From the NCBI RefSeq assembly GCF_003590835.1, contig NZ_QYUQ01000002.1:1178001-1242000 (forward strand): 64,000 nucleotides of DNA, given 5' to 3'. Origin of the DNA: Noviherbaspirillum sedimenti. Its GTDB lineage: Bacteria > Pseudomonadota > Gammaproteobacteria > Burkholderiales > Burkholderiaceae_D. The notes below the pieces were generated by a model, which had not been told where the DNA came from, ran no database searches, and saw nothing but the letters and a program-made list of their open reading frames with translations. Position numbers and translations under genes: made by a program. Numbering within the stretch: the first letter of the stretch is position 1; each line of letters starts with the position of its first letter. Below, one piece after another: positions 1 through 64,000 of this stretch.

Positions 1-53
1 GCTTGCTTAGATGCGTTACTTCGATGGCGGCCTGCAAATTGGAAGGTTCAGTC

Positions 54-710
54 ATGCGCTTTGATAGTTGGTCGAAGGCGCCGCAGTCGCTCAATGCGCT
101 GCGCGTCCTGCTGCTGTTGGCATTTGCGCTCTTTGCGTCGAGCGCCTATTCTGCATCAAAAACCGTGCTTGTGCTCGGCGACAGTTTGTCGGCGGAATAC
201 GGCATCGCCCGCGGCACAGGTTGGGTAAATCTTTTGCAGGAACGGCTGCGCGCCGAAAAATTCAACGTCAGCGTCGTCAATGCCAGCATCAGTGGCGAAA
301 CCACCAGCGGCGGCGCGGCACGCCTGCCGGCCCTGCTGAAAAAACACCAACCCGCTTTTCTCATCATCGAACTGGGCGGCAACGACGGCTTGCGCGGCCT
401 GTCGCTGGAGGCGACCGAAGCCAACCTGCGCGCGATGATCAAGGCAGGCCAGCTTGCCAAGGCAAAAGTGCTGTTGCTCGGCATGCGCCTGCCGCCCAAC
501 TACGGCGCCACCTACACGGAAAATTTTCATGCGCTATACGGCAAACTGGCGCGCGAAAACAAGACCGCACTGGTGCCGTTTTTCCTGGAAGGCATCGCCA
601 CCCGCGAAGATCTTTTCCAATCCGACCGTATCCATCCGAGCGCCGCGGCCCACACCATCCTGCTGGACAATGTCTGGCCGACCCTGAAGCCGCTCCTGCT
701 GAAAAAGTAA
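54..710 (+). CDS. tesA: Secreted SGNH-family arylesterase / acyl-CoA thioesterase (TesA-like)
   Basis: An SGNH hydrolase of about 218 residues that probably cleaves ester or thioester bonds of acyl substrates in the periplasm. A hydrophobic N-terminal segment (about residues 17-34, ending AYSA) looks like a signal peptide. The GDSL block holds the nucleophile Ser44, GGND lies near 108-111, and DRIHP supplies Asp191 and His194, so all catalytic blocks are present. I chose the ATG at 54 because GGAAGG lies 7 bases upstream; the in-frame codons further upstream lack a ribosome site. mnmH follows after 4 bases, so the two are probably cotranscribed. The family is certain; the substrate is not. 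Confidence 0.88.
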   Translation: MRFDSWSKAPQSLNALRVLLLLAFALFASSAYSASKTVLVLGDSLSAEYGIARGTGWVNLLQERLRAEKFNVSVVNASISGETTSGGAARLPALLKKHQPAFLIIELGGNDGLRGLSLEATEANLRAMIKAGQLAKAKVLLLGMRLPPNYGATYTENFHALYGKLARENKTALVPFFLEGIATREDLFQSDRIHPSAAAHTILLDNVWPTLKPLLLKK

Positions 711-714
711 GTCC

Positions 715-1776
715 ATGAAATACCCTGCCCTGCTGCCGTTCGCCGAAATCCTGCCGCTGCTCGATCAGTTCGACACCATCATCGACGCCCGCAGCGAAGC
801 CGAATTCGCCGAAGACCGCCTGCCGGGTGCCATCAATTGTCCGGTGCTGAACAACGAACAGCGCATCCGCGTCGGCACCCTTTACAAGCAAGTTGGCGCC
901 TTCGAAGCCAAGAAGCTGGGCGCCGCGCTGGTGGCTCGCAATATCGCAACCCATATCGATACCCTGTTCGCCGACAAGCCGCGCGACTGGAAACCGCTGG
1001 TGTATTGCTGGCGCGGCGGCAACCGCAGCGGCTCGATGGCGCACATCCTGGCGAAAATCGGCTGGCCGGTGGTGCAACTCGACGGCGGCTACAAGGAATA
1101 CCGCCGCCACGTCAATGCGGCGCTGGCCGAGCTGCCGGCGCGCTTTTCCTTCCGTGTGATTGCCGGCCCCACCGGCAGCGGCAAGAGCGCGCTGTTACGC
1201 ACCCTCGCGGCTGAAGGCGCGCAAGTGCTCGATCTCGAACAACTGGCATCGCACCGCGGCTCGCTGCTGGGCGACATTCCCGACGCTCCGCAGCCATCCC
1301 AAAAGGCGTTCGAAAGCGGTATCTGGCAGGCATTGCGCCGCTTCGACCCGGCGCAGCCCGTGTTCGTCGAATCCGAGAGCAAGAAAGTGGGCAAGCTGCG
1401 CGTGCCCGATACCTTGATGGAGAAGATGCGCGCCTCGCCATGCATAGCGCTGTCGCTGTCGATTGCCGATCGCGTGGCGCTGCTGATGCGGGAATATGCC
1501 CATTTCGTCGCCGATCCGGCGGCGCTGAACCGCCAGCTCGATTGCCTGGTGCCGCTGCATGGCCGGGAAAAGATCGCACGCTGGCAGGCCATGGCGGCAG
1601 CCGGAGAAATGGCGCCAATGGTGGAAGAACTGCTGGTGCAGCACTATGACCCGGCCTATCTGCGCTCGATCGACAGGAATTTCACGCGCTTCGCGCAGGC
1701 GCGCCAGGTGTCGCTAGCCGACATTTCGGCACAGAGCTTCGTTGCGGCTGCCCGGGATCTGCTGGCGTCCAGCTAG
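715..1776 (+). CDS. mnmH: tRNA 2-selenouridine synthase
   Basis: MnmH (SelU) replaces sulfur of 2-thiouridine at the wobble position of certain tRNAs (Lys, Glu, Gln) with selenium, by way of geranylation. The N-terminal rhodanese domain holds its active cysteine at about Cys98 in YCWRGGNRS. A P-loop GPTGSGKS follows at about 151-158, which is the standard MnmH domain order. The length of 353 residues fits the family. It lies directly after the tesA-like gene and ends at a hairpin shared with the converging ppiD. The selenophosphate synthetase gene selD that would supply selenium is not in this window. Confidence 0.93.
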   Translation: MKYPALLPFAEILPLLDQFDTIIDARSEAEFAEDRLPGAINCPVLNNEQRIRVGTLYKQVGAFEAKKLGAALVARNIATHIDTLFADKPRDWKPLVYCWRGGNRSGSMAHILAKIGWPVVQLDGGYKEYRRHVNAALAELPARFSFRVIAGPTGSGKSALLRTLAAEGAQVLDLEQLASHRGSLLGDIPDAPQPSQKAFESGIWQALRRFDPAQPVFVESESKKVGKLRVPDTLMEKMRASPCIALSLSIADRVALLMREYAHFVADPAALNRQLDCLVPLHGREKIARWQAMAAAGEMAPMVEELLVQHYDPAYLRSIDRNFTRFAQARQVSLADISAQSFVAAARDLLASS

Positions 1777-1808
1777 CGCGTTCTCCAGCAAGCCCCTCCC
1801 GCGCACAT

Positions 1809-1838
1809 AAAAAAACCGCCCATCGGAGCGGTTTTTTT
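1809..1838. terminator. Bidirectional rho-independent terminator between mnmH and ppiD
   Basis: A perfect inverted repeat, AAAAAAACCGC and GCGGTTTTTTT, with an 8-base loop. It has a T-run in both reading directions and sits between two convergent genes. Confidence 0.85.
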
Positions 1839-1856
1839 ATGCTGCAGCCGAACGGC

Positions 1857-3788
1857 TTACTGCGCGGCTTCGGTCTCGGACTTGGCCTGGTCCACCGGCT
1901 TCAACAACTTGACCTTGGCTTTCTGCTTGAGCGATTCAACGTAGGCTGCGGCTTCCTGCTGCGCCATGATGCCGGCGATCTGCTGCTGCTCGGCCTGGCG
2001 GCGCGCGGCATCGGTCGTTGCAGGCTGTTGCACCTTGACGATGCGATACACCCCATAACCCTGCTGCAACTCGGTGCTTGCATAAGCAGGCAATTTGGTG
2101 GTATCGGCCTTCATCACTGCTTCCAGCGCAGCGCCCTCGATCCCTTCCTGCCTGCTGCGCGAAACGATGGCAGGGGCGCCGAAGCCCGCACTGTCATCCT
2201 TGGATTTCAGCGCAGCCAGTTTGGCTTCGCCAGCCTGGCGCGCCAGTTTCGCCGCTTCTTCCTGCAGCACGCGCTCACGGATGCCGGCCTTGACTTCCTC
2301 CAGGGGGCGCTTCGATGCCGGCTTGTGTTCGACGACGCGGCCGGCAATCAGGGTATTGGGCGCGACTTCGACCGCCTCGGTATTGCGCTTGTTCCTGAGA
2401 ACATCATCAGAGAACAGCACCGTCAGGAATTTCTGGCTATTTAACGGCACGTTCGGTCCCACTGCGGGATTGGGCTGGCGCGCCAGGTTGGCTGCCGTCT
2501 CGATCTTCAGCTTGAGCTTGTCGGCCGCCGGCTTCAGGCTATCCGCCTGCTCGTACACCGTATCGGTAAATACTTCGGCCAGCTCGGCATATTTTTTCGC
2601 GAACTGCTGCTTGCGAATGTCGGCGGCAATGTCGGCCTTGACTTCTTCCAGCGGCTTGACCGAACCGGGCTTGATACCCGTGAGCTGGATGATGTGGAAA
2701 CCGAAGTCCGACTGCACCAGGCCGCTGATTTCGTTTTCCTTCAATTTGTTAGCGGCTTCCTCGAACGGCTTGACCATCATGCCGGGGCCGAAAAAGCCGA
2801 GATCGCCGCCCTTTTCGCCCGAACCGGGATCGTCGGAATTTTCCTTCGCCAGTTTGGCGAAATCGCCTGGCGTCTGGCGCAATTGCGCCAGCAGCTTGTC
2901 GGCCTTGGCGCGCGCAGCGGCCTTGTCGGCGTCGGCAGCATCCTTCTTCACGCCGACCAGGATATGGCTGGCGCGGCGCTGTTCCTCGACCGAATAACGC
3001 GCCTTGTTCTGCTCGTAATACGCCGTGACGTCGGCATCGGAAACGCTGATTTGCGCATCGATCGCCGCCGCATTCAGGACCACGTATTCAATGCTGGCCT
3101 GCTCGGGAATGGCGAACTGGCTGGCGCTCTTGTTGTAATAGTCCTGCAGCTGCTGGTCAGTCACCTTCACCTGGGACAGGTAGTCGGCTGACTTGAACAG
3201 CAGTTGCTGCACTTCGCGTTCCTGCTGGCTGATGTCGGAAACACGGGAGGCCACCGTTTTCGGTGCGAATGCGGTGTTCTGGATGGCGGCATTGACCTGC
3301 TGCACCGCCAGGTCGCGCCGCAAGCTGGCCTCGAAAGTCACCGGCGTCATGCCTTGCATGGCCAGCAGCGACTTGTAGCGGTCGTTATCGAACTTGCCGT
3401 CGGGCGTGGTCAAGCCCTCCATGCCAAGAATGGCTTGCTGCAATGCCTGGTCGGATACTGCCAGGTTGCTGCGGGCCGCCTCGGCGGCCAACGCGCGCTG
3501 GGCGATCAGACCATCGAGTGTGTTCTTGCGCTGCTGCGGCGTATCGAACATCTTGGGGTCGAACTGCTCACCCAGCATCTGGCGCAATTGCTCGGCCTGG
3601 CGGCGCTGCGCCTCATCGAATTCCGCCTGGGTAATTGCCTGGCCCGCGACTTTCGCGATTGCATTGTCGCCTTCCTGGAAACGCGTATAACTTTCCAGAC
3701 CGAAAAAAGCGAAAGAAGGAAAAATGAACAGCAGCAGGATGAACTGCATCAGCCGTTGGTGGGTGCGGACGAAATCAAACATGTTCAA
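1857..3788 (-). CDS. ppiD: Periplasmic folding chaperone / peptidyl-prolyl isomerase PpiD
   Basis: PpiD is anchored in the inner membrane and helps newly exported proteins leave the Sec translocon and fold. The sequence has one N-terminal membrane helix (about residues 13-32), a SurA-like chaperone region, and a parvulin (PpiC-type) domain at about 270-375. That domain contains ASHILV, the GGDLGFF block and the GFHIIQL strand. A long helical C-terminal region ends in a charged tail. The length of 643 residues is usual for the family. It is the last protein gene of the minus-strand quality-control block, separated from the tRNA genes by a terminator. Confidence 0.93.
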
Positions 3789-3827
3789 CCTATCCAGTAC
3801 TGAGTGCGAAAGCGTATCGCATATGAA

Positions 3828-3857
3828 AAAAAAGGCGAACTTTCGTTCGCCTTTTTT
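3828..3857 (-). terminator. Terminator after tRNA-Asp
   Basis: The stem GGCGAAC / GTTCGCC has a 4-base TTTC loop and is flanked by A and T runs. On the minus strand it directly follows tRNA-Asp and precedes ppiD. Confidence 0.85.
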
Positions 3858-3863
3858 AGGTGT

Positions 3864-3940
3864 TGGCGGAGTGGACGGGACTCGAACCCGCGACCCCCGA
3901 CGTGACAGGCCGGTATTCTAACCAACTGAACTACCACTCC
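3864..3940 (-). tRNA. tRNA-Asp (GTC)
   Basis: A 77-base cloverleaf on the minus strand. Acceptor strands GGAGTGG and CCACTCC pair, the anticodon loop CTGTCAC reads GTC, the T-loop is GGTTCGAGTCC, and the terminal CCA is encoded. It lies 29 bases after tRNA-Val and is followed by a strong terminator, which suggests a two-tRNA transcript. Confidence 0.95.
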
Positions 3941-3969
3941 AATTTACTGCTATTTCGTTTGACTGCGTC

Positions 3970-4045
3970 TGGTGGGTGCTGAGAGGCTCGAACTCCCGAC
4001 CTACGCCTTGTAAGGGCGCCGCTCTACCAACTGAGCTAAGCACCC
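3970..4045 (-). tRNA. tRNA-Val (TAC)
   Basis: A 76-base cloverleaf on the minus strand. Acceptor GGGTGCT pairs with AGCACCC, the anticodon loop CTTACAA reads TAC, the T-loop is GAGTTCGAGCC, and CCA is encoded. It is upstream of tRNA-Asp in the same transcript. Confidence 0.95.
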
Positions 4046-4101
4046 TGCACTTGCTTAACCAGTCAAACTGCAGCGTTTGTCACCACGCTGCGAAGAACAA
4101 A

Positions 4102-4107
4102 ATTATA
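4102..4107 (-). promoter_or_regulatory. Candidate -10 element for the tRNA-Val/tRNA-Asp transcript
   Basis: On the minus strand a perfect TATAAT lies about 57 bases upstream of the tRNA-Val 5' end. No convincing -35 hexamer is visible at 17 bases, so this is only a candidate. Confidence 0.4.
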
Positions 4108-4127
4108 TACGATTTCCAGAATCCTGC

Positions 4128-4166
4128 CACTAGTAAATTTCGATTTTTCGAATTTTTTTACCAGTG
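4128..4166. repeat. AT-rich inverted repeat between hupB and the tRNA genes
   Basis: CACTAGTAAA and TTTACCAGTG form a 10-bp stem with one G-T pair. They enclose a second imperfect palindrome around TCGATTTTTCGAA. It lies 13 bases after the hupB stop and may act as its transcript end, but there is no clean terminal T-run on the minus strand. Confidence 0.4.
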
Positions 4167-4178
4167 ACTTGCGGCCAA

Positions 4179-4451
4179 TTAGTTGATCGCGTCTTTCAAG
4201 CCCTTGCCCGGCTTGAACTTCGGCACCTTGGCAGCCTTGATCTTGATCTCTGCGCCAGTTTGCGGATTGCGGCCGACGCGCGCAGCGCGCGTGCCTACGG
4301 CGAAAGTACCGAAACCAACCAGCGTCACGGTATCGTCGTTCTTCAACGTGGTTTTGATAGCATCGACCAGTGCGTCCAGCGCACGGCCCGCATCCGCCTT
4401 GGACAGATCGGCAGATTCGGCAATGTGATCGATTAATTCGGATTTATTCAC
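4179..4451 (-). CDS. hupB: HU-family DNA-binding protein
   Basis: A 90-residue nucleoid protein that binds and bends DNA as a dimer. It begins [11 protein letters not shown] and contains the HU signature in the arm region ([13 protein letters not shown], then GRNPQTG), with a short basic C-terminus. Length and sequence are typical of betaproteobacterial HU-beta. It lies downstream of lon in the same direction, as in many proteobacteria, but lon ends at its own hairpin in the 265-base gap, so hupB probably has its own promoter there. No unusual residues were noted. Confidence 0.95.
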
Positions 4452-4622
4452 TTACGCCCCCTTGGATGGATTAAATTCCGCAAACGTGTTCGCCATTGAA
4501 AACCGGTCTTGCACTTGCTGCGGAGTACGGAAAACAGAAGCACGTATTAAACAAGTCGCCACGAATTGTGTCAAGAGATTTACATTGCGTAAGCTACCTG
4601 CAGTCGATCTTTCCGCTTGCAC

Positions 4623-4659
4623 ATACAAAAAAGCGCTCCGAAGAGCGCAATTTTTGTAT
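4623..4659 (-). terminator. Terminator after lon
   Basis: A perfect GCGCTC / GAGCGC stem with CGAA loop is extended by flanking ATACAAAAAA and TTTTTGTAT, giving T-runs on both strands. It is 58-94 bases past the lon stop on the minus strand. Confidence 0.8.
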
Positions 4660-4692
4660 TGGGGACAGCGTTCTTACCGTCTCCGTCCCCAA
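4659..4692. repeat. REP-like hairpin with TTGGGGAC / GTCCCCAA arms
   Basis: A perfect 8-bp inverted repeat encloses 18 bases. It lies between the lon stop and the lon terminator. The arm sequence resembles palindromic units I recall near REP-associated (RAYT) transposase genes in betaproteobacteria. Only one copy was seen here, so its class is uncertain. Confidence 0.45.
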
Positions 4693-4716
4693 CATTTCAG
4701 AGCATATACCGCTGGA

Positions 4717-7125
4717 TCAGTGCGTAATCACCGTCGCATCAACCGGCTCGCCACTCTTGGCTGCCGTTGCCACCGCCGGCACTTCGTCGGGTAGCGGCAC
4801 CGGCTGGCGCTCCAGCGCAATCTCAAGCACCTTGTCGATCCAGCGCACCGGGATGATCTCCAGCTTGTTCTTGACGTTGTCCGGAATGTCGGCAAGGTCT
4901 TTCACATTCTGCTCGGGAATCAGCACGGTCTTGATGCCGCCGCGATGCGCTGCCAGCAACTTTTCCTTCAAGCCGCCGATGGGCAGAATTTCGCCGCGCA
5001 GGGTGATTTCACCGGTCATCGCCACATCTGCCCGAATCGGAATGCCGGTATAAGCCGACACCAGCGCAGTCGCCATGGCGCCGCCTGCCGATGGTCCATC
5101 CTTCGGTGTCGCGCCTTCCGGCACATGGATATGCGTGTCGGTTTTTTCAAAGACATCGCTCCTGATGCCAAGCGCCTTGGCACGGCTGCGCACCACGGTG
5201 CGTGCAGCTTCGATCGATTCCTTCATGACGTCGCCGAGCGTGCCGGTACGAATCACGCCGCCCTTGCCTGGCATATTCACCGCCTCGATCGTCAGCAACT
5301 CGCCGCCGACTTCCGTCCAGGCAAGACCGGTGACCTGGCCGATCTGATTCTCTTTTTCGGCAACGCCGAAATCGAAGCGTCGCACACCGAGGAACTTGTC
5401 GAGATTCTTGGCATTGACCGTCACTTTGCGATCCTGCTTTTTCAGCAGCAGCATCTTGACCACTTTGCGGCAAATCTTGGAAACCTCGCGTTCCAGCGAA
5501 CGTACCCCGGCTTCCCGCGTGTAATAGCGGATGATGTCGCGGATCGCCGACTCGGCAACCGTAATCTCGTCTTCCTTCAGGCCATTGGTCTTGATCTGCT
5601 TGGGCAACAGGTAGCGCTGGGCAATGCTGGTCTTCTCGTCTTCCGTGTAACCCGACAGGCGGATCACTTCCATGCGGTCCAGCAATGCTGGCGGAATATT
5701 GAAGGAATTCGACGTCGCCACGAACATCACGTCGGACAGATCGAAATCGACTTCGATGTAATGGTCGGAGAAGGTGTGGTTCTGTTCCGGATCGAGCACT
5801 TCCAGCAAGGCCGAAGACGGGTCGCCACGGAAATCCATGCCGAGCTTGTCGATCTCGTCGAGCAGGAACAGCGGATTGCGCACACCGGCCTTGGACAGGC
5901 TTTGCAAAATCTTGCCCGGCATTGAGCCGATATAAGTGCGGCGATGACCGCGGATCTCGGCCTCGTCACGCACGCCGCCCAGCGCCATGCGCACGTACTT
6001 GCGGTTGGTGGCGCGGGCGATCGATTGTCCCAGCGAAGTCTTGCCGACGCCCGGCGGACCGACGAAGCACAGGATCGGCGCTTTCAGCTTGTCAACGCGC
6101 TGTTGCACGGCGAGATATTCCAGGATGCGTTCCTTGACCTTGTCGAGGCCATAGTGCTCGTCTTCCAGCACCTTCTCGGCATTGGCGAGGTCGTTGTTGA
6201 CCTTGGACTTCTTTTTCCAAGGCAAGTTGATCAGCGTGTCGATGTAATTGCGCACGACCGTGGCTTCGGCCGACATCGGCGACATCATCTTCAGCTTCTT
6301 CAGCTCGCTGGTGGCCTTGTCGCGTGCTTCCTTGGGCATCTTGGCAGCGACGATGCGCTTCTCGAGGTCCTCGAGATCGGCGCCCTCCTCGCCTTCGCCC
6401 AGTTCCTTCTGGATCGCCTTGACTTGTTCGTTCAGGTAATACTCGCGCTGCGACTTTTCCATCTGGCGCTTGACGCGGCCGCGGATGCGCTTTTCCACCT
6501 GCAGGATATCGAGCTCGCCTTCGAGCTGGCCGAGCAGGTGCTCGTAACGCTTGGCGACGTTGAAGATTTCCAGGATGACCTGCTTCTGCTCGAGCTTCAG
6601 CGGCAGATGCGCGGCAATGGTATCGGCCAGGCGGCCGGCGTCATCGATGCCGGCCAGCGAGGTCAGGATCTCGGGCGGGATTTTCTTGTTGAGCTTAACG
6701 TACTGATCGAACTGCTGAACGATCGCGCGGCGCATCGCCTCGACTTCGGACTCGTCGCCGAGTTCGGATTCGACCGGCGACAGTTCCGCCACAAAATGGG
6801 TTTCCAGTTCGCTGATCTGGTGGATGCGGGCACGCTGTGCGCCTTCGACCAGCACCTTGACCGTGCCATCGGGCAACTTCAGCATTTGCAGAATATTGGC
6901 GATGCAGCCGATCTCGTAGATATCTTCGGCCGAGGGCTCGTCCTTGGCGGCGGCTTTTTGCGCTGCCAGCATGATGCTCTTGCCGCTCTCCATCGCGGCT
7001 TCGAGTGCCTTGATCGACTTTGGACGGCCGACAAAAAGCGGAATCACCATGTGCGGGAATACCACTACGTCGCGCAATGGCAACAGCGGCAATTGGGTGT
7101 GTTCAGGTTGATTGGGTGTCGTCAT
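4717..7125 (-). CDS. lon: ATP-dependent protease Lon
   Basis: Lon unfolds and degrades damaged proteins and short-lived regulators in the cytoplasm as a hexamer. The protein has about 802 residues: an N-terminal substrate-binding domain (about 10-210), a coiled coil, and an AAA+ module with Walker A GPPGVGKT at about 356-363 and Walker B LFLLDEID. A C-terminal protease domain follows, with catalytic Ser in PKDGPSAGG and Lys in GGLKEKLL. I chose the ATG at 7125, which has AAGG upstream, over a TTG five codons earlier. clpX and clpP lie upstream in the same direction. Confidence 0.96.
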   Translation of the reverse strand: MTTPNQPEHTQLPLLPLRDVVVFPHMVIPLFVGRPKSIKALEAAMESGKSIMLAAQKAAAKDEPSAEDIYEIGCIANILQMLKLPDGTVKVLVEGAQRARIHQISELETHFVAELSPVESELGDESEVEAMRRAIVQQFDQYVKLNKKIPPEILTSLAGIDDAGRLADTIAAHLPLKLEQKQVILEIFNVAKRYEHLLGQLEGELDILQVEKRIRGRVKRQMEKSQREYYLNEQVKAIQKELGEGEEGADLEDLEKRIVAAKMPKEARDKATSELKKLKMMSPMSAEATVVRNYIDTLINLPWKKKSKVNNDLANAEKVLEDEHYGLDKVKERILEYLAVQQRVDKLKAPILCFVGPPGVGKTSLGQSIARATNRKYVRMALGGVRDEAEIRGHRRTYIGSMPGKILQSLSKAGVRNPLFLLDEIDKLGMDFRGDPSSALLEVLDPEQNHTFSDHYIEVDFDLSDVMFVATSNSFNIPPALLDRMEVIRLSGYTEDEKTSIAQRYLLPKQIKTNGLKEDEITVAESAIRDIIRYYTREAGVRSLEREVSKICRKVVKMLLLKKQDRKVTVNAKNLDKFLGVRRFDFGVAEKENQIGQVTGLAWTEVGGELLTIEAVNMPGKGGVIRTGTLGDVMKESIEAARTVVRSRAKALGIRSDVFEKTDTHIHVPEGATPKDGPSAGGAMATALVSAYTGIPIRADVAMTGEITLRGEILPIGGLKEKLLAAHRGGIKTVLIPEQNVKDLADIPDNVKNKLEIIPVRWIDKVLEIALERQPVPLPDEVPAVATAAKSGEPVDATVITH

Positions 7126-7226
7126 GGCGAGCCTTATCAAGAATGTTTAATTGATGTTGGCACGATCGGGCAAAACACAAGCCCATGCGTCAATAATCAT
7201 CACTTTAAATTTGGAAACACATCAAT

Positions 7227-7264
7227 AAAAAAAGCCACACGAGAGCTTGCCCTCGAGTGGCTTT
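7227..7264 (-). terminator. Terminator after clpX
   Basis: On the minus strand AAAGCCAC pairs with GTGGCTTT around a GC-rich inner stem and is followed by seven T residues. It lies about 105 bases after the clpX stop, in the 243-base clpX-lon gap; I see no gene in that gap. Confidence 0.8.
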
Positions 7265-7368
7265 GCGATGGAAGCCTGAGTGATTGTTGTTTCAGCAAAT
7301 TGTACTGCTTTTGCGCAAAAAAAGTTTGAAAACCATAAATTTTCAAGGTCTTTATACGTACTGCCTCA

Positions 7369-8634
7369 TTATGCGCCAGCCACTTTAGCTTGTTCATGAT
7401 AAATCAGTAAGGGTTTGGCCCCGTTGGTAATCGTGTTTTCGTCGACTACCACCTTGGCGACATTCTGCTGATTCGGCAATTCGTACATCACATCAAGCAA
7501 GGCGCGCTCCAGGATCGAGCGCAAGCCGCGCGCACCCGTTTTGCGCGCCAGCGCTTTTTTGGCAATGGCATGCAGTGCGGCCGGACGAATTTCCAGCTCG
7601 GCGCCTTCCATTTCCAGCAGCTTGGCGTATTGCTTGATCAAGGCATTCTTCGGCTCCAGCAAAATCTGGATCATCGCCGCCTCGTTCAACTCGCTGAGCG
7701 TCGCCACCACCGGCAGACGGCCGACCAGTTCCGGGATCAGGCCGAACTTGACGAGATCTTCCGGTTCGGTATCCAGCAGCATGGCGCTGGCATCACGCTC
7801 GCTCTGGCTCTTGACGCTGGCGCCGAAACCGATGCCACTCTTTTCCGAGCGGTTGGAAATGATCTTGGCCAGGCCGTCGAATGCGCCGCCGCAGATGAAC
7901 ATGATGTTGGTAGTGTCGATCTGCACGAAGTCCTGGTTCGGATGCTTGCGCCCGCCCTGCGGCGGCACCGATGCCATCGTGCCTTCAATCAACTTCAGCA
8001 AGGCTTGCTGCACGCCTTCGCCGGAAACGTCGCGGGTAATCGAAGGGTTGTCCGACTTGCGCGAAATCTTGTCGATTTCATCGATATAGACAATGCCTTT
8101 TTGCGCCTTCTCGACTTCGTAATTGCAATTCTGCAAGAGCTTCTGGATGATGTTTTCCACATCTTCGCCGACATAGCCGGCTTCCGTCAGGGTGGTGGCA
8201 TCGGCAATCACGAAGGGCACGTTGAGCATGCGGGCAAGCGTTTGCGCCAGCAAGGTCTTGCCGGAACCGGTCGGGCCGACCAGCAGGATGTTGCTTTTCG
8301 CCAGCTCGACTTCGTCTTTCTTGCCAAGATGCTTGAGCCGCTTGTAATGGTTATACACGGCCACCGACAGGATGCGCTTGGCCGCTTCCTGGCCGATCAC
8401 GTACTGATCCAGCATGTCGCAGATTTCCTGCGGCGTCGGCAAGTCGGAGCGCGGCTCGCCCACCGTTTCAACACTGGACGCCTCATCGCGGATGATGTCG
8501 TTGCACAGGTCGATGCATTCGTCGCAGATGAAGACCGAAGGTCCAGCGATCAGTTTCTTTACCTCGTGCTGGCTCTTGCCGCAGAACGAGCAATACAGGA
8601 GTTTTTCGCCGCTGGAGGATTTTTTGTCAGACAT
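7369..8634 (-). CDS. clpX: ATP-dependent Clp protease ATP-binding subunit ClpX
   Basis: ClpX recognises, unfolds and threads substrates into the ClpP chamber. The sequence begins with the zinc-binding domain (CSFCGKSQ at about 16 and CDECIDLC at about 37), followed by the AAA+ module. That module has Walker A GPTGSGKT, Walker [10 protein letters not shown] and the substrate-pore region. Length of 421 residues is standard. clpP lies upstream in the same direction but ends at its own terminator. lon follows downstream, giving the classic tig-clpP-clpX-lon order. Confidence 0.97.
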
Positions 8635-8742
8635 AGGGCTAAATAGGTAGCAATGGTGGTTTGATATTACCCGTGAATTCCAAATCCGTCACGAGACAGC
8701 GCAAAATACCGGCAGTCGGAATGCTCTTCTGCAGTTTAAAAC

Positions 8743-8773
8743 AAAAACGCCCGAACGGTACTTCGTCCGGGCG
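8743..8773 (-). terminator. Terminator between clpP and clpX
   Basis: The CGCCCG / CGGGCG stem with a loop of about 14 bases is followed on the minus strand by TTTTTGTTTT. It is 28 bases after the clpP stop, so clpX probably has its own promoter in the 166-base gap. Confidence 0.8.
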
Positions 8774-8800
8774 CTATTGACTAGTATAAACGAACCCGCA

Positions 8801-9427
8801 TCAAGCCCGGCTGGTCAATACTTTGTCAATCAGGCCGTATTGCGCGGCCTGATCAGCCGACATGAAATTGTCGCGCTCGGTATCCAGGCCGATCCGTTCG
8901 ATGGACTGGCCGGTCTTCTCTGCCAGAATGCCATTGAGACGCTCACGCAGGTAGAGAATTTCGCGGGCCTGGATTTCGATATCGGTAGCCTGGCCTTGCG
9001 CGCCGCCCGAGGGCTGGTGGATCATGACGCGGGAATTGGGCAAGGAAAAGCGCTTGCCCTTGGCGCCTGCCGCCAGCAGGAAGGCGCCCATCGACGCCGC
9101 CAGGCCGGTACACAGGGTCGACACATCCGGCTTGATGAACTGCATCGTATCGTAGATCGCCATGCCGGCCGATACCGAACCGCCAGGAGAATTGATGTAC
9201 AGGGAGATATCCTTGTCCGGATTCTCGCTCTCCAGGAACAACATTTGCGCCACGATCAGGTTGGCCATGTGGTCATTGACCGGGCCGACCAGGAAAATCA
9301 CGCGCTCCTTCAGCAGACGCGAGTAGATATCGTAGGCGCGTTCACCGCGCCCGCTTTGCTCGATCACCATCGGCACCATGCCCAGCATCTGGGGTTCGAG
9401 TGCGGAATTTCCGTTCATGCGTGTCAT
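8801..9427 (-). CDS. clpP: ATP-dependent Clp protease proteolytic subunit
   Basis: ClpP forms the double-ring serine protease chamber used by ClpX (and ClpA if present). The 208-residue sequence has the nucleophile Ser112 in the ASMGAF motif, His137 in MIHQPSGG and the aspartate near 182 in LDTERDNF, so the triad is complete. A short N-terminal stretch before SALEPQ is probably removed or flexible. It starts 36 bases after the trigger factor stop in the same direction. Confidence 0.97.
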
Positions 9428-9462
9428 CTAGCTTCCTTTTGTGGAGAGCGCGGTCCGCGCCT

Positions 9463-10812
9463 TTACGCTTGCGCGTTGTTGCCCATCAATTCATCGAATG
9501 CCACAGCCTTGTCGCTGACCTTGGCTTGGCCCAGCACATAGTTGACGACGTTTTCTTCCAAAACAAGGGCTTCGACTTCGGCCAGGCGACGACGGTCGCT
9601 GTAATAGTACTTGATCACTTGCTGCGGGTCTTCGTAACTTTGCGCGAATTCCTCGACTTGCGCCTTGACCTGGTCGGCAGTTGCCTGCAGGTTATTGGCC
9701 TTGACGATTTCAGCCAGGATCAGGCCGAGGCGCACGCGACGCTCGGCTTGCGGCTTGAACAGTTCCGGTGGGAACGGTACGTTACCCACTTTCATGCCGC
9801 GCTGGGCCATGTCCTGGCGGGTCATTTCCGACAGGCGCTCGACTTCCTGGTCCAGCAGTGCATTCGGCACCTCCAGCTCGTTGATCTTGATCAGCGCATC
9901 CATCACGCTATCCTTGGTCTTGGCCTTGGCACGACCGTTGACTTCGCGCTCCAGGTTACCCTTGATGTCGGCGCGCATCTTCGCGATGTCGCCATCAGCA
10001 ACGCCCAGCGACTTGGCGAATTCGGCATCGACTTCCGGCAGGTGCGCCCATTCCAGCTTTTTCAGGGTGATGGTGAATTCGGCAGTCTTGCCGGCCACGT
10101 CCTTGCCATGATAGTCAGCCGGGAACGACAGCGGGAAAGTCTTGGATTCGCCGGCTTTCAGGCCGACAGTCGCGGCTTCGAATTCCGGCAGCATGCGGCC
10201 TTCGCCGAGCACGAAGGCGTAGTCTTCAGCCTTGCCGCCAGCAAATTCAACGCCGTCGATCTTGCCGACGAAATCGATGGTCACCTGGTCGCCATTCTGG
10301 GCGGACTGGTCGGCACCGCCATCGCCATGCGCGCCCTGCTCGCCCTTGACGTGGTAATGCACGCGTTGCTTGCGCAGGATGTCGATGGTCTTGTCGATTT
10401 CGGCATCGGTCACCGGCGAAGTCACTTTCTCGACTTCGGCTGCGGCGAGGTCGCCCAGCTTGACTTCAGGATAAACTTCAAAGGTTGCGTCAAAGGCGAT
10501 CTGGCCTTCAGCCACGCCTTCGCTGCCCTTCGGTTCGATCTTCGGGAAGCCGGCGACGCGCAGCTTGTTTTCATTGGCGGCATCGTTGAAAGCGCGGCCG
10601 ATCTTGTCGTTCAGCACTTCCGATTCAACCTGGTAACCGTACTGGGCGGCGACCATTTTCATTGGCACTTTGCCGACGCGGAAGCCGGGCGCCTTGGCAG
10701 TGCGTGCGCGCACCTTCAGGCGTTTTTCCACTTCCTGTTTGACTTCCTCGACGGGAACGGTCAGGGTGATGCGGCGCTCGAGTTTTTCCAGGGTTTCGAC
10801 TGCAGTTGCCAT
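9463..10812 (-). CDS. tig: Trigger factor
   Basis: Trigger factor is the ribosome-bound chaperone and prolyl isomerase that meets nascent chains at the exit tunnel. The 449-residue protein has the L23-binding loop signature GFRVGKVP near residue 45. An FKBP-type isomerase domain in the middle (around [11 protein letters not shown]) and a helical C-terminal chaperone domain follow. The start at 10812 ([10 protein letters not shown]) fits the family; the same frame stays open upstream only because it reads through tRNA-Leu. clpP follows in the same direction. Confidence 0.96.
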
Positions 10813-10842
10813 GTGAATCGTCCAATAATTAAAAAAATTCTG

Positions 10843-10929
10843 TGGTGCGAGGAGGGGGACTCGAACCCCCACACCATTGCTGGCGTCAGGACCTAAACCT
10901 GGTGCGTCTACCAATTTCGCCATCCTCGC
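10843..10929 (-). tRNA. tRNA-Leu (TAG)
   Basis: An 87-base class II tRNA on the minus strand with a long variable arm. Acceptor GCGAGGA is closed by TCCTCGC, the anticodon stem is CAGG / CCTG with loop TTTAGGT reading TAG, the T-loop is GGTTCGAGTCC, and CCA is encoded. It ends only 30 bases before the tig start codon. Confidence 0.95.
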
Positions 10930-10951
10930 AGGATGTTGTTTTAGCAAAGCC

Positions 10952-10991
10952 AAAAAACTAGGGGCGACCGTGAAGTGAACCTGGTCGCCCC
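10952..10991 (-). terminator. Tandem hairpins with terminator after the RND operon
   Basis: On the minus strand GGGGCGACC pairs with GGTCGCCCC and is followed by TAGTTTTTT, a good terminator. Just upstream a second hairpin, GGACCCG / CGGGTCC, lies at 10996-11021. Both fall in the 290-base gap between the RND permease stop and tRNA-Leu; I see no gene there. Confidence 0.7.
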
Positions 10992-11164
10992 GTCGGGACC
11001 CGCGAAAAACACCACGGGTCCATAGCCTTTGTTAATGGCTCTTCAACTTCAACCCGGCATTTTACTGGATTTTTCCACCAGTTGCCCGTTTTTTGACAGT
11101 CTGCCGCCCTGTCGCTGGCGTCGGCACCCGGCAAATTCGCCGGCGTGCCGTCAACGCGCCGCCT

Positions 11165-11219
11165 CTACGGCTGATCTACGGCTGATCTACGGCTGATCTA
11201 CGGCTGATCTACAGCTGAT
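11165..11219. repeat. Tandem repeat, 11-bp unit CTACGGCTGAT, five copies
   Basis: Four identical copies of CTACGGCTGAT and a fifth with one change (CTACAGCTGAT) abut each other. They run directly into the stop codon of the RND permease gene, whose CTA (TAG on the minus strand) matches the start of a sixth unit. Confidence 0.97.
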
Positions 11220-14200
11220 CTATGGCCGTTTAACCCGGAACCAGGCGGCGTACAGCGCCGGCAGGAACAGCAGGGTCAAGGCGGTGGCGATGATCAGTCC
11301 GCCCATGATGGCGACCGCCATCGGCCCCCAGAATACTGAACGCGACAGCGGGATCATGGCCAGCACGGCCGCCGCCGCCGTCAGGATGATCGGCCGGAAG
11401 CGCCGCACCGCAGCCTCGACGATGGCGGTCCAGGGTGCGCTGCCGGCGGCGATATCGTGTTCGATCTGGTCGATCAGGATCACCGAATTGCGAATGATCA
11501 TGCCGAACAGGGCAATCACGCCGAGTTGCGCGACAAAGCCGAAGGGCGTCTGCAACAATAATAGTGCCATGGCAGCGCCAGCCACGCCGAGCGGCCCGGT
11601 CAGGAACACCAGCAGTGCGCGCGAGAAACTATGCAGTTGCAGCATCAACAGGGTGAAGATGATGAAAATCACCAGCGGCACATTGGTGGCGATCGACTCC
11701 TGCGCCTTGCCGCTGTCGGCAGCAGCGCCGGCCAGTTCGATGCGATAGCCGGGCGGTAATTCGGCGCGCAGTTGTTCGAGCTTCGGCGAGATCTGCGAGG
11801 ACACGGTCGGCCCCTGGATCGTATCGAGCACGTCGGACTGCACCGTGACTGCCCATTCCCTGCCCTCGCGCCACACCACGCCCGGCTCCCAGACGAAGTG
11901 CGCGCGGGCCAGCTGCGACAAAGGCACGCTCCTGCCGCTGGCGGTCTGCAGGTTAGCCTCATTGAAGGCGCTGATGGTGGCACGCTCCTCGAAGGGCTGG
12001 CGGGCGACGAGATCGATCAGCTTGTCGCCCTCGCGGAACTGGCCGACGGTGCTGCCCGACAGGATCGTGTTGGCGGCGCGCATGACCGTCTGCGAACTGA
12101 CGCCGAGCGCGCGCATGCGGTCCTGGTCGAGATCCAGGCGCAAGACCTTGATGGACTCGTTCCAGTCGTCGTTGACACCGACGGTATTCGGATTGGCGCG
12201 CATGATTTCCTTGACCTGATCGGCAATCGCACGCACCTTGGTCACCTCATCGCCGCTGACGCGGAACTGCACGGGGTAAGGCACCGGCGGGCCGTTCGGC
12301 AAGAGCTTCACGCGCCCGCGCACTTCCGGGAAATCATTCTTGAAAATAGCCACGAGCTTCAGGCGCAATGCCTCGCGCGTCTTCAGGTCCTTGGGCAAGA
12401 CCACGAATTGCGCGACATTCGACTGCGGGAAAATCTGGTCAAGCGGCAAATAAAAACGCGGACTGCCGGTACCGACATAACTGGTGACGCTCCTGACGCC
12501 GTCCTGCCCCAGCACGAAGGCTTCGAATTTTTTCGCCTGGGCTTCGGTGGCCTGGAACGATGAACCTTCCGGCAGCCACATTTCCACCAGCAATTCCGGC
12601 CGGCTCGAATCCGGGAAAAATTGCTGCTCGATGAAGCGGAAACCGAACACGCCCAGCGCAAACACCGCCAGGGTCAGCGCGATGGTGGTCTTGCGCCATT
12701 CCACGCACCAGTTCACCACCGCGCGGAAACGGCTATAGAAAGGCGTGTCGAATAATTCATGATGACCGTCGGCATGGGCGGATGGCTTCACCTTCAGCAA
12801 GACATAACCGATGTACGGCGTAAACAGGACGGCCACGACCCACGATATCAGCAAGGCCAGCGCATTCACCGAAAACATCGAAAAGGTGTACTCGCCCGCC
12901 ACCGACTTGGCCAGGCCGATCGGCAAAAAACCGGCCGCCGTGATCAGGGTCCCGGTCAGCATCGGCATCGCGGTCGAAGTGTAGGCGAACGTGGCGGCGT
13001 CGAAGCGCGACATTCCCTCTTCCATCTTGCGCACCATCATCTCCACCGCGATGATGGCGTCATCCACCAGCAAGCCCAGCGCGATGATCAGTGCGCCTAG
13101 CGAAATCTTGTGCAGGTCGATGCCGAAGATGTACATGAACAGGAAGGTCACCGCCAGCACCAGCGGGATCGTCAGCGCCACCACCAGGCCGGGACGCACG
13201 TCCAGGCGCAGCGGTTTCGTATGCAGGCCGAGCGCGACGAAACTGACCGCCAGCACGATCAGCACGGCTTCCGCCAGCACTTTCAGGAATTCGCTGACCG
13301 AGGAAGCGACGATTTCAGGCTGGTTCGAGACGCGCTCGAGCTCGATGCCAACCGGCAGCCCGGCCTTGATCTGGCCGACCGTGCTTTCCAGCATGTGTCC
13401 CAGGCGGATGATGTCGCCGCCCTTTTCCATTGAAATCCCGAGACCGATGACTTCCTTGCCGTTGAAACGCATCTTGTCTTGCGGCGGGTCCTTGTATTCG
13501 CGCTTGATGGTGGCGAAATCGCCCAGGCGGAACGTGCTGCCGCTGGCGCGCAACTCGAGGTTTTCCAAGTCTTGCACGGTTTGCAGGGCGCCGCTGACGC
13601 GCACCTGCAGGTTATCCGAAGGCGTGGCCAGCACGCCGCTGGCTTCCACGGCATTTTGCGAATTGAGTTGGGCAACGACGGCATCGAAGGGGATGCCGAG
13701 CTGCGCGAACTTTTTGTGCGAGAACTCGATATTGATCTTTTCATCCTGCACGCCGTACAGCTCGACCTTGGCCACCGACGGGACTTTCAGCAATTGCTGG
13801 CGCACGAAATCGGCATATTCCTTCACCTCGGCATAGGTAAAGCCGTCGCCGGACAGCGCGAAGATGCTGCCGAAGGTATCGCCGAATTCATCATTGAAGA
13901 AAGGTCCCACCACCCCCGCCGGCAGGGTGCCGCGGATGTCGCCGATCTTCTTGCGCACCTGGTACCAGGCCGCCGGAATTTCCTTGGGCGGGGCCGATTC
14001 GCGCAATTGAATGATGATCAGGGTTTCACCCGGCTTGGAATAGCTGCGGATGCGGTCGATATACGGGGTTTCCTGCAGCTTCTTTTCCAGCTTGTCCGTC
14101 ACCTGGTTGGCCATTTGCAGGGCGCTGGCGCCCGGCCAGTAGGCCCGCACCACCATGGCGCGGAAGGTAAATGGCGGATCCTCATCCTGGCCGAGCTTGC

Positions 14201-14300
14201 TGTAGCCGAGAACGCCGCCCAGCAGCAGCACGACGATCAGGTAGCGTGTCAGCGGAATATGTTCAAGCGCCCAGCGCGACAGGTTGAAGCCACCCTTCAT
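11220..14300 (-). CDS. RND-family efflux transporter permease
   Basis: A 1026-residue inner-membrane proton antiporter of the RND superfamily that exports drugs or hydrophobic compounds as a trimer. The sequence has one N-terminal membrane helix, a large periplasmic loop, the helix 2-6 block with the GLLVDDAI segment of TM4, a second periplasmic loop and the C-terminal helix block. It starts by a 4-base ATGA overlap with the upstream membrane fusion protein gene. The N-terminus (LEHIPLTRYL, GQDEDPPFTFR) recalls the TriC/MexK-like branch more than AcrB, but the substrate cannot be told from sequence. No outer-membrane channel gene is adjacent. Confidence 0.92.
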   Translation of the reverse strand: MKGGFNLSRWALEHIPLTRYLIVVLLLGGVLGYSKLGQDEDPPFTFRAMVVRAYWPGASALQMANQVTDKLEKKLQETPYIDRIRSYSKPGETLIIIQLRESAPPKEIPAAWYQVRKKIGDIRGTLPAGVVGPFFNDEFGDTFGSIFALSGDGFTYAEVKEYADFVRQQLLKVPSVAKVELYGVQDEKINIEFSHKKFAQLGIPFDAVVAQLNSQNAVEASGVLATPSDNLQVRVSGALQTVQDLENLELRASGSTFRLGDFATIKREYKDPPQDKMRFNGKEVIGLGISMEKGGDIIRLGHMLESTVGQIKAGLPVGIELERVSNQPEIVASSVSEFLKVLAEAVLIVLAVSFVALGLHTKPLRLDVRPGLVVALTIPLVLAVTFLFMYIFGIDLHKISLGALIIALGLLVDDAIIAVEMMVRKMEEGMSRFDAATFAYTSTAMPMLTGTLITAAGFLPIGLAKSVAGEYTFSMFSVNALALLISWVVAVLFTPYIGYVLLKVKPSAHADGHHELFDTPFYSRFRAVVNWCVEWRKTTIALTLAVFALGVFGFRFIEQQFFPDSSRPELLVEMWLPEGSSFQATEAQAKKFEAFVLGQDGVRSVTSYVGTGSPRFYLPLDQIFPQSNVAQFVVLPKDLKTREALRLKLVAIFKNDFPEVRGRVKLLPNGPPVPYPVQFRVSGDEVTKVRAIADQVKEIMRANPNTVGVNDDWNESIKVLRLDLDQDRMRALGVSSQTVMRAANTILSGSTVGQFREGDKLIDLVARQPFEERATISAFNEANLQTASGRSVPLSQLARAHFVWEPGVVWREGREWAVTVQSDVLDTIQGPTVSSQISPKLEQLRAELPPGYRIELAGAAADSGKAQESIATNVPLVIFIIFTLLMLQLHSFSRALLVFLTGPLGVAGAAMALLLLQTPFGFVAQLGVIALFGMIIRNSVILIDQIEHDIAAGSAPWTAIVEAAVRRFRPIILTAAAAVLAMIPLSRSVFWGPMAVAIMGGLIIATALTLLFLPALYAAWFRVKRP

Positions 14301-15472
14301 TTGGCAGCCTCCCCTGCGCTGGCGACGCCGGTGCCCACCGCATGCCCAGGTGCTTCCGCGCCGAGGATCTTGACCTTCTGGCCTGTCTTCAACAGGTTGA
14401 CGCCGGCGGTCACCACGGTCTGCCCGGGCGCGAGGCCGCCGGCGATCAAGACTTCATTACCGGCAGGGCCGGCCAGTTGCACCGGCACGAGCCTGACCGC
14501 GCCATTCTCCACCACCCAGACGGCGCTGACGGATTTCTCCTGAAACAAGGCGGAAAGCGGCAGCTTGAGCAGCGGCTGCGCGCTGGCCGCGGCAAAGCTG
14601 ACATAGGCCGTCATCCCGAGCGTGACGTCGGCCGGCGCATCCGGCAGCGCCACCCTGGCCGTGTAGGTGCGGGTGGCCGGGTCCGCCATGGGAGCGATCT
14701 CGCGGATCTTGCCGGCATAGGCCGTATCCGGCCGGGCCCAGATGCGTACCCGGACATCGCTGATGCGGCGCAGTACCTCCACCTTGTCTTCCGGGATGCC
14801 GATGACGATTTCCTTTTCGCCCATCTGCGCCACGCGCAAGACCGGGCTGCCGGCAGCAACCACCTGACCGACTTCGGCATCGATGGTGGTCACCACGCCG
14901 TCGGTGTCCGCCACCAGCGTCGCATAGCCGGCCTGGTTCGTCTGGTTGCGGTAAGCAGCCACTGCCTGGTCATAACTGGCGCGTGCCGCCTGGTCGGCAG
15001 TGTTTTTTCCATCGAGCACAGCCTGGCTGACGAAATTCTTTTCGCGCAATTCCTGGTAGCGTGCGCGTTCCGCCCGCGCCAGTTGATGATTACTTTCCGC
15101 TGCCTTTAATGCAGCATTGGCTTGCATCTGCGCCAATTGCAAGTCCTGCGGGTCCAGCTGCATCAAGACCTGGCCGCGCTTGACGGTAGCCCCGACATCG
15201 ACCTTGCGCGCGACGATCTTGCCGCCGACCCGAAAACCCAGGCGCGATTCGATACGCGGCTTGACTTCTCCGGGAAACTCGGCAATCACATCGACCGGCT
15301 TTGCCGCCAGGCGCACTACCCGCACCGGACGGATCTCTTCCGGTTTGGGGACGGGCCGGGAGCAGGCGCCGAGCATGGCGGCGATTGCCAGCCCCAGCAA
15401 CCAGGGGATGGCGCGCTTGCGTGCAAACGCAAAGGAGTGCGCTTGTGCAGACGAATTGGTCATCTTGGCCAT
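14297..15472 (-). CDS. RND efflux periplasmic adaptor (membrane fusion lipoprotein)
   Basis: The 391-residue adaptor links the RND permease to an outer-membrane channel. Signs are a signal sequence with lipobox LGAC near residue 34, a barrel-sandwich hybrid (lipoyl) domain split around an alpha-helical hairpin of about 80 residues, and beta-barrel segments. I chose the ATG at 15472 because AAAGGA lies just upstream; earlier codons in the frame are not credible as coding. The stop overlaps the permease start. The channel protein must come from elsewhere in the genome. Confidence 0.9.
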   Translation of the reverse strand: MAKMTNSSAQAHSFAFARKRAIPWLLGLAIAAMLGACSRPVPKPEEIRPVRVVRLAAKPVDVIAEFPGEVKPRIESRLGFRVGGKIVARKVDVGATVKRGQVLMQLDPQDLQLAQMQANAALKAAESNHQLARAERARYQELREKNFVSQAVLDGKNTADQAARASYDQAVAAYRNQTNQAGYATLVADTDGVVTTIDAEVGQVVAAGSPVLRVAQMGEKEIVIGIPEDKVEVLRRISDVRVRIWARPDTAYAGKIREIAPMADPATRTYTARVALPDAPADVTLGMTAYVSFAAASAQPLLKLPLSALFQEKSVSAVWVVENGAVRLVPVQLAGPAGNEVLIAGGLAPGQTVVTAGVNLLKTGQKVKILGAEAPGHAVGTGVASAGEAAK

Positions 15473-15593
15473 CACTTTTCCTTTACTATGCTGGTCGGAA
15501 ATATTGCAAAAAACACTGTAAAAACCGAAGCAAAAACGGCACTGATATTGCTTTAACCGGTAGTGCATGGCCGTTTTGGCAAGATCTATTTAA

Positions 15594-15657
15594 TTACTGA
15601 CTTGTTAGTTATTAATTATAAATGCGCGTTAAAAACTTGCATATGACTTTTTAGTCA
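15594..15657. promoter_or_regulatory. Two palindromic candidate operators upstream of the efflux genes and hpnC
   Basis: Site one (15594-15611) is TTACTGAC-TT-GTTAGTTA, an imperfect palindrome. Site two (15644-15657) is the perfect TGACT-TTTT-AGTCA. They lie in the 209-base divergent gap between the adaptor gene and hpnC. Their form resembles operators of TetR-type efflux repressors, but no such regulator is encoded nearby. Confidence 0.4.
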
Positions 15658-15681
15658 GTTACACGAAAACAATGTTGAACA

Positions 15682-16500
15682 ATGTCTGTTAATCACTACG
15701 AAAACTTCCCGGTCGCTTCATTTCTGTTGCCCCCAGAATTGCGGCCGGCGGTGGCAGCGATTTATGCCTTTGCCCGCAGCGCCGACGATCTCGCCGATGA
15801 AGGCGAGCTGCGGCCGCAGGAACGCCTGGACGCCCTCGCCGCCTATGAAAGCGAACTGGACCGGATCGGCCGCGGCGAAACGCCAACGGATCCGATGTTT
15901 GCCGCACTGGCGCGGGTCGTCGCCGACTACACCCTACCGCTGCAAGCACTGCGCGACCTGCTGTCGGCCTTCAAACAGGACGTGGTGACGCCGCGCTACG
16001 CGAGTTTTGCCGATGTGCTCGATTACTGCCGGCGTTCGGCCAATCCGGTCGGCTTGCTCATGCTGCATTTGTATGGCGCGGCCGACGCCAGGAATGTGGC
16101 GCAGTCGGATGCCATTTGCAGCGCCCTGCAGCTGATCAACTTCTGGCAGGATGTGGCAATCGACTGGGACAAGGACCGTGTCTACCTGCCGCAGGAGGAT
16201 TTGCAACGCTTCCAGGTCGCCGAAGCGGATATTGCCGGCGGCCGCGACACGCCGGCATGGCGGCAATTGATGGCATTCGAAGTCGCGCGAGCACGCGCGC
16301 TGATGCTCTCGGGCGCGCCGCTGGCCGTACGCCTGCCGGGGCGCATCGGCTGGGAATTGCGCCTGGTGGTCCAGGGCGGCTTGCGCATCCTGGAGCGGAT
16401 CGAGGCGGCCGATTATGATATTTACCGTCGGCGGCCGCAGCTGGGCAAGGCGGACTGGCTGCGGATGGCATGGCGCAGTCTGTGGATGGGCGCGCACTGA
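15682..16500 (+). CDS. hpnC: Hydroxysqualene synthase HpnC
   Basis: HpnC turns presqualene diphosphate into hydroxysqualene, the middle step of the bacterial three-gene route to squalene. The 272-residue protein belongs to the squalene/phytoene synthase family. It has the first aspartate-rich motif DDLAD at about 35-39 and the second in NFWQDVAIDWDKDR. It is followed by hpnD and hpnE in the same direction, which settles its role as HpnC over other prenyl synthases. A 121-base gap separates it from hpnD. Confidence 0.92.
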   Translation: MSVNHYENFPVASFLLPPELRPAVAAIYAFARSADDLADEGELRPQERLDALAAYESELDRIGRGETPTDPMFAALARVVADYTLPLQALRDLLSAFKQDVVTPRYASFADVLDYCRRSANPVGLLMLHLYGAADARNVAQSDAICSALQLINFWQDVAIDWDKDRVYLPQEDLQRFQVAEADIAGGRDTPAWRQLMAFEVARARALMLSGAPLAVRLPGRIGWELRLVVQGGLRILERIEAADYDIYRRRPQLGKADWLRMAWRSLWMGAH

Positions 16501-16621
16501 AAGCGGAAAACGTGCCATAGAAAACGGGCCATGGCAGGGGCGCGGCACAAATTCAGTTTGGCCGCGGCCGTCCAATTCGGCTAGCATAGCGCCTTTGCCT
16601 TGCAGCACTTAGATCGCTTCC

Positions 16622-17455
16622 ATGTCGCCAGACGAATATTGCCAAGAAAAGGCCGCCAAAAGCGGCTCCAGCTTTTATTACAGCTTCCTGTTCCTGCCGC
16701 CGGAGCGACGCCGGGCGATTACCGCCCTGTACGCGTTTTGCCGCGAGGTGGATGACACGGTGGATGACTGCACCGATGTATCGGTGGCGCGCAACAAGCT
16801 GATGTGGTGGCGCAAGGAAATCACGGCGATGCTGAACGGCAGCCCGAGCCATCCGGTGACCCTCGCCCTGCAGCCGCATCTGGTGCCGTTTGCGCTGGAT
16901 GGCCAGCATTTGCTGGCGATTATCGATGGCATGGAAATGGACCTGGACCAGACCCGCTATCTCGATTACGCGGGGCTGCAGCGCTATTGCTGGCACGTCG
17001 CGGGCGTGGTCGGCATCCTCTCGGCCAGCATTTTCGGCTATACCCAGCCGCAGACCCTGCAATATGCAGAAAAGCTCGGGCTGGCCTTCCAGCTCACCAA
17101 CATCATCCGCGACGTCGGCGAAGATGCGCGCATCGGCCGCATCTACCTGCCGGTCAACGAACTGCAGCAATTCAATGTGACGGCCGCCGACTTGCTCAAT
17201 GCGCGCCACAGCGACAATTTCGAAAAGCTGATGCGCTTCCAGGTACAGCGCGCGCAATCGGTTTACGACGAGGCCTTCGCCCTGCTACCGGCAGCGGACC
17301 GGCGCGCCCAGCGCCCCGGCCTGATGATGGCGGCGATCTACCGCACCCTGCTGACCGAAATCGAGCGCGATAGCTACCATGTGCTGAACCAGCGCATTTC
17401 GCTCACGCCGATCCGCAAACTCTGGCTGGCGTGGAAAACCTATGTGCGCGGCTAA
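16622..17455 (+). CDS. hpnD: Presqualene diphosphate synthase HpnD
   Basis: HpnD condenses two farnesyl diphosphates to presqualene diphosphate, the first step of the HpnCDE route. The 277-residue protein has the motif DDTVD at about 44-48 and NIIRDVGEDARIGR as the second metal-binding block. Both are typical of squalene/phytoene synthases. It lies between hpnC and hpnE. The 14-base gap to hpnE indicates a common transcript. Confidence 0.93.
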   Translation: MSPDEYCQEKAAKSGSSFYYSFLFLPPERRRAITALYAFCREVDDTVDDCTDVSVARNKLMWWRKEITAMLNGSPSHPVTLALQPHLVPFALDGQHLLAIIDGMEMDLDQTRYLDYAGLQRYCWHVAGVVGILSASIFGYTQPQTLQYAEKLGLAFQLTNIIRDVGEDARIGRIYLPVNELQQFNVTAADLLNARHSDNFEKLMRFQVQRAQSVYDEAFALLPAADRRAQRPGLMMAAIYRTLLTEIERDSYHVLNQRISLTPIRKLWLAWKTYVRG

Positions 17456-17469
17456 GCATATGAGCAAGC

Positions 17470-18798
17470 ATGGCTAGCGTTGCCGTGGTCGGCGCCGGCT
17501 GGGCCGGTTGCGCGGCTGCCGTCGAAGCCAGCCGGCTTGGCCATCAGGTCACGCTGTTCGAACGCGCCCGCACCCTCGGCGGACGCGCCCGCGCGGTCGA
17601 ACTGAACGGCGTGCTGCTCGACAATGGCCAGCACATCCTGCTGGGCGCCTACGCAGCGTCGCTGCGCCTGATGCAAACCGTCGGCATCAAGCCGGCCGAC
17701 GCCTTCCTGCGGCTGCCGCTGCAGATGCGTTATCCGCCGGCGTCGGGCGGCATGGATTTCATCGCGCCGCGACTGCCGGCGCCGCTGCACCTGCTGGCGG
17801 CGCTGCTGCGCGCCAAAGGCCTGGCGGCGGCGGACAAGCTGGCGCTGGCGCGCTTTTCCAGCACCGCGCGCTGGATGGACTGGCAGCTGCATCAGGACTG
17901 CACGGTGACGCAATTACTGGAACGCTTCGACCAGACCGCACGCCTGACGCGGCTGATGTGGCGCCCGCTGTGCATCGCCGCCCTGAATACGGTGCCGGAA
18001 CGGGCCTCGGCGCAAGTCTTCCTGAATGTCTTGCGCGACAGCCTGGGCGCGCGCCGCGCCGCTTCCGACATGCTGATCCCGAAGGTCGACCTGACCACGC
18101 TGTTTCCGCAACACGCCGCCGCCTATGTGGAACGGGCCGGCGGCAGCGTCGTCACTGGCTGCGCGGTGCAGGCAATCGCGCCAGGCAGCGATGCTGCGCA
18201 TTCCGGCTGGACGCTGCAGATCAATGGCGACGCCGCCGCAGCCCTGCAGCATTTCGATGCCGTCATTGTCGCCACCGACCCGGAGCGCGCATCCGAACTG
18301 CTGACGGCCATACCGGGCGCACCGGCCTTGCCGCCCTTCGAGCACGAGCCGATCACCACCTGCTACCTGCAGTACGATGCGCACATCCGGCTGGCGCAGC
18401 CCTTCCTGGCGCTTCTGGATGATGCGGCAAGCGGCAGCTGGGGACAGTTCGTGTTCGACCGCGGTCAATTGGCCGCGGACCAGGCGGGCTTGCTGGCGGT
18501 GGTGGTCAGCACTTCGGCGGTGGCGATCGCAGCGGGACAGGACGCCCTGATCGCGGCGGTGACGCGGCAACTGGCCGAGGCATTGCGCCAGCCTGAGTTG
18601 CTGGCGCCGCGCTGGAGCAAGATCATTTCGGAAAAACGTGCGACGTTTTCCTGCACGCCGGCGCTGGCGCGGCCGGCCGCCGACACCGGGCTGGACAATC
18701 TGTTCCTGGCCGGCGATTATGTCGCCAGCGATTATCCGGCCACGCTGGAATCGGCGATCAGAAGCGGCGTCAAGGCTGCCCGGCTGATTGCTGCCTGA
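17470..18798 (+). CDS. hpnE: Hydroxysqualene dehydroxylase HpnE
   Basis: HpnE is a flavin-dependent oxidoreductase of the phytoene desaturase superfamily that reduces hydroxysqualene to squalene. The N-terminus carries the dinucleotide-binding motif VVGAGWAGC (residues about 4-12) and the following acidic strand end. A C-terminal FAD block lies near LFLAGDYVASDYPATLESA. The length of 442 residues fits. It closes the hpnCDE cluster; no squalene-hopene cyclase gene follows, so the product could feed hopanoid synthesis encoded elsewhere. Confidence 0.92.
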   Translation: MASVAVVGAGWAGCAAAVEASRLGHQVTLFERARTLGGRARAVELNGVLLDNGQHILLGAYAASLRLMQTVGIKPADAFLRLPLQMRYPPASGGMDFIAPRLPAPLHLLAALLRAKGLAAADKLALARFSSTARWMDWQLHQDCTVTQLLERFDQTARLTRLMWRPLCIAALNTVPERASAQVFLNVLRDSLGARRAASDMLIPKVDLTTLFPQHAAAYVERAGGSVVTGCAVQAIAPGSDAAHSGWTLQINGDAAAALQHFDAVIVATDPERASELLTAIPGAPALPPFEHEPITTCYLQYDAHIRLAQPFLALLDDAASGSWGQFVFDRGQLAADQAGLLAVVVSTSAVAIAAGQDALIAAVTRQLAEALRQPELLAPRWSKIISEKRATFSCTPALARPAADTGLDNLFLAGDYVASDYPATLESAIRSGVKAARLIAA

Positions 18799-18904
18799 TA
18801 CTCCCCCCTGGATTGTGATGCTTGCGCGGCGGCGTGTGCCTAGGCTGCACGACACGACAACTCGCCGACGAAGCGGGACAGTTGGAACGCTCGGTTTGCG
18901 CCAG

Positions 18905-19843
18905 TCAGCCTTTCACTTCGAGGAAGTCCCGCAGAGCAGCAAGGAGCGCTTCGGGCCGTTCTTCAGCCGGGTAATGACCACTACCTGGAATGATGACCGA
19001 TACGACGTCATCGCACACGGAACGCAGCTCGGCCTCGACGCTGCCACCACATGCCAGCTCCCCCGAGAACGCCAACACCGGCAGGCTTAGCCGGCGCTGC
19101 ATGCGCTCGCGGTTCTGCGGAATGGAGGCATCAATCGCCCGGTAGTAATCGAAACTGGCGCGCAAGGCATCCGGGTCGCGCAGCTGCTCGATATAGAAGT
19201 CGCGCGCATGCTTGGGAAGCGCTTCGGGCGATCCTGATTTGGTCGCAAACTGGTGACCAAAGTAGATGTCTTCACGACCCTGCACCAGCGCTTCGTTCAC
19301 GCCTAATGCGCGATTGAAGTTGAAGTGCCACAGAAAGTCGCTCAGCCACCGGTCGTCGGGCAGCAGCGGCGGCGAGGCGGAGATGCCGGGGATGAGCGCC
19401 TCCCCCAGCGCGATGCGCTCGATGCGTCCTGGTTGGTCATGTGCCATGGCGAAGCCTGTCCACATGCCGATGTCGTGGCCGGCCATCGCGAACCTGTCAA
19501 AACCCAGAGCATCCATCAGTGCGAACATATCGGCAGCGAGCGACCGTGAGTCGTAGCCTTCACGCGGCTTGTCTGACAGTCCGACGCCGCGCGGATCGGC
19601 GGCAATGACCGTGAAGGAACGTGCCAGCGGCAACATGAGATACCGCCAGGCATACCAATTCTGTGGCCAGCCCCCGAGTAGCAGGAGCGGCGGTCCTTCA
19701 CCACCTATGACCGCATGGAGATTCAAATCGCCGGACGGAACGAGGTAACTATCGAAAACTTCAGTAAAGCCTTCAGGAAGCGATGGAACGCCATGCACTG
19801 AACCGAAGTCCTTAGTGCGCTGAAATGTAGTGAGGAATGTCAT
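18905..19843 (-). CDS. Alpha/beta hydrolase, epoxide-hydrolase-like
   Basis: A 312-residue alpha/beta hydrolase. The nucleophile elbow is AGHDIGMW with Asp124 where esterases have Ser. That is the mark of the epoxide hydrolase/haloalkane dehalogenase branch. DPRGVGLSDKP near 83 and the C-terminal GSGHYPAEERP with the catalytic His are typical of epoxide hydrolases. The oxyanion region reads GGWPQ in place of the usual HGFP or HGWP. It is downstream of the pirin gene, with a 151-base gap, and may be part of the same response. The substrate is unknown. Confidence 0.8.
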   Translation of the reverse strand: MTFLTTFQRTKDFGSVHGVPSLPEGFTEVFDSYLVPSGDLNLHAVIGGEGPPLLLLGGWPQNWYAWRYLMLPLARSFTVIAADPRGVGLSDKPREGYDSRSLAADMFALMDALGFDRFAMAGHDIGMWTGFAMAHDQPGRIERIALGEALIPGISASPPLLPDDRWLSDFLWHFNFNRALGVNEALVQGREDIYFGHQFATKSGSPEALPKHARDFYIEQLRDPDALRASFDYYRAIDASIPQNRERMQRRLSLPVLAFSGELACGGSVEAELRSVCDDVVSVIIPGSGHYPAEERPEALLAALRDFLEVKG

Positions 19844-19994
19844 TGGAAGAGCCGATTACATTGATGTAGTGGTCATGCCATAAATTGGCAAAATCAAGAG
19901 AATTTAATCAAGGGTTTCCATGATCTTCAGATACTGCTCGTGGCGTTTTTGGGCAGTGCCGAGGGGTTGCCGGTCTCAAGCTTGCAGCGCGGAC

Positions 19995-20822
19995 TCAAAG
20001 TGATCCGAATTCACCGCGCTGGTATGCGGCAAGGCGCGCAGCCAGCGCTTCGGCAGACGCCAGTGCCAACGACCCTTGCCAATGCACCGGCTGACGCAAC
20101 GGGATGCCAGAGAACACGACAGCCTTGGCATTGCCGTCCTTCACCTGTAGCGCTATTTCACGAGGCGTGGTCTGTGCCGGAAACACGGGCAACCGTGGTT
20201 CGTTGGCATCAAAGGATAGTCCATCAATTTCCAGCGTGCCGAAAATCGGCATGATGAAAGCACTGTGGCCGGCCGCAACCGGCACGGACAGACTGGCCCC
20301 CTGATCAAGAGAGATGTCAAGCAGGCAAACCTCCGTCGGCGGATGCAGCGGAGAATGTGCGTCACCAAAGCTCCCCAGCGGTACGCGGACTTTAGCACCA
20401 GGCAACTGCACGACCGGCACGTCCTGCGGCTCAAGGCTTAATGCAAAAGCTTCAGCGTCCTGCCGATCAACCGCCAGATTCACGAAGATTTGCAGCATAT
20501 GCACGGTCTTGCCTGAAACGGCGGGAACCTCGTCATGAACCACGCCCCGGCCGGCAGCCGTCCAGTGGAGGCCGCCGGGCTGGATGCGGTTGCGAGTATC
20601 CAGCGAATCCCGATTGTTGATCCCGGTTTCCGAATCGAGAAAGACGTAGGACACTGCGGAGAAACCCGCATGAGGATGTGTCGGGAAGCTTGCCACACTC
20701 ATCCAGGCATGATCGACACCGAGAAAGGGGTCAATCGGTGCGGCCATCTCGCCACCCCGCAGGGAGTAAGCGCGAAAGCCGCTGCCGATGTTCATGCGAT
20801 GTAGCTGGGCGATATCGCTCAT
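19995..20822 (-). CDS. Pirin family protein
   Basis: A two-cupin metal protein of 275 residues. The likely metal ligands His49, His51 (in HPHAGF), His96 and Glu98 (in GRGVVHDE) have exactly the 2-45-2 spacing known for human pirin and E. coli YhhW. Some bacterial pirins have quercetinase activity, while others act as redox-linked regulators. Its start lies 11 bases after the stop of the alkene reductase gene, so the two are cotranscribed. Function beyond the family is an inference. Confidence 0.88.
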   Translation of the reverse strand: MSDIAQLHRMNIGSGFRAYSLRGGEMAAPIDPFLGVDHAWMSVASFPTHPHAGFSAVSYVFLDSETGINNRDSLDTRNRIQPGGLHWTAAGRGVVHDEVPAVSGKTVHMLQIFVNLAVDRQDAEAFALSLEPQDVPVVQLPGAKVRVPLGSFGDAHSPLHPPTEVCLLDISLDQGASLSVPVAAGHSAFIMPIFGTLEIDGLSFDANEPRLPVFPAQTTPREIALQVKDGNAKAVVFSGIPLRQPVHWQGSLALASAEALAARLAAYQRGEFGSL

Positions 20823-20833
20823 GACAGCGTTCC

Positions 20834-21904
20834 TCAGTTAGCGCTCGTTCCGCTCAGCGACGGATAGTCGGTGTAGCCTTGTGCGCCCGGAGAATAGAAG
20901 GTGTTCTTGTCCGGTGTGTTGAGTGGAGCACCTTGGCGGAAGCGTTCGGGCAGGTCAGGATTGGCCAGGAAGGCACCGCCGAACACCGTCGCATCGGCCC
21001 GGCCATCGGCCAGGGCAGCCTCTGCAACTGTTTGGTCGAGACCGCCGCCCATCAGGTAGGCGCCGTTAAAGCGCGGGCGCAACAGGGCATGGTAATCGAC
21101 CTTGGCGCCGAACAGCGCAACATGCAGGTAAGCCAGATTCAGGTCACGCAGTTGCTCGACCAGGTAGGTGTAGGTTTGCAGAGGATTGTCATCGACGATG
21201 TCGTTGAAGTTCATTTCCGGGGAAATCTTGATCCCGACGCGATCCCCACCGGCCTCGGCGACCATTGCTGCCAGAACGTCGAGCACGAATCGGGCGCGAT
21301 TGGCGGCAGAGCCACCGTATTGATCCTGGCGCTGGTTGCTGCCGGAAGACAGGAACTGCTCAGGCAGATAGCCCGAAGCGGTGTGCAACTCGACACCATC
21401 AAAGCCGGCCTCCAGGGCACGGCGGGTAGCTATACGGTATTCATCGATCACACCGGCAATCTCGTCCAGTCTGAGTTCGCGGGGGGTGACAAAGTCCTGC
21501 AAGCCACTGGCTGTCCAGGTCTGACCGGCCGGCTTGATCGCGGAAGGCGCGACGGGTTGTGCTTCATTCGGCAGCAGCGACGGATGCGAGATACGACCGC
21601 AGTGCATCACTTGCATGAAGATTCGGCCACCCTTGGCATGGACGGCCTCGGTCACTTTCTTCCAGGCAGCAACCTGGGCATCGGTCGCTATTCCCGGGGT
21701 GCGCACATAGCCCTTACCCATGGCCGACGGGAAGACACCTTCGGTGATGATCAAACCGGCGCTGGCGCGTTGGACGTAATAGGCGGCAACCAGGTCGCTC
21801 GGGATGCCGTTGTCGTCGGAACGTGAGCGGGTCATCGGCGCCATGACCAGGCGATTGGGCAAGGTATGACGACCGATTTGAACGGGTGTGAAGAGTGGGT
21901 TCAT
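20834..21904 (-). CDS. Alkene reductase, old yellow enzyme family
   Basis: A 356-residue FMN-dependent NAD(P)H oxidoreductase that reduces activated alkenes and possibly nitro compounds. The TIM-barrel shows the N-terminal strand NRLVMAPMTRSR, the conserved GYLPEQFL block, NQRQDQYGGS and the C-terminal FMN phosphate region FGGAFLANPDLPER. At the paired substrate-binding site the sequence reads HTAS, with Ser where best-known members have Asn or His. It heads the minus-strand alkene reductase-pirin unit and is divergent from a LysR regulator. Confidence 0.9.
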   Translation of the reverse strand: MNPLFTPVQIGRHTLPNRLVMAPMTRSRSDDNGIPSDLVAAYYVQRASAGLIITEGVFPSAMGKGYVRTPGIATDAQVAAWKKVTEAVHAKGGRIFMQVMHCGRISHPSLLPNEAQPVAPSAIKPAGQTWTASGLQDFVTPRELRLDEIAGVIDEYRIATRRALEAGFDGVELHTASGYLPEQFLSSGSNQRQDQYGGSAANRARFVLDVLAAMVAEAGGDRVGIKISPEMNFNDIVDDNPLQTYTYLVEQLRDLNLAYLHVALFGAKVDYHALLRPRFNGAYLMGGGLDQTVAEAALADGRADATVFGGAFLANPDLPERFRQGAPLNTPDKNTFYSPGAQGYTDYPSLSGTSAN

Positions 21905-21940
21905 GGTGCGATCCTCAGTGGTTTAGTGTGGAAGCATCTT

Positions 21941-21981
21941 ATTCCCAAAAAAATTCGAGTTAAAGTAGCTAAAATGGGAAT
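21941..21981. promoter_or_regulatory. Inverted repeat ATTCCCA / TGGGAAT in the alkene reductase-LysR divergent gap
   Basis: Seven-base perfect arms are separated by 27 bases, centred in the 98-base gap between the alkene reductase and LysR start codons. The position suits a LysR site controlling both genes; the long spacer is atypical of the T-N11-A core. Confidence 0.35.
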
Positions 21982-22002
21982 GATTGATCCACCTATGGAG
22001 CA

Positions 22003-22899
22003 ATGCGGATGGAGTTTTTGAATGACATGGCCTTGTTCGTCGAAGTGGTCAAGGCGCGGGGCTTCCGCCATGCAGCAGAGGCAGTCGGGATACCCAACTC
22101 CACGGTATCGCGTCGCATCAGTGCCCTGGAAAAGGCTATTGGACTGCGCCTGCTGCACCGGACAACACGCAAGATCGAGTTGACGGAGGCCGGTCAGATC
22201 TATTTCGAGCGCTGCAAACGCATTGTCGATGAGGCGAGACTCGCCCATGAACAACTGGGGGAGATGTTGGCGCAGCCGAGTGGCGTATTGCGCGCCTCAT
22301 TGCCGGTGGATTTTGCGACTATCTATCTGGCGCCGCTGATTACCGAATTCGCTCGCCGCTATCCGGGCATCAGCTTCGATTTTGACCTGACGCCTCGCCT
22401 GGTTGACCTCGTGGCTGAACCCTTCGATGTCGCCATTCGCATGGGCAACCCTCCGGACTCGAATCTGATTGCACGGCAGTTAGCCAACCTGGCGTGTTCT
22501 CTCTACGCCTCGCCGCCCTATCTCGAGCAATTTGGCGAACCGTCCCATCCTGCCGATTTGGCGCAGCACGAGTGCCTGGGATTCCGTAGCGGTAAGATCA
22601 GTACATGGAGGTTGCACAATGCCGCTGAGTCGGTTGAGGTGACAGTCGGCGGCCGGTTTCAACTCAATAGCATTGGCTTGATCCGGCGACTGGCGACGCT
22701 TGATCAAGGAATCGCCCTCCTGCCTGCTGAAATCGTCGCTGAAGACGTGGCTCTGGGGCGCTTACGTCGAATTCTTCCAGAGTGGGCGGGGCCGGCAACC
22801 CCCGTCTACGCGATGACCGAAACGCGCCTGTTACCGGCGAAGACACAGCGTTTCATTGAGTTTCTGCGAGAACGACTCAGCGCCCATACGCTCGCATGA
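22003..22899 (+). CDS. LysR-family transcriptional regulator
   Basis: A 298-residue regulator with an N-terminal winged helix-turn-helix (residues about 5-63, including AEAVGIPNSTVSRRISALEKAIG). A periplasmic-binding-protein-like effector domain follows from about 90. It is transcribed away from the alkene reductase, so it most likely controls that gene, pirin and itself. The third codon is also ATG (22009) and has GGAG at a better distance, so the true start may be there. The effector is unknown; an electrophile such as a quinone or enone is a guess from the neighbours. Confidence 0.88.
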   Translation: MRMEFLNDMALFVEVVKARGFRHAAEAVGIPNSTVSRRISALEKAIGLRLLHRTTRKIELTEAGQIYFERCKRIVDEARLAHEQLGEMLAQPSGVLRASLPVDFATIYLAPLITEFARRYPGISFDFDLTPRLVDLVAEPFDVAIRMGNPPDSNLIARQLANLACSLYASPPYLEQFGEPSHPADLAQHECLGFRSGKISTWRLHNAAESVEVTVGGRFQLNSIGLIRRLATLDQGIALLPAEIVAEDVALGRLRRILPEWAGPATPVYAMTETRLLPAKTQRFIEFLRERLSAHTLA

Positions 22900-22911
22900 A
22901 AGTTTCTACGA

Positions 22912-23004
22912 CTAATCGCCTATAGACACGATGACGAGCGCGGAGAAGATCAGAATCGCGGCAACGGCGAATGTACTCCGCAGGCCGGCGGATGGCCAGC
23001 GTGC
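22912..23004 (-). pseudogene. Remnant C-terminal end of a membrane transport protein
   Basis: On the minus strand 30 codons before a TAG stop encode a typical transporter tail. It starts ARWPSAGLRSTF and continues into a hydrophobic helix of about 17 residues ending VSIGD. An in-frame TGA lies directly upstream and no further homology is visible, so only the last helix survives. It sits in the 226-base gap between the LysR and MFS genes. It may be the debris of an older transporter gene; the parent family cannot be fixed from 30 residues. Confidence 0.45.
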
Positions 23005-23125
23005 TCATGGAGAAGTTGGATTACAATGCAACAAGCTCGCACGCCCGGCCAGTAGCACTTGCAAATAGCAAAGTCAATCAGGGCGAAAGACTCAAACAAC
23101 CTTCCCGCTTCCCGCCTTCCTTCTT

Positions 23126-24340
23126 GTGCCTATCAAACCATCACCCTATCTTTGGTTGTGTTTTTGCATGTGCGTGGGTGTCATGGGCACCGCCCTTGCA
23201 AGTCCTTTGTATCCACTGTACCAGCAAGCCTGGGGTTTGCAGCCTAGCCACATTACCCTCGTTTTTGTAGCTTATATGGTCGCCGCGCTGGCAAGCCTGT
23301 TGCTGCTGGCGCGCCTCAATGACCGTTATGGCTTCCTGCCCGTGCTGCGCGCCGGCCTGGTCATTGTCACTTTTGGGGTATTGATTTCGGCTTGCGCCTG
23401 GGATGTCCCTTCGCTGATCGTGGGTCGCGTGGTCATCGGCGTGGCGTCTGGGCTGATCACGACCTCGGCCTCACTGGGGCTGACGCAGATGGGCAATCAA
23501 GGCGACATGCAGCGCGCCTCGGCCACCACGAGCCTGATGATGGCCTTCGGTTTCGGGCTGGGGCCGGTGGTGGGCGGATTAGTCGCGCAGTGGGCGCCGG
23601 CGCCATTGGTGACGGCCTATGTGCCATCGCTACTGCTGGGGATAGTGGCCATCTGGGCATTGTGGAAAATGACCCTGCCTGCCCACCTGCAGGCGCCAGC
23701 CGCGCGGCAAGCAGTGCCGCTGCGTCTGCGCGAATGGCTACCCAAAGTGACGCTGCCTGAACCGCGCTTTGCGCGTCACTTTGCCCTTGGCAGCATGGGC
23801 GCCTTTTGCGCCTTCGGCATCTTCAGCCTCTACGCGTCGCTGGCGCCGAGCTTCATGGACCGCATGGTGCCGTGGCACGGGCCGGCCGTCTCGGGCCTGT
23901 CGATTGGCGTGATCCTGTTTTTGTCGGCTGCCGCCCAATACTTTGCCCGCCCCGTGCATCCCAAGACGGCAATGGTGGTGGGCCTTGCCGCGCTGGTGCT
24001 GTGTAACCTGCTGCTGTTGATCAATAACTTCATCGGCTCAGGCCTGCTGTTTGTGTTGAGCGTACTGACGACCGCACTGAGCCACGGATTGTGCAACCTC
24101 GCTGGCATCATGGTGGTAAACAAGGTCTCCACGCCCGCCAACCGTGCTGGCCTGATATCAACCTACCTGATGATCGGTTACTGTGGCACCATCGTGCCGA
24201 TCCTGGGCGTAGGCTGGTTGTCCGACCACATTGGCCTGGCGCAGGCGCTGGTGGTGTTTTGCATTTGTATGGCGGCACTTGCCAGCGTATTGGCAGTGCT
24301 GACCTGGCGCACGCCCAAACTGGCCAACCCGCAAGGCTGA
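23126..24340 (+). CDS. MFS transporter
   Basis: A 404-residue inner-membrane transporter with about 12 hydrophobic segments. It has the loop 2-3 motif RLNDRYGFLPVLR of the major facilitator family near residue 64 and a glycine-rich segment in TM5 (FGFGLGPVVGG). It probably exports or imports a small molecule by proton coupling; the substrate cannot be told. The start is a GTG at 23126, as no ATG is placed at the expected N-terminus. It converges on radA with a 22-base gap and no obvious terminator. Confidence 0.85.
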   Translation: MPIKPSPYLWLCFCMCVGVMGTALASPLYPLYQQAWGLQPSHITLVFVAYMVAALASLLLLARLNDRYGFLPVLRAGLVIVTFGVLISACAWDVPSLIVGRVVIGVASGLITTSASLGLTQMGNQGDMQRASATTSLMMAFGFGLGPVVGGLVAQWAPAPLVTAYVPSLLLGIVAIWALWKMTLPAHLQAPAARQAVPLRLREWLPKVTLPEPRFARHFALGSMGAFCAFGIFSLYASLAPSFMDRMVPWHGPAVSGLSIGVILFLSAAAQYFARPVHPKTAMVVGLAALVLCNLLLLINNFIGSGLLFVLSVLTTALSHGLCNLAGIMVVNKVSTPANRAGLISTYLMIGYCGTIVPILGVGWLSDHIGLAQALVVFCICMAALASVLAVLTWRTPKLANPQG

Positions 24341-24362
24341 CACAGGCCTCTGCACGTCGGCC

Positions 24363-25739
24363 CTACAACTCGGTATTGCGGATCTTGTCGAGCGCCTCGT
24401 CGATGCGCTCGACGCCGATGATGGTCAAGCCCTCGATCTTCTGTTTCGGCGCATTGGCCTTGGGGATCATGGCAATCGAAAATCCCAGCTTGGCGGCTTC
24501 GCGCAGGCGTTCCTGGCCGCGCGGTGCCGGCCGGATCTCGCCGGCCAGGCCGACTTCGCCGAACACCGCGAGGCCGCGCGGCAGCGGCTTGTTGCGCATC
24601 GACGATTGAATCGCCAGCATGACCGCGAGATCGGCGGCCGGCTCGGTGATCTTGACGCCGCCTACCGCATTGATGAAGACATCCTGGTCGAAGGCAGCCA
24701 CGCCGGCATGCCGGTGCAAGACCGCCAGCAGCATCGCCAGGCGGTTCTGCTCCAGGCCGACCGACAGCCGCCGCGCATTGGGCACGTGCGAAGTATCGAC
24801 CAGCGCCTGGATTTCCACCAGCAGCGGCCGCGTGCCTTCCTGGGTCACCATCACGCAGGAACCCGCGACCTGGCTGTCATGCTGCGACAGGAACAGCGCC
24901 GACGGGTTGGAAACGCCCTTCAGGCCCTTCTCCGTCATGGCGAACACGCCCAGTTCGTTGACCGCGCCGAAGCGGTTCTTGAAGGCGCGCACCAGGCGGA
25001 AACTGGAATGCGTGTCGCCCTCGAAATACAGCACGGTGTCGACGATGTGTTCCAGCACGCGCGGACCGGCCAGCGCGCCTTCCTTGGTGACATGGCCGAC
25101 CAGGATGATGGTGACGCCGGTCTGCTTGGCAAAGCGCGTCAGTTGCGCCGCGCATTCGCGCACCTGCGCAACCGAACCCGGCGCCGAGGTCAGGGCGTCC
25201 GAATACAGGGTCTGGATCGAATCGATCACCGCCACCTGCGGCTTTTGTTCGGCCAGCGTGGCAAGGATCTTTTCCAGCTGGATTTCCGCCTGCAACTTCA
25301 AATCCTGCGCGTCGACCGCCAGGCGTTTCGCCCGCAGGGCGATCTGCGCGCCGGATTCCTCGCCGCTGACGTACAGGGCTTTGCGGTTGCGGGAGAGGTT
25401 GGCCAGCGCCTGCAGCAGCAGGGTCGACTTGCCGATGCCGGGGTCGCCGCCGATCAGCACCACGCCGCCGGCCACCAGGCCGCCGCCCAGCACCCGGTCG
25501 AATTCCTCGATGCCGGTGGAGAAACGCGGCACGTCGATCGCCTCGATATCCGCCAGACTCAGCACCGGAGTGGCTTGCGCCAGTCCCTGCTGCGGCGCCG
25601 AATAGCGGTTGCCGCCGCCGGTTTCGACCAGGGTTTCCACCAGGGTGTTCCACTGGCCGCAGGCCGGGCACTGGCCCGCCCATTTGGCCGAGACGCCGCC
25701 GCATTCGGTGCAGGTGTAATTGGTTTTGGCTTTGGCCAT
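24363..25739 (-). CDS. radA: DNA repair protein RadA
   Basis: RadA (Sms) is a RecA-like ATPase that drives branch migration in recombinational repair. The 458-residue protein has an N-terminal C4 zinc finger (CTECGG then CPACGQW), Walker A GGDPGIGKST, the RadA-specific KNRFG motif (FKNRFGAVNELG) and a C-terminal Lon-protease-like domain without catalysis. AAGGCG lies upstream of the ATG. It starts 10 bases after the alr stop, so alr and radA form one unit. Confidence 0.96.
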   Translation of the reverse strand: MAKAKTNYTCTECGGVSAKWAGQCPACGQWNTLVETLVETGGGNRYSAPQQGLAQATPVLSLADIEAIDVPRFSTGIEEFDRVLGGGLVAGGVVLIGGDPGIGKSTLLLQALANLSRNRKALYVSGEESGAQIALRAKRLAVDAQDLKLQAEIQLEKILATLAEQKPQVAVIDSIQTLYSDALTSAPGSVAQVRECAAQLTRFAKQTGVTIILVGHVTKEGALAGPRVLEHIVDTVLYFEGDTHSSFRLVRAFKNRFGAVNELGVFAMTEKGLKGVSNPSALFLSQHDSQVAGSCVMVTQEGTRPLLVEIQALVDTSHVPNARRLSVGLEQNRLAMLLAVLHRHAGVAAFDQDVFINAVGGVKITEPAADLAVMLAIQSSMRNKPLPRGLAVFGEVGLAGEIRPAPRGQERLREAAKLGFSIAMIPKANAPKQKIEGLTIIGVERIDEALDKIRNTEL

Positions 25740-25749
25740 TGACGCCTTT

Positions 25750-26832
25750 TCAGTTTTCTACGACGCGCACCCGTGGCGCCAGTGCGCACATCAGCTCATA
25801 GCCGACCGTGCCGGCGGCGTTCGCCACTTCGTCGATCGGCAAGCCTGCACCCCACAGGGTGACGGCGCTGCCGATGCCGGCGCCCGGCACATCCGTCAGG
25901 TCGACGCTGAGCATGTCCATCGACACGGTGCCAAGCAGCCTGGTGCGCACGCCATCGACCAGCACCGGCGTGCCGCTGGGCGCATGGCGCGGGTAGCCGT
26001 CGGCATAACCGCAGGCGACCACGCCGACCGTCATCGGCCCGGTGGCGGCGAAGCGGCTGCCGTAGCCGACGGTTTCACCCGCCTCGATGTGCTGCATGCC
26101 GATGATCCGGCTGGTCAGGTGCATCGCCGGCTGCAGGTCGAAGCCCTGGGCGCTGCGCGCGCCCGGAGTGGCGCCGTACAGCATGATGCCGGGGCGGATC
26201 CAGTCAGCCTGTCCCTGCACTTGCGGATGCAGCAGGATGCCGGCGGAATTCGACAGGCTGCGCGGCCCAACCAGGCCTTCAGTCGCACGCTGAAAACGCG
26301 CCAGCTGTTCGGCCAGCGGCATGCCGGGATTGCCAGCCTCCTCGGCGTTGGCAAAATGCGTGATCATGCCGATCTGGCGCACGGCGGCAATGGCGCGCAA
26401 CCTGGCATAGGCATCGCGAAAAGCCTCCGGCCGGAAGCCGAGCCGGTTCATGCCGCTGTTGAGTTTCAGGTGCACATCGACGGGACCCGGCAGGCCAGCC
26501 TGTTCGAGCATGCGAATCTGTTCATCGCAGTGGATGGCGATATCCAGCTGGTGCTGCGCCACCACTTGCATGTCCGCCAACTCGAACACGCCTTCCAGCA
26601 ACAGGATGGGCTTTTGCCAACCCAGCTCGCGCAATTGCACCGCGCCCTCGACTTCGATCAGGGCCAGTCCGTCAGCGTCGGCAAAGCCGCGCATGCCGCG
26701 CGCCAGTCCATGGCCGTAGGCATTGGCCTTGACCACCGCCCAGATTTTCGACTGCGGCGCGCATCGCCTGGCCACTGCCAGGTTATGTCTTAACGCGGAA
26801 ATATCGATAGTGGCAAGCAGCGGACGTGGCAT
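25750..26832 (-). CDS. alr: Alanine racemase
   Basis: This enzyme interconverts L- and D-alanine, supplying D-alanine for peptidoglycan. The 360-residue PLP enzyme has the cofactor lysine Lys35 in VVKANAYGHG. The second catalytic Tyr is near residue 255 in the CGYADGYPR block. Its order with radA is common in betaproteobacteria. It is divergent from lplT with a 135-base gap. It could be either the constitutive (Alr) or catabolic (DadX) type; the absence of a dadA neighbour favours Alr. Confidence 0.94.
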   Translation of the reverse strand: MPRPLLATIDISALRHNLAVARRCAPQSKIWAVVKANAYGHGLARGMRGFADADGLALIEVEGAVQLRELGWQKPILLLEGVFELADMQVVAQHQLDIAIHCDEQIRMLEQAGLPGPVDVHLKLNSGMNRLGFRPEAFRDAYARLRAIAAVRQIGMITHFANAEEAGNPGMPLAEQLARFQRATEGLVGPRSLSNSAGILLHPQVQGQADWIRPGIMLYGATPGARSAQGFDLQPAMHLTSRIIGMQHIEAGETVGYGSRFAATGPMTVGVVACGYADGYPRHAPSGTPVLVDGVRTRLLGTVSMDMLSVDLTDVPGAGIGSAVTLWGAGLPIDEVANAAGTVGYELMCALAPRVRVVEN

Positions 26833-26967
26833 GAATACGATTAATCTATAACAGCGGAATCACTCCCATTTTACCGGACTGGAAAGGAATCCGGTGTGGA
26901 TCAGATCGCTGTCGGGGCGGCTTTTCATGGTATAAACGCTGGATAGAAACAATCCACCAGTTTAGAC

Positions 26968-28236
26968 ATGCGGATGAATCGCGGCTTTTACACCATCATG
27001 GCGGCGCAGTTTTTTTCTTCGCTCGCCGACAATGCCCTCCTGATCGTAGCCATTGCCGTATTGACAGTCATGAATGCACCGGAGTGGATGACTCCGTTAC
27101 TGAAACTGTTTTTCGTCCTTTCCTATGTCGTACTGGCGGCTTTCGTCGGCGCCTTTGCGGATGCCCTGCCCAAGGGCCGTGTCATGCTGATCACCAACCT
27201 GGTCAAGGTGGTTGGCTGTGCGCTCATGTTTGTCGACGTGCATCCCCTCGTCGCTTACGGCGTGGTCGGCCTCGGCGCCGCCGCCTATTCGCCGGCCAAG
27301 TATGGCATCCTGACCGAACTGCTGCCGCCGGAAAAACTCGTGGCGGCCAATGGCTGGATCGAAGGCTTGACGGTTTCCTCGATCATCCTGGGTACGGTAT
27401 TGGGGGGCGCGCTGGTCAATCCGGCAATCTCCGGCCAATTGCTCGATCTGAATATCCCGCTGATTAACACTGGCATCGACACGCTGGCGGAATCGGCGCT
27501 GATGGTCATCATGCTGGGCTATCTGCTGGCATCCCTTTTCAATTTCCGCATTCCCGACACCGGGGCGCGTTATCCGCACCAGGAACGCAACCCGATCAAG
27601 CTGTTCGCCGACTTCGCCCGCTGCTGTGTAACACTCTGGAATGACCGCCTGGGCCAAATCTCGCTGGCGGTCACCACGCTGTTCTGGGGTGCCGGCGCGA
27701 CCCTGCAATTCATCGTATTGAAATGGGCGGAACATTCGCTGCAACTGCCTCTGGCCAAAGCGGCAACCATGCAAGGGGTGGTGGCGATCGGCATTGCCGC
27801 CGGCGCCATCGCGGCGGCCCGCTTCGTGCCCCTGAAAAAATCGCTCTCCGTCATGCCGCTGGGCGTGGCGATGGGCGTGACGGTGATGACCATGACGCTG
27901 GTTAATTCGCTGTGGCTCGCCTACCCGCTACTGATCCTGGTAGGCGCTCTGGCCGGTTATTTCGTGGTGCCGATGAATGCCCTGCTGCAGCACCGTGGCC
28001 ATGTGCTGATGAGCGCAGGCCATTCGATTGCCGTGCAAAACTTCAATGAAAACCTGTCGGTGCTTTTCATGCTGATATTGTATGCAGTCATGATCAAGCT
28101 GGACCTGAGCGTGAATATCGTCATCATCCTGTTCGGCAGCTTCGTCGCCGCCATCATGTTGCTGATCATGCGCCGGCATGCGGCCAACCAGCGCGAGCAC
28201 GATTCGCTGACGCTGATCGGCGAACCGAAGCATTAG
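26968..28236 (+). CDS. lplT: Lysophospholipid transporter LplT
   Basis: LplT flips lysophospholipids across the inner membrane for re-acylation. The 422-residue MFS-type protein has about 12 membrane segments, begins MNRGFYTIMAAQFFSSLADNA like known LplT, and contains the loop motif ADALPKGRVM. In E. coli it is paired or fused with the acyltransferase Aas, which is not next to it here. Its end overlaps the DUF1853 gene tail-to-tail by 4 bases, with no terminator visible between them. Confidence 0.9.
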   Translation: MRMNRGFYTIMAAQFFSSLADNALLIVAIAVLTVMNAPEWMTPLLKLFFVLSYVVLAAFVGAFADALPKGRVMLITNLVKVVGCALMFVDVHPLVAYGVVGLGAAAYSPAKYGILTELLPPEKLVAANGWIEGLTVSSIILGTVLGGALVNPAISGQLLDLNIPLINTGIDTLAESALMVIMLGYLLASLFNFRIPDTGARYPHQERNPIKLFADFARCCVTLWNDRLGQISLAVTTLFWGAGATLQFIVLKWAEHSLQLPLAKAATMQGVVAIGIAAGAIAAARFVPLKKSLSVMPLGVAMGVTVMTMTLVNSLWLAYPLLILVGALAGYFVVPMNALLQHRGHVLMSAGHSIAVQNFNENLSVLFMLILYAVMIKLDLSVNIVIILFGSFVAAIMLLIMRRHAANQREHDSLTLIGEPKH

Positions 28237-29234
28237 GCGGCGCCAACTCCCGGTCGGCGCCGCTGGCCGGCGCGCTCACGCCAGTCATCGGGCACGATGA
28301 AGCCGCGTCCGACTTCGAGCGCGGCATCCGGCGTCATTTCCAGCAAGGCAACCAGCAGCGGCATGCTGTCATGGGCGAAATGTTCCGCCAACGCGGCGTC
28401 CAGGGCTTGCCGGTCCAGCGCCTGTTGCGGCGCCACCCGGGCCGGCGCCAGCCAGCTTAGCCTGGGCAAAATGACCGCATGATGCACATCGAGCTGTTCG
28501 ACTTCCGCCAGTGCGCACCAGAAGCCGCGACAGTGGCCGGCAGCCACGCCGGGCGACGCCACCGCGCCCTCGTCATGCCGATGATAAAACAGCCAGCCCT
28601 TGAGCAGGGCCTGCGCGCGCGCCACCGGCTGCGGCAGATAGCGCTGCGCGGCCGGATGTTGCGCCAAAATCAACTGCCGCGAAAAAATCTTGTGCATCTT
28701 TGCGCCGAGCGTATCGGCCAGGTTCGGGCCGACAAAGTAATCGGCAGCCTGCCCTGCCCCGCTGGGCTCCAGCAGGTAGAACTTGGTGGCAAATTCCCAA
28801 TGCAGCAAATCGTCGCCCTGCTGCAGCAGGAAGTCGAATTCGCCAATGGTTTCGTTGCTGTCGGTGCGCACCTGCACGCCGTGCGCGCGCAGGACGCCCT
28901 GCGCGGCGAAATAAAACGCCATCAAGCGTTCGGCATAGCGGCCGAGCCGGGTGAATGGCTGGATTGCCAGGTATTCATGCAGCGCCTGCGGCGCCAGGTC
29001 GAGCGCCGCCAGCCATTGCAGCGTTGCCGGTGGCAGCGGCGCACCGATCGAGGCGACCTGCCCGGGCCACTGCGGCGCCGCCGGATCGAGCAGATCGGGC
29101 GAGTCCAGCAGCCATGCGAGCGCGCGCACATGTGGATCGCGCAAGTGGCCCCAGCGCAGATGGAAGCGCTGCTGGCAGGACTGTGCCGGCGCTTCAGCGC
29201 GTGCTTGCAGTATCGGCATGGGTGGCCATGGCAA
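28233..29234 (-). CDS. DUF1853 family protein, possible nuclease fold
   Basis: A 333-residue cytoplasmic protein that I recognise as DUF1853; no function is established. The conserved core is LGRYAERLMAFYF, then GEFDFLL and, after a short loop, HWEFATKFYLL. The pattern E/D-x-D followed by E-x-x-x-K after two strands resembles the catalytic centre of PD-(D/E)XK nucleases, which is an inference. The gene starts inside the end of the uracil-DNA glycosylase gene, overlapping it by up to 41 bases, so the two are translated from one transcript. An alternative ATG lies at 29219. Confidence 0.75.
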   Translation of the reverse strand: MPWPPMPILQARAEAPAQSCQQRFHLRWGHLRDPHVRALAWLLDSPDLLDPAAPQWPGQVASIGAPLPPATLQWLAALDLAPQALHEYLAIQPFTRLGRYAERLMAFYFAAQGVLRAHGVQVRTDSNETIGEFDFLLQQGDDLLHWEFATKFYLLEPSGAGQAADYFVGPNLADTLGAKMHKIFSRQLILAQHPAAQRYLPQPVARAQALLKGWLFYHRHDEGAVASPGVAAGHCRGFWCALAEVEQLDVHHAVILPRLSWLAPARVAPQQALDRQALDAALAEHFAHDSMPLLVALLEMTPDAALEVGRGFIVPDDWRERAGQRRRPGVGAA

Positions 29235-30153
29235 GGCAGAGGTCGCGCCAGGCCTTGCCCTTTTCTTCGGGTGCGCGCAGCAGGTAAGCAGGATGGTAGG
29301 TCACCACCAGCGGCACGCCGGCGTGGCGATGCACTTGACCGCGCAACTTTGCCACCGGCGTGTCGGCAGCTGCCTGCAGCAACGCCAGCGCGGCGCTCTT
29401 GCCGAGCGCGACGATAACGCTGGGCTGGATCAGGGCAATCTGGCGTTCCAGGTGAGGCAGGCACGCCGCGATCTCTGCCGGCGTCGGCGGCCGGTCGCGG
29501 CCATTCTCGCCGGTCGGGCGGCATTTGACAGCATTGGCGATATAGGCATTGTCGCCGCGCCGCAGGCCCATCGCCGCCAGCATGTTGTCGAGCAGCTTGC
29601 CGGCGGGACCGACGAAGGGCTCGCCCTGCAGATCCTCGTTGTAACCCGGCCCTTCGCCGACAAAGAGCCACTTTGCCTGGCGATCGCCGCTGCCAAACAC
29701 GGTGCGCGTGCGGCCTTCGCACAGGCGGCATTTAGTGCAGGCGGCAACGGTGGATTGCAAGCTTTCCCAATCCATGCGGTCGATGCCCTCGTCCGCTGGT
29801 GATGCGGACAACACATCCGGCGCATCTTCAAGCACCCAGTCCGGTACCGCTTCGTCCCACGCTGCCGGGCTGTCGGAGCGGGATGACGGTGCAGCCGGGG
29901 CAGTTGGGATAGCCGCAGTAGCCGGGACAACTGCGGCAAACGCCGGCGTCGGCCTTGCCGCAGCCGCATCGGCAAATGGCGCAGCAACTTGCGCCGCAAT
30001 TTCGGCCGCCACTGGCAAGCTCACTGGCGCTGCAACCGCGGCGGCCGCCGTTGCCGGCGCCAGATCTGCTGGCTGCCGCTCGCGCAGCCGCCACAAGGGC
30101 CCCACGCCGATTTCCTGCAAAAAGCGCGCACGCCGGGGATCCATGGATGTCAT
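29194..30153 (-). CDS. Uracil-DNA glycosylase, family 4 (iron-sulfur type)
   Basis: This enzyme removes uracil from deaminated DNA. The C-terminal 190 or so residues show the family-4 pattern: iron-sulfur cysteines CTKC, then KC and C about 20 residues apart. Motif A is GEGPGYNEDLQGEPFVG and motif B is HPAYLLR. The N-terminal 110 or so residues are an unusually long Ala/Pro-rich low-complexity linker after a short head (RRARFLQEIGVGPLW). The ATG at 30153 overlaps the rimI stop (ATGA), so translation is coupled; an ATG two codons upstream is also possible. Confidence 0.88.
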   Translation of the reverse strand: MTSMDPRRARFLQEIGVGPLWRLRERQPADLAPATAAAAVAAPVSLPVAAEIAAQVAAPFADAAAARPTPAFAAVVPATAAIPTAPAAPSSRSDSPAAWDEAVPDWVLEDAPDVLSASPADEGIDRMDWESLQSTVAACTKCRLCEGRTRTVFGSGDRQAKWLFVGEGPGYNEDLQGEPFVGPAGKLLDNMLAAMGLRRGDNAYIANAVKCRPTGENGRDRPPTPAEIAACLPHLERQIALIQPSVIVALGKSAALALLQAAADTPVAKLRGQVHRHAGVPLVVTYHPAYLLRAPEEKGKAWRDLCLAMATHADTASTR

Positions 30154-30641
30154 AGGCACAACCTCATCACAATCGCATCTTCGCGGGCGCCGCCGGTGGC
30201 GGGATAGTATGCTTTGCGCAAGCCAATGCGCACATAGCCGTAACGCTCATATACCGCCAGCGCGCGCTGGTTGGAGGGGCGCACTTCCAGCAGGATCGAG
30301 GTCATGCCCTGCCCGCGCGCCAGCGCGCCAACCCGGTCCAGCAGCCTGCGCCCCAGCCCCTGCCCCTGCAGGTCGGCACGCACGCTGATATTCAACAGAT
30401 GCATTTCGTCAACCACCGGCATCGCCAGGAAATAGCCGGCCAGTTTGAACGTCGGCTCCCGCACCACCCAGGCTTCATAGCCGCTGGCGAGCGAATCGAG
30501 AAAATTGCCGCGGCTCCAGGGATGCGGATAGACGCTGTTCTCGATCGCCAACACTTGTTCGATATCGGCGTCCTGCATGGGCTCCAGTATCAGCATGTCG
30601 GGATTTTCGGGCTGCATCCCGGCTGGCCACGTCAGGTTCAC
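30150..30641 (-). CDS. rimI: Ribosomal protein S18-alanine N-acetyltransferase
   Basis: RimI acetylates the N-terminal alanine of ribosomal protein S18. The GNAT fold shows the Q/RxxGxG/A acetyl-CoA motif as LQGQGLGRRLLDR. Other family blocks are EVRPSNQRALAVYERYGY and the early HPWSRGNFLDSL. The start is uncertain. I chose the GTG at 30641, which overlaps the tsaB stop and has GGGAG 7 bases upstream; ATG codons at 30617 and 30596 would give a more usual N-terminus. The tsaB-rimI pairing is widespread. Confidence 0.88.
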   Translation of the reverse strand: MNLTWPAGMQPENPDMLILEPMQDADIEQVLAIENSVYPHPWSRGNFLDSLASGYEAWVVREPTFKLAGYFLAMPVVDEMHLLNISVRADLQGQGLGRRLLDRVGALARGQGMTSILLEVRPSNQRALAVYERYGYVRIGLRKAYYPATGGAREDAIVMRLCL

Positions 30642-31354
30642 GCCGCCGCTCCCGCCTTGGCCAGGCGCTCGCTGGTGGTCAGTGCGACCTTGTTGCGCAG
30701 GTACAGTGGTTGCGCATCCTGCGCCGCCAGCGTTTCGCCGCGGGCGAACGCCAGGCGCGCCAGTTGCGCGATCTGCAACGCATGCGGCATCACGTCGGGC
30801 AAGGCGCCGGCGGCGAAGGCGGCGCCGGCGAAGGCATCGGCATACGCCTGCAAGCCGTTGCCGCATGCCACGGCCGTGCCTCGCGGCGCCACCGCTGCCG
30901 GCGCGGACAGCGTCGGCGCCACCACTTCCCGCCAGCCGCCGCTGTCGTCGCCGTCGCGATCTTCATAGCGATACTGCGCCCAGTACACTTCGCCCATGCG
31001 GGCGTCGAGAATCGCGAGCACGTCGGCAGCGCCGCTACGGCTGCGGCAAGCCTGCGCCATTGCCAGCAAGGTCACGACCGGAATCACCGGACGCCGGCTG
31101 CCAAAAGCCAGGCCCTGCACCACGCCGGCCGCCGTGCGCACGCCGGTAAACGAACCCGGGCCGCTGCCGAACGCCAGCGCCTCGCATTGTTCCAGGCGGA
31201 TGCCGGCCTGCCCGAGCAGGCGTTGCACCAGCGGCAAAATCGCGGCCGAATGGGTCTTGCCCCCGTCGGCTTCCTGGGTGAATAGCTGGTCACCCAACAA
31301 CAGGGCAGCCGAGGCGCGCTCGGCGGATGTTTCAATGGCAAGGATGGTAGGCAT
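30638..31354 (-). CDS. tsaB: tRNA threonylcarbamoyladenosine biosynthesis protein TsaB
   Basis: TsaB is a partner of TsaD in forming t6A37 in ANN-decoding tRNAs. The 238-residue ASKHA-fold protein begins ILAIETSAERASAAL and has the conserved FGSGPGSFTGVRTAAGVVQGLA block (family signature at about residues 66-86). The C-terminal part is alanine-rich. It heads the minus-strand run tsaB, rimI, uracil-DNA glycosylase, DUF1853, in which every junction overlaps. It is divergent from a histidine kinase gene. Confidence 0.93.
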   Translation of the reverse strand: MPTILAIETSAERASAALLLGDQLFTQEADGGKTHSAAILPLVQRLLGQAGIRLEQCEALAFGSGPGSFTGVRTAAGVVQGLAFGSRRPVIPVVTLLAMAQACRSRSGAADVLAILDARMGEVYWAQYRYEDRDGDDSGGWREVVAPTLSAPAAVAPRGTAVACGNGLQAYADAFAGAAFAAGALPDVMPHALQIAQLARLAFARGETLAAQDAQPLYLRNKVALTTSERLAKAGAAA

Positions 31355-31509
31355 GCCGGTATTTTACCGCGCCCGCGCAGCGATGGCGCTGCGGCGCGAA
31401 CGCTTTCCACGCTGTTGCTGCCGGCAGGAAGTCTGTTAACATGTCAACTGCGGCAGCGGCTGCGAACAAGAACACAAATAAGCATAACCAGCGCAGCCAT
31501 CCCGGGCGC

Positions 31510-31551
31510 AAGCGACACCCAATAAGCGACACCCCATAAGCGACACCAAAT
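31510..31551. repeat. Three direct repeats, 14-bp unit AAGCGACACCCAAT
   Basis: Three abutting copies: AAGCGACACCCAAT, AAGCGACACCCCAT and AAGCGACACCAAAT. They end 10 bases before the ATG of the histidine kinase gene, in the 207-base gap divergent from tsaB. Confidence 0.9.
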
Positions 31552-31561
31552 AACGGCGAAT

Positions 31562-32251
31562 ATGGACCACCCACCGCAGGAACCGGTACTTTCCCTCTTT
31601 CTGGCATCTTCCGTGCACGACATGAAGAATTCGGTCGGCATGTTGTCGGCTTCGCTGGAAAAGCTGCTGGGCGAACTCGATCCGCAAGCCTTCGCCGCCT
31701 ACCAGGAAATGGCGCACATGCTGTTTGAAGTGCGGCGCGTCAATGGCAACCTGACCCAGCTGCTGACCTTGTACAAGCTGGGGGAACGCCTGTACCCCTT
31801 CGACCCGCAGGCCTGTGCCATCGACCAGTGCGCGCTGGAGCTGGAGTCGATGAACCGCACCCTGCTCGATTCCCGCGGCATCACCCTGTATGTCGACAAT
31901 CCGCCCGGCCTGATCTGGCATTTCGATGAAGACCTGATTGGCGGCGTGCTCAACCATGCGATCAACAATGCCATCCGCTACACCCATGACAAGATCCGGC
32001 TGGCGTTCACCCTGCACGACGGCCGCCTGGAAGTCCGTGTGGAAGACAATGGCCCGGGCTATCCGGAAGCGCTGCTCGCGGCGCCCGCAGCATGCCAGGG
32101 CGTCAACTTCGGTAGCGGCAGCACCGGCCTGGGCCTGTATTTCGCGCGCGAAGTCGCCAGCCTGCACCGCCATCGCGAGCGGCAAGGCACGCTGCGCCTG
32201 GAAAACGGCGGCGCCCTCGGCGGCGGCTGCTTCATCCTGGAACTTCCGTGA
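31562..32251 (+). CDS. Small soluble histidine kinase
   Basis: A 229-residue kinase without membrane helices or a recognisable sensor domain. The likely phospho-acceptor is His19 in SSVHDMKNSVG. A four-helix dimerisation part of about 90 residues is followed by an ATP-binding domain with N-box NHAINNAIRY, G1 VEDNGPGYP and G2 GSGSTGLGLYFA. It is followed after 28 bases by a CheY-TPR gene, presumably its partner. Input could come from protein contacts, as no ligand domain is visible. Three 14-bp repeats precede the start. Confidence 0.82.
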   Translation: MDHPPQEPVLSLFLASSVHDMKNSVGMLSASLEKLLGELDPQAFAAYQEMAHMLFEVRRVNGNLTQLLTLYKLGERLYPFDPQACAIDQCALELESMNRTLLDSRGITLYVDNPPGLIWHFDEDLIGGVLNHAINNAIRYTHDKIRLAFTLHDGRLEVRVEDNGPGYPEALLAAPAACQGVNFGSGSTGLGLYFAREVASLHRHRERQGTLRLENGGALGGGCFILELP

Positions 32252-32279
32252 TTAACTGCCCTGAATCCGGCTGCCTGAC

Positions 32280-33602
32280 ATGAATCATCCCGCACATCCC
32301 GACTGGTCGCGCAAGACTTATCTGGTGATCGATGATTTTTCCATCGTCCACCGCATGCTGCGCGACATGCTGCGCAAGCTCGGCGCGGTGGCGATCGACA
32401 CCGTCAAGAATGGCGCCGATGCCATCGCCCTGCTGCGCGAAAAGCCTTACGACGTGGTCCTGTGCGACTACAATTTTTCCGAAGGCCCGAATGGCCAGCA
32501 AATCCTGGAAGAAGCCCGGCATCGCGAACTGCTCGGCCTGACCTGCATCTGGCTCATGGTCAGTTCGGAAAAAGCCGTCGAAACCGTGATGGGCGCGGCC
32601 GAAATGGCGCCCGACGGTTACATCCTCAAGCCGCTGACCGATTCGCTGCTGCTGGCACGCCTGAACCGTGCCTGGGACCGCAAGCAGGCCTTCACCGCCA
32701 TCGACCGCGCCTATGCCGCGCGCGATTACCGGCGGGCGGCAGCCTTGTGCGACCAGGGCCTGGCCAGTACGCCGGTCCATGCCATGGATCTGCTGCGCAT
32801 GAAAGCCGGCCTGCTGCTCAAGGCCGGCTTGCACCAGGCGGCGCGGCAGGCGTATGAACAGGCGCTGGCGCAGCGCGAACAGGTCTGGGCCAAGGCTGGC
32901 CTGGCGCGGCTCGACTGCCTCGAAGGCCGTCATGCCGACGCCAAACAGCGGCTGCTGAAAATCGTCCGCGAACACCCGTCTTTTCTGGATGCCTACGACC
33001 AGCTGGCGCAAACCCTGCAATCGCTGGGCGAAACCGCTGCGGCGCTGGCGGTACTGGAACACGCGGCGCGGCTGTCGCCGTATGCCGTCATGCGGCAGAA
33101 AAACCTCGGCGACCTTGCCCTGCAGCTCGGCAAATTGGACGTTGCTGAACAGGCCTACCAGACCAGCATCGCGGTCGGCGAATATTCCATCCTGAACTCG
33201 CCCCACGCCTATCTGGGTCTGGCGCGACTATATGAGAATAGCGGGCGAGCAGACGCGGCCGTGGCATTGCTGGCGACGGCCAGGCAGCGCTTCCCTGACG
33301 CGCAGGTCGACTTGCCGGCGCAGATCGGCAAAAGCCAGGCCCACGCCCCGGCCGTCCAGGAAAAAACGCCTCCCACGCCGGCGACTGACCCCAAGGTCCA
33401 GGCCTTGCATCAGCGCGCGCAAGCCTTGCTCCGGTATATGGAAACCAATGGCTATAACCCAGTTTCCGCCGAAGAAGTCCGTGCCGTGCTGGCGCGGGCG
33501 GAAAAACTGGCGCCACGCCACGGCCATTCAGAGGAGCTACTTGCCGCCCTGCAAACGCTTGGCGCCGGCAGCAATGGCGGACGCATTGCCGCACGCAACT
33601 GA
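32280..33602 (+). CDS. Response regulator with TPR output domain
   Basis: A 440-residue protein. An N-terminal receiver domain (about 12-135) has acidic pair DD near 18-19, phospho-acceptor Asp63 in VLCDYNF and the conserved Lys in YILKPL. A tetratricopeptide-repeat region from about 145 to 310 follows, then a Pro/Lys-rich stretch and a C-terminal helical part. It lacks a DNA-binding domain, so output is probably by protein-protein contact. It lies between the small kinase and a thioredoxin-like gene, and the spacing suggests cotranscription with the kinase. Confidence 0.83.
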   Translation: MNHPAHPDWSRKTYLVIDDFSIVHRMLRDMLRKLGAVAIDTVKNGADAIALLREKPYDVVLCDYNFSEGPNGQQILEEARHRELLGLTCIWLMVSSEKAVETVMGAAEMAPDGYILKPLTDSLLLARLNRAWDRKQAFTAIDRAYAARDYRRAAALCDQGLASTPVHAMDLLRMKAGLLLKAGLHQAARQAYEQALAQREQVWAKAGLARLDCLEGRHADAKQRLLKIVREHPSFLDAYDQLAQTLQSLGETAAALAVLEHAARLSPYAVMRQKNLGDLALQLGKLDVAEQAYQTSIAVGEYSILNSPHAYLGLARLYENSGRADAAVALLATARQRFPDAQVDLPAQIGKSQAHAPAVQEKTPPTPATDPKVQALHQRAQALLRYMETNGYNPVSAEEVRAVLARAEKLAPRHGHSEELLAALQTLGAGSNGGRIAARN

Positions 33603-33624
33603 CGGAAACACCTACAATACGCGC

Positions 33625-34047
33625 ATGACTGCACTTACCCTGGAACAAGATAACCGACCCCAGATACGGGATTTGCTTGGCGACGATACCTGGATCGTCG
33701 CCTGTCTATGCGCCGCCTGGTGCGACGTCTGCAAGGCTTACCGCACCGGCTTCGACGAATTCGCCGCGCAACATCCCGACAAGTGTTTCCTGTGGATCGA
33801 TGTCGAAGACCAGGCCGACCTGGTGGGCGACCTTGATATTGAAAATTTCCCCACCCTGCTGCTGCAGCGCGGCGACCAGGTCGCCTTCTTCGGCGCGATC
33901 CAGCCCGATATTGGCATCGCCAGACGCCTGTTATCCGCCTATGCGCAACAATCCACGGCGGAACTGCAAGCCGCAACGGCAGGCAATAATGACCGTCAAG
34001 CCTGGCAGGAAGCGTGCAATCTGCGCCAGCGCCTGCGCGACAATTAA
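33625..34047 (+). CDS. Thioredoxin-like protein
   Basis: A 140-residue cytoplasmic thioredoxin-fold protein. The redox motif is WCDVC (Cys33, Cys36) in place of WCGPC, with the cis-proline Pro76 in NFPTLLL, so it is probably redox-active. A helical tail of about 35 residues follows. It begins 22 bases after the CheY-TPR gene. There is no clear ribosome site, and TACAAT lies 7 bases upstream of the ATG, so a leaderless transcript from its own promoter is possible. The partner protein is unknown. Confidence 0.82.
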   Translation: MTALTLEQDNRPQIRDLLGDDTWIVACLCAAWCDVCKAYRTGFDEFAAQHPDKCFLWIDVEDQADLVGDLDIENFPTLLLQRGDQVAFFGAIQPDIGIARRLLSAYAQQSTAELQAATAGNNDRQAWQEACNLRQRLRDN

Positions 34048-34189
34048 GCTGGCAAAAACCGGCTTGTAACCAGAATCCCGCAATGCCAAACCACAACTTA
34101 CAATTGTTACCGCAAATTTAGTTGCAAATTAGCCAATCATGGATTATCTTTTTGCCATTGATAATAAAATAATAATCCAGAGAGACGAA

Positions 34190-35044
34190 ATGGCCTTTAT
34201 CCACTCCGCCGGCGATGCGGCTACTTCCTGGAATATCCCCGGGCAGGCAGGCGCCAGCAGCGTATTCCTGCTGATCGACGGCGCGCAATATCCGGGTATC
34301 TGGCGCATTCTGCAATACCGCTTCCGCCGCCTGCCCTGGGTCAGCCTGGCCGATGCCGACTGTGCCAGCGAGTCCGGCCCGGTGCTGCTGCATGCCACCA
34401 GTGACCAGACCATGACACTTGCCTGGTTTCTGGAACACACCAAGGGTTTGCATTGCCTGAGCTGGATCGAGTCCTCGCTGGGATTGACAGCCATGCGCGA
34501 CCATCTGCGCAGCCTGGCGCGAATCACGGCCGAAGACGGCGTCAGCTATGACATGCGCTTTTACGATACGCGCATCCTGCCGGCCTGGTACCAGATGCTC
34601 GATGCGCACCAGGAAGTGCATGCGCTCGGCCCGATCAATTCCTGGACCTACCTCGACCGCGATAGCTTGCCATGCACCCTGTTCGGCCATTCGCAAGCGC
34701 ACGCACCTGCGGGCCAGACGCTGCAACTGAGCGCAACGCAGGAACGATCGCTGCTGGAAGCCACGCTGCCGGATATCGTCCTGGAATACCTCGAGCAGAA
34801 TGGCAACGCCGACCTGGCCGCCATGCCGCCCGCACAGCGCTATGCCTTCATTGCCGACCAGGTGAAAAAGGCAAGCAGCCAGTACGGCATCGTCTCGATC
34901 CAGGAAATCGCGCTGTTCTGTTCGCTGGCGCTGGGCATCGGCTGCAATTTCGACAAGCTGCTGCCGGTAGCGCAAGTCTTGCAGAAATTTACCGGCGCCG
35001 CCGCGCGCAGCGCGGGCGGCTACGCTGCCCTGCAAAACGCCTGA
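34190..35044 (+). CDS. DUF4123 domain protein, type VI secretion adaptor-like
   Basis: A protein of about 284 residues. I recognise the DUF4123 pattern: LIDGAQYPGI near the start, then a central segment FLEHTKGLHCLSW and HLRSLARI. DUF4123 proteins (Tap/TEC) are chaperones that load effectors onto VgrG of type VI secretion systems. The start at 34190 is preferred because GAGAGACGA precedes it; an ATG at 34139 lacks a ribosome site. No vgrG, effector or other type VI gene is nearby, so it is an orphan here. It converges on pbpC with 3 bases between stops. Confidence 0.68.
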   Translation: MAFIHSAGDAATSWNIPGQAGASSVFLLIDGAQYPGIWRILQYRFRRLPWVSLADADCASESGPVLLHATSDQTMTLAWFLEHTKGLHCLSWIESSLGLTAMRDHLRSLARITAEDGVSYDMRFYDTRILPAWYQMLDAHQEVHALGPINSWTYLDRDSLPCTLFGHSQAHAPAGQTLQLSATQERSLLEATLPDIVLEYLEQNGNADLAAMPPAQRYAFIADQVKKASSQYGIVSIQEIALFCSLALGIGCNFDKLLPVAQVLQKFTGAAARSAGGYAALQNA

Positions 35045-35047
35045 ACT

Positions 35048-37393
35048 TCAGGGAATAAATTCCACCGCAACTTCGCGCACATCGGCCCGCCCCTGCTGGT
35101 CGATGACGCGCAACTGGTATCGCCCTGGCGCGTTCGGCAGCCAGCCCAGGCCCTCGCTTGCGCGACTTTTGCCGACCAGGCCGCCATTGGCAAACCAGTA
35201 CAGGGTCTGTCCGCTCGCCGCCGCGCTGGCGCGCAAGGCGATCGGCGTCATCTTCGACAATTGCATCGTATAGGTCGCGCCGCGGTTGGGTGACGTGATG
35301 ACAGGTGCATCCTCCTGCGTACGATCGGCCTGCAGGCAATCCGGCATGGCAGGCGGTTGCCGGCGCGGCATGCCGGCTTCGCGGAACAGGCCTTGCATGT
35401 CGCTCGGCCAGAATTCATGGATTTCGATTCTGACATGCGGCCCGCTCTCGCAGGTGGGACTGCCGGTGCGGCTATCGATCTTTACTTCGCGATGCAGGCG
35501 GCTGATGCGGATCGGCGACTTGCCGGGAATGAACCAGGTCGATGACCTGTCCCTGCATGCCTCGTTGGGCAAGTCGCCGCTGGCGGTACATACCTCGACC
35601 CGCGTCACGTTCGGCGGCAATAGGCGTTCGGCCTCGTGGCCGTCGAGCTTCTGAGCGCGCAGACTGTCGACGATCTTGAAGAACAGCGGCGCGGCGGTAC
35701 GGATGCCGATAAACGCCGCATTGCTGCTGCCATCGAAGTTGCCGACCCAGACGATCAGCACGTGCTGCCCCAGCACCCCGGCTGTCCAGGCATCGCGAAA
35801 ACCCCAGGATGTGCCGGTTTTCCATGCAACCGGCGGCACCGCGGACGCCCCCGTATCCGGCCGCGCATTCGTCTTCAGCATTTGCAAGGTGATGAACGCC
35901 GCTTCCTCGGACAGCATGCGCTTTGTTTCTGCTGCCGGCTTAACCCCAAGCGGCAGACGCTCGTAGCGCAGCGGCAGCATCTCCCCGCGATTGCCCAGCA
36001 TCAGATACAGCCGCGCCAGCTCTTCCATCGTCACTTCGCCGCCGCCCAGCGCCAGTGCCAGGCCATAGTGTTTTTCCGACGCCATGCCGGAGATTCCTGC
36101 GCTTTTCAGGAATGCATACAGGTTCGGTTGTTTCAATCTGGAGGCAATCGCAACTGCCGGCACATTGCGGCTGCGCACCAGGGCATCCTGTGCGGTAATG
36201 GGGCCGACGAACCTGCCGTCGAAATTCTCCGGGCTGAACGGACCAAAAGCAGTCGGCGCATCCTTCAGCACTGTCAAGGGATGCAGCAAACCCTGGTCGA
36301 GCGCCAGCCCATAGATGAAAGGTTTCAGGGTCGATCCCGGCGAGCGGCGGGCCTGGGCGCCGTTGACCTGGCCGTCGATAGCGCCATCGAAATAATCCGC
36401 CGAACCGACCAGCGCCCGCACCTCGCCGCTTTCACGATCGAGCAAGATGGCGCTGGCATTGCTGACGCCCTGGCCGCGCTGGTTATCGACGAACTGCGTC
36501 AGGATACGCTCAAGCGTGGTCTGCTTGCGCAGGTCGAGCGTCGACCACAGCTCACCATCCTTATTCATCCGCAATAGCACATCGGTCATGTGCGGCGCGC
36601 GAAATGGCAGGCTGGCAGTCGCTTTCAACTTGATCGGCGCCTGGATTTCCGCCTGATATTTCGCCGCTTCCCTGTGTTGTTTCAACCAGCGCAGCCACAG
36701 ACGTTCGCGCGCCGTTGCCAGTGCTGCCGGCTGGTTCCGGGGCGGCGACATGCCGCCGCGCTTGCGCGGATTCTGCGGAATCACGGCCAGCGTCAACACC
36801 TCCGGCAGAGTCAACTGGCTGGCGCGCTTGTGGAAATAGATCAGGCTGGCCGCACCGACGCCTTCGATGTTACCGCCGTAGGGCGCCAGGTTCAGATAGG
36901 CTTCGAGGATCTCGCGCTTGCTGTAACGCGCCTCCAGCCAGAGCGCCGCCAGCAATTGCCGCAACTTGCCGCCGACTGTCTGGCTGCGGATGCGGTACAG
37001 GCGCCGCGCCAGTTGCATGGTAATGGTGGACGCGCCCTGGCGCGCGCCGTGGCCGTAGGTGGCGAGGCTCGCGCGCGCCAGCGCCAGCGGATTAACGCCG
37101 GCATGCCAGTAAAACCAGCGGTCTTCATACAGCAGCACAGCCTCGACCAGGCGCGGCTCGATCTCGGCGAGCGGCACCCATAAGCGGTATTGCTGATCCG
37201 ACGCCAGCGCCAGCCGCAGCAATTCGCCATCGCTCGCATACAGCGCGGTTGAACCGGGCACGGCGGCGCGCAAGGAAGGATGCGGCCAGAGGCGCAGGCC
37301 AGTCAGTACCGCCAGCAGCAGGCCGGCGGCAATCAGGCAGCGCCTGCGCCGAACCAGCAGCGTCTCCACACGCGGCAGCCATGCCATGTTCAT
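35048..37393 (-). CDS. pbpC: Penicillin-binding protein 1C
   Basis: A bifunctional peptidoglycan glycosyltransferase-transpeptidase anchored in the inner membrane, 781 residues. After an N-terminal helix (about 18-35) the GT51 domain has EDRWFYWHAG with catalytic Glu90. The transpeptidase domain has SxxK as STLK (Ser354), SRN and KTGTSWG. A C-terminal PBP1C-specific domain follows. It starts 12 bases after the alpha-2-macroglobulin stop, the conserved yfhM-pbpC pairing. ATG codons at 37393 and 37387 are both possible starts. Confidence 0.95.
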   Translation of the reverse strand: MNMAWLPRVETLLVRRRRCLIAAGLLLAVLTGLRLWPHPSLRAAVPGSTALYASDGELLRLALASDQQYRLWVPLAEIEPRLVEAVLLYEDRWFYWHAGVNPLALARASLATYGHGARQGASTITMQLARRLYRIRSQTVGGKLRQLLAALWLEARYSKREILEAYLNLAPYGGNIEGVGAASLIYFHKRASQLTLPEVLTLAVIPQNPRKRGGMSPPRNQPAALATARERLWLRWLKQHREAAKYQAEIQAPIKLKATASLPFRAPHMTDVLLRMNKDGELWSTLDLRKQTTLERILTQFVDNQRGQGVSNASAILLDRESGEVRALVGSADYFDGAIDGQVNGAQARRSPGSTLKPFIYGLALDQGLLHPLTVLKDAPTAFGPFSPENFDGRFVGPITAQDALVRSRNVPAVAIASRLKQPNLYAFLKSAGISGMASEKHYGLALALGGGEVTMEELARLYLMLGNRGEMLPLRYERLPLGVKPAAETKRMLSEEAAFITLQMLKTNARPDTGASAVPPVAWKTGTSWGFRDAWTAGVLGQHVLIVWVGNFDGSSNAAFIGIRTAAPLFFKIVDSLRAQKLDGHEAERLLPPNVTRVEVCTASGDLPNEACRDRSSTWFIPGKSPIRISRLHREVKIDSRTGSPTCESGPHVRIEIHEFWPSDMQGLFREAGMPRRQPPAMPDCLQADRTQEDAPVITSPNRGATYTMQLSKMTPIALRASAAASGQTLYWFANGGLVGKSRASEGLGWLPNAPGRYQLRVIDQQGRADVREVAVEFIP

Positions 37394-37405
37394 GCTGCCT
37401 CCTGA

Positions 37406-40400
37406 TCACTTCCCTTTGGGCGCTGCCACTGTCAGGCTTTGTCCGCCCAGCGAGCGGGCCTGGGTGCTGCGTTCATACATCGCTTCCGCGTAGGCTGGCG
37501 GCACAATGAACCGCCCGCTGTTGCTGGCCTTGATGCGATAGGAAATCTCGCTGAAATCCTGGCTGACCGTGCCATAGAACACCACACGGTCTTCACGCAC
37601 ATCGGCATATTCAATATTCCAGTTCGAGCGCGCGCCGGACAGCCCCGCCAGCGCCACACTGGCGGCCTGAGCGGTGTTGCCGGTGCTGCCGGTGCTCCCC
37701 TGCGCCGCCCCCTGATCGGGTTCGGACGGCGTATCCAGCACCGGCTCGAAGCCGCCCGGCAGCAAGTCGACCAGCGCCACGCTCGGCACATAATTGCGGT
37801 TGACGGCGCGGAATTTCAGCCGCACTGTCACCTCATCGCCGACCTGCACCGAGGTCACCGGTTTGCCGTCGCTGCCGACATATTCCCGCAACACTTCCAT
37901 GCCGGCACGCAGTTCGGTTTTCGGCGCCGCCTTGTCGAAGCCGGCTTCGGTCACCGCGTAATAGGTGGTGAGATCCGCATCGTTGCCAAAGCGTAGCTTG
38001 GCCGTGCCGGCGGCAAAGGGCACGCGCGGCACCAGGTTATCCGGCAGCTTCAGCGGATTGGCCTTGCCGGCGCCATCGATTTCGGCGATCGACAGCTTGC
38101 CCATCGCGTCGGCGCCGACCACATTGGCATAGGCGTCGAACGCCAGGATCAGATAGGCGCTCGACAGGGTATTGAAGTGGCCATCGGCAATCGGCTTGAC
38201 CAGCGCAACCATGACCGCCGGCGGCAAGGCCTTGACCCGCGCCGGAAAATGCCGCGACAGCAGGTACAAAACCTGGGCATCGTGGATCAGCGGATCATAG
38301 AAGCGCTCGTAGGCAAACGGACTGCCGCGTTTGAGCTGGCGTTCGACCAGGCGCGCAACTTGGTGATCAATCAGGCCGCTGGCCATACGCTCCTGCTTTT
38401 GCAATTGATACGCCGCGGCCAGGTAGGCGGCGGCCAGGTCGGCTTGCCACTCCTTCGGATAGCGCTTTTCCAGGGATTCGCGTATGCCGGTCAGCAAGGG
38501 CGTGGTCACCACCATTTGCCGCGTCAGCAGATAGGCGGCGTAGGCACGCACGCGCAAATCCCACAGCGAGTTGCCGGGACTTGCCGCCAGTTGCTGGGCG
38601 TAGTCCAAGCCTTTCTGCAGCATGTCAGGCGGGACGCTCTCGCCGCGGTCGCGCGCTTCCAGCAGCAGGTGCAGCGCATAGATCGACACGAATTCATCGC
38701 CCTGCACCGAGGCGGCCCACAAGCCGAAGCCGCCCTCGGCGTTCTGCCGGGTGCGCAAGACGCGCAGCGCCTCTTCCAGCGTGCGCGCCGTCGGCAGCTT
38801 CGCCTCAGCCTTGCCGAACTCGGGCCGCTTGGCAAGTATCAACGCCGGCATCGCCTGGCTGACCAGTTGCTCGGTGCAATAGTGGGAAAAATTCGCCAGG
38901 TAAGTCGACAAGCCATTGGCCAGTATCAGCGGCAGCGGCGACACACCCGCTTCCAGCTTGCGGTATTCGGCAAACATGTCGCGCGTGGTCGGCACGTCGA
39001 TCGAACCCTTGAAGCTGCCCATGCTGATCTGCGCGTAGCGCGGCACCGCCGGGCGCACCGAGACATCGGTCGACAGGCGGGCGGACTTGCTGCCCATGCT
39101 GGAAGTGAAGCTCAGCGTCGCCGAACCGAGCATGGCCGTGGCGCCATCGACCGCCTTCAGCCGGTAAGTCGTCACGCCTTCGCGCATCTCGCCTATTTTC
39201 AGGGTCTGGCTCGCGCTGCCGATGACTTGCAGATGCGGCGAGGTCTTCAAGGCCACCGTCACGGCGGCATCCTTGCCGGAATTGGCGACGTTGTTGGCAA
39301 CGCCGACGCTGACATCGAACTCGTCGCCCGGCGTCACCGCCAGCGGTACATTGGGCGACAAGACGAAATCGCCGCGCACCAGGGTCTTCGCTTCCGCCGT
39401 GCCGACGGCGTTTTCGTTGACGGCGACTGCCATCACGCGCATGCTGCCGTTGAAATATTCCGGCACCTGGTAGCTGAATTCCTTCTCGCCATTGACATCG
39501 ACGATGCCGGACCAGTACACTGCCGGCTTGTCGCGCTTGCGCTTGAATGGATTCAGGTGCTTGCCGAGCGCCCCTTCGGCATCGCCGCCGGGCGCGCTGG
39601 CCGCCATCAGTTTCTTGAACTCCGGCAGGATCAGATCGAGAATTTGCGACGTCCGCACTTCCAGCATGCGCTTCTGGAAGAACATGCTCAAGGGGTCGGC
39701 CATCTGGTAGCGCGCCACTTGCAGGATGCCTTCATCCACTGCAAACACTACCACCCGGGTCGGCTGTGCTGCGGCCAGTTTCATCTTCAGCGCCTGGCCA
39801 GGCTTGACAAGATCGGGCGTCGTCAAGCTCAGCTTGTTGGTGCGCGCCGCCAGGCTGGTGGCAAACGGCGCCACGCCATAGCTGAGCGGGCTCATGAAGA
39901 TTTCGTCGGAGGCCGGATCGCGGATGAATTGCACGCTGATGTAGCCATTGCCTTCGAAATCCCTGGGCAGCCTGATCTTCTGCACCGAAGCCAGGGTATC
40001 TGCCTTGAACCACTGGTGCGCGAAGACCTTGTCGCGTTCGATGGTGATCAGGCCGGCGCCGGCATACGGCGCCTTGATGCTGATCTCGATCTCGTCGCCC
40101 GGCGCGTAGTCTTTCCGGTTCAGGGTCAGTTGCAGTTCGGCGTTGCGCTCCAGGCTGCGCGTGACATTGCCTTTGCCGGCAACCGCGTACTCGATGCGGT
40201 TGAATTCCAGTCCTTGCGCATCGCGTATCACGTAGGCGAAATTGCCAGGCGTATCGGTTTCCAGTTGCAGCTTGTACCCCGCGGCGGGAATCGCCAGCGG
40301 CGACGTCTTCAGCAGGATTTCCTTCTTGCGCGATTCGTACTTGTAGGTGCCGTTTTCCTGCCTGGTCAGCACCGAAACATACCTGCGTTCGAGCAGTTGC

Positions 40401-43400
40401 AGGGTCAGCCCGGCGACCGCGCTTGCCTGCGCCTTGGGATTGATACCGATGATCGACACGCTGCGCCTGGACGCGCGCGAGACGAAATCGAGCGCGCCAT
40501 CGGCCTTGAAGCCGACCAGATGCGGCAATTCGGACACCAGCACCGCGGCCTCGGCCGCAACACCGCGCCCGCCTTGCGCCTCGAATACGCGCGCGAGAAA
40601 ATGCAGGCGGTAGGTGGCCTTGGCGTATTTTTCCAGGCCGAGTTTGAATTCGGCATCGCCCTTGTCGTTGGTAGTCTGCTCGCCGGGCTTTTCGGTATAG
40701 CCTTCCTTTGCCCGCTGCGGGTCGTAGAACTTGTAATCCGGGTAGGCCCGGAACGCCGGAAAGGCCGGACTGAGCCGGATCTCCGCTGTCACCCGGCGGT
40801 TTTCCGCCGGCGTGCCGAACAGATTCTGGGCATTGACCAGCGCTTTCAATTCCTGCGGATGGACCCAGCCCTCGGTGGCGTCGGCGGAGAAACGCGCCGT
40901 CACCTTCATGCGGTCGGGCTGGAATTCCTGCACCTTGACGCTGGTCGAACCGATCTGCGCGCCGGCCCGGCCATCCTTCACCAGATACAGGTTGATGTTG
41001 TAAGTGCCGGTCGGCGAACTTTCCTGGGTCGCATAGGACACTTCCATGAAACCGCCCGGCGCCAGCCGGGTTTTTTCGCGCTTGACCGTCAGGCCGCGCG
41101 CATCCAGCACTTCCACTTCCAGCGGCAAGCCGGCGATGCTGGTGGCCCAGTTGGCCGGCTTGACGACCATGCCGATGTTGAAGGTGTCGCCCGGCCGGTA
41201 AATGCCGCGGTCGCTGAACAGATAGGCCGACAGTTGGTCAGCCACCGCCGCATTCTTGGCGCCGCCGACATCGAAACGCGACATGTCGAGACCGCGATCC
41301 GATTTATTCAAGGGCATGAAGCTCAGGTCGCCGCCCTTCTTCACGAGAATCATCAAGGGCGTGCGCTCCCGAGACAGACCGCTGATCCCGGCAAAATGGG
41401 CGCGGCCACTGGCGTCGGTGGCTTGCGAAAACAGCGTCAAGCCATTCTTGCCGATGATCTCGACGGTGGCACCATCCACGGGCTTGCCGGTATGGATCGA
41501 TTGCACGAAGATATCCTGCGAACCGTCCATCGATTTCTTGACCAGGATGCCGAGATCGGTCACCAGCACCAGGCGCTTGTCGGCCATGCTGTGCGGATCG
41601 ACCTGGCCGTCGCCGTCGTTGCAGCCTTCGCCGCACTCCCTTTCTTCGCTACCCGCTTCTGCTTCGACAGGCGCTTCGCCTGGCTGGCGCGCCGACTTTT
41701 CCTTGAGTCGCGCCTCCTTCGCTTCCTGCTTCGGATCGTATCCGCTGACGCTCAACAGGAACACACCGCGCCGTTCGGCGCCATCGCCTTTCAGGTATTC
41801 ACCGAGATCGACGGCTTCGTAGTGGGCGCGGCCCGGCTGCAAATCCGGCAGCGGCAGCTTGCGTTCGAATCGCTCGATCAGGTTTTCCGGCCCGAAGCGT
41901 TCATAGAAGGATGGATTGGCGAACTCGCCGCCCGACTGCGACACCAGGTGCTGCAACTGTCCTGGCAGCACGCGGCCGATCTCGATCTTCATGCCCGGCA
42001 GGTCGCGCGCCAGCACCGCGACTTTCTTTTCGCCGCTCACGGCAAGCAATGCGCCCTGGCTGAGAATCTTGAGTTCGGACGGGAATTTCGGCACTTGCAC
42101 GACGCTGACCTGGCTCTTGCCGAGGATGTAGCCGCCGAAGGAGCGCAGGCCCTTCTCGACTTGCACGAACAGGAACGCGCCGACATCGGCCTGGTACTTG
42201 AAGCTGTGGGTCTGGGTGTACTCATGCTCGGCGGGAATCGCCTCCAGTACCTGGCGCGTGGCCAGTTTCAAGATGGCCGGCGTGACTTCACTCTCGCTCC
42301 AGGCATGCGGAGCATCCTCGTCGCGCTCTTCCGCTTTGGTATTCGGATGGAATTTCGGCAGCACCCATACCGACAAGGCCTTTTGCATTTCCGCTTCATG
42401 TACGGTCGCCGAGGTTTCCAGCAGCAGCACCTGTTCCGGCTCGTTGCGGTCGTTGTTGGCCACTTGCGGCGTCACCTGATTGACGGCCAGGCTGTGCAGG
42501 CCCGGCACCCGTACTGCACCGGTCAACTCGCTCTCCAGCGCATTGCCGCCGCGCGCCGATGTCAGTCCTTTCGCCAGCGTGAAATGCAGGCTCGTGCTGT
42601 CCTTCGGGATCGGTAGCGGCGCCGAGCGGATATAGGCATTGAGCTTCAGCTTGTCGTAGCTGATGGTGAATTTCGTGGTTTCCTTGCCGATGCCGAGTAC
42701 ACCGCCGGATTGCTCCGCAAGCTTGAGTTCGATGCGCGGTTCAAGCTCGGCCGGATTGACCGGATGGGAGAAACCCAGCTGGAAGATGCCCTGCTTGAGC
42801 GCCGGGTTGAGCGGATCCTGGTAAAACTCGGCGCTGGCGACTTTGGCGGTGAAAGCCGCGGTGCGGAAGGTGGTGTCGTATTGCGCCAGCCGCACTGCGG
42901 GGTTGAACAGGGACCGCGCGAATTCCAGCTTGTATTCGGCGCCGACGGCCCAGTCGTCTTTCGGCGTCAGTGACAGAGTCTTGTCGTCATCCCAGTGCCA
43001 GGTGCCGGCGAGCGCCGGACTGACCGTGATGCCGGCGCTGACATCCTTGCCCACGCCCGCCAGCGGCGCCACGGAATGGTCGAACGTGATTACCAGAGGC
43101 TTGGGTTTACGGGCGGCTTCCTCTTCCGCCTCGATTTCGGTGCGTGCCGGTTCGGCGGCCTCGAACGTCACTTCCACCGGCTTGGGCTGCGCCTGCCACC
43201 ATTGGTAGCCGTACCACCCGGCGCCGCCCAGTATGGCGAGAATGGCGAGCAGCGCCAAGGATTTGCGCGGATGGGCCTTGATCCGGCTGCCGAGGCCATT
43301 CGCCGCAAAGCCGCATTTGTCGGCGGTCCAGCGCATCCATGCCGGCGCCTGCCAGTGGAATCGGCCGAACAGGCCCGTCGCCAGCCATTTGAACGGCCGC

Positions 43401-43516
43401 CATACCAGGCGCCACAACAGGTTCCACAACCCGCCGATCAGGGCACCGAGCTTCCTGAAGACAGAAATGACGGCGTTTTGCGCGACTGGTTCCTGCCCGG
43501 CACCGGTATTGCCCAT
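37406..43516 (-). CDS. Alpha-2-macroglobulin family protein (YfhM-like)
   Basis: A 2036-residue periplasmic protease-trap protein, longer than the E. coli homologue. The N-terminal 120 or so residues are cytoplasmic and amphipathic, followed by one membrane helix (about 85-105). Macroglobulin-type domains, the MG7/A2M segment and a thioester domain follow. The thioester motif CTEQ is present at about 1547-1550, so the covalent trap should be functional. GGAGCAGCC precedes the ATG. It is paired with pbpC, which is thought to repair the wall when the trap is sprung. A Gly/Ser/Thr-rich linker lies near residue 1940. Confidence 0.93.
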   Translation of the reverse strand: MGNTGAGQEPVAQNAVISVFRKLGALIGGLWNLLWRLVWRPFKWLATGLFGRFHWQAPAWMRWTADKCGFAANGLGSRIKAHPRKSLALLAILAILGGAGWYGYQWWQAQPKPVEVTFEAAEPARTEIEAEEEAARKPKPLVITFDHSVAPLAGVGKDVSAGITVSPALAGTWHWDDDKTLSLTPKDDWAVGAEYKLEFARSLFNPAVRLAQYDTTFRTAAFTAKVASAEFYQDPLNPALKQGIFQLGFSHPVNPAELEPRIELKLAEQSGGVLGIGKETTKFTISYDKLKLNAYIRSAPLPIPKDSTSLHFTLAKGLTSARGGNALESELTGAVRVPGLHSLAVNQVTPQVANNDRNEPEQVLLLETSATVHEAEMQKALSVWVLPKFHPNTKAEERDEDAPHAWSESEVTPAILKLATRQVLEAIPAEHEYTQTHSFKYQADVGAFLFVQVEKGLRSFGGYILGKSQVSVVQVPKFPSELKILSQGALLAVSGEKKVAVLARDLPGMKIEIGRVLPGQLQHLVSQSGGEFANPSFYERFGPENLIERFERKLPLPDLQPGRAHYEAVDLGEYLKGDGAERRGVFLLSVSGYDPKQEAKEARLKEKSARQPGEAPVEAEAGSEERECGEGCNDGDGQVDPHSMADKRLVLVTDLGILVKKSMDGSQDIFVQSIHTGKPVDGATVEIIGKNGLTLFSQATDASGRAHFAGISGLSRERTPLMILVKKGGDLSFMPLNKSDRGLDMSRFDVGGAKNAAVADQLSAYLFSDRGIYRPGDTFNIGMVVKPANWATSIAGLPLEVEVLDARGLTVKREKTRLAPGGFMEVSYATQESSPTGTYNINLYLVKDGRAGAQIGSTSVKVQEFQPDRMKVTARFSADATEGWVHPQELKALVNAQNLFGTPAENRRVTAEIRLSPAFPAFRAYPDYKFYDPQRAKEGYTEKPGEQTTNDKGDAEFKLGLEKYAKATYRLHFLARVFEAQGGRGVAAEAAVLVSELPHLVGFKADGALDFVSRASRRSVSIIGINPKAQASAVAGLTLQLLERRYVSVLTRQENGTYKYESRKKEILLKTSPLAIPAAGYKLQLETDTPGNFAYVIRDAQGLEFNRIEYAVAGKGNVTRSLERNAELQLTLNRKDYAPGDEIEISIKAPYAGAGLITIERDKVFAHQWFKADTLASVQKIRLPRDFEGNGYISVQFIRDPASDEIFMSPLSYGVAPFATSLAARTNKLSLTTPDLVKPGQALKMKLAAAQPTRVVVFAVDEGILQVARYQMADPLSMFFQKRMLEVRTSQILDLILPEFKKLMAASAPGGDAEGALGKHLNPFKRKRDKPAVYWSGIVDVNGEKEFSYQVPEYFNGSMRVMAVAVNENAVGTAEAKTLVRGDFVLSPNVPLAVTPGDEFDVSVGVANNVANSGKDAAVTVALKTSPHLQVIGSASQTLKIGEMREGVTTYRLKAVDGATAMLGSATLSFTSSMGSKSARLSTDVSVRPAVPRYAQISMGSFKGSIDVPTTRDMFAEYRKLEAGVSPLPLILANGLSTYLANFSHYCTEQLVSQAMPALILAKRPEFGKAEAKLPTARTLEEALRVLRTRQNAEGGFGLWAASVQGDEFVSIYALHLLLEARDRGESVPPDMLQKGLDYAQQLAASPGNSLWDLRVRAYAAYLLTRQMVVTTPLLTGIRESLEKRYPKEWQADLAAAYLAAAYQLQKQERMASGLIDHQVARLVERQLKRGSPFAYERFYDPLIHDAQVLYLLSRHFPARVKALPPAVMVALVKPIADGHFNTLSSAYLILAFDAYANVVGADAMGKLSIAEIDGAGKANPLKLPDNLVPRVPFAAGTAKLRFGNDADLTTYYAVTEAGFDKAAPKTELRAGMEVLREYVGSDGKPVTSVQVGDEVTVRLKFRAVNRNYVPSVALVDLLPGGFEPVLDTPSEPDQGAAQGSTGSTGNTAQAASVALAGLSGARSNWNIEYADVREDRVVFYGTVSQDFSEISYRIKASNSGRFIVPPAYAEAMYERSTQARSLGGQSLTVAAPKGK

Positions 43517-43631
43517 GGCTGCTCCATTATTTGTATTTTTAACAAAATTCTTGGAAGCTTAACTTATTGACGGGAAATATTTGGTGGTTTTTTGAGACGG
43601 GCGATGCAATTTTTTTCATGGCCCGCCAGTT

Positions 43632-44069
43632 TCAGAGATTCAGGCGTATCCATTGCGCCAGGCGCGCCTCGTCCAGCGCCCCGGCAGCGGCGGCCTGGAT
43701 CATTTGCGCAGCGTCCAGCGGCGCGGCGCCCAGTTGCCAGCCATTCACGTACAGGAACAAGCCCATGGCCAGCAAGGCGGCGCGCTCGTTACCGTCATTG
43801 AAGGGCGCATGCCGCAGGATGCCTGTCGCATAGCAGGCGGCCAGGTCGGCCACATCCATTTCGCCGCTAGCCTGAGCGCCAGCGGTGCCGCCCATGCCAT
43901 CCATGCCATCCATGCCGTCCATGTCCCTTTCGGCCGCCATCAGCATGGGCCAGCACAAGGCGGCATCCAGCATCTGGCCGTCGCGAACGCCGGCAGTGCC
44001 GCCATAAGCCTTCAGCGCTTCATGGTGCAGCAGGACCAGCACTGCGGGATCGATCGAATGGCAATTCAT
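43632..44069 (-). CDS. Doc-like (Fic fold) protein with degenerate motif
   Basis: A 145-residue member of the death-on-curing family, which phosphorylates elongation factor Tu or modifies other targets. Family blocks are GVRDGQMLDAAL and YATGILRHAPFNDGNERAAL. The core motif of this family is normally HPFxDGNKR. Here residues 87-96 read HAPFNDGNER, so Ala88 stands where the histidine is expected, His87 is shifted by one, and Lys is Glu95. Activity is therefore doubtful. An extra Met-Asp-Gly repeat lies at about 50-58. The start overlaps the stop of the AbrB-type partner. Confidence 0.78.
   Translation of the reverse strand: MNCHSIDPAVLVLLHHEALKAYGGTAGVRDGQMLDAALCWPMLMAAERDMDGMDGMDGMGGTAGAQASGEMDVADLAACYATGILRHAPFNDGNERAALLAMGLFLYVNGWQLGAAPLDAAQMIQAAAAGALDEARLAQWIRLNL
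43894..43920. repeat. In-frame 9-bp repeat ATGCCATCC in the doc-like gene
   Basis: Three near-identical 9-bp units, with partial units on both sides, encode the repeated Met-Asp-Gly of the Doc-like protein on the minus strand. Such a repeat can change copy number without shifting the frame. Confidence 0.85.
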
Positions 44070-44317
44070 CTGGCGAGCGCCCGGAATGCCGCGTGAAAGT
44101 CGCGCATGAATTCATGCCCGGCGTGCAATTGCTCAACCGTTGCGGGATCGGCGGAAAACAGCCCCGGTCCTTCCAGCGACGCCGCCAGTTCGGCGCCGCC
44201 CGGCCCACAGGACAGATACACCGTATCGCCTTCCTGCAGAGCGTACTGGCCGAGGACGTCCGGCGGCAGGACGATGGCCAGCTGCGAGCCGATTCGCGTA
44301 AGCCTGAGCGCGTGCAT
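44066..44317 (-). CDS. AbrB/MazE-type antitoxin
   Basis: An 83-residue protein with an N-terminal SpoVT/AbrB swapped-hairpin DNA-binding domain (RLTRIGSQLAIVLPPDVL, then LQEGDTVYL). A helical C-terminal tail (EQLHAGHEFMRDFHAAF) would bind the toxin. The ATG at 44317 follows GGGGGAGGGCAC. Its stop overlaps the start of the Doc-like gene by ATGA, the usual layout of an antitoxin-toxin pair. It likely represses its own promoter. Confidence 0.82.
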   Translation of the reverse strand: MHALRLTRIGSQLAIVLPPDVLGQYALQEGDTVYLSCGPGGAELAASLEGPGLFSADPATVEQLHAGHEFMRDFHAAFRALAR

Positions 44318-44386
44318 GTGCCCTCCCCCGATATAGACAATAGACAAGGCAATCCTAACCAAGAAGTCGGCAATTGCATAGCCCAT

Positions 44387-44424
44387 AAAAAAACCCGCCG
44401 CGATCGACCAGTGACCGGGCGGGC
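44387..44424 (-). terminator. Terminator after aceB
   Basis: On the minus strand CCCGCC pairs with GGCGGG and is followed by seven T residues. It lies 29 bases after the aceB stop and just upstream of the antitoxin gene. Confidence 0.85.
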
Positions 44425-44452
44425 TGACAGTAAGGTCAGTCAGTGGCGTGAC

Positions 44453-46051
44453 TTATGCCATTGCTTCGTACAGCGGCAAGGTCAGGAATTCCGGATATTC
44501 CGGCGTCAGCGACATGCGGTCGAAGATTTCCGCAGCCTGGTCGTAGGTCGCGGTGTTTTCGCCTTGTCCCGTGACAGTCGCTTTCACCTTGGCCAGCTCT
44601 TCGGCGATCATCACGCGCACCATTTCGACCGTGACCTTGCGGCCGTCGTCGAGAATGCCCTTCGGCGACACCACCCATTGCCACACTTGCGAGCGGCTGA
44701 TTTCAGCGGTGGCGGCATCTTCCATCAGGTTATGGATGGGCACGCAACCATTGCCGGCCAGCCAGCTGCCGAGGTAATGGATGCCGACATTGATATTGTT
44801 GCGCAAGCCGGCTTCGGTAATCGGCTGTTCCGGCTGGAAGTTGAGGAAGTCCTTGGCGCCGAAGTTTTCATCGCGCTGTTTTTCCCACTGGTTCGGACGG
44901 TCGCCCAGCACTTTCTGGAACTCTTCGGCAGCGATGGAGACGAGGCCCGGGTGTGCCACCCAGCCGCCGTCGAAGCCATCGTTGGCGTCGCGGGTCTTGT
45001 CGTGACGGATGCCGGCCAGCGCCTTCTCATTGGCGACCGGGTCGTTCTTGATCGGGATCAGGGCCGACATGCCGCCCATGGCCGGCGCGCCGCGCTTGTG
45101 GCAAGCCTTGACCAGCGCCAGCGCGTAGGAACGCATGAACGGCACTTCCATGGTAATGGCGCCGCGCTGGGCTAGGCAGAAGTCCTTGTTCTTCTTGAAC
45201 TTCTTGATGCAGCTGAAGATATAGTCCCAACGGCCGGCGTTCAGGCCGGAAGAATGGTTGCGCAGTTCGTACAGGATTTCTTCCATCTCGAAGGTGGCGA
45301 GAATGGTTTCGACCAGCACGGTCGCCTTGATGGTGCCTTGCGGCAGACCGATGTGGTCTTGCGCCATCACGAAGATATCGTTCCACAGGCGCGCTTCCAG
45401 ATGGCTTTCCATCTTCGGCAGGTAGTAGAACGGGCCGGCGCCGCGAGCGACCTGTTCCTTGGCGTTGTGGAAGAACACCAGGGCGAAGTCGAAGATGCCG
45501 CCGGCAACGCGCTGACCATCGACGGTCACATGCTTTTCATCGAGGTGCCAGCCGCGCGGACGGATCTGCAGGGTGGCGACCTTGTCGTTGAGCTTGTATT
45601 CCTTGCCGGCTTCGTTCTTGAAGGAGAGTTCGCGGCGAATCGCCTGGTACAGGTTGACCTGGCCCTGGATCTGGTTGTGCCAGTTCGGCGAGTTCGAATC
45701 CTCGAAGTCAGTCATGTAGGAATCAGCGCCGGAATTGAAGGCGTTGATGATCATCTTGGCTTCCACCGGACCGGTGATTTCGGTGCGGCGGCGCTCCAGT
45801 GCCTTGGGCAGCGGCGCGATCTTCCAGTCGCCTTCGCGGATGGCCTTGGTTTCCGGCAGGAAGTCGGGCATTTCGCCGGCATCGATGCGGGCCTGGCGGG
45901 CGACACGTGCGGCCAGCAATTCCTGGCGGCGGCCTTCGAAGGCGCGATGCAGCTTGGTGACCAGGGCCAGGGCTTCGGGTGTCAGGATGCTTTCGTAAGC
46001 GGGTTTGATGTCGCCGGTAATTTGCATGCCAGCCGGGAGTTTCAGTGCCAT
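44453..46051 (-). CDS. aceB: Malate synthase A
   Basis: Condenses glyoxylate with acetyl-CoA to malate in the glyoxylate shunt, allowing growth on acetate or fatty acids. The 532-residue protein has the malate synthase signature around NHSSGLNAGRWDYIFS, the PRGWHLDEKHV block and the conserved MGGMSALIPIK segment. GGAGAAC lies upstream of the ATG. Isocitrate lyase (aceA), the other shunt enzyme, is not in this window. A TSUP permease gene lies upstream in the same direction. Confidence 0.95.
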   Translation of the reverse strand: MALKLPAGMQITGDIKPAYESILTPEALALVTKLHRAFEGRRQELLAARVARQARIDAGEMPDFLPETKAIREGDWKIAPLPKALERRRTEITGPVEAKMIINAFNSGADSYMTDFEDSNSPNWHNQIQGQVNLYQAIRRELSFKNEAGKEYKLNDKVATLQIRPRGWHLDEKHVTVDGQRVAGGIFDFALVFFHNAKEQVARGAGPFYYLPKMESHLEARLWNDIFVMAQDHIGLPQGTIKATVLVETILATFEMEEILYELRNHSSGLNAGRWDYIFSCIKKFKKNKDFCLAQRGAITMEVPFMRSYALALVKACHKRGAPAMGGMSALIPIKNDPVANEKALAGIRHDKTRDANDGFDGGWVAHPGLVSIAAEEFQKVLGDRPNQWEKQRDENFGAKDFLNFQPEQPITEAGLRNNINVGIHYLGSWLAGNGCVPIHNLMEDAATAEISRSQVWQWVVSPKGILDDGRKVTVEMVRVMIAEELAKVKATVTGQGENTATYDQAAEIFDRMSLTPEYPEFLTLPLYEAMA

Positions 46052-46088
46052 CTAGTTCTCCTGAAAAGTGCGTTGGTACGACTTGTTT

Positions 46089-46847
46089 TTAATACGTCTT
46101 GAAGAAATAAAATCCGGTCAGACAAAAACCGACCGCGATGATGAAGCGGCGCAGCCATTGCGCCGGAATTCTACGCGCGAAGCGCGCGCCAAGATAACCA
46201 CCCAGGATCGCCGTGGCGGCCATCAACAAGGTATAGGGCCAATCGACCGCACCGGCGATGACGAAGGTCAGTACCGTCACGCTGTAAATGACGGCGGACA
46301 GCAGGTTCTTGATGGCATTGATTTCATGCACATCGTCATGCCCGGCGATCGCCAGGCTGGCCAGCATCAGGATGCCCATGCCGGCGCCGAAAAAACCGCC
46401 ATACACCGACACCACGGCATGTCCGCCCAGGGCGCCGACGCTGTTGCGCGGCTGCCCCGCCTGGGCACCGCGTAGCCAGCCGGAAATTTTGCCGGAAAAG
46501 GCGAACAGCAAGGTAGCAAACAGCAACAGCCAGGGGATCAGCCTAGAAAAGGTGGCATCCTGGATGTTCAGCAAGAGCAGGCCGCCCGCGGCGCCGCCGA
46601 TCAGCGATACGATCCCCAGCGGAATCAGATAGCGCTTGTAGCGCGCCAGCTCTTCCCGGTAGGCCCAGGCGCCCGAGAGGCTGGCCGGCCACAGCGCCAC
46701 CGAATTGCTGGCGTTCGCCACCACCGGCGGCACGCCCACCGCCAGCAAGGCCGGGAAAGAAAAGAAGGTGCCGCCGCCGGCGACGGAATTCATCGCGCCG
46801 GCGCAGAATGCCGCGAGTCCCACCAGAGTGATTTGCCAGAGTTCCAT
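46089..46847 (-). CDS. TSUP family (TauE/SafE) membrane permease
   Basis: A protein of about 252 residues with seven or eight hydrophobic helices. The TSUP signature is near the N-terminus (GAMNSVAGGGTFFSFPALL) with a second repeat half later (FGAGMGILMLASLAI). Family members export sulfite, sulfoacetate or related organic acids. I prefer the ATG at 46847, which gives the family's usual N-terminus, over a GTG 14 codons upstream. It is divergent from a LysR gene, which may control it. The substrate is unknown. Confidence 0.88.
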   Translation of the reverse strand: MELWQITLVGLAAFCAGAMNSVAGGGTFFSFPALLAVGVPPVVANASNSVALWPASLSGAWAYREELARYKRYLIPLGIVSLIGGAAGGLLLLNIQDATFSRLIPWLLLFATLLFAFSGKISGWLRGAQAGQPRNSVGALGGHAVVSVYGGFFGAGMGILMLASLAIAGHDDVHEINAIKNLLSAVIYSVTVLTFVIAGAVDWPYTLLMAATAILGGYLGARFARRIPAQWLRRFIIAVGFCLTGFYFFKTY

Positions 46848-46973
46848 GTGCCGAATGCTTGCGTTTCCGATGGCTTCCAGTATATTCACTATTTATACAT
46901 ATAAACATGCATAATAATCACTTTATCTTTGCGTTTAAGTTAAAGATGGTTTTTCCGTAATCTGTCACAGCCA

Positions 46974-47879
46974 ATGGACCATTTCAAGCAGATTTCCACC
47001 TTTGTCGAAGTAATTGCCAGGGGCAGCCTGTCCGCTGCCGCGCGTACCGAGGGCATTGCGCCGGCGATGGTCAGCCGCCGCCTGGATGCCCTGGAAGAAC
47101 GGCTCGGCGTCAAATTGCTGCAACGCTCGACGCGACAGCTGGCACTGACCGACGAAGGCACGGCGTTCCTGGAGGATTGCCAGCGTATCCTGGCCGACCT
47201 GGAAAACGCCGAAGCTGCCGTGTCCGAGCGCAGCGCCCGCGCCAGCGGCCATTTGACGATATCGGCGCCGGCCGGCTTCGGCCGCTGGCACGTCGCCCCG
47301 CTGGTGCCGTCCTTCCTCGCCGAACACCGCGACGTGACGATCACGCTGAGCCTGAGCGATCGCGTGGTTGACCTGATCGGCGAAGGGATCGATGTGGCGA
47401 TCCGCATCGCTGCCATGAATGATTCCAGCCTGGTCGGCGTCAAGCTGGCCGACAATCAGCGTGTGGTCGTAGCTGCGCCCGACTACATCAGGCGCCATGG
47501 CGCGCCGCAATCCCTGGCGGAGCTGGCGCGGCACAACTGTCTGGCGATCAGCAGCGACGGCAGCCAGCGCGGCTGGACCTTTCGCCAGAACGGCAAGAAC
47601 GTGATTTTGAAAGTTGCCGGCAACATGGAATGCAACGATGGCGAAGTACTGCACCATTGGGCGCTGGCCGGCAAGGGCCTGGCCTGGCGCTCGATGTGGG
47701 AAGTCGGCAGCGAAATTGCCTCCGGCCAACTAGTCACCGTGCTGGATGACCATGCCGCGCCCGGCAACGATATCCATGCGGTGTTCGCCCAGCGCCGCCA
47801 TTTGCCCTTGCGCATCCGAGTGTTCGTCGACTTCCTGCGGCGGGCGTATGCCGCGCCGGAATACTGGCGCAAGCCCTGA
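46974..47879 (+). CDS. LysR-family transcriptional regulator
   Basis: A 301-residue regulator with an N-terminal winged helix-turn-helix (about 1-60; ARTEGIAPAMVSRRLDALEERLG is its recognition region). A co-inducer domain follows from about 88. It is divergent from the TSUP permease gene across a short AT-rich gap, so the permease is its most likely target. It ends at a hairpin shared with the converging cold-shock gene. The ligand is unknown. Confidence 0.88.
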   Translation: MDHFKQISTFVEVIARGSLSAAARTEGIAPAMVSRRLDALEERLGVKLLQRSTRQLALTDEGTAFLEDCQRILADLENAEAAVSERSARASGHLTISAPAGFGRWHVAPLVPSFLAEHRDVTITLSLSDRVVDLIGEGIDVAIRIAAMNDSSLVGVKLADNQRVVVAAPDYIRRHGAPQSLAELARHNCLAISSDGSQRGWTFRQNGKNVILKVAGNMECNDGEVLHHWALAGKGLAWRSMWEVGSEIASGQLVTVLDDHAAPGNDIHAVFAQRRHLPLRIRVFVDFLRRAYAAPEYWRKP

Positions 47880-47902
47880 CGCCCTGATCCGGCGCACGGC
47901 AT

Positions 47903-47933
47903 AAAAAAATCCCCGGCGTACCGGGGATTTTTT
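47903..47933. terminator. Bidirectional terminator between LysR and the cold-shock gene
   Basis: A perfect stem, ATCCCCGG / CCGGGGAT, with CGTA loop and A and T runs on the two sides, lies between convergent genes. Confidence 0.9.
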
Positions 47934-47950
47934 GTCCTGCCTGAAACAGC

Positions 47951-48154
47951 TTAAGCAGCTTGGATGTTCGAAGCTTGCTTGCCTTTCGGGCCGGTGGTGA
48001 CTTCGAAAGTCACGCGCTGGTTTTCTTTCAGGGTCTTGAAGCCATTGCCCTGAATTGCGGAGAAGTGTGCGAACAGATCTTCGCCGCCTTCGTCCGGGGT
48101 GATAAAGCCAAAACCCTTAGCGTCATTGAACCACTTAACAATACCAGTTGCCAT
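47951..48154 (-). CDS. cspA: Cold-shock family RNA-binding protein
   Basis: A 67-residue single-domain protein that binds single-stranded nucleic acid and melts RNA structure. Both RNA-binding motifs are present: KGFGFIT (about 13-19) and DLFAHFSAI (about 26-34). AAAGGA lies upstream of the ATG. The AT-rich leader of over 100 bases is typical of cold-shock mRNAs, though cold induction cannot be judged. The paralogue number is not known, so the letter in the symbol is nominal. Confidence 0.95.
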
Positions 48155-48274
48155 TTCATTTCCTTTTTTACAATTAAATTGGGCGTGAGCCCGGTTGTCA
48201 TCGTTTGAAGCAAGAAGGAATGACAGACTGATACTGCACCACTAACTCGAATCGCAACGACCGGCGCATTATAC

Positions 48275-49672
48275 TCAAAAAACATCCATCGAATCCGGGT
48301 TTGTTTCAAACGTGTTGCGTCCGGCCGATTTTGCCCGGTAAAGAGCCTCATCGGCACGGCCCAGCAATGCTGCTGCATCCTCCTCCTCCTGCTGCCTGAC
48401 GGCCACCCCGATGCTGGTGGTAACCCTACGCTGGCGGCCACAGACATCAAACGGCCGCTCCATGGCGACGATGATTTTTTGCGCCACCGCCTGCGCTTCT
48501 TCCGCTGCGCCAAGGCCTTCGAGGACAATCACGAATTCATCGCCCGCCAGGCGCGCCACCGTATCGGTGTCGCGCACGCAGGCCTGCAGGCGCTCGGCGA
48601 ATTCGCGCAAGACATCGTCGCCGCCCTGGTGGCCGCAGCTATCGTTGATTTCCTTGAAGTGGTCGATATCGAGGAACAGCAGCGCCATCAGCGTGCCGTA
48701 GCGGCGGCTGTAGCGTACGGCATCGGCGCAGCGCTCCTCGAACTGGATACGGTTGGCAATGCCGGTCAGCGCATCGACCCGCACCAGCTGGCGCAATTGC
48801 GTCTCGACCTGCTTGAGCGCGGTGATGTCTTCGACCAGGCCGAAATAACCGGCAACGGCGCCGTGCGGGTCGGTGTCGGGAATATAGCTGACCCGCTCGT
48901 AGCGCACACCGTCGTCGCAGCGGACGGTACGCTCGAACAACATGGGCGTACCAGACAATGCCTGACGAACATAGTCTCTGCTCTGGGCATAGACTTCCGG
49001 CCCCAGGACCTCACTGACCAGCATGCCCACCAGCTCTTCGTGCAGAATGCCGTAGGATTCTTCGTAACGCCGGTTGGCAAAGGCGACCCGCTCGTCGACA
49101 GTGACATAGGCCACCAGCGCCGGGATATTGTCGGTGATCAGGCGCAGGCGCTGCTCGCTCTTGATCAGCGCGAGCTCATTGGCACGGCGCTCGGTAATGT
49201 CTTCCACACTGCCGACATAGCCGACGGCCTTGCCAGCCAACAGCACCGGTACCACTTTCAGCGCAACCCACAGAAAATCATCCTCAGCGCACCGCAGCCG
49301 ACAGATGCCGGTATAGGGAGGATCCTGCTGCGCATTCCAGCTGGCCAGCGCTGCCAGCAGACGCGCGCGATCCTGCGGGTGCAGGCAGCGCCGCCAGGCC
49401 TTGCTGCGCAGGGCGGACAAGGGAAGCCCGACCATGCGTTCCATGGTGCGGTTGGCATAGCTGCAATCGCCGTCCAGACTGGTATAGATCAGTCCCAGCG
49501 GAGAGGCATCGTTGACGGCTTGCAATTGCGCCTGCCTGGTGCGCGGCCCCGCCTTGCTGCGCAAGGCAGCCGGCAACAGGCCGAACAAAAATGCAAAAAT
49601 ACCAACAAGGCTGACGGCCATGGACTTCAAGCTGAGTACAGATAGCAAGTTGAAGCGGCCATCGATATGCAT
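48275..49672 (-). CDS. Membrane-anchored PAS-PAS diguanylate cyclase
   Basis: A protein of about 465 residues that makes cyclic di-GMP. An N-terminal membrane helix (about 15-38) is followed by two PAS domains (the first ending in GSVEDITERR, the second in GLVEDITALK) and a GGDEF domain. The active-site loop reads AGDEF (about 376-380), a variant known in active enzymes. The inhibitory I-site RDTD lies five residues before it. The start is uncertain: the ATG at 49672 lacks a clear ribosome site, and a GTG at 49765 adds 31 residues. Confidence 0.88.
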   Translation of the reverse strand: MHIDGRFNLLSVLSLKSMAVSLVGIFAFLFGLLPAALRSKAGPRTRQAQLQAVNDASPLGLIYTSLDGDCSYANRTMERMVGLPLSALRSKAWRRCLHPQDRARLLAALASWNAQQDPPYTGICRLRCAEDDFLWVALKVVPVLLAGKAVGYVGSVEDITERRANELALIKSEQRLRLITDNIPALVAYVTVDERVAFANRRYEESYGILHEELVGMLVSEVLGPEVYAQSRDYVRQALSGTPMLFERTVRCDDGVRYERVSYIPDTDPHGAVAGYFGLVEDITALKQVETQLRQLVRVDALTGIANRIQFEERCADAVRYSRRYGTLMALLFLDIDHFKEINDSCGHQGGDDVLREFAERLQACVRDTDTVARLAGDEFVIVLEGLGAAEEAQAVAQKIIVAMERPFDVCGRQRRVTTSIGVAVRQQEEEDAAALLGRADEALYRAKSAGRNTFETNPDSMDVF

Positions 49673-50035
49673 AAAGCCCAAACCTGATAAATTCCAAATT
49701 ACGGCTATACACGTCGCTCTCGTCAGACTGTAAAAACCAAATCTTGTCGATGAAAGGCAATGCACTTGCCGCGCCGGATAATAAAAAGTACAAAGGAATT
49801 TGCTTGCCTGAATACAACAAACAAGTCGATTCCATCTACTGCGAAAAGTTCATTATCTGGCAGGAGGGAATGTTTGATATGCGGATTATCAATACCCGAG
49901 ATTGCGGTAGGGTGATGTGTTACGCTTAACAAGATATTGATTTGTCTCAAAATATGCGACAAAACTCCCTGCAATTCCTTAAAACCGCTCGACCAAAATT
50001 GGGCAGATCACTGTTGCGCACGTTCGAGAAACGCC
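49673..50035. other. AT-rich divergent gap between the diguanylate cyclase and AI-2E genes
   Basis: The 363-base stretch is clearly more AT-rich than its neighbours and probably holds the promoters of both genes. Short open frames exist on both strands but have no ribosome sites or recognisable products. I see no RNA gene. Confidence 0.5.
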
Positions 50036-51049
50036 ATGTTACCCATCAGTAAATTTACCGCCGTGACCGCTGCCTCCTACTTGCTGGCGGCGCTGGCGCT
50101 GTGGGGAGTGATGCATTTTGGTTTGCTGGCATCGCTGTTTGCCGGCTTGCTGGTTTTTGCGCTGGTGCATTTACTGGCGCCTTTGCTGGCCAAAAAGTTC
50201 AGCAGTGCGCGCGCCCGCCTGTTGGCGGTGGCGGCCTTGTCCGTCGTGACGGTGAGCCTGCTGACCCTGGCGATCTGGGGCACGGCAGCGTTTTTCAACA
50301 GCGACGCCGGCAGCGTCGAGACCCTGCTGCAAAAGATGGCGGACATCCTTGAAGCTTCGCGCAACCAGATCCCGCCCTGGCTGGCCGGGCACTTGCCAGA
50401 CAATGTCCATGCGTTGCGTGAAATGCTGACCGCCTGGTTGCGCCAGCACGCCACCGAAGCCCGCCTGGCGGGCCAGGAAGCCGGCCGTACTGCTGCCCAT
50501 GTCCTGCTCGGCATGATCATCGGCGCCATGGTGGCCCTGCACGACAGCACCGAAGCGCACGCCTCGCGCCCGCTGGCGCTGGCCCTGCGCGAGCGGGCGC
50601 TGGCCTTGAGCGCCGCCTTCCGGCAAATCGTCTTCGCCCAGGTGCGTATTGCCGCCATCAATGCGTTGCTGACGGCCGCCTATATTTTCATTGTACTGCC
50701 GCTGGCCGGCGTGCACCTGCCGCTGGCCAAGAGCATCGTCGCCATCACCTTCTTCGCCGGCCTCTTGCCGGTGGTGGGCAACCTGGTATCCAACACCGTG
50801 CTGGTGATCGCCGGGCTATCGCATTCGCTGCAAATCGCCGTCGGCTCGCTGCTGTTCATGGTGGTGCTCCACAAGCTGGAATATTTCCTGAATGCGAAAA
50901 TCATCGGTCAGCAAATCAAGGCGCGCCCATGGGAATTACTGATCGCCATGCTGGTCATGGAAGCGATATTCGGCTTGCCCGGGGTGGTTGCCGGGCCAGT
51001 GTATTACGCCTACCTGAAGCAGGAGCTGGTGGCGCGCGGGTTGATTTGA
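50036..51049 (+). CDS. AI-2E family transporter
   Basis: A 337-residue membrane protein with about eight hydrophobic segments and a soluble central part (about 95-160), as in the PerM/AI-2E exporter family. The C-terminal part holds the family-typical block PVVGNLVSNTVLV and PWELLIAMLVMEAIFGLPGVVAGP. The ATG at 50036 is preferred over an upstream frame extension that is not membrane-like. Substrates in this family range from autoinducer-2 to sodium/proton exchange, so the role is open. Confidence 0.87.
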   Translation: MLPISKFTAVTAASYLLAALALWGVMHFGLLASLFAGLLVFALVHLLAPLLAKKFSSARARLLAVAALSVVTVSLLTLAIWGTAAFFNSDAGSVETLLQKMADILEASRNQIPPWLAGHLPDNVHALREMLTAWLRQHATEARLAGQEAGRTAAHVLLGMIIGAMVALHDSTEAHASRPLALALRERALALSAAFRQIVFAQVRIAAINALLTAAYIFIVLPLAGVHLPLAKSIVAITFFAGLLPVVGNLVSNTVLVIAGLSHSLQIAVGSLLFMVVLHKLEYFLNAKIIGQQIKARPWELLIAMLVMEAIFGLPGVVAGPVYYAYLKQELVARGLI

Positions 51050-51055
51050 GCCAAT

Positions 51056-51089
51056 AAAAAAATGGGTCGACGCTTGCCGCGTCAACCCA
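51056..51089 (-). terminator. Terminator after the ImmA-like gene
   Basis: TGGGTCGACGC pairs with GCGTCAACCCA with one mismatch; on the minus strand seven T residues follow. It lies 47 bases after the ImmA-like stop and just past the AI-2E gene end. Confidence 0.75.
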
Positions 51090-51135
51090 CCAAATTACCA
51101 CTTTACTCCCCAGGAGACCAAACTACCTTGCAATA

Positions 51136-51660
51136 TCAAGCGGCGACGATCTGCTCCAGATCGATGCCTAGTTGTTTGAGACGGTACTCCAGCGCATCGG
51201 CGGTGACGCCGAAATGGCTGGCCATGCCACTGAATGCCAGGCCCTTCCTTGCCAGCTGGCGCACGGCCAGATCCGGCATCAGCAGCGAAGCCGCGAACGC
51301 ATCGGCAAAGACTTCCAGTGCGCCATCGTCAATGCCGCCCTGACGCAGGCGGAATTCCACGTATTTGTAGCATTCGGCATGCCGGTTCATCTGGCCGGCA
51401 TAATAGCCAAGCTTTTGCGCGCAATTGAAGCGCTTGCGATCGGCGCTGTCACACTGGTTCAGCATGACCACCGGCGCCTTGCCGGCATCCTTGATCAAGC
51501 CACCGAGGATGTTTTCCGGCAGCTCCGCTTCGAGCACGGCGATGCCCATCTGGGTGGCAATCGCGGTCGGATCGACCGGAAAGCCGCGACCGCGCCAGAC
51601 CGAATCGAGGATCTGGTAAGCAGATTTTTTTGCATCCAGATGGATAGAAGCATGATTCAT
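51136..51660 (-). CDS. ImmA/IrrE-like protein lacking the zinc motif
   Basis: A 174-residue protein that aligns with the ImmA/IrrE metallopeptidase family. It keeps the RKRF lead-in at about 75-78 and the downstream helix EVFADAFAASLLMPD at about 117-130. Members normally carry RxRFTxAHELGH, with zinc bound by the HExxH. Here residues 81-86 read AQKLGY, so both histidines and the glutamate are gone. It is probably a non-catalytic binding or regulatory protein. The ATG at 51660 follows GGAG. No Xre-type partner is adjacent. A strong promoter lies 73 bases upstream. Confidence 0.75.
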   Translation of the reverse strand: MNHASIHLDAKKSAYQILDSVWRGRGFPVDPTAIATQMGIAVLEAELPENILGGLIKDAGKAPVVMLNQCDSADRKRFNCAQKLGYYAGQMNRHAECYKYVEFRLRQGGIDDGALEVFADAFAASLLMPDLAVRQLARKGLAFSGMASHFGVTADALEYRLKQLGIDLEQIVAA

Positions 51661-51732
51661 GGGCTTTTTCTCCTGCGGGGAATGGCTTGGTGGCAACGGC
51701 GAAAGAATGATAATTTGTTTCTCTGTATCAAC

Positions 51733-51761
51733 ATACTAGGAACTTTATTTCCACATGTCAA
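51733..51761 (-). promoter_or_regulatory. Sigma-70 promoter for the ImmA-like gene
   Basis: On the minus strand TTGACA is followed after exactly 17 bases by TAGTAT. Two copies of ATGTTGAYA (51756-51764 and 51726-51734), start-to-start 30 bases, overlap the -35 and -10 regions and look like an operator. The rest of the gap up to the OmpA-like gene (51661-52022) holds no gene I can support. Confidence 0.65.
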
Positions 51762-52022
51762 CATTCATTTGTATATTGTTTGCACACTGCGACCAATGGG
51801 TTTTGCCCGTAAAATGGCCATGAAAACAAGTCATTCGATGCCATTCGGTGCGTATTTCGCCCCCCTCATCGCCTGATGCGCTGGCCTTGGCATGAACATC
51901 CTGGAAACTTGGCCGCTGATTTTGCTGTCTATTAAGCACGCTGCCGGTTGCGCGGCGGTTCTCTGGCTGACGGGCTCCGTCCTGTCACAGCAACCCACCT
52001 ACTTAAAATAAAGGAATCCTCC

Positions 52023-52691
52023 ATGAAAAAACTGACGCTCATCGCAGTCGCGGTCGCCATCGCTGTTTCCGGCTGCGCCGACATGTCACCGACCCAGCGC
52101 GGCACCGCCCAGGGGGCCGGCCTCGGCGCTCTGGGCGGTGCCGTCATCGGCGCGATGGCCGGCGACAGGAAGGATGCCGCTACTGGTGCGGTCATTGGCG
52201 CCGCCGCTGGCGCCATCGCCGGCAATGTCTGGTCCAAGCGCATGGAATCGCAGAAGCGTGCCATGGAAGAAGCCACCCAGGGCACCGGCGTGCAGGTCAC
52301 CCAGACCGCCGACAACCGCCTGAAGCTGGAAATCCCGAGCGATATCTCCTTCGACACCAACCGCGCCGACATCAAGCCCAACTTCCGCCCCGTGCTCGAC
52401 CGCTTCGCCACCAGCCTGAACGAAAATCCCGTCACCAACGTCACCATCATCGGCCATACCGACAGTACCGGCAGCGATGCCATCAACGATCCGCTGTCGC
52501 GCAACCGCGCCGCCAACGCGCGCGACTACCTGAGTGCGCGTGGCGTGTCGTCGGCGCGCTTCACGGTGGAAGGCCGCGGCTCCCGGCAACCGGTCGCGGA
52601 CAACGCCACCGTGGCGGGACGGGCGCAAAACCGGCGTGTGGAAATTTTCGTGGCGGAGCCGGCGCCGCAGACACAAGCACCGGCAAGATAA
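52023..52691 (+). CDS. OmpA-family outer-membrane lipoprotein
   Basis: A 222-residue lipoprotein with signal sequence and lipobox VSGC near residue 19. A glycine-zipper region (GAGLGALGGAVIGAMAG, repeated as GAVIGAAAGAIAG) is followed by a C-terminal OmpA peptidoglycan-binding domain (about 100-205; IIGHTDSTGS and LSRNRAANARDYL). It probably tethers the outer membrane to the wall. AAGGAATCC precedes the ATG at 52023. It stands alone; the ROK gene converges on it. Confidence 0.9.
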   Translation: MKKLTLIAVAVAIAVSGCADMSPTQRGTAQGAGLGALGGAVIGAMAGDRKDAATGAVIGAAAGAIAGNVWSKRMESQKRAMEEATQGTGVQVTQTADNRLKLEIPSDISFDTNRADIKPNFRPVLDRFATSLNENPVTNVTIIGHTDSTGSDAINDPLSRNRAANARDYLSARGVSSARFTVEGRGSRQPVADNATVAGRAQNRRVEIFVAEPAPQTQAPAR

Positions 52692-52775
52692 GCCCGCCAC
52701 CGGCCAAACCGCCGGCGACCTGGCCGGCGGCCGCATCCAGGCATGCCGGCCCACATCCAGGTCAGCCTTGGCTAC

Positions 52776-53759
52776 CTAGCCGGCCAGGGCTTGCCACGGC
52801 TGGCTCTGGCGCCAGGCCCGCCGCCATTCGGACGGCAGCACCAGGCACAGGGCGCCGATGTCGGCCACCAGCGCCCCCAGCGCGGCAGGCTTGAGTTCAA
52901 CGCCGGCGGTCAGGGCCGGCAAACGGGAGGCGATTTCATGGCGCACCAGCGCTTCCAGCCAGTCGCCATGATGCATCCAGACACTGCCGCCGATGACGAA
53001 GACCCGGGTGTCGAGCGTGGCCGCAAGGTTGTACAGGGCCTTGCCGAACCAGTGCGCCGCCTGCTCCACCAGGAGCCGTTCGGCCGCGACACCCTGCCGC
53101 GCCGCAGCGAAGATGGCGGCGGCACCCTGCCCGCCGCGCAGGCCGAGGTTGCGTCCGGAAACCAGCGCTTCGACATCGCCACGGTTGCCGCAACCGCATA
53201 GCGCATCGGATTGTCCGGACAGCAGCATGTGGCCGGCATGACCGGCATTGCCGTGCTTGCCCAGCAGGATATGACCGTCGACGCACAGGCCGAAGCCGAT
53301 GCCGGTGCTCCAGGTGACGTACACGCAATCGGCTTCCTCCTGCAAGGCGCCGAAGCTGCGCTCGCCGGTCAGGGCGGCGATGCAGTCGTTGCGGATCACC
53401 ACGTCGGCAAAGCGTTCACGCAATACCGCTTCCAGCGGAATGCGGGTCCAGTCGTTGGGCAGGTCGGCGGCGCCGGAGAGACCGCCGCACAGGTTGGGAG
53501 TGACCAGCGCGATACTGCCGCCGGCAGCGACGAAGGGGCCACAGGAACTGACGCCGAGCCGGGCGATGCGGCGTGCGTCGATGCCGGCGTGCGCGCAAGC
53601 CTGCTCCAGCAAGGCGATTGCCTGCTCGCCGACTGCCCGTTCGCTGCCACTGCGCGCCGTCGGCGCCACCACCCGCGCCAGCGGACCGGAAACATTTGCC
53701 ACCGTGGCGGCCAGTTTGGTGCCGCCGATATCGAGTGCGCCGAGATAAATGGGTGCCAT
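52776..53759 (-). CDS. ROK family sugar kinase (probable glucokinase)
   Basis: A protein of about 327 residues. The phosphate-binding motif is DIGGTKLAA near residue 10, the catalytic base is Asp in RNDCIAALTGE, and the ROK zinc site is GHAGH then CGCGNRGDVE. The third zinc cysteine of CxCGxxGCxE is Asp here. It is last in the trehalose operon, overlapping the GH15 gene end, so phosphorylation of glucose released from trehalose is the likely role. ATG codons at 53777 and 53759 are both possible; neither has a good ribosome site. Confidence 0.82.
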   Translation of the reverse strand: MAPIYLGALDIGGTKLAATVANVSGPLARVVAPTARSGSERAVGEQAIALLEQACAHAGIDARRIARLGVSSCGPFVAAGGSIALVTPNLCGGLSGAADLPNDWTRIPLEAVLRERFADVVIRNDCIAALTGERSFGALQEEADCVYVTWSTGIGFGLCVDGHILLGKHGNAGHAGHMLLSGQSDALCGCGNRGDVEALVSGRNLGLRGGQGAAAIFAAARQGVAAERLLVEQAAHWFGKALYNLAATLDTRVFVIGGSVWMHHGDWLEALVRHEIASRLPALTAGVELKPAALGALVADIGALCLVLPSEWRRAWRQSQPWQALAG

Positions 53760-53763
53760 GGCG

Positions 53764-55551
53764 TCAGTATGCCGCATCCCAGTGAATACTCAAGCGCATG
53801 GCGCACTGGATCAGCCCAACCATGCTGTACGTCTGTGGAAAATTGCCCCACAGCTCCCCGGTTTCCGGCGCCACGTCTTCCGACAACAGGCCAAGATGGT
53901 TGCGGTGCGCCAGCACTTTCTCGAAGAGTTCGCGAGCCCGCTCCTTCTGCCCGATGTGCGCCAGCGCCAGGATCCACCACTCGGTGCAGACCAGGAAAGC
54001 CGTCTCGGGCAAGCCAAAATCGTCTTCCTCGTCGTAGCGCAACAGGAAGTCGCCGCGCCGCAGGTGCCGCTCGATCGCCGTCACCGTACCAGCCAGACGG
54101 GGATCGTCCGCCGCCAGGAAATTGAATTCCCCCATGAGAAGCAGGCTGGCATCGAGGCGGTCGCCGCCAAAGGTGGACACGAAGCTGTTCATGTCGGCGT
54201 TCCATGCCTTGTCGCAAATCTCGCGATGGATGATGCCGGCATGCTCGCGCCAGTACGCGGCGCGCTGCGGCAGGCCCAGATGGCCGGCGATCGAGGCCAG
54301 GCGGTCACAAGCGGCCCAGCACATGATGCTGGAAAAGGTGTGCACGCGCTGGGTGCCGCGCAATTCCCAGATGCCGGCGTCGGGCACATTGTAATAGCGG
54401 ATCGCCTGCTCGCCCAGGCGCTCCATGTCCTGAAAGATCGCCTGGTCGGCCGGGCGCTCCAGGCGGGCGTCGAAAAACGCCTGGCTGCTGGCGAGGATCG
54501 CAGCGCCGAAAACGTCGTTCTGCACCTGGCGATAGGCCAGGTTGCCCACCCGCACCGGACCCATGCCGCGATAGCCGGCCAGACCGGGCGCGACGTTTTC
54601 CTCCAGGGCGATCTGGCGGCGGATGCCATAGACCGGCTGCAACGGCACGTCACGGGTGTCGGCGATGATGTTGAGGATATAGCCCAGATAGTGTTCCATG
54701 GTGCGTGTCACGCCCAGGCGATTGAGCACATGGACGACGAAATAGGCGTCGCGCAGCCAGCAGAAGCGGTAATCCCAGTTGCGCGTACTGTGGGGCGCTT
54801 CCGGGATCGAGGTGGTCATGGCGGCGATCACGGCGCCGGTATCCTCGAACACGTTCAGCTTCAGGGTGACGGCTGCGCGGATCACCACATCCTGCCATTC
54901 GAACGGAATGGCCAGGCTGCGCACCCAGTCGGCCCAGTAGGCGCGCGTACTTTCGTAGAAGGATCGGCCGACTTCGTGCGGCGAGCCGTTGAGCGTCTCG
55001 TCCGGCCCCATCAGCAGGGTGAGGCTGTCGTGCAGGAAGAAAGGACGCTCGTCGATGACCGCCGACACCGAGGCATCGGTGGTCAGGCGCATCGACTGCG
55101 CGCCGCCGGAGAAGGAAATATGGTGCGCGCCGCAACGGGTCTCGGCACGGTGCCGGCCATATTCGACGGCAGGGCGAATCTGCAAGGCAATGCGCGGCCG
55201 GCCCGCCACCTTGCGGATGATGCGCACCAGCATTGCTGGTGAAAACATGCGCCCGAACATATAAAAGCGCGGCGCGAAGTCGATCACCTCGATCGCATTG
55301 CCCTGGCCATCGGCGATTCGCGTCAACAGGATCGCCGTATTGCGCTCGTAGCGCTGCTCGACCGGCTGGCCGCCCTCCAGAAGGACGCCGATCATGCCAT
55401 CGCGGGGTTCCCGCCCGGCCGGCTGCAGCAAGGCGCAGCACAGCGGATCACTATCGAAATAGGGATAGCACCACCAGACGATGGCGGCGTTCCGGTCGAT
55501 CAGAGCGCTGGTGCGGCAATTGCCGATCAAGCCCAAATCCAGGTTGCTCAT
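53764..55551 (-). CDS. Glycoside hydrolase family 15 protein (possible trehalase)
   Basis: A 595-residue cytoplasmic protein with an N-terminal beta domain (LGLIGNCRTSALID, a GH15 hallmark) and an (alpha/alpha)6 barrel. Barrel signatures are NWDYRFCWLRDAYF and, near the end, GNFPQTYSMVGLI. GH15 enzymes are glucoamylases, glucodextranases or trehalases. Position between otsB and a sugar kinase favours trehalose or a related glucoside as substrate. It starts 15 bases after the otsB stop. No signal peptide is seen. Confidence 0.88.
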   Translation of the reverse strand: MSNLDLGLIGNCRTSALIDRNAAIVWWCYPYFDSDPLCCALLQPAGREPRDGMIGVLLEGGQPVEQRYERNTAILLTRIADGQGNAIEVIDFAPRFYMFGRMFSPAMLVRIIRKVAGRPRIALQIRPAVEYGRHRAETRCGAHHISFSGGAQSMRLTTDASVSAVIDERPFFLHDSLTLLMGPDETLNGSPHEVGRSFYESTRAYWADWVRSLAIPFEWQDVVIRAAVTLKLNVFEDTGAVIAAMTTSIPEAPHSTRNWDYRFCWLRDAYFVVHVLNRLGVTRTMEHYLGYILNIIADTRDVPLQPVYGIRRQIALEENVAPGLAGYRGMGPVRVGNLAYRQVQNDVFGAAILASSQAFFDARLERPADQAIFQDMERLGEQAIRYYNVPDAGIWELRGTQRVHTFSSIMCWAACDRLASIAGHLGLPQRAAYWREHAGIIHREICDKAWNADMNSFVSTFGGDRLDASLLLMGEFNFLAADDPRLAGTVTAIERHLRRGDFLLRYDEEDDFGLPETAFLVCTEWWILALAHIGQKERARELFEKVLAHRNHLGLLSEDVAPETGELWGNFPQTYSMVGLIQCAMRLSIHWDAAY

Positions 55552-55566
55552 GCAGCTCCTTTTAAT

Positions 55567-56388
55567 TTAGAGGCCATGCGCATGGCCGGGGCCGGCCAGT
55601 TGGGCCGCCTTGGCCGTTTCCAGATGGCGCAGCCGGCTGGTCAGTTCATCGAGCAAACGGCCGATATCGGCATGCCGGGCAATACAGAATTCCGCGGCGC
55701 TGCCGTCGATGCATTCCACCCGCACCGAGAGCAGCCCGGCGCGGCGCAGTCGAAACACGGCTTCGTCAGTGACATCGTCGCCGACGTAAATGGCGCCGGG
55801 TGCGCCGCTTCGACGCAGCAATTCGCGCAGCGCGCTGCCCTTGTCAGCCACGCCCGGCGGCAGCAGGTTGAGGACGCACTTGCCGCCGACCATGCGTGGC
55901 GTCGGCGCCAGTTGCGCCGCCAGCGCCGTCAGCCAGGCAAGGCTGGCGGCGTGATCGGGCGCGCCACGGTAATGCAGCGACAGCGAATAGTGCTTGTCTT
56001 CGATCAGGATGCCGGTGCCGCGCACCGGCTCTTGCGCCAGCCAGCGTTCCAGCTGCGCGCGCCAGGCCCGGCACAACGCCGCATGGGCGGCCAGCTCGGC
56101 TTCGTCGGCCATGCCTTCCAGGCCATGGTTGCCCACCACATAAGGCGGATCGAACCCCAGGCGCGCGCGGATATCGGCCAGGGACCGTCCGCTCAGGATC
56201 GCGATCGGCGTCAGCGACGACAGGCTCAGCAGGCGTTGCAGCACGTCTGGCGGCATGCGGGCATGGCCAGGTTCGCTGGTGATCGGCGCCAGGGTGCCGT
56301 CGAAATCGAAGGCGCACAGCACGCCGGGCTGCACAATGCTGTCCAGGCGCGCGCGACCGGCGGCGGAAAACAGCGATTGCATCGTCAC
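55567..56388 (-). CDS. otsB: Trehalose-6-phosphate phosphatase
   Basis: Removes phosphate from trehalose-6-phosphate to give trehalose. The 273-residue HAD-family protein has motif I FDFDGTLAPI with nucleophile Asp28 and Asp30. Motif IV is YVGDDVTDEAVF, and cap-domain residues lie between. Its start overlaps the otsA stop by 4 bases (ATGA), so the two are translationally coupled. It is followed by the GH15 gene. Confidence 0.93.
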   Translation of the reverse strand: MTMQSLFSAAGRARLDSIVQPGVLCAFDFDGTLAPITSEPGHARMPPDVLQRLLSLSSLTPIAILSGRSLADIRARLGFDPPYVVGNHGLEGMADEAELAAHAALCRAWRAQLERWLAQEPVRGTGILIEDKHYSLSLHYRGAPDHAASLAWLTALAAQLAPTPRMVGGKCVLNLLPPGVADKGSALRELLRRSGAPGAIYVGDDVTDEAVFRLRRAGLLSVRVECIDGSAAEFCIARHADIGRLLDELTSRLRHLETAKAAQLAGPGHAHGL

Positions 56389-58646
56389 ACCACCCGGCGC
56401 AGCGAGGCGCGGCTATGCGAATGGATTTTCGTCATGATGCGCTCGCGCTGGCGCAGGCGTGCGGCGTCCAGCAGCATGCGTCCGGCCCAGCGGTAGACAT
56501 TGAAATCCTTGACCAGCGAGCGCATGCTGCGCATGCGCTCGCGCTGTTCGATCTCCGGCATGGTCAGCGCCCGGTACAGGGCTTCGGCGCTTTGCTCGAT
56601 ATGGTAGGGGTTGACCATCAGGGCTTCGTGCAATTCCCGCGCGGCGCCGGTGAATTGGGACAGCACCAGCACGCCGCGCTCGTCGTCGCGCGCGGCAATG
56701 AATTCCTTGGCCACCAGGTTCATGCCGTCGTGCAGGCTGGTGACCACGCAGACATCGGCAGCGCGGTACAGGCGATTGACCTCTTCGGCATTGTGATGCG
56801 CAATCCGCAGGATGATCGGCACATATACGCCGCTGCCGAAGCGCCGGTTGATGCGTTGCGCCAGGCTGCGCACGCGCGCCTCGAAATTCTGGTATTCATC
56901 CAGCGAGGAACGGCTCGGCGCGGCGATCTGCAACAGCGTAAACTTGCCGACCAGGGCCGGGTAATCTTCCAGCATGCGCTCGACCGCCTGGAAGCGCTCG
57001 ATGATGCCCTTGGTATAGTCGAGCCGGTCCACCCCCAGCCCCAGCAGATGGTTTTCCGGCAGCGCCAGTTCCTGGTGCACCGCCTGGCGGCAGGCAGCCA
57101 CATCCGGCGCGCCCGGCTCCGGCTCCGGCCAGGCGATCGAAATCGGATAGCTTTCCACCTGGGTCAGCTTGCCGCCGTAGGAAATGGTCGACGCCTCGTG
57201 CTCGATGCGGGTTTCCAGGTAACGGTCGACGGTTTCAAGGAAATTCTTGCAGTGGAAACTGGTATGGAAGCCAAGGATGGTGCTGCCCAGCAGCCCTTCG
57301 AGGATCTCCTCGCGCCATGGGCAGATGCCGAAGGATTCCGGGTTCGGCCAGGGGATGTGCCAGAAGGTGATGATGGTCGCCTTGGGCAAGGCTTCGCGCA
57401 CCATGCGCGGCAGCAGCGCGAAGTGGTAATCCTGCACCAGCACCACCGGATCGTCGGTACGCGCTTCCTGCACCACCGCATCGGCGAAGCGCTGGTTGAC
57501 CTCGACGTAACGGTCAAAGTCGGCGGAGCGGAACACCGGGCGCACGTGGGCGATATGGCAAAGCGGCCACAGGCCCTCGTTGGCGAAGCCATAATAGAAG
57601 CCCTGCTCTTCCTCCTTGCTCAGCCAGACCCGCCGCAGCGTATAGCTGGGGCGCGCCGGCGGCACCTTGACGCGGTCGTTGCCGTCCACTGCGGCGCGGT
57701 CGCCGGAACCGCCGCCGTGGGCGATCCAGGTGCCCGAGCAGGCGCGCATGACCGGCTCGACCGCCGTCACCAGGCCGCTGGCCGGACGGTTGACCTGCAG
57801 GCCGGTGGCGGTCTGCACGTGGATGTAAGGCTCGCGGTTGGATACCACCAGCACTTCGTCGCCTGCCAGTTCCTCGCGCAGGATCGTGCGCAACTTGTCC
57901 GGCGTCCACTGGCGCGAAGGATCGTCGCGTACGCGGCGGTCCTGGCTGTATTCTTTCAGCAGCGCGCGCAAGTCGCCGGCCAATGGTTGGATACTGGCCG
58001 CCACCTCGTGCGGACCATGGCGCGCATGCGGCCGCGTATCCTTGACCAGGACGTCCTTGACCGCGCTGATCACGCCGCGCCAGCTCAGGTGGGCGATGAA
58101 GATGGTCAGCAGCGCCATCACCACCGCCAGCATGGCAAACAGCGCCAGCACATACTTGCGCGCATCGGCGCTGCGCCGCTCGATAAAGCTGGTGTCGTGC
58201 ACCAGGATCAGCTTGCCCTCGTAATGGCCATCCGCCTGCAGCGGGTTTTCGGTGACATGCACCGAGCCTTGCGGCAGCGACACCATACTTTGCCGCAAGG
58301 TCTGCTGCCAGCCGGCGTCCATGCACCCGAGCGATTGCGGATAGGTGCGTGTCTTGTACAGCAACTTGGCATTGTCGTCGCAAAAGGCCAGCGCAAACAG
58401 GCGATCGTCCTGCACGGCGCGGTCGAACAGTTCGGCGATCTTCTTTTGCGATTTCAGCGGCACGTATTCCTGCAACGGGTCTTGCAAGGCGGCAGCCAGC
58501 ATTTGCGAGCGCGTATCCAGGTCGCGCACGAACCAGCGCAGGGTGAGCTTATCCACCCAGGGCACGACAGCGTAAGCCAGCAGTACCCAGACCAAGGCCA
58601 CCGGCAGGATGAATTTCAGGGATAGGCGGAACGAGCCGGATTGCAT
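56385..58646 (-). CDS. otsA: Membrane-anchored trehalose-6-phosphate synthase with sensor-like N-terminus
   Basis: A 753-residue fusion. Residues 11-31 and 165-187 are membrane helices around an extracytoplasmic domain of about 130 residues, followed by a HAMP-like linker. From about 264 to 735 is a GT20 synthase that joins UDP-glucose and glucose-6-phosphate. Synthase motifs include [26 protein letters not shown] and [10 protein letters not shown], so the catalytic part is complete. E. coli OtsA is about 474 residues and soluble. The fusion suggests synthesis tuned by an envelope signal such as osmotic change (inference). It heads the otsA-otsB-GH15-ROK operon. Confidence 0.9.
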
Positions 58647-58871
58647 GATTTACCCTGGTTAATTGAATATCTACATGGTTTGACTTCCCAGGTGCCACGC
58701 CAAAGCCAGTGCGTCAGTGAGCAACAGTAAATAAGATAGACAGCGCCAAGGTTTCGTTCATTCCGTGCCAACGTGGTCTTGTTGTCCTGCATCACGCTCC
58801 CCGCATTCCTTGCATTGACGCCCTTTTTCTTCTCCAGAAATAAAGCACTTCCAAAATTCCGGGAAGCCCGC

Positions 58872-58877
58872 TATAAT
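58872..58877 (+). promoter_or_regulatory. -10 element of tRNA-Arg
   Basis: A perfect TATAAT lies 12 bases upstream of the tRNA 5' end; the -35 hexamer is poor. The 243-base stretch from the otsA start to the tRNA (58647-58889) holds no gene I can support. Confidence 0.6.
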
Positions 58878-58889
58878 TTCGTCTTCAAC

Positions 58890-58966
58890 GCGGCTGTAGC
58901 TCAGCTGGATAGAGTACTTGGCTACGAACCAAGGGGTCGTGGGTTCGATTCCTGCCAGCCGCACCA
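58890..58966 (+). tRNA. tRNA-Arg (ACG)
   Basis: A 77-base cloverleaf. Acceptor GCGGCTG pairs with CAGCCGC, the anticodon stem CTTGG / CCAAG has loop CTACGAA reading ACG, the T-loop is GGGTTCGATTCC, and CCA is encoded. Confidence 0.96.
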
Positions 58967-58977
58967 GTAATACCGAA

Positions 58978-59008
58978 GGGCTTACGTTCACAAGACGTAA
59001 GCCCTTTT
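58978..59008 (+). terminator. Terminator after tRNA-Arg
   Basis: The perfect 10-bp stem GGGCTTACGT / ACGTAAGCCC is followed by TTTT, 11 bases after the tRNA end. Confidence 0.85.
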
Positions 59009-59235
59009 CATTTGCAGAATCCCCCCTCATCTTTACGTTCCGCCTTTTATATCCCTTCCCTTTACGCGTTCCCGCCACGTTGCATATTCACCTCGAATTC
59101 CCGCCAGCTCTTCACTGAAGCGTTGCCAGTCCGACTATAATCATTGCGTCACAGAAACCACCGCACACATCAATTGCCGATAGGCTGCATGCCCCGCTAT
59201 CCAACCGTCAATTCACCATTGCCAATTAAATAACC

Positions 59236-59727
59236 ATGCAAAACGCCGCGTTATCCAATATCAATGTCTCCCACAGTCCGGGCAAGTTTTCAATTGTGTT
59301 AAGAGTCTATAACCAGGACATTGATGCGGGACGCATGGTCTATATTGGCAACTACATGAATTTCCTGGAGCGGGCGCGCACGGAATGGTTTCATTACCTG
59401 GGACTCAACCAGCGCCATGTGGAACGCCACTATCGCGCTTTTTTCGTGGCGCGTGACTTGCACCTGGATTGTTTCAGCCCGGCTTATCTGGATGATGTAT
59501 TGAAGGTCTCCATCCAGGTCAAATCGCTTGGCCGCACCAAAATGGTCTGGGCACATACCATCGAGCGCGACGGCATTATTGCCAGTGCGGATCTGACCGC
59601 TGTGTGGGTGGATTTGAAAACGCTGAAGCCGACTGCCATGCCGGCGGAAGTGCGCGAAAAATTCCTGGCCGAATTCGAGCACAGGGAACGCCCGGCGGAA
59701 TCAGCCCAGGCCACTGCCTCGACGTAG
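59236..59727 (+). CDS. Acyl-CoA thioesterase, YbgC/4HBT hot-dog family
   Basis: A 163-residue hot-dog fold protein that probably hydrolyses short acyl-CoA or acyl-ACP thioesters. The family core is VYNQDIDAGRMVYIGNYMNFLERARTEW-like (residues about 24-50), keeping the catalytic Asp of DxD. The histidine usual in VYHxNY is Ile here. It precedes a two-component pair by 25 bases, but a functional link is not evident. No clear ribosome site is seen at the ATG. The start lies 227 bases past the tRNA-Arg terminator; that gap holds nothing I can name. Confidence 0.85.
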   Translation: MQNAALSNINVSHSPGKFSIVLRVYNQDIDAGRMVYIGNYMNFLERARTEWFHYLGLNQRHVERHYRAFFVARDLHLDCFSPAYLDDVLKVSIQVKSLGRTKMVWAHTIERDGIIASADLTAVWVDLKTLKPTAMPAEVREKFLAEFEHRERPAESAQATAST

Positions 59728-59752
59728 CCCCCCTCTCCGGCCGAGCCAACGC

Positions 59753-60862
59753 GTGCGCAAGAAGATACTTACCGATTGGGAATCCCGCTTCCAGGCGATC
59801 GTCTCCAACACGCCCGGCCTGGTATTCCAGTGCCTGCTGCGCGGCGATGGCACGCTCGACTTTCCCTATCTGAGCGATGGCTGCCATGCCTTGCTTGGCA
59901 TCACGCAGCAACAATTGCATGACGCCCCCGCGCGCCTTTCCGAGCTGCTGCTGCCGGAAGACCGCGCCTCGTTCCAGGATGCGATGAAGGCCTCGGCTTC
60001 CAGCGGCAAGAGCTGGAACTGGGAAGGCCGCATCCGTGTCGTGCAATGGAATGACATCAAGTGGATCAACCTGCGCTGCACCCCGCGCCTGCCCGTCGGA
60101 GCGGAGCCGCAATGGGATGGCATCATGTCCAACATCACAGAAAGCAAGCTGGAACAGGCGGAAATCAAGCGCTCGCGCGCGCAACTGGCGGAACTGTCTG
60201 CACACGTGGAAAAGGTCAAGGAAGAAGAGCGCACGCGCATTGCCCGCGAAATTCACGATGACCTCGGCGGCAACCTGACTGCAATCAAGATGGCGCTGGC
60301 GCTGCTGGTCAAGCGCCTGCCACCGGAATCCGCCAAGGATCTGAGCGACAAGGCCCATTACGTCGATATCCTGGTCGACCGCACCCTGGAGTCCATCCAC
60401 CGCATTGCCGGCGATCTGCGGCCTGGCGTGCTCGATTTCGGCATCACTGCCGCCATCGAATGGCAGGCGCGGGAATTTGAAAAACAGACTGGCACCCCCT
60501 GCACGCTCAGTGCGGACACGCAGGAAATTGAATTGCCCCAGGAACAAGCTACGGCACTGTTCCGCATCTTCCAGGAAGCGCTGACCAATATCAGCAAGCA
60601 TGCCGGCGCCAGCCGGGTGAAAGTGAAACTGTTGCGCGCCGAGCAGCATCTCCTGCTAGAAGTGGCCGACAATGGCAAGGGCATTTCCGCCGCCGATCAG
60701 GGCAAGCCGCACTCCTTCGGCATCCGCGGCATGACCGAACGGGCGCATGCGTTGGGTGGAGAATTCTGCCTGGACAAGGCCGCGCCGCCCGGCGACGGCT
60801 GTGTTGTACGGATCCGAATCCCGCTTGAGCATGCCTTGACGTCTACTGCCAATAGGCAATAA
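59753..60862 (+). CDS. PAS-domain histidine kinase, NarX type
   Basis: A 369-residue soluble kinase. A PAS domain at about 13-130 (VSNTPGLVFQCLL to GIMSNITESK) is followed by a coiled coil. A HisKA_3 dimerisation domain has His168 in REIHDDLGGNLTAIK, and an ATPase domain has ALTNISKHAGAS, VADNGKGI and the FGIRGMTERA glycine box. The start is GTG. It is followed after 8 bases by a NarL-type regulator, its likely partner. With no membrane helix, the signal is probably intracellular. Confidence 0.9.
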   Translation: MRKKILTDWESRFQAIVSNTPGLVFQCLLRGDGTLDFPYLSDGCHALLGITQQQLHDAPARLSELLLPEDRASFQDAMKASASSGKSWNWEGRIRVVQWNDIKWINLRCTPRLPVGAEPQWDGIMSNITESKLEQAEIKRSRAQLAELSAHVEKVKEEERTRIAREIHDDLGGNLTAIKMALALLVKRLPPESAKDLSDKAHYVDILVDRTLESIHRIAGDLRPGVLDFGITAAIEWQAREFEKQTGTPCTLSADTQEIELPQEQATALFRIFQEALTNISKHAGASRVKVKLLRAEQHLLLEVADNGKGISAADQGKPHSFGIRGMTERAHALGGEFCLDKAAPPGDGCVVRIRIPLEHALTSTANRQ

Positions 60863-60870
60863 TAGCAGGC

Positions 60871-61521
60871 ATGACCACCAAAAACTCCATCAAGGTCTTG
60901 ATTGCAGACGACCATGCTATCGTACGCGCGGGTTTGAAGCAGATTCTTGCCGACACCAGGGATATCGCTGTCGCCGGCGAGGCGGAAAACGGCCTGGATG
61001 CCATCAAGCTGGTGCGCCAGGGGAAAGGCGAGGTCTTGCTGCTCGACATATCCATGCCTGACCGCAACGGCATCGAAGTCCTGAAGCAGGTACGCAAGGA
61101 AGTGCCGGATATCGCCGTGCTGATCCTGACCATGCATCGCGAAGACCAGTATGCGATCCGTTCCCTGAAAGCGGGCGCAGCCGGTTACCTCAACAAGCAA
61201 AGCGCGCCGGCCGAACTGGTCAACGCCATTCGCCAGGTCGCTGCCGGCCGCAAGTATGTGAGTCCGACGCTGGCCCAGGAACTGGCTAACCAGATCAATG
61301 AAGAACGTGAAGTGCCGCTGCACGAAACCCTGTCCGACCGCGAATTCCAGACTCTGACCATGATCGCTTCCGGCAAGACCGTCAGCGATATCGCGCGCGA
61401 GCTGGTACTGTCGGTCAAGACGATCAGCATGTACCGCGCGCGACTGCTGCAAAAGATGAAACTTCGACACAATGCGGAATTGACACATTACGCCATCAAG
61501 AATCAGCTGGTCGAAGAATAA
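60871..61521 (+). CDS. NarL/LuxR-type response regulator
   Basis: A 216-residue two-domain regulator. The receiver has DD at about 13-14, phospho-acceptor Asp59 in LLLDISMPD and Lys in YLNKQ. A LuxR helix-turn-helix at about 150-212 contains LSDREFQTLTMIASGKTVSDIA and SVKTISMYRARLLQKM. It is paired with the upstream kinase. The next genes are a diguanylate cyclase and flagellin, which might be targets, but no binding site is identified. Confidence 0.92.
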   Translation: MTTKNSIKVLIADDHAIVRAGLKQILADTRDIAVAGEAENGLDAIKLVRQGKGEVLLLDISMPDRNGIEVLKQVRKEVPDIAVLILTMHREDQYAIRSLKAGAAGYLNKQSAPAELVNAIRQVAAGRKYVSPTLAQELANQINEEREVPLHETLSDREFQTLTMIASGKTVSDIARELVLSVKTISMYRARLLQKMKLRHNAELTHYAIKNQLVEE

Positions 61522-61695
61522 GCCCCCTCTTTCTGCCTTGACTCTGGCAAAATATTATAATTGCAATTTCGCAACAGGATCCTTCTTGCCCCTGCAGGAT
61601 CCACCGCGACCGACTGAAGCCCTGAAGTAAGCCTGCTTTTGCCGCCTGTTCAATCCTTCGCTGCAAGGTCGCTCGTTCGATTATCGGAAAAACAC

Positions 61696-63330
61696 ATGAA
61701 AGACCAGTCAGCACGCGCAAAAACAGGGATGTCGCAACAGTCCGATAGGCCGAACGAGCAGAATCCGGCGGAAATCGCCCGCGAGACAATTCGCCAGCTG
61801 GGACTGCGCCGAATAGCGCCGACGCCGCAAGCATATCGGGATATCTACGAGGAAATTGTCGGCAATACCGGCCAGCGCGATGTGCGCGAAATGCTGGCAG
61901 CCTTTGCTGAAAGCGTCATCCTGTCGCCCGCGCTGACCGATGCAGGACATCACCTGCGGCGCGCCGCCGAGGCGGAGGACTGGGAAGAATATGGCCAGCA
62001 GCTGGTGCTGCTGAGCGAACAGTTAGCGCAACCGGCCGCCGCGCCCGGCGCGCCTGCGACAGCCGCAACAGGCCTGGCGACGGCAGCTTCGGAGCAGGCA
62101 GGCGCGCCGAAGCTGGCGGCGGCCGATATACCAGCCTACTCGCTACGCGACATGCTGGCGCGCACACTCGGCTTCGCCGTGGTCTCGCTGTTGCAAAACG
62201 ACGCGGAACTACGGGATGAAACAGAACAACTGGCACAAGCCGTCAAGCTCGTCAGCAGCAGGGGCGCGCTGGAAGATATCGGCGCGCGATTGAAACAACT
62301 GTATTTCAAGATCGAGATCAAGAGCACGGATTTGAGCGAACAACAGACGCAGCTGCTGCGCCTGTTCAAGCTGGTACTGGAAAACATCGGGGAATTGCTG
62401 GAAGACGACAGCTGGCTGCGCGGCCAGATCGCCGGGGTACAGAATATCCTGGCCGGACCGATCAGCCACGCCGCACTGCACGACGCCAGCCGCAGCCTGA
62501 AGGAAGTGATCTACAAGCAAGGCTTGTTGAAGCATAGCCTGGCCGAAGCCAAACTGACGGTGAAAAACATGATGATTACCTTTATCGATCGTCTGAGCGC
62601 CGTTGCCAACACCACCGGCGACTACCATGAAAAAATGACGGCCTATTCGGAAAAGATCAGTCAGACCACCGACATCATGGCGCTCAACAAGATCCTTGGC
62701 GACGTCATGCGCGACACCCGCAGCGCCCAGCTCGAAGCCCTGCGCTCACGCGATGAAATGCTGGCGGCGCGGCAGCAGGCGCATGAAGCCGAAAGCCGCA
62801 TCCATCAACTCGAATCGCAACTCGAGCAGATGAGCGAACTGGCGCGCGAAGACCAGCTGACCGGCAGCCTCAACCGGCGCGGACTGGACGATGTCTTTGA
62901 ACGCGAGGTGGCGCGCGCCGACCGCCGCAAGGGACAGTTGTGCATCGCCCTGCTCGACCTCGACGATTTCAAGCGCATCAACGACACCCATGGCCACCAG
63001 GCCGGCGACGAAGCCCTGATCCACCTGGTGCGGGTGATCAAGGATACCCTGCGTACCATGGACGTGATCGGCCGCTTCGGCGGCGAGGAATTCATGATCG
63101 TGCTGCCCGACACACCATTGGAATCCGCCTTGCAGACCGTGACCCGGGTGCAGCGCGAACTGACCAAGCGCATTTTCATGCACAAGCATGAACGTGTCCT
63201 GATCACTTTTTCGGCTGGCGTCGCCCTGCGCAAGGATGGCGAAGACCAGCAAGCGCTGTTCAAGCGCGCTGACGATGCCCTTTACCAGGCCAAGCATGCC
63301 GGAAAAAACCGTGTTGTCGCCGCGGAATAG
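61696..63330 (+). CDS. Diguanylate cyclase with helical N-terminal domain
   Basis: A 544-residue cyclic di-GMP synthase. About 350 N-terminal residues are mostly helical with an Ala-rich linker (about 100-140) and no recognised sensor fold or membrane helix. A coiled coil leads into the GGDEF domain. The active loop is GGEEF at 462-466, and the I-site RTMD lies five residues before it. I chose the ATG at 61696, after GGAAAA. It precedes flagellin, so a role in motility control is plausible but unproven. Confidence 0.9.
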   Translation: MKDQSARAKTGMSQQSDRPNEQNPAEIARETIRQLGLRRIAPTPQAYRDIYEEIVGNTGQRDVREMLAAFAESVILSPALTDAGHHLRRAAEAEDWEEYGQQLVLLSEQLAQPAAAPGAPATAATGLATAASEQAGAPKLAAADIPAYSLRDMLARTLGFAVVSLLQNDAELRDETEQLAQAVKLVSSRGALEDIGARLKQLYFKIEIKSTDLSEQQTQLLRLFKLVLENIGELLEDDSWLRGQIAGVQNILAGPISHAALHDASRSLKEVIYKQGLLKHSLAEAKLTVKNMMITFIDRLSAVANTTGDYHEKMTAYSEKISQTTDIMALNKILGDVMRDTRSAQLEALRSRDEMLAARQQAHEAESRIHQLESQLEQMSELAREDQLTGSLNRRGLDDVFEREVARADRRKGQLCIALLDLDDFKRINDTHGHQAGDEALIHLVRVIKDTLRTMDVIGRFGGEEFMIVLPDTPLESALQTVTRVQRELTKRIFMHKHERVLITFSAGVALRKDGEDQQALFKRADDALYQAKHAGKNRVVAAE

Positions 63331-63369
63331 GCCATGCGCTGCAAGCGCAAAAATCGCCGCGCCGCCCCC

Positions 63370-63395
63370 AACCCGCCATCACGGCGGGTTTTTTT
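63370..63395 (+). terminator. Terminator after the diguanylate cyclase gene
   Basis: The AACCCGCC / GGCGGGTT stem has a 5-base loop and a run of seven T residues, 40 bases past the stop. The whole gap to flagellin (63331-63728) holds this terminator, an inverted repeat and a sigma-28 promoter, and no other gene. Confidence 0.9.
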
Positions 63396-63577
63396 ATGCC
63401 CGCATCATTGCCATTATTGCATCCATGACTATGGCAATTCCCCATCCCAATCGGCCACTTCCTGAAAAACTTGAGCCATTTTCGCAAAAATATATTTCTT
63501 AAAAAACCACAAAATTACCCTATAGAAATTTCCAAACAGGGCCGACAACAACTTGTCTGGCTCATGTTCGAGCGAGA

Positions 63578-63602
63578 CTGGAAAAATAAAAGTTGTTTCC
63601 AG
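63578..63602. repeat. Inverted repeat CTGGAAA / TTTCCAG upstream of the flagellin promoter
   Basis: Perfect 7-bp arms flank 11 bases, ending 3 bases before the sigma-28 -35 box. It is a candidate operator for a flagellin regulator. Confidence 0.4.
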
Positions 63603-63605
63603 ACC

Positions 63606-63632
63606 TAAACTTTTTCCAGTACCGCCCGATAA
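63606..63632 (+). promoter_or_regulatory. Sigma-28 (FliA) promoter of flagellin
   Basis: TAAA, a 15-base spacer and CCCGATAA match the FliA consensus TAAA-N15-GCCGATAA with one change. It lies about 95 bases before the flagellin ATG, leaving a leader of about 85 bases. Confidence 0.85.
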
Positions 63633-63728
63633 AGCTAACAACACGGTTGGATTTGCAAGACAAGAAAAAACCAACCGCATTGACAGTATCCCGAGCCGGA
63701 AACAACGGACCCTTAAAGGAGAAACAAC

Positions 63729-64000
63729 ATGGCTGCTTTTATCAACACCAATATCTCGTCGTTGACCGCTCAGCGTAACCTGACGTCGTCCCAAGGCGCA
63801 TTGGCCACTTCCCTGCAACGTCTGTCTTCTGGTTTGCGCATCAACAGCGCCAAGGACGATGCAGCCGGCCTGGCGATTTCCGAGCGTATGACTGCCCAGA
63901 TCCGCGGCTCCAACCAGGCAGCACGCAACGCCAACGACGGCATCTCGCTGGCACAGACCGCTGAAGGCGATCTGGCTCAGATCGGCAACAACCTGCAGCG
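63729..64000 (+). CDS. fliC: Flagellin, 5' part (runs off the window)
   Basis: The first 90 or so codons of flagellin, the filament subunit exported through the flagellar type III apparatus. It begins [18 protein letters not shown] and continues through the conserved D0/D1 region [15 protein letters not shown] and [12 protein letters not shown], ending at the window edge near IGNNLQ. AAAGGAG lies 8 bases upstream of the ATG, and a sigma-28 promoter is about 95 bases upstream. The variable and C-terminal parts are not in view. Confidence 0.95.

Follow-up and report, generated by a model that had tools for sequence, protein, structure and literature searches.

A trehalose-6-phosphate synthase homolog built like a membrane receptor in Noviherbaspirillum sedimenti and its relatives

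Can an enzyme that makes a compatible solute carry its own sensor for conditions outside the cell? Bacterial synthesis of compatible solutes under water stress is usually explained by transcription and by cytoplasmic ions. A 64,000-nucleotide stretch of the Noviherbaspirillum sedimenti genome (contig NZ_QYUQ01000002.1, positions 1,178,001 to 1,242,000; here, the window) encodes an OtsA-like protein that raises this question. An earlier note, made from the sequence alone, had read it as a trehalose-6-phosphate (T6P) synthase fused to an extracytoplasmic sensor-like module. Here we describe the protein, its relatives, and its operon, and we weigh the explanations for its anatomy.

Receptor-like architecture of the protein

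The proposed open reading frame is real: it starts with ATG, encodes 753 amino acids, and lies on the minus strand, the strand having gone unnamed before (Table 1). From the N terminus, the protein is arranged as a membrane helix (TM1), an extracytoplasmic domain, a second membrane helix (TM2), a two-helix linker, and a complete GT20 domain. The completeness of the last part, claimed beforehand, is borne out by a PF00982 match that spans profile positions 2 to 470 of 473 and scores 402 bits (curated cut-off, 32.5), which places the protein in the GT20 family. Residues 1 to 262 matched no Pfam family at E values of up to 1 (0 families for this protein). Among NCBIfam models, only CusS/CopS-type heavy-metal sensor kinases showed a likeness to residues 5 to 189, and this was sub-threshold (E = 4e-7; 29 bits; cut-off, 293); it may be taken as a first hint of a receptor origin.

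Two membrane helices had been placed at residues 11 to 31 and 165 to 187, and hydrophobic peaks occur at both sites (best 19-residue windows: residues 10 to 28, 2.37; residues 166 to 184, 2.97). Exactly two such peaks precede the GT20 domain in 88 of 90 aligned homologs; one homolog has three and another has one. Compared with composition-shuffled sequences (mean of maxima, 1.81; 99th percentile, 2.61), the second peak is exceptional and the first is not, but the pair is convincing nonetheless because of its conservation, its spacing, and the helices predicted by AlphaFold2 (AF2). Conserved residues include F12, P15, A24, and P29 in TM1 (position 11 is R in 85 of the 90 sequences and K in this protein) and Y165, T181, A185, S188, and W189 in TM2. 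The predicted topology places both the N terminus and the C terminus in the cytoplasm, and the protein presumably resides in the inner membrane.

The enclosed domain, estimated earlier at about 130 residues, spans about 133. The earlier note had proposed that a predicted structure be compared with sensor folds and would have counted the lack of a predicted periplasmic fold against its reading; such a fold is in fact predicted. The AF2 model (i.e., helix-helix-5 strands) adopts a PDC/single-Cache-like periplasmic fold, and its best structural matches in Foldseek and VIA-align are the sensor domains of WalK, CitA, CusS, and DcuS; in the model, the PDC fold sits between the two membrane helices. 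A fold search was needed because a search of the PDB by sequence with the N-terminal profile returned nothing significant (best E = 0.074). Among the N-terminal parts of 76 relatives, Pfam families of the Cache clan were matched by CHASE4 in 8 (best E = 0.0015) and by sCache_4 in 1 (E = 0.2), with 0 matches for this protein, the figures being drawn from 25 of 40 families listed. An Adenovirus E3B match (34 of the 76 members; best E = 8.7e-4) was rejected as a chance match to a membrane segment.

The domain contains two cysteines that are invariant in our main alignment (A1; n = 90), where they stand 19 positions apart in 89 sequences and 18 apart in one; the pair is also kept, with a spacing of 19, in all 20 further main-clade sequences. 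Cys89 and Cys108 are probably closed as a disulfide. This constancy (90 of 90 and 20 of 20; 19 apart in 109 of 110) would suit a sensor of redox or folding state, in which a switchable disulfide reports periplasmic oxidation. We nevertheless regard such a sensor as very improbable, because constant cysteine pairs are usually structural and because three divergent long forms (L085 to L087) keep the architecture and lack the pair (0 of 3).

The name "HAMP-like linker," used in the earlier note, holds in part: a weak, position-specific match to a HAMP profile lies right after TM2, but the Pfam HAMP model, which matched 20 places in the genome at E values of up to 0.001 (19 of them over the cut-off), did not match in this linker. 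When the profile of residues 184 to 250 was compared with the 20 HAMP stretches of the genome by hhalign, it scored 22.4 over 42 columns (probability, 40%). None of 300 column shuffles reached this score (maximum, 20.0; mean, 9.1), and the best four of 86 windows along the protein start at residues 169 to 193 (i.e., the linker site). True HAMP halves, in contrast, score 110.9. In the aligned register, R-G-E after helix 1 pairs with the G-D of HAMP, and P-E-L-x-P-L pairs with D-E-x-x-x-L. On this likeness, "degenerate HAMP-like" may be a fitting name for residues 193 to 237. With a predicted periplasmic PDC/Cache-like fold and a weak HAMP signature in the linker, the receptor-type anatomy claimed earlier is upheld, and the protein is clearly built like a membrane receptor with a trehalose-pathway enzyme as its output.

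The catalytic domain was aligned with E. coli OtsA, and 14 of the 18 positions probed are identical in 90/90 relatives. These include R9, G22, Y76, W85, D130, and H154 of the E. coli enzyme (here R271, G291, Y351, W360, D406, and H430) and R262, K267, R300, D361, and E369 (here R541, K546, R579, D640, and E648), whose substrate-binding roles and structure numbering we take to be as assigned for E. coli OtsA. Four positions deviate: H338 is kept in 88 of the 90, G40 is Ala in all 90, and L343 and L344 are variable. The NCBIfam equivalog model for OtsA (TIGR02400) scored 425.1 bits (cut-off, 564.85), and we therefore file the protein as GT20 and infer that it is a T6P synthase; the sub-cut-off score fits a deep, separate clade. 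Its product would be T6P, made from a sugar nucleotide and glucose 6-phosphate. Glucosylglycerol phosphate is a less favored product, since the glucosylglycerol-phosphate synthase model also scored below its cut-off (299.8 versus 569) and the OtsB of the operon is a T6P phosphatase over its cut-off.

TABLE 1 Positions in the window of the receptor-like otsA gene, its predicted parts, and the genes that follow it
Feature	Position	Strand	Basis or remark
Receptor-like OtsA, whole gene	56385..58646	-	753 aa; PF00982, E = 3.6e-120
TM1, residues 10-31	58554..58619	-	Hydropathy, conservation, AF2 helix 5-64
Extracytoplasmic PDC/single-Cache-like domain (predicted), residues 32-164	58155..58553	-	AF2, Foldseek, VIA-align
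Codon of Cys89	58380..58382	-	Invariant, 90/90 in alignment A1
Codon of Cys108	58323..58325	-	Invariant, 90/90 in alignment A1
TM2, residues 165-189	58080..58154	-	Hydropathy, conservation, AF2 helix 153-203
Degenerate HAMP-like linker (helix, flexible connector, helix), residues 193-237	57936..58070	-	hhalign
Coupling helix (W-x-P-x-x-L), residues 247-262	57861..57908	-	AF2 helix 249-259
GT20 catalytic domain, residues 264-727	56466..57857	-	PF00982; active-site map
otsB, trehalose-6-phosphate phosphatase	55567..56388	-	PF02358 and TIGR00685, over cut-off
GH15 protein, candidate intracellular trehalase	53764..55551	-	PF00723, PF19291
ROK sugar kinase	52776..53777	-	PF00480; below the cut-off of every kinase equivalog

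Relatives and conservation of the membrane part

The earlier note had mentioned similar long OtsA-like proteins in related bacteria. This statement was correct and understated: the long forms constitute a single clade that reaches into several phyla. At least 584 stretches encoding relatives, for not all of which the long form is certain, were detected in species genomes, and we kept 80 loci whose match to the query begins at residue 29 or before and extends to residue 669 or beyond; the best named ones belong to Paucimonas lemoignei and Noviherbaspirillum. A protein search with residues 1 to 262 returned 913 matches, and a GT20 domain is present in 120/120 of the matches listed. The alignments A1 and A2 include 75 of the 80 loci, and A1 also includes 14 of 119 other listed proteins; the loci left out were L059 (a stop near the match end), L001, L032, and L046 (near-copies by eye), and L065 (truncated).

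A sample of 200 genomes from the order contained GT20 over the cut-off in 31, and 16 of these 31 (own genome counted) carry the N-terminal domain; in all 16, the match to this domain and the GT20 match share one open frame, the former ending 3 to 6 bases ahead of the latter. In the class sample, 6 of 185 genomes had the domain, and in the phylum sample, 7 of 299 did (own genome counted in each), three of the matches in the latter being weak or partial (L091, L092, and L093). We regard L092 (E = 5e-4 across 36 columns of the profile) as a chance match. L093 (E = 9e-4) is a receptor of the sensor-HAMP-PAS-PAS-GGDEF-like type (domains assigned by eye) and, in the genome samples, the only multidomain protein other than OtsA that the profile matched, if weakly. 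L091 (1231 to 3111) retains GT20, one TM-like segment, and a W-S-P-D-T-L-R coupling helix and has lost the outer domain. The divergent long forms L085 to L087, in which the architecture is kept, come from the same class as the genome of the window.

For the GT20 tree we used 51 hand-chosen sequences, with short forms from the order sample and L037 only and a midpoint root for drawing. A group of 27 long forms, L085 to L087, and two sensor-poor relatives is split from 19 short forms with a support of 100/100 and a branch of 1.74; the short form nearest to the long clade is unsure because long branches meet. L126 (1 to 3344; same family) has a long branch and an odd letter make-up in this tree, and no TM-like segment was found in it. 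It was considered as the carrier of a different N-terminal module of 595 residues, which we rejected: the frame overlaps other long frames, and the likely, though uncertain, start is about 40 residues before GT20. L126 is probably a relative that has no sensor. L084 and L094 were kept out of the tree for odd domain bounds caused by a second weak stretch. Labels in the long clade, many of them from MAGs and taken as given, comprise Pseudomonadota, Thermodesulfobacteriota, Myxococcota (one "Deltaproteobacteria" MAG), Nitrospirota, Acidobacteriota, and Bdellovibrionota. The receptor-OtsA architecture is old and widespread.

Across A1, the invariant residues of the N-terminal part are W38, A85, C89, C108, D151, R158, S188, P221, and, in the coupling helix, W247, L252, and L256. 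Mean pairwise identity is 0.58 in TM1, 0.65 in the junction of residues 151 to 164, 0.55 in TM2, 0.52 in the first periplasmic helix, and 0.70 in GT20, and it is low in the loop of residues 99 to 118 (0.27) and in strands 3 to 5 (0.38). Thus, the best-kept parts are those that would carry a signal, not the ones where a ligand would bind. In the 63 loci whose OtsB match is long, mean identity to the window's proteins is 45.4% for the sensor region and 39.6% for OtsB, so the conservation of the membrane part is no less strict than that of the partner enzyme.

These figures bear on an alternative in which the N-terminal part is a static anchor that does no more than attach trehalose synthesis to the inner membrane (so that, for instance, T6P or trehalose would arise close to a transporter or to the bilayer that it protects) and the PDC fold is an inherited relic. 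Regulation by the outer domain is only inferred, the pocket region is variable, and L091 keeps its TM-like segment and coupling helix after the loss of the outer domain, as an anchor would allow. However, an anchor needs no outer domain of 130 residues, yet this domain is kept across 90 aligned relatives; nor does it need invariant residues in and around the membrane helices (W38, D151, R158, and S188), two invariant outer cysteines, or a HAMP-like register. We consider the anchor unlikely.

The trehalose operon and neighboring genes

The receptor-like otsA is the first gene of an operon with the order otsA-otsB-GH15-ROK. Its stop codon overlaps the listed GTG start of otsB (GTGTGA), with an ATG within six bases after, and the ROK gene overlaps the GH15 gene by 14 bases. 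The GH15 protein, whose match to the archaeal TreH1 model is below that model's cut-off, would hydrolyze trehalose, and the ROK kinase would act on glucose. Over 85 otsA loci (some cut by contig ends), the neighbors include otsB in 69, GH15 in 48, and ROK in 10. A search of the own genome for GT20 found no second gene, so that the receptor-like OtsA is its sole GT20 protein. The TreS and TreY models had no match there at E values of up to 0.001, although 13 of the 14 control genomes match both. GH13 enzymes such as those of glycogen may be absent from the genome, as is reported, with regard to glycogen, for Ramlibacter (PMC3164672).

Several other genes lie near otsA. In the window, a tRNA-Arg (acg) gene (58890 to 58966, plus strand) is divergent from otsA, 243 bases upstream, and beyond it, a PAS-HisKA_3 histidine kinase, a LuxR-type response regulator, and a GGDEF protein are encoded on the plus strand (59753 to 63330); the kinase has a match in 1 of the 85 loci (Paucimonas L001), with the regulator beside it. 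A DnaB-type helicase gene is located just upstream of the long otsA of L059 (Ramlibacter) on the opposite strand, and a GH15 gene occurs at the L085 locus. L037 contains a second, short otsA (13843 to 17059), which is accompanied by an MscS-like gene and an otsB of its own and lies some 3.6 kb away from the long otsA.

Genes for MscS-family channels were matched near otsA in 8 of the 85 loci, with good matches only in L018, L037, L069, L086, and L087; L086 is the source of the MscS query, and the MscS gene of L037 is the one beside the short otsA. In L086 and L087, the channel gene is directly upstream of the long otsA. E. coli has six MscS genes, a number used for one density estimate. The five good cases in 85 compare with 0.5 to 1.5 expected from density estimates, and the adjacency is only a hint at an osmotic cue. 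It could also point to a membrane-state sensor, in which the tension, thickness, or hydration of the bilayer acts through the membrane helices and the main role of the outer domain is dimerization: MscS genes adjoin otsA in L069, L086, and L087, and the membrane helices and juxtamembrane parts are conserved above the outer pocket. We hold this reading to be quite unlikely, as it leaves the invariant cysteine pair and the retained Cache-like fold unexplained, and the adjacency is rare, has one of its five cases beside a short otsA, and was tested against a density estimate only.

Known systems and the proposed control of trehalose synthesis

The protein shares with the GT20 T6P synthases of E. 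coli and M. thermoresistibile (OtsA) a complete GT20 domain, the main substrate-binding residues, and an adjoining otsB. It differs from them in its 262 extra N-terminal residues with two membrane helices and a sensor-like domain, in its separate clade, whose stem is long (1.74 changes per column), and in four of the 18 probed positions, which differ or vary. With Cache/PDC receptors (WalK, CitA, DcuS, and CusS; sCache families), it shares the predicted outer fold, the order TM1-domain-TM2, and, by a weak profile likeness, a HAMP-like linker, whereas its output is a biosynthetic glycosyltransferase. The outputs named in the available part of a Cache census are kinases, MCPs, GGDEF/EAL proteins, cyclases, phosphatases, Ser/Thr kinases, ion channels, and transcription factors; the census models were built from proteins with known signaling outputs and could therefore have missed a divergent domain that is attached to an enzyme such as this one (PMC4822843). 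The cyanobacterial GT20 enzyme GgpS (glucosylglycerol-phosphate synthase) is likewise a compatible-solute synthase under quick, activity-level control, and the degrading enzyme GghA is co-localized in various cyanobacteria; in contrast to the control proposed here, GgpS is activated by entering ions and by release from nucleic acids, and the accessible portion of that account mentions no outer sensor (PMC6753628). The cluster Rta_36480 to Rta_36500 of Ramlibacter tataouinensis contains the T6P synthase, GH15 trehalase, and T6P phosphatase also present in the window, and its published description, in the part available, mentions no sensor or membrane part (PMC3164672). Unlike that cluster, the four fetched Ramlibacter loci (L053, L054, L059, and L076) have a long otsA with neither otsB nor GH15 found beside it. 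Searches of the open-access literature found no description of the present architecture.

We propose that the protein is a one-component receptor enzyme in which the level of T6P synthase activity follows from an envelope signal, with the co-encoded trehalase and kinase draining the pool, a reading to which we assign a probability of just under 60%. The receptor OtsA would reside in the inner membrane with both termini inside and with the PDC/single-Cache-like domain in the periplasm. A periplasmic signal would shift TM1 and TM2, and the shift would pass through the degenerate HAMP-like helix pair (residues 193 to 237) and the W247 helix to the GT20 domain, which would then make T6P from a sugar nucleotide and glucose 6-phosphate at a higher or lower rate. 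The OtsB of the operon would convert T6P to trehalose, the GH15 enzyme would hydrolyze trehalose, and the ROK kinase would re-phosphorylate the resulting glucose. Since the enzymes of synthesis and breakdown would be made together, synthase activity would set the trehalose pool quickly, with no new transcription. A first guess at the signal is water status, in the form of osmolality or of some envelope component that varies with it; judged by the pathway, osmolality or such a proxy would be the likeliest cue, and the conservation of the pocket points to no ligand. The transcription-free envelope control suggested in the earlier note appears to be the best explanation of the anatomy.

If this is true, a synthase equipped with an outer sensor would provide a third route from water stress to compatible solute, and a biosynthetic enzyme would join the outputs of Cache-type receptors. 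The question of what a cell senses outside would become directly testable with one protein, for which natural variants that lack the outer domain (L126 and L091) or the cysteines (L085 to L087) offer ready-made comparisons. We see about even odds that these proteins constitute an ancient, multi-phylum group of transmembrane Cache-type receptors whose direct output is compatible-solute synthesis. Such receptors would turn an envelope signal into trehalose directly, bypassing kinases, second messengers, and gene expression, and the co-encoded trehalase and sugar kinase would provide the balance.
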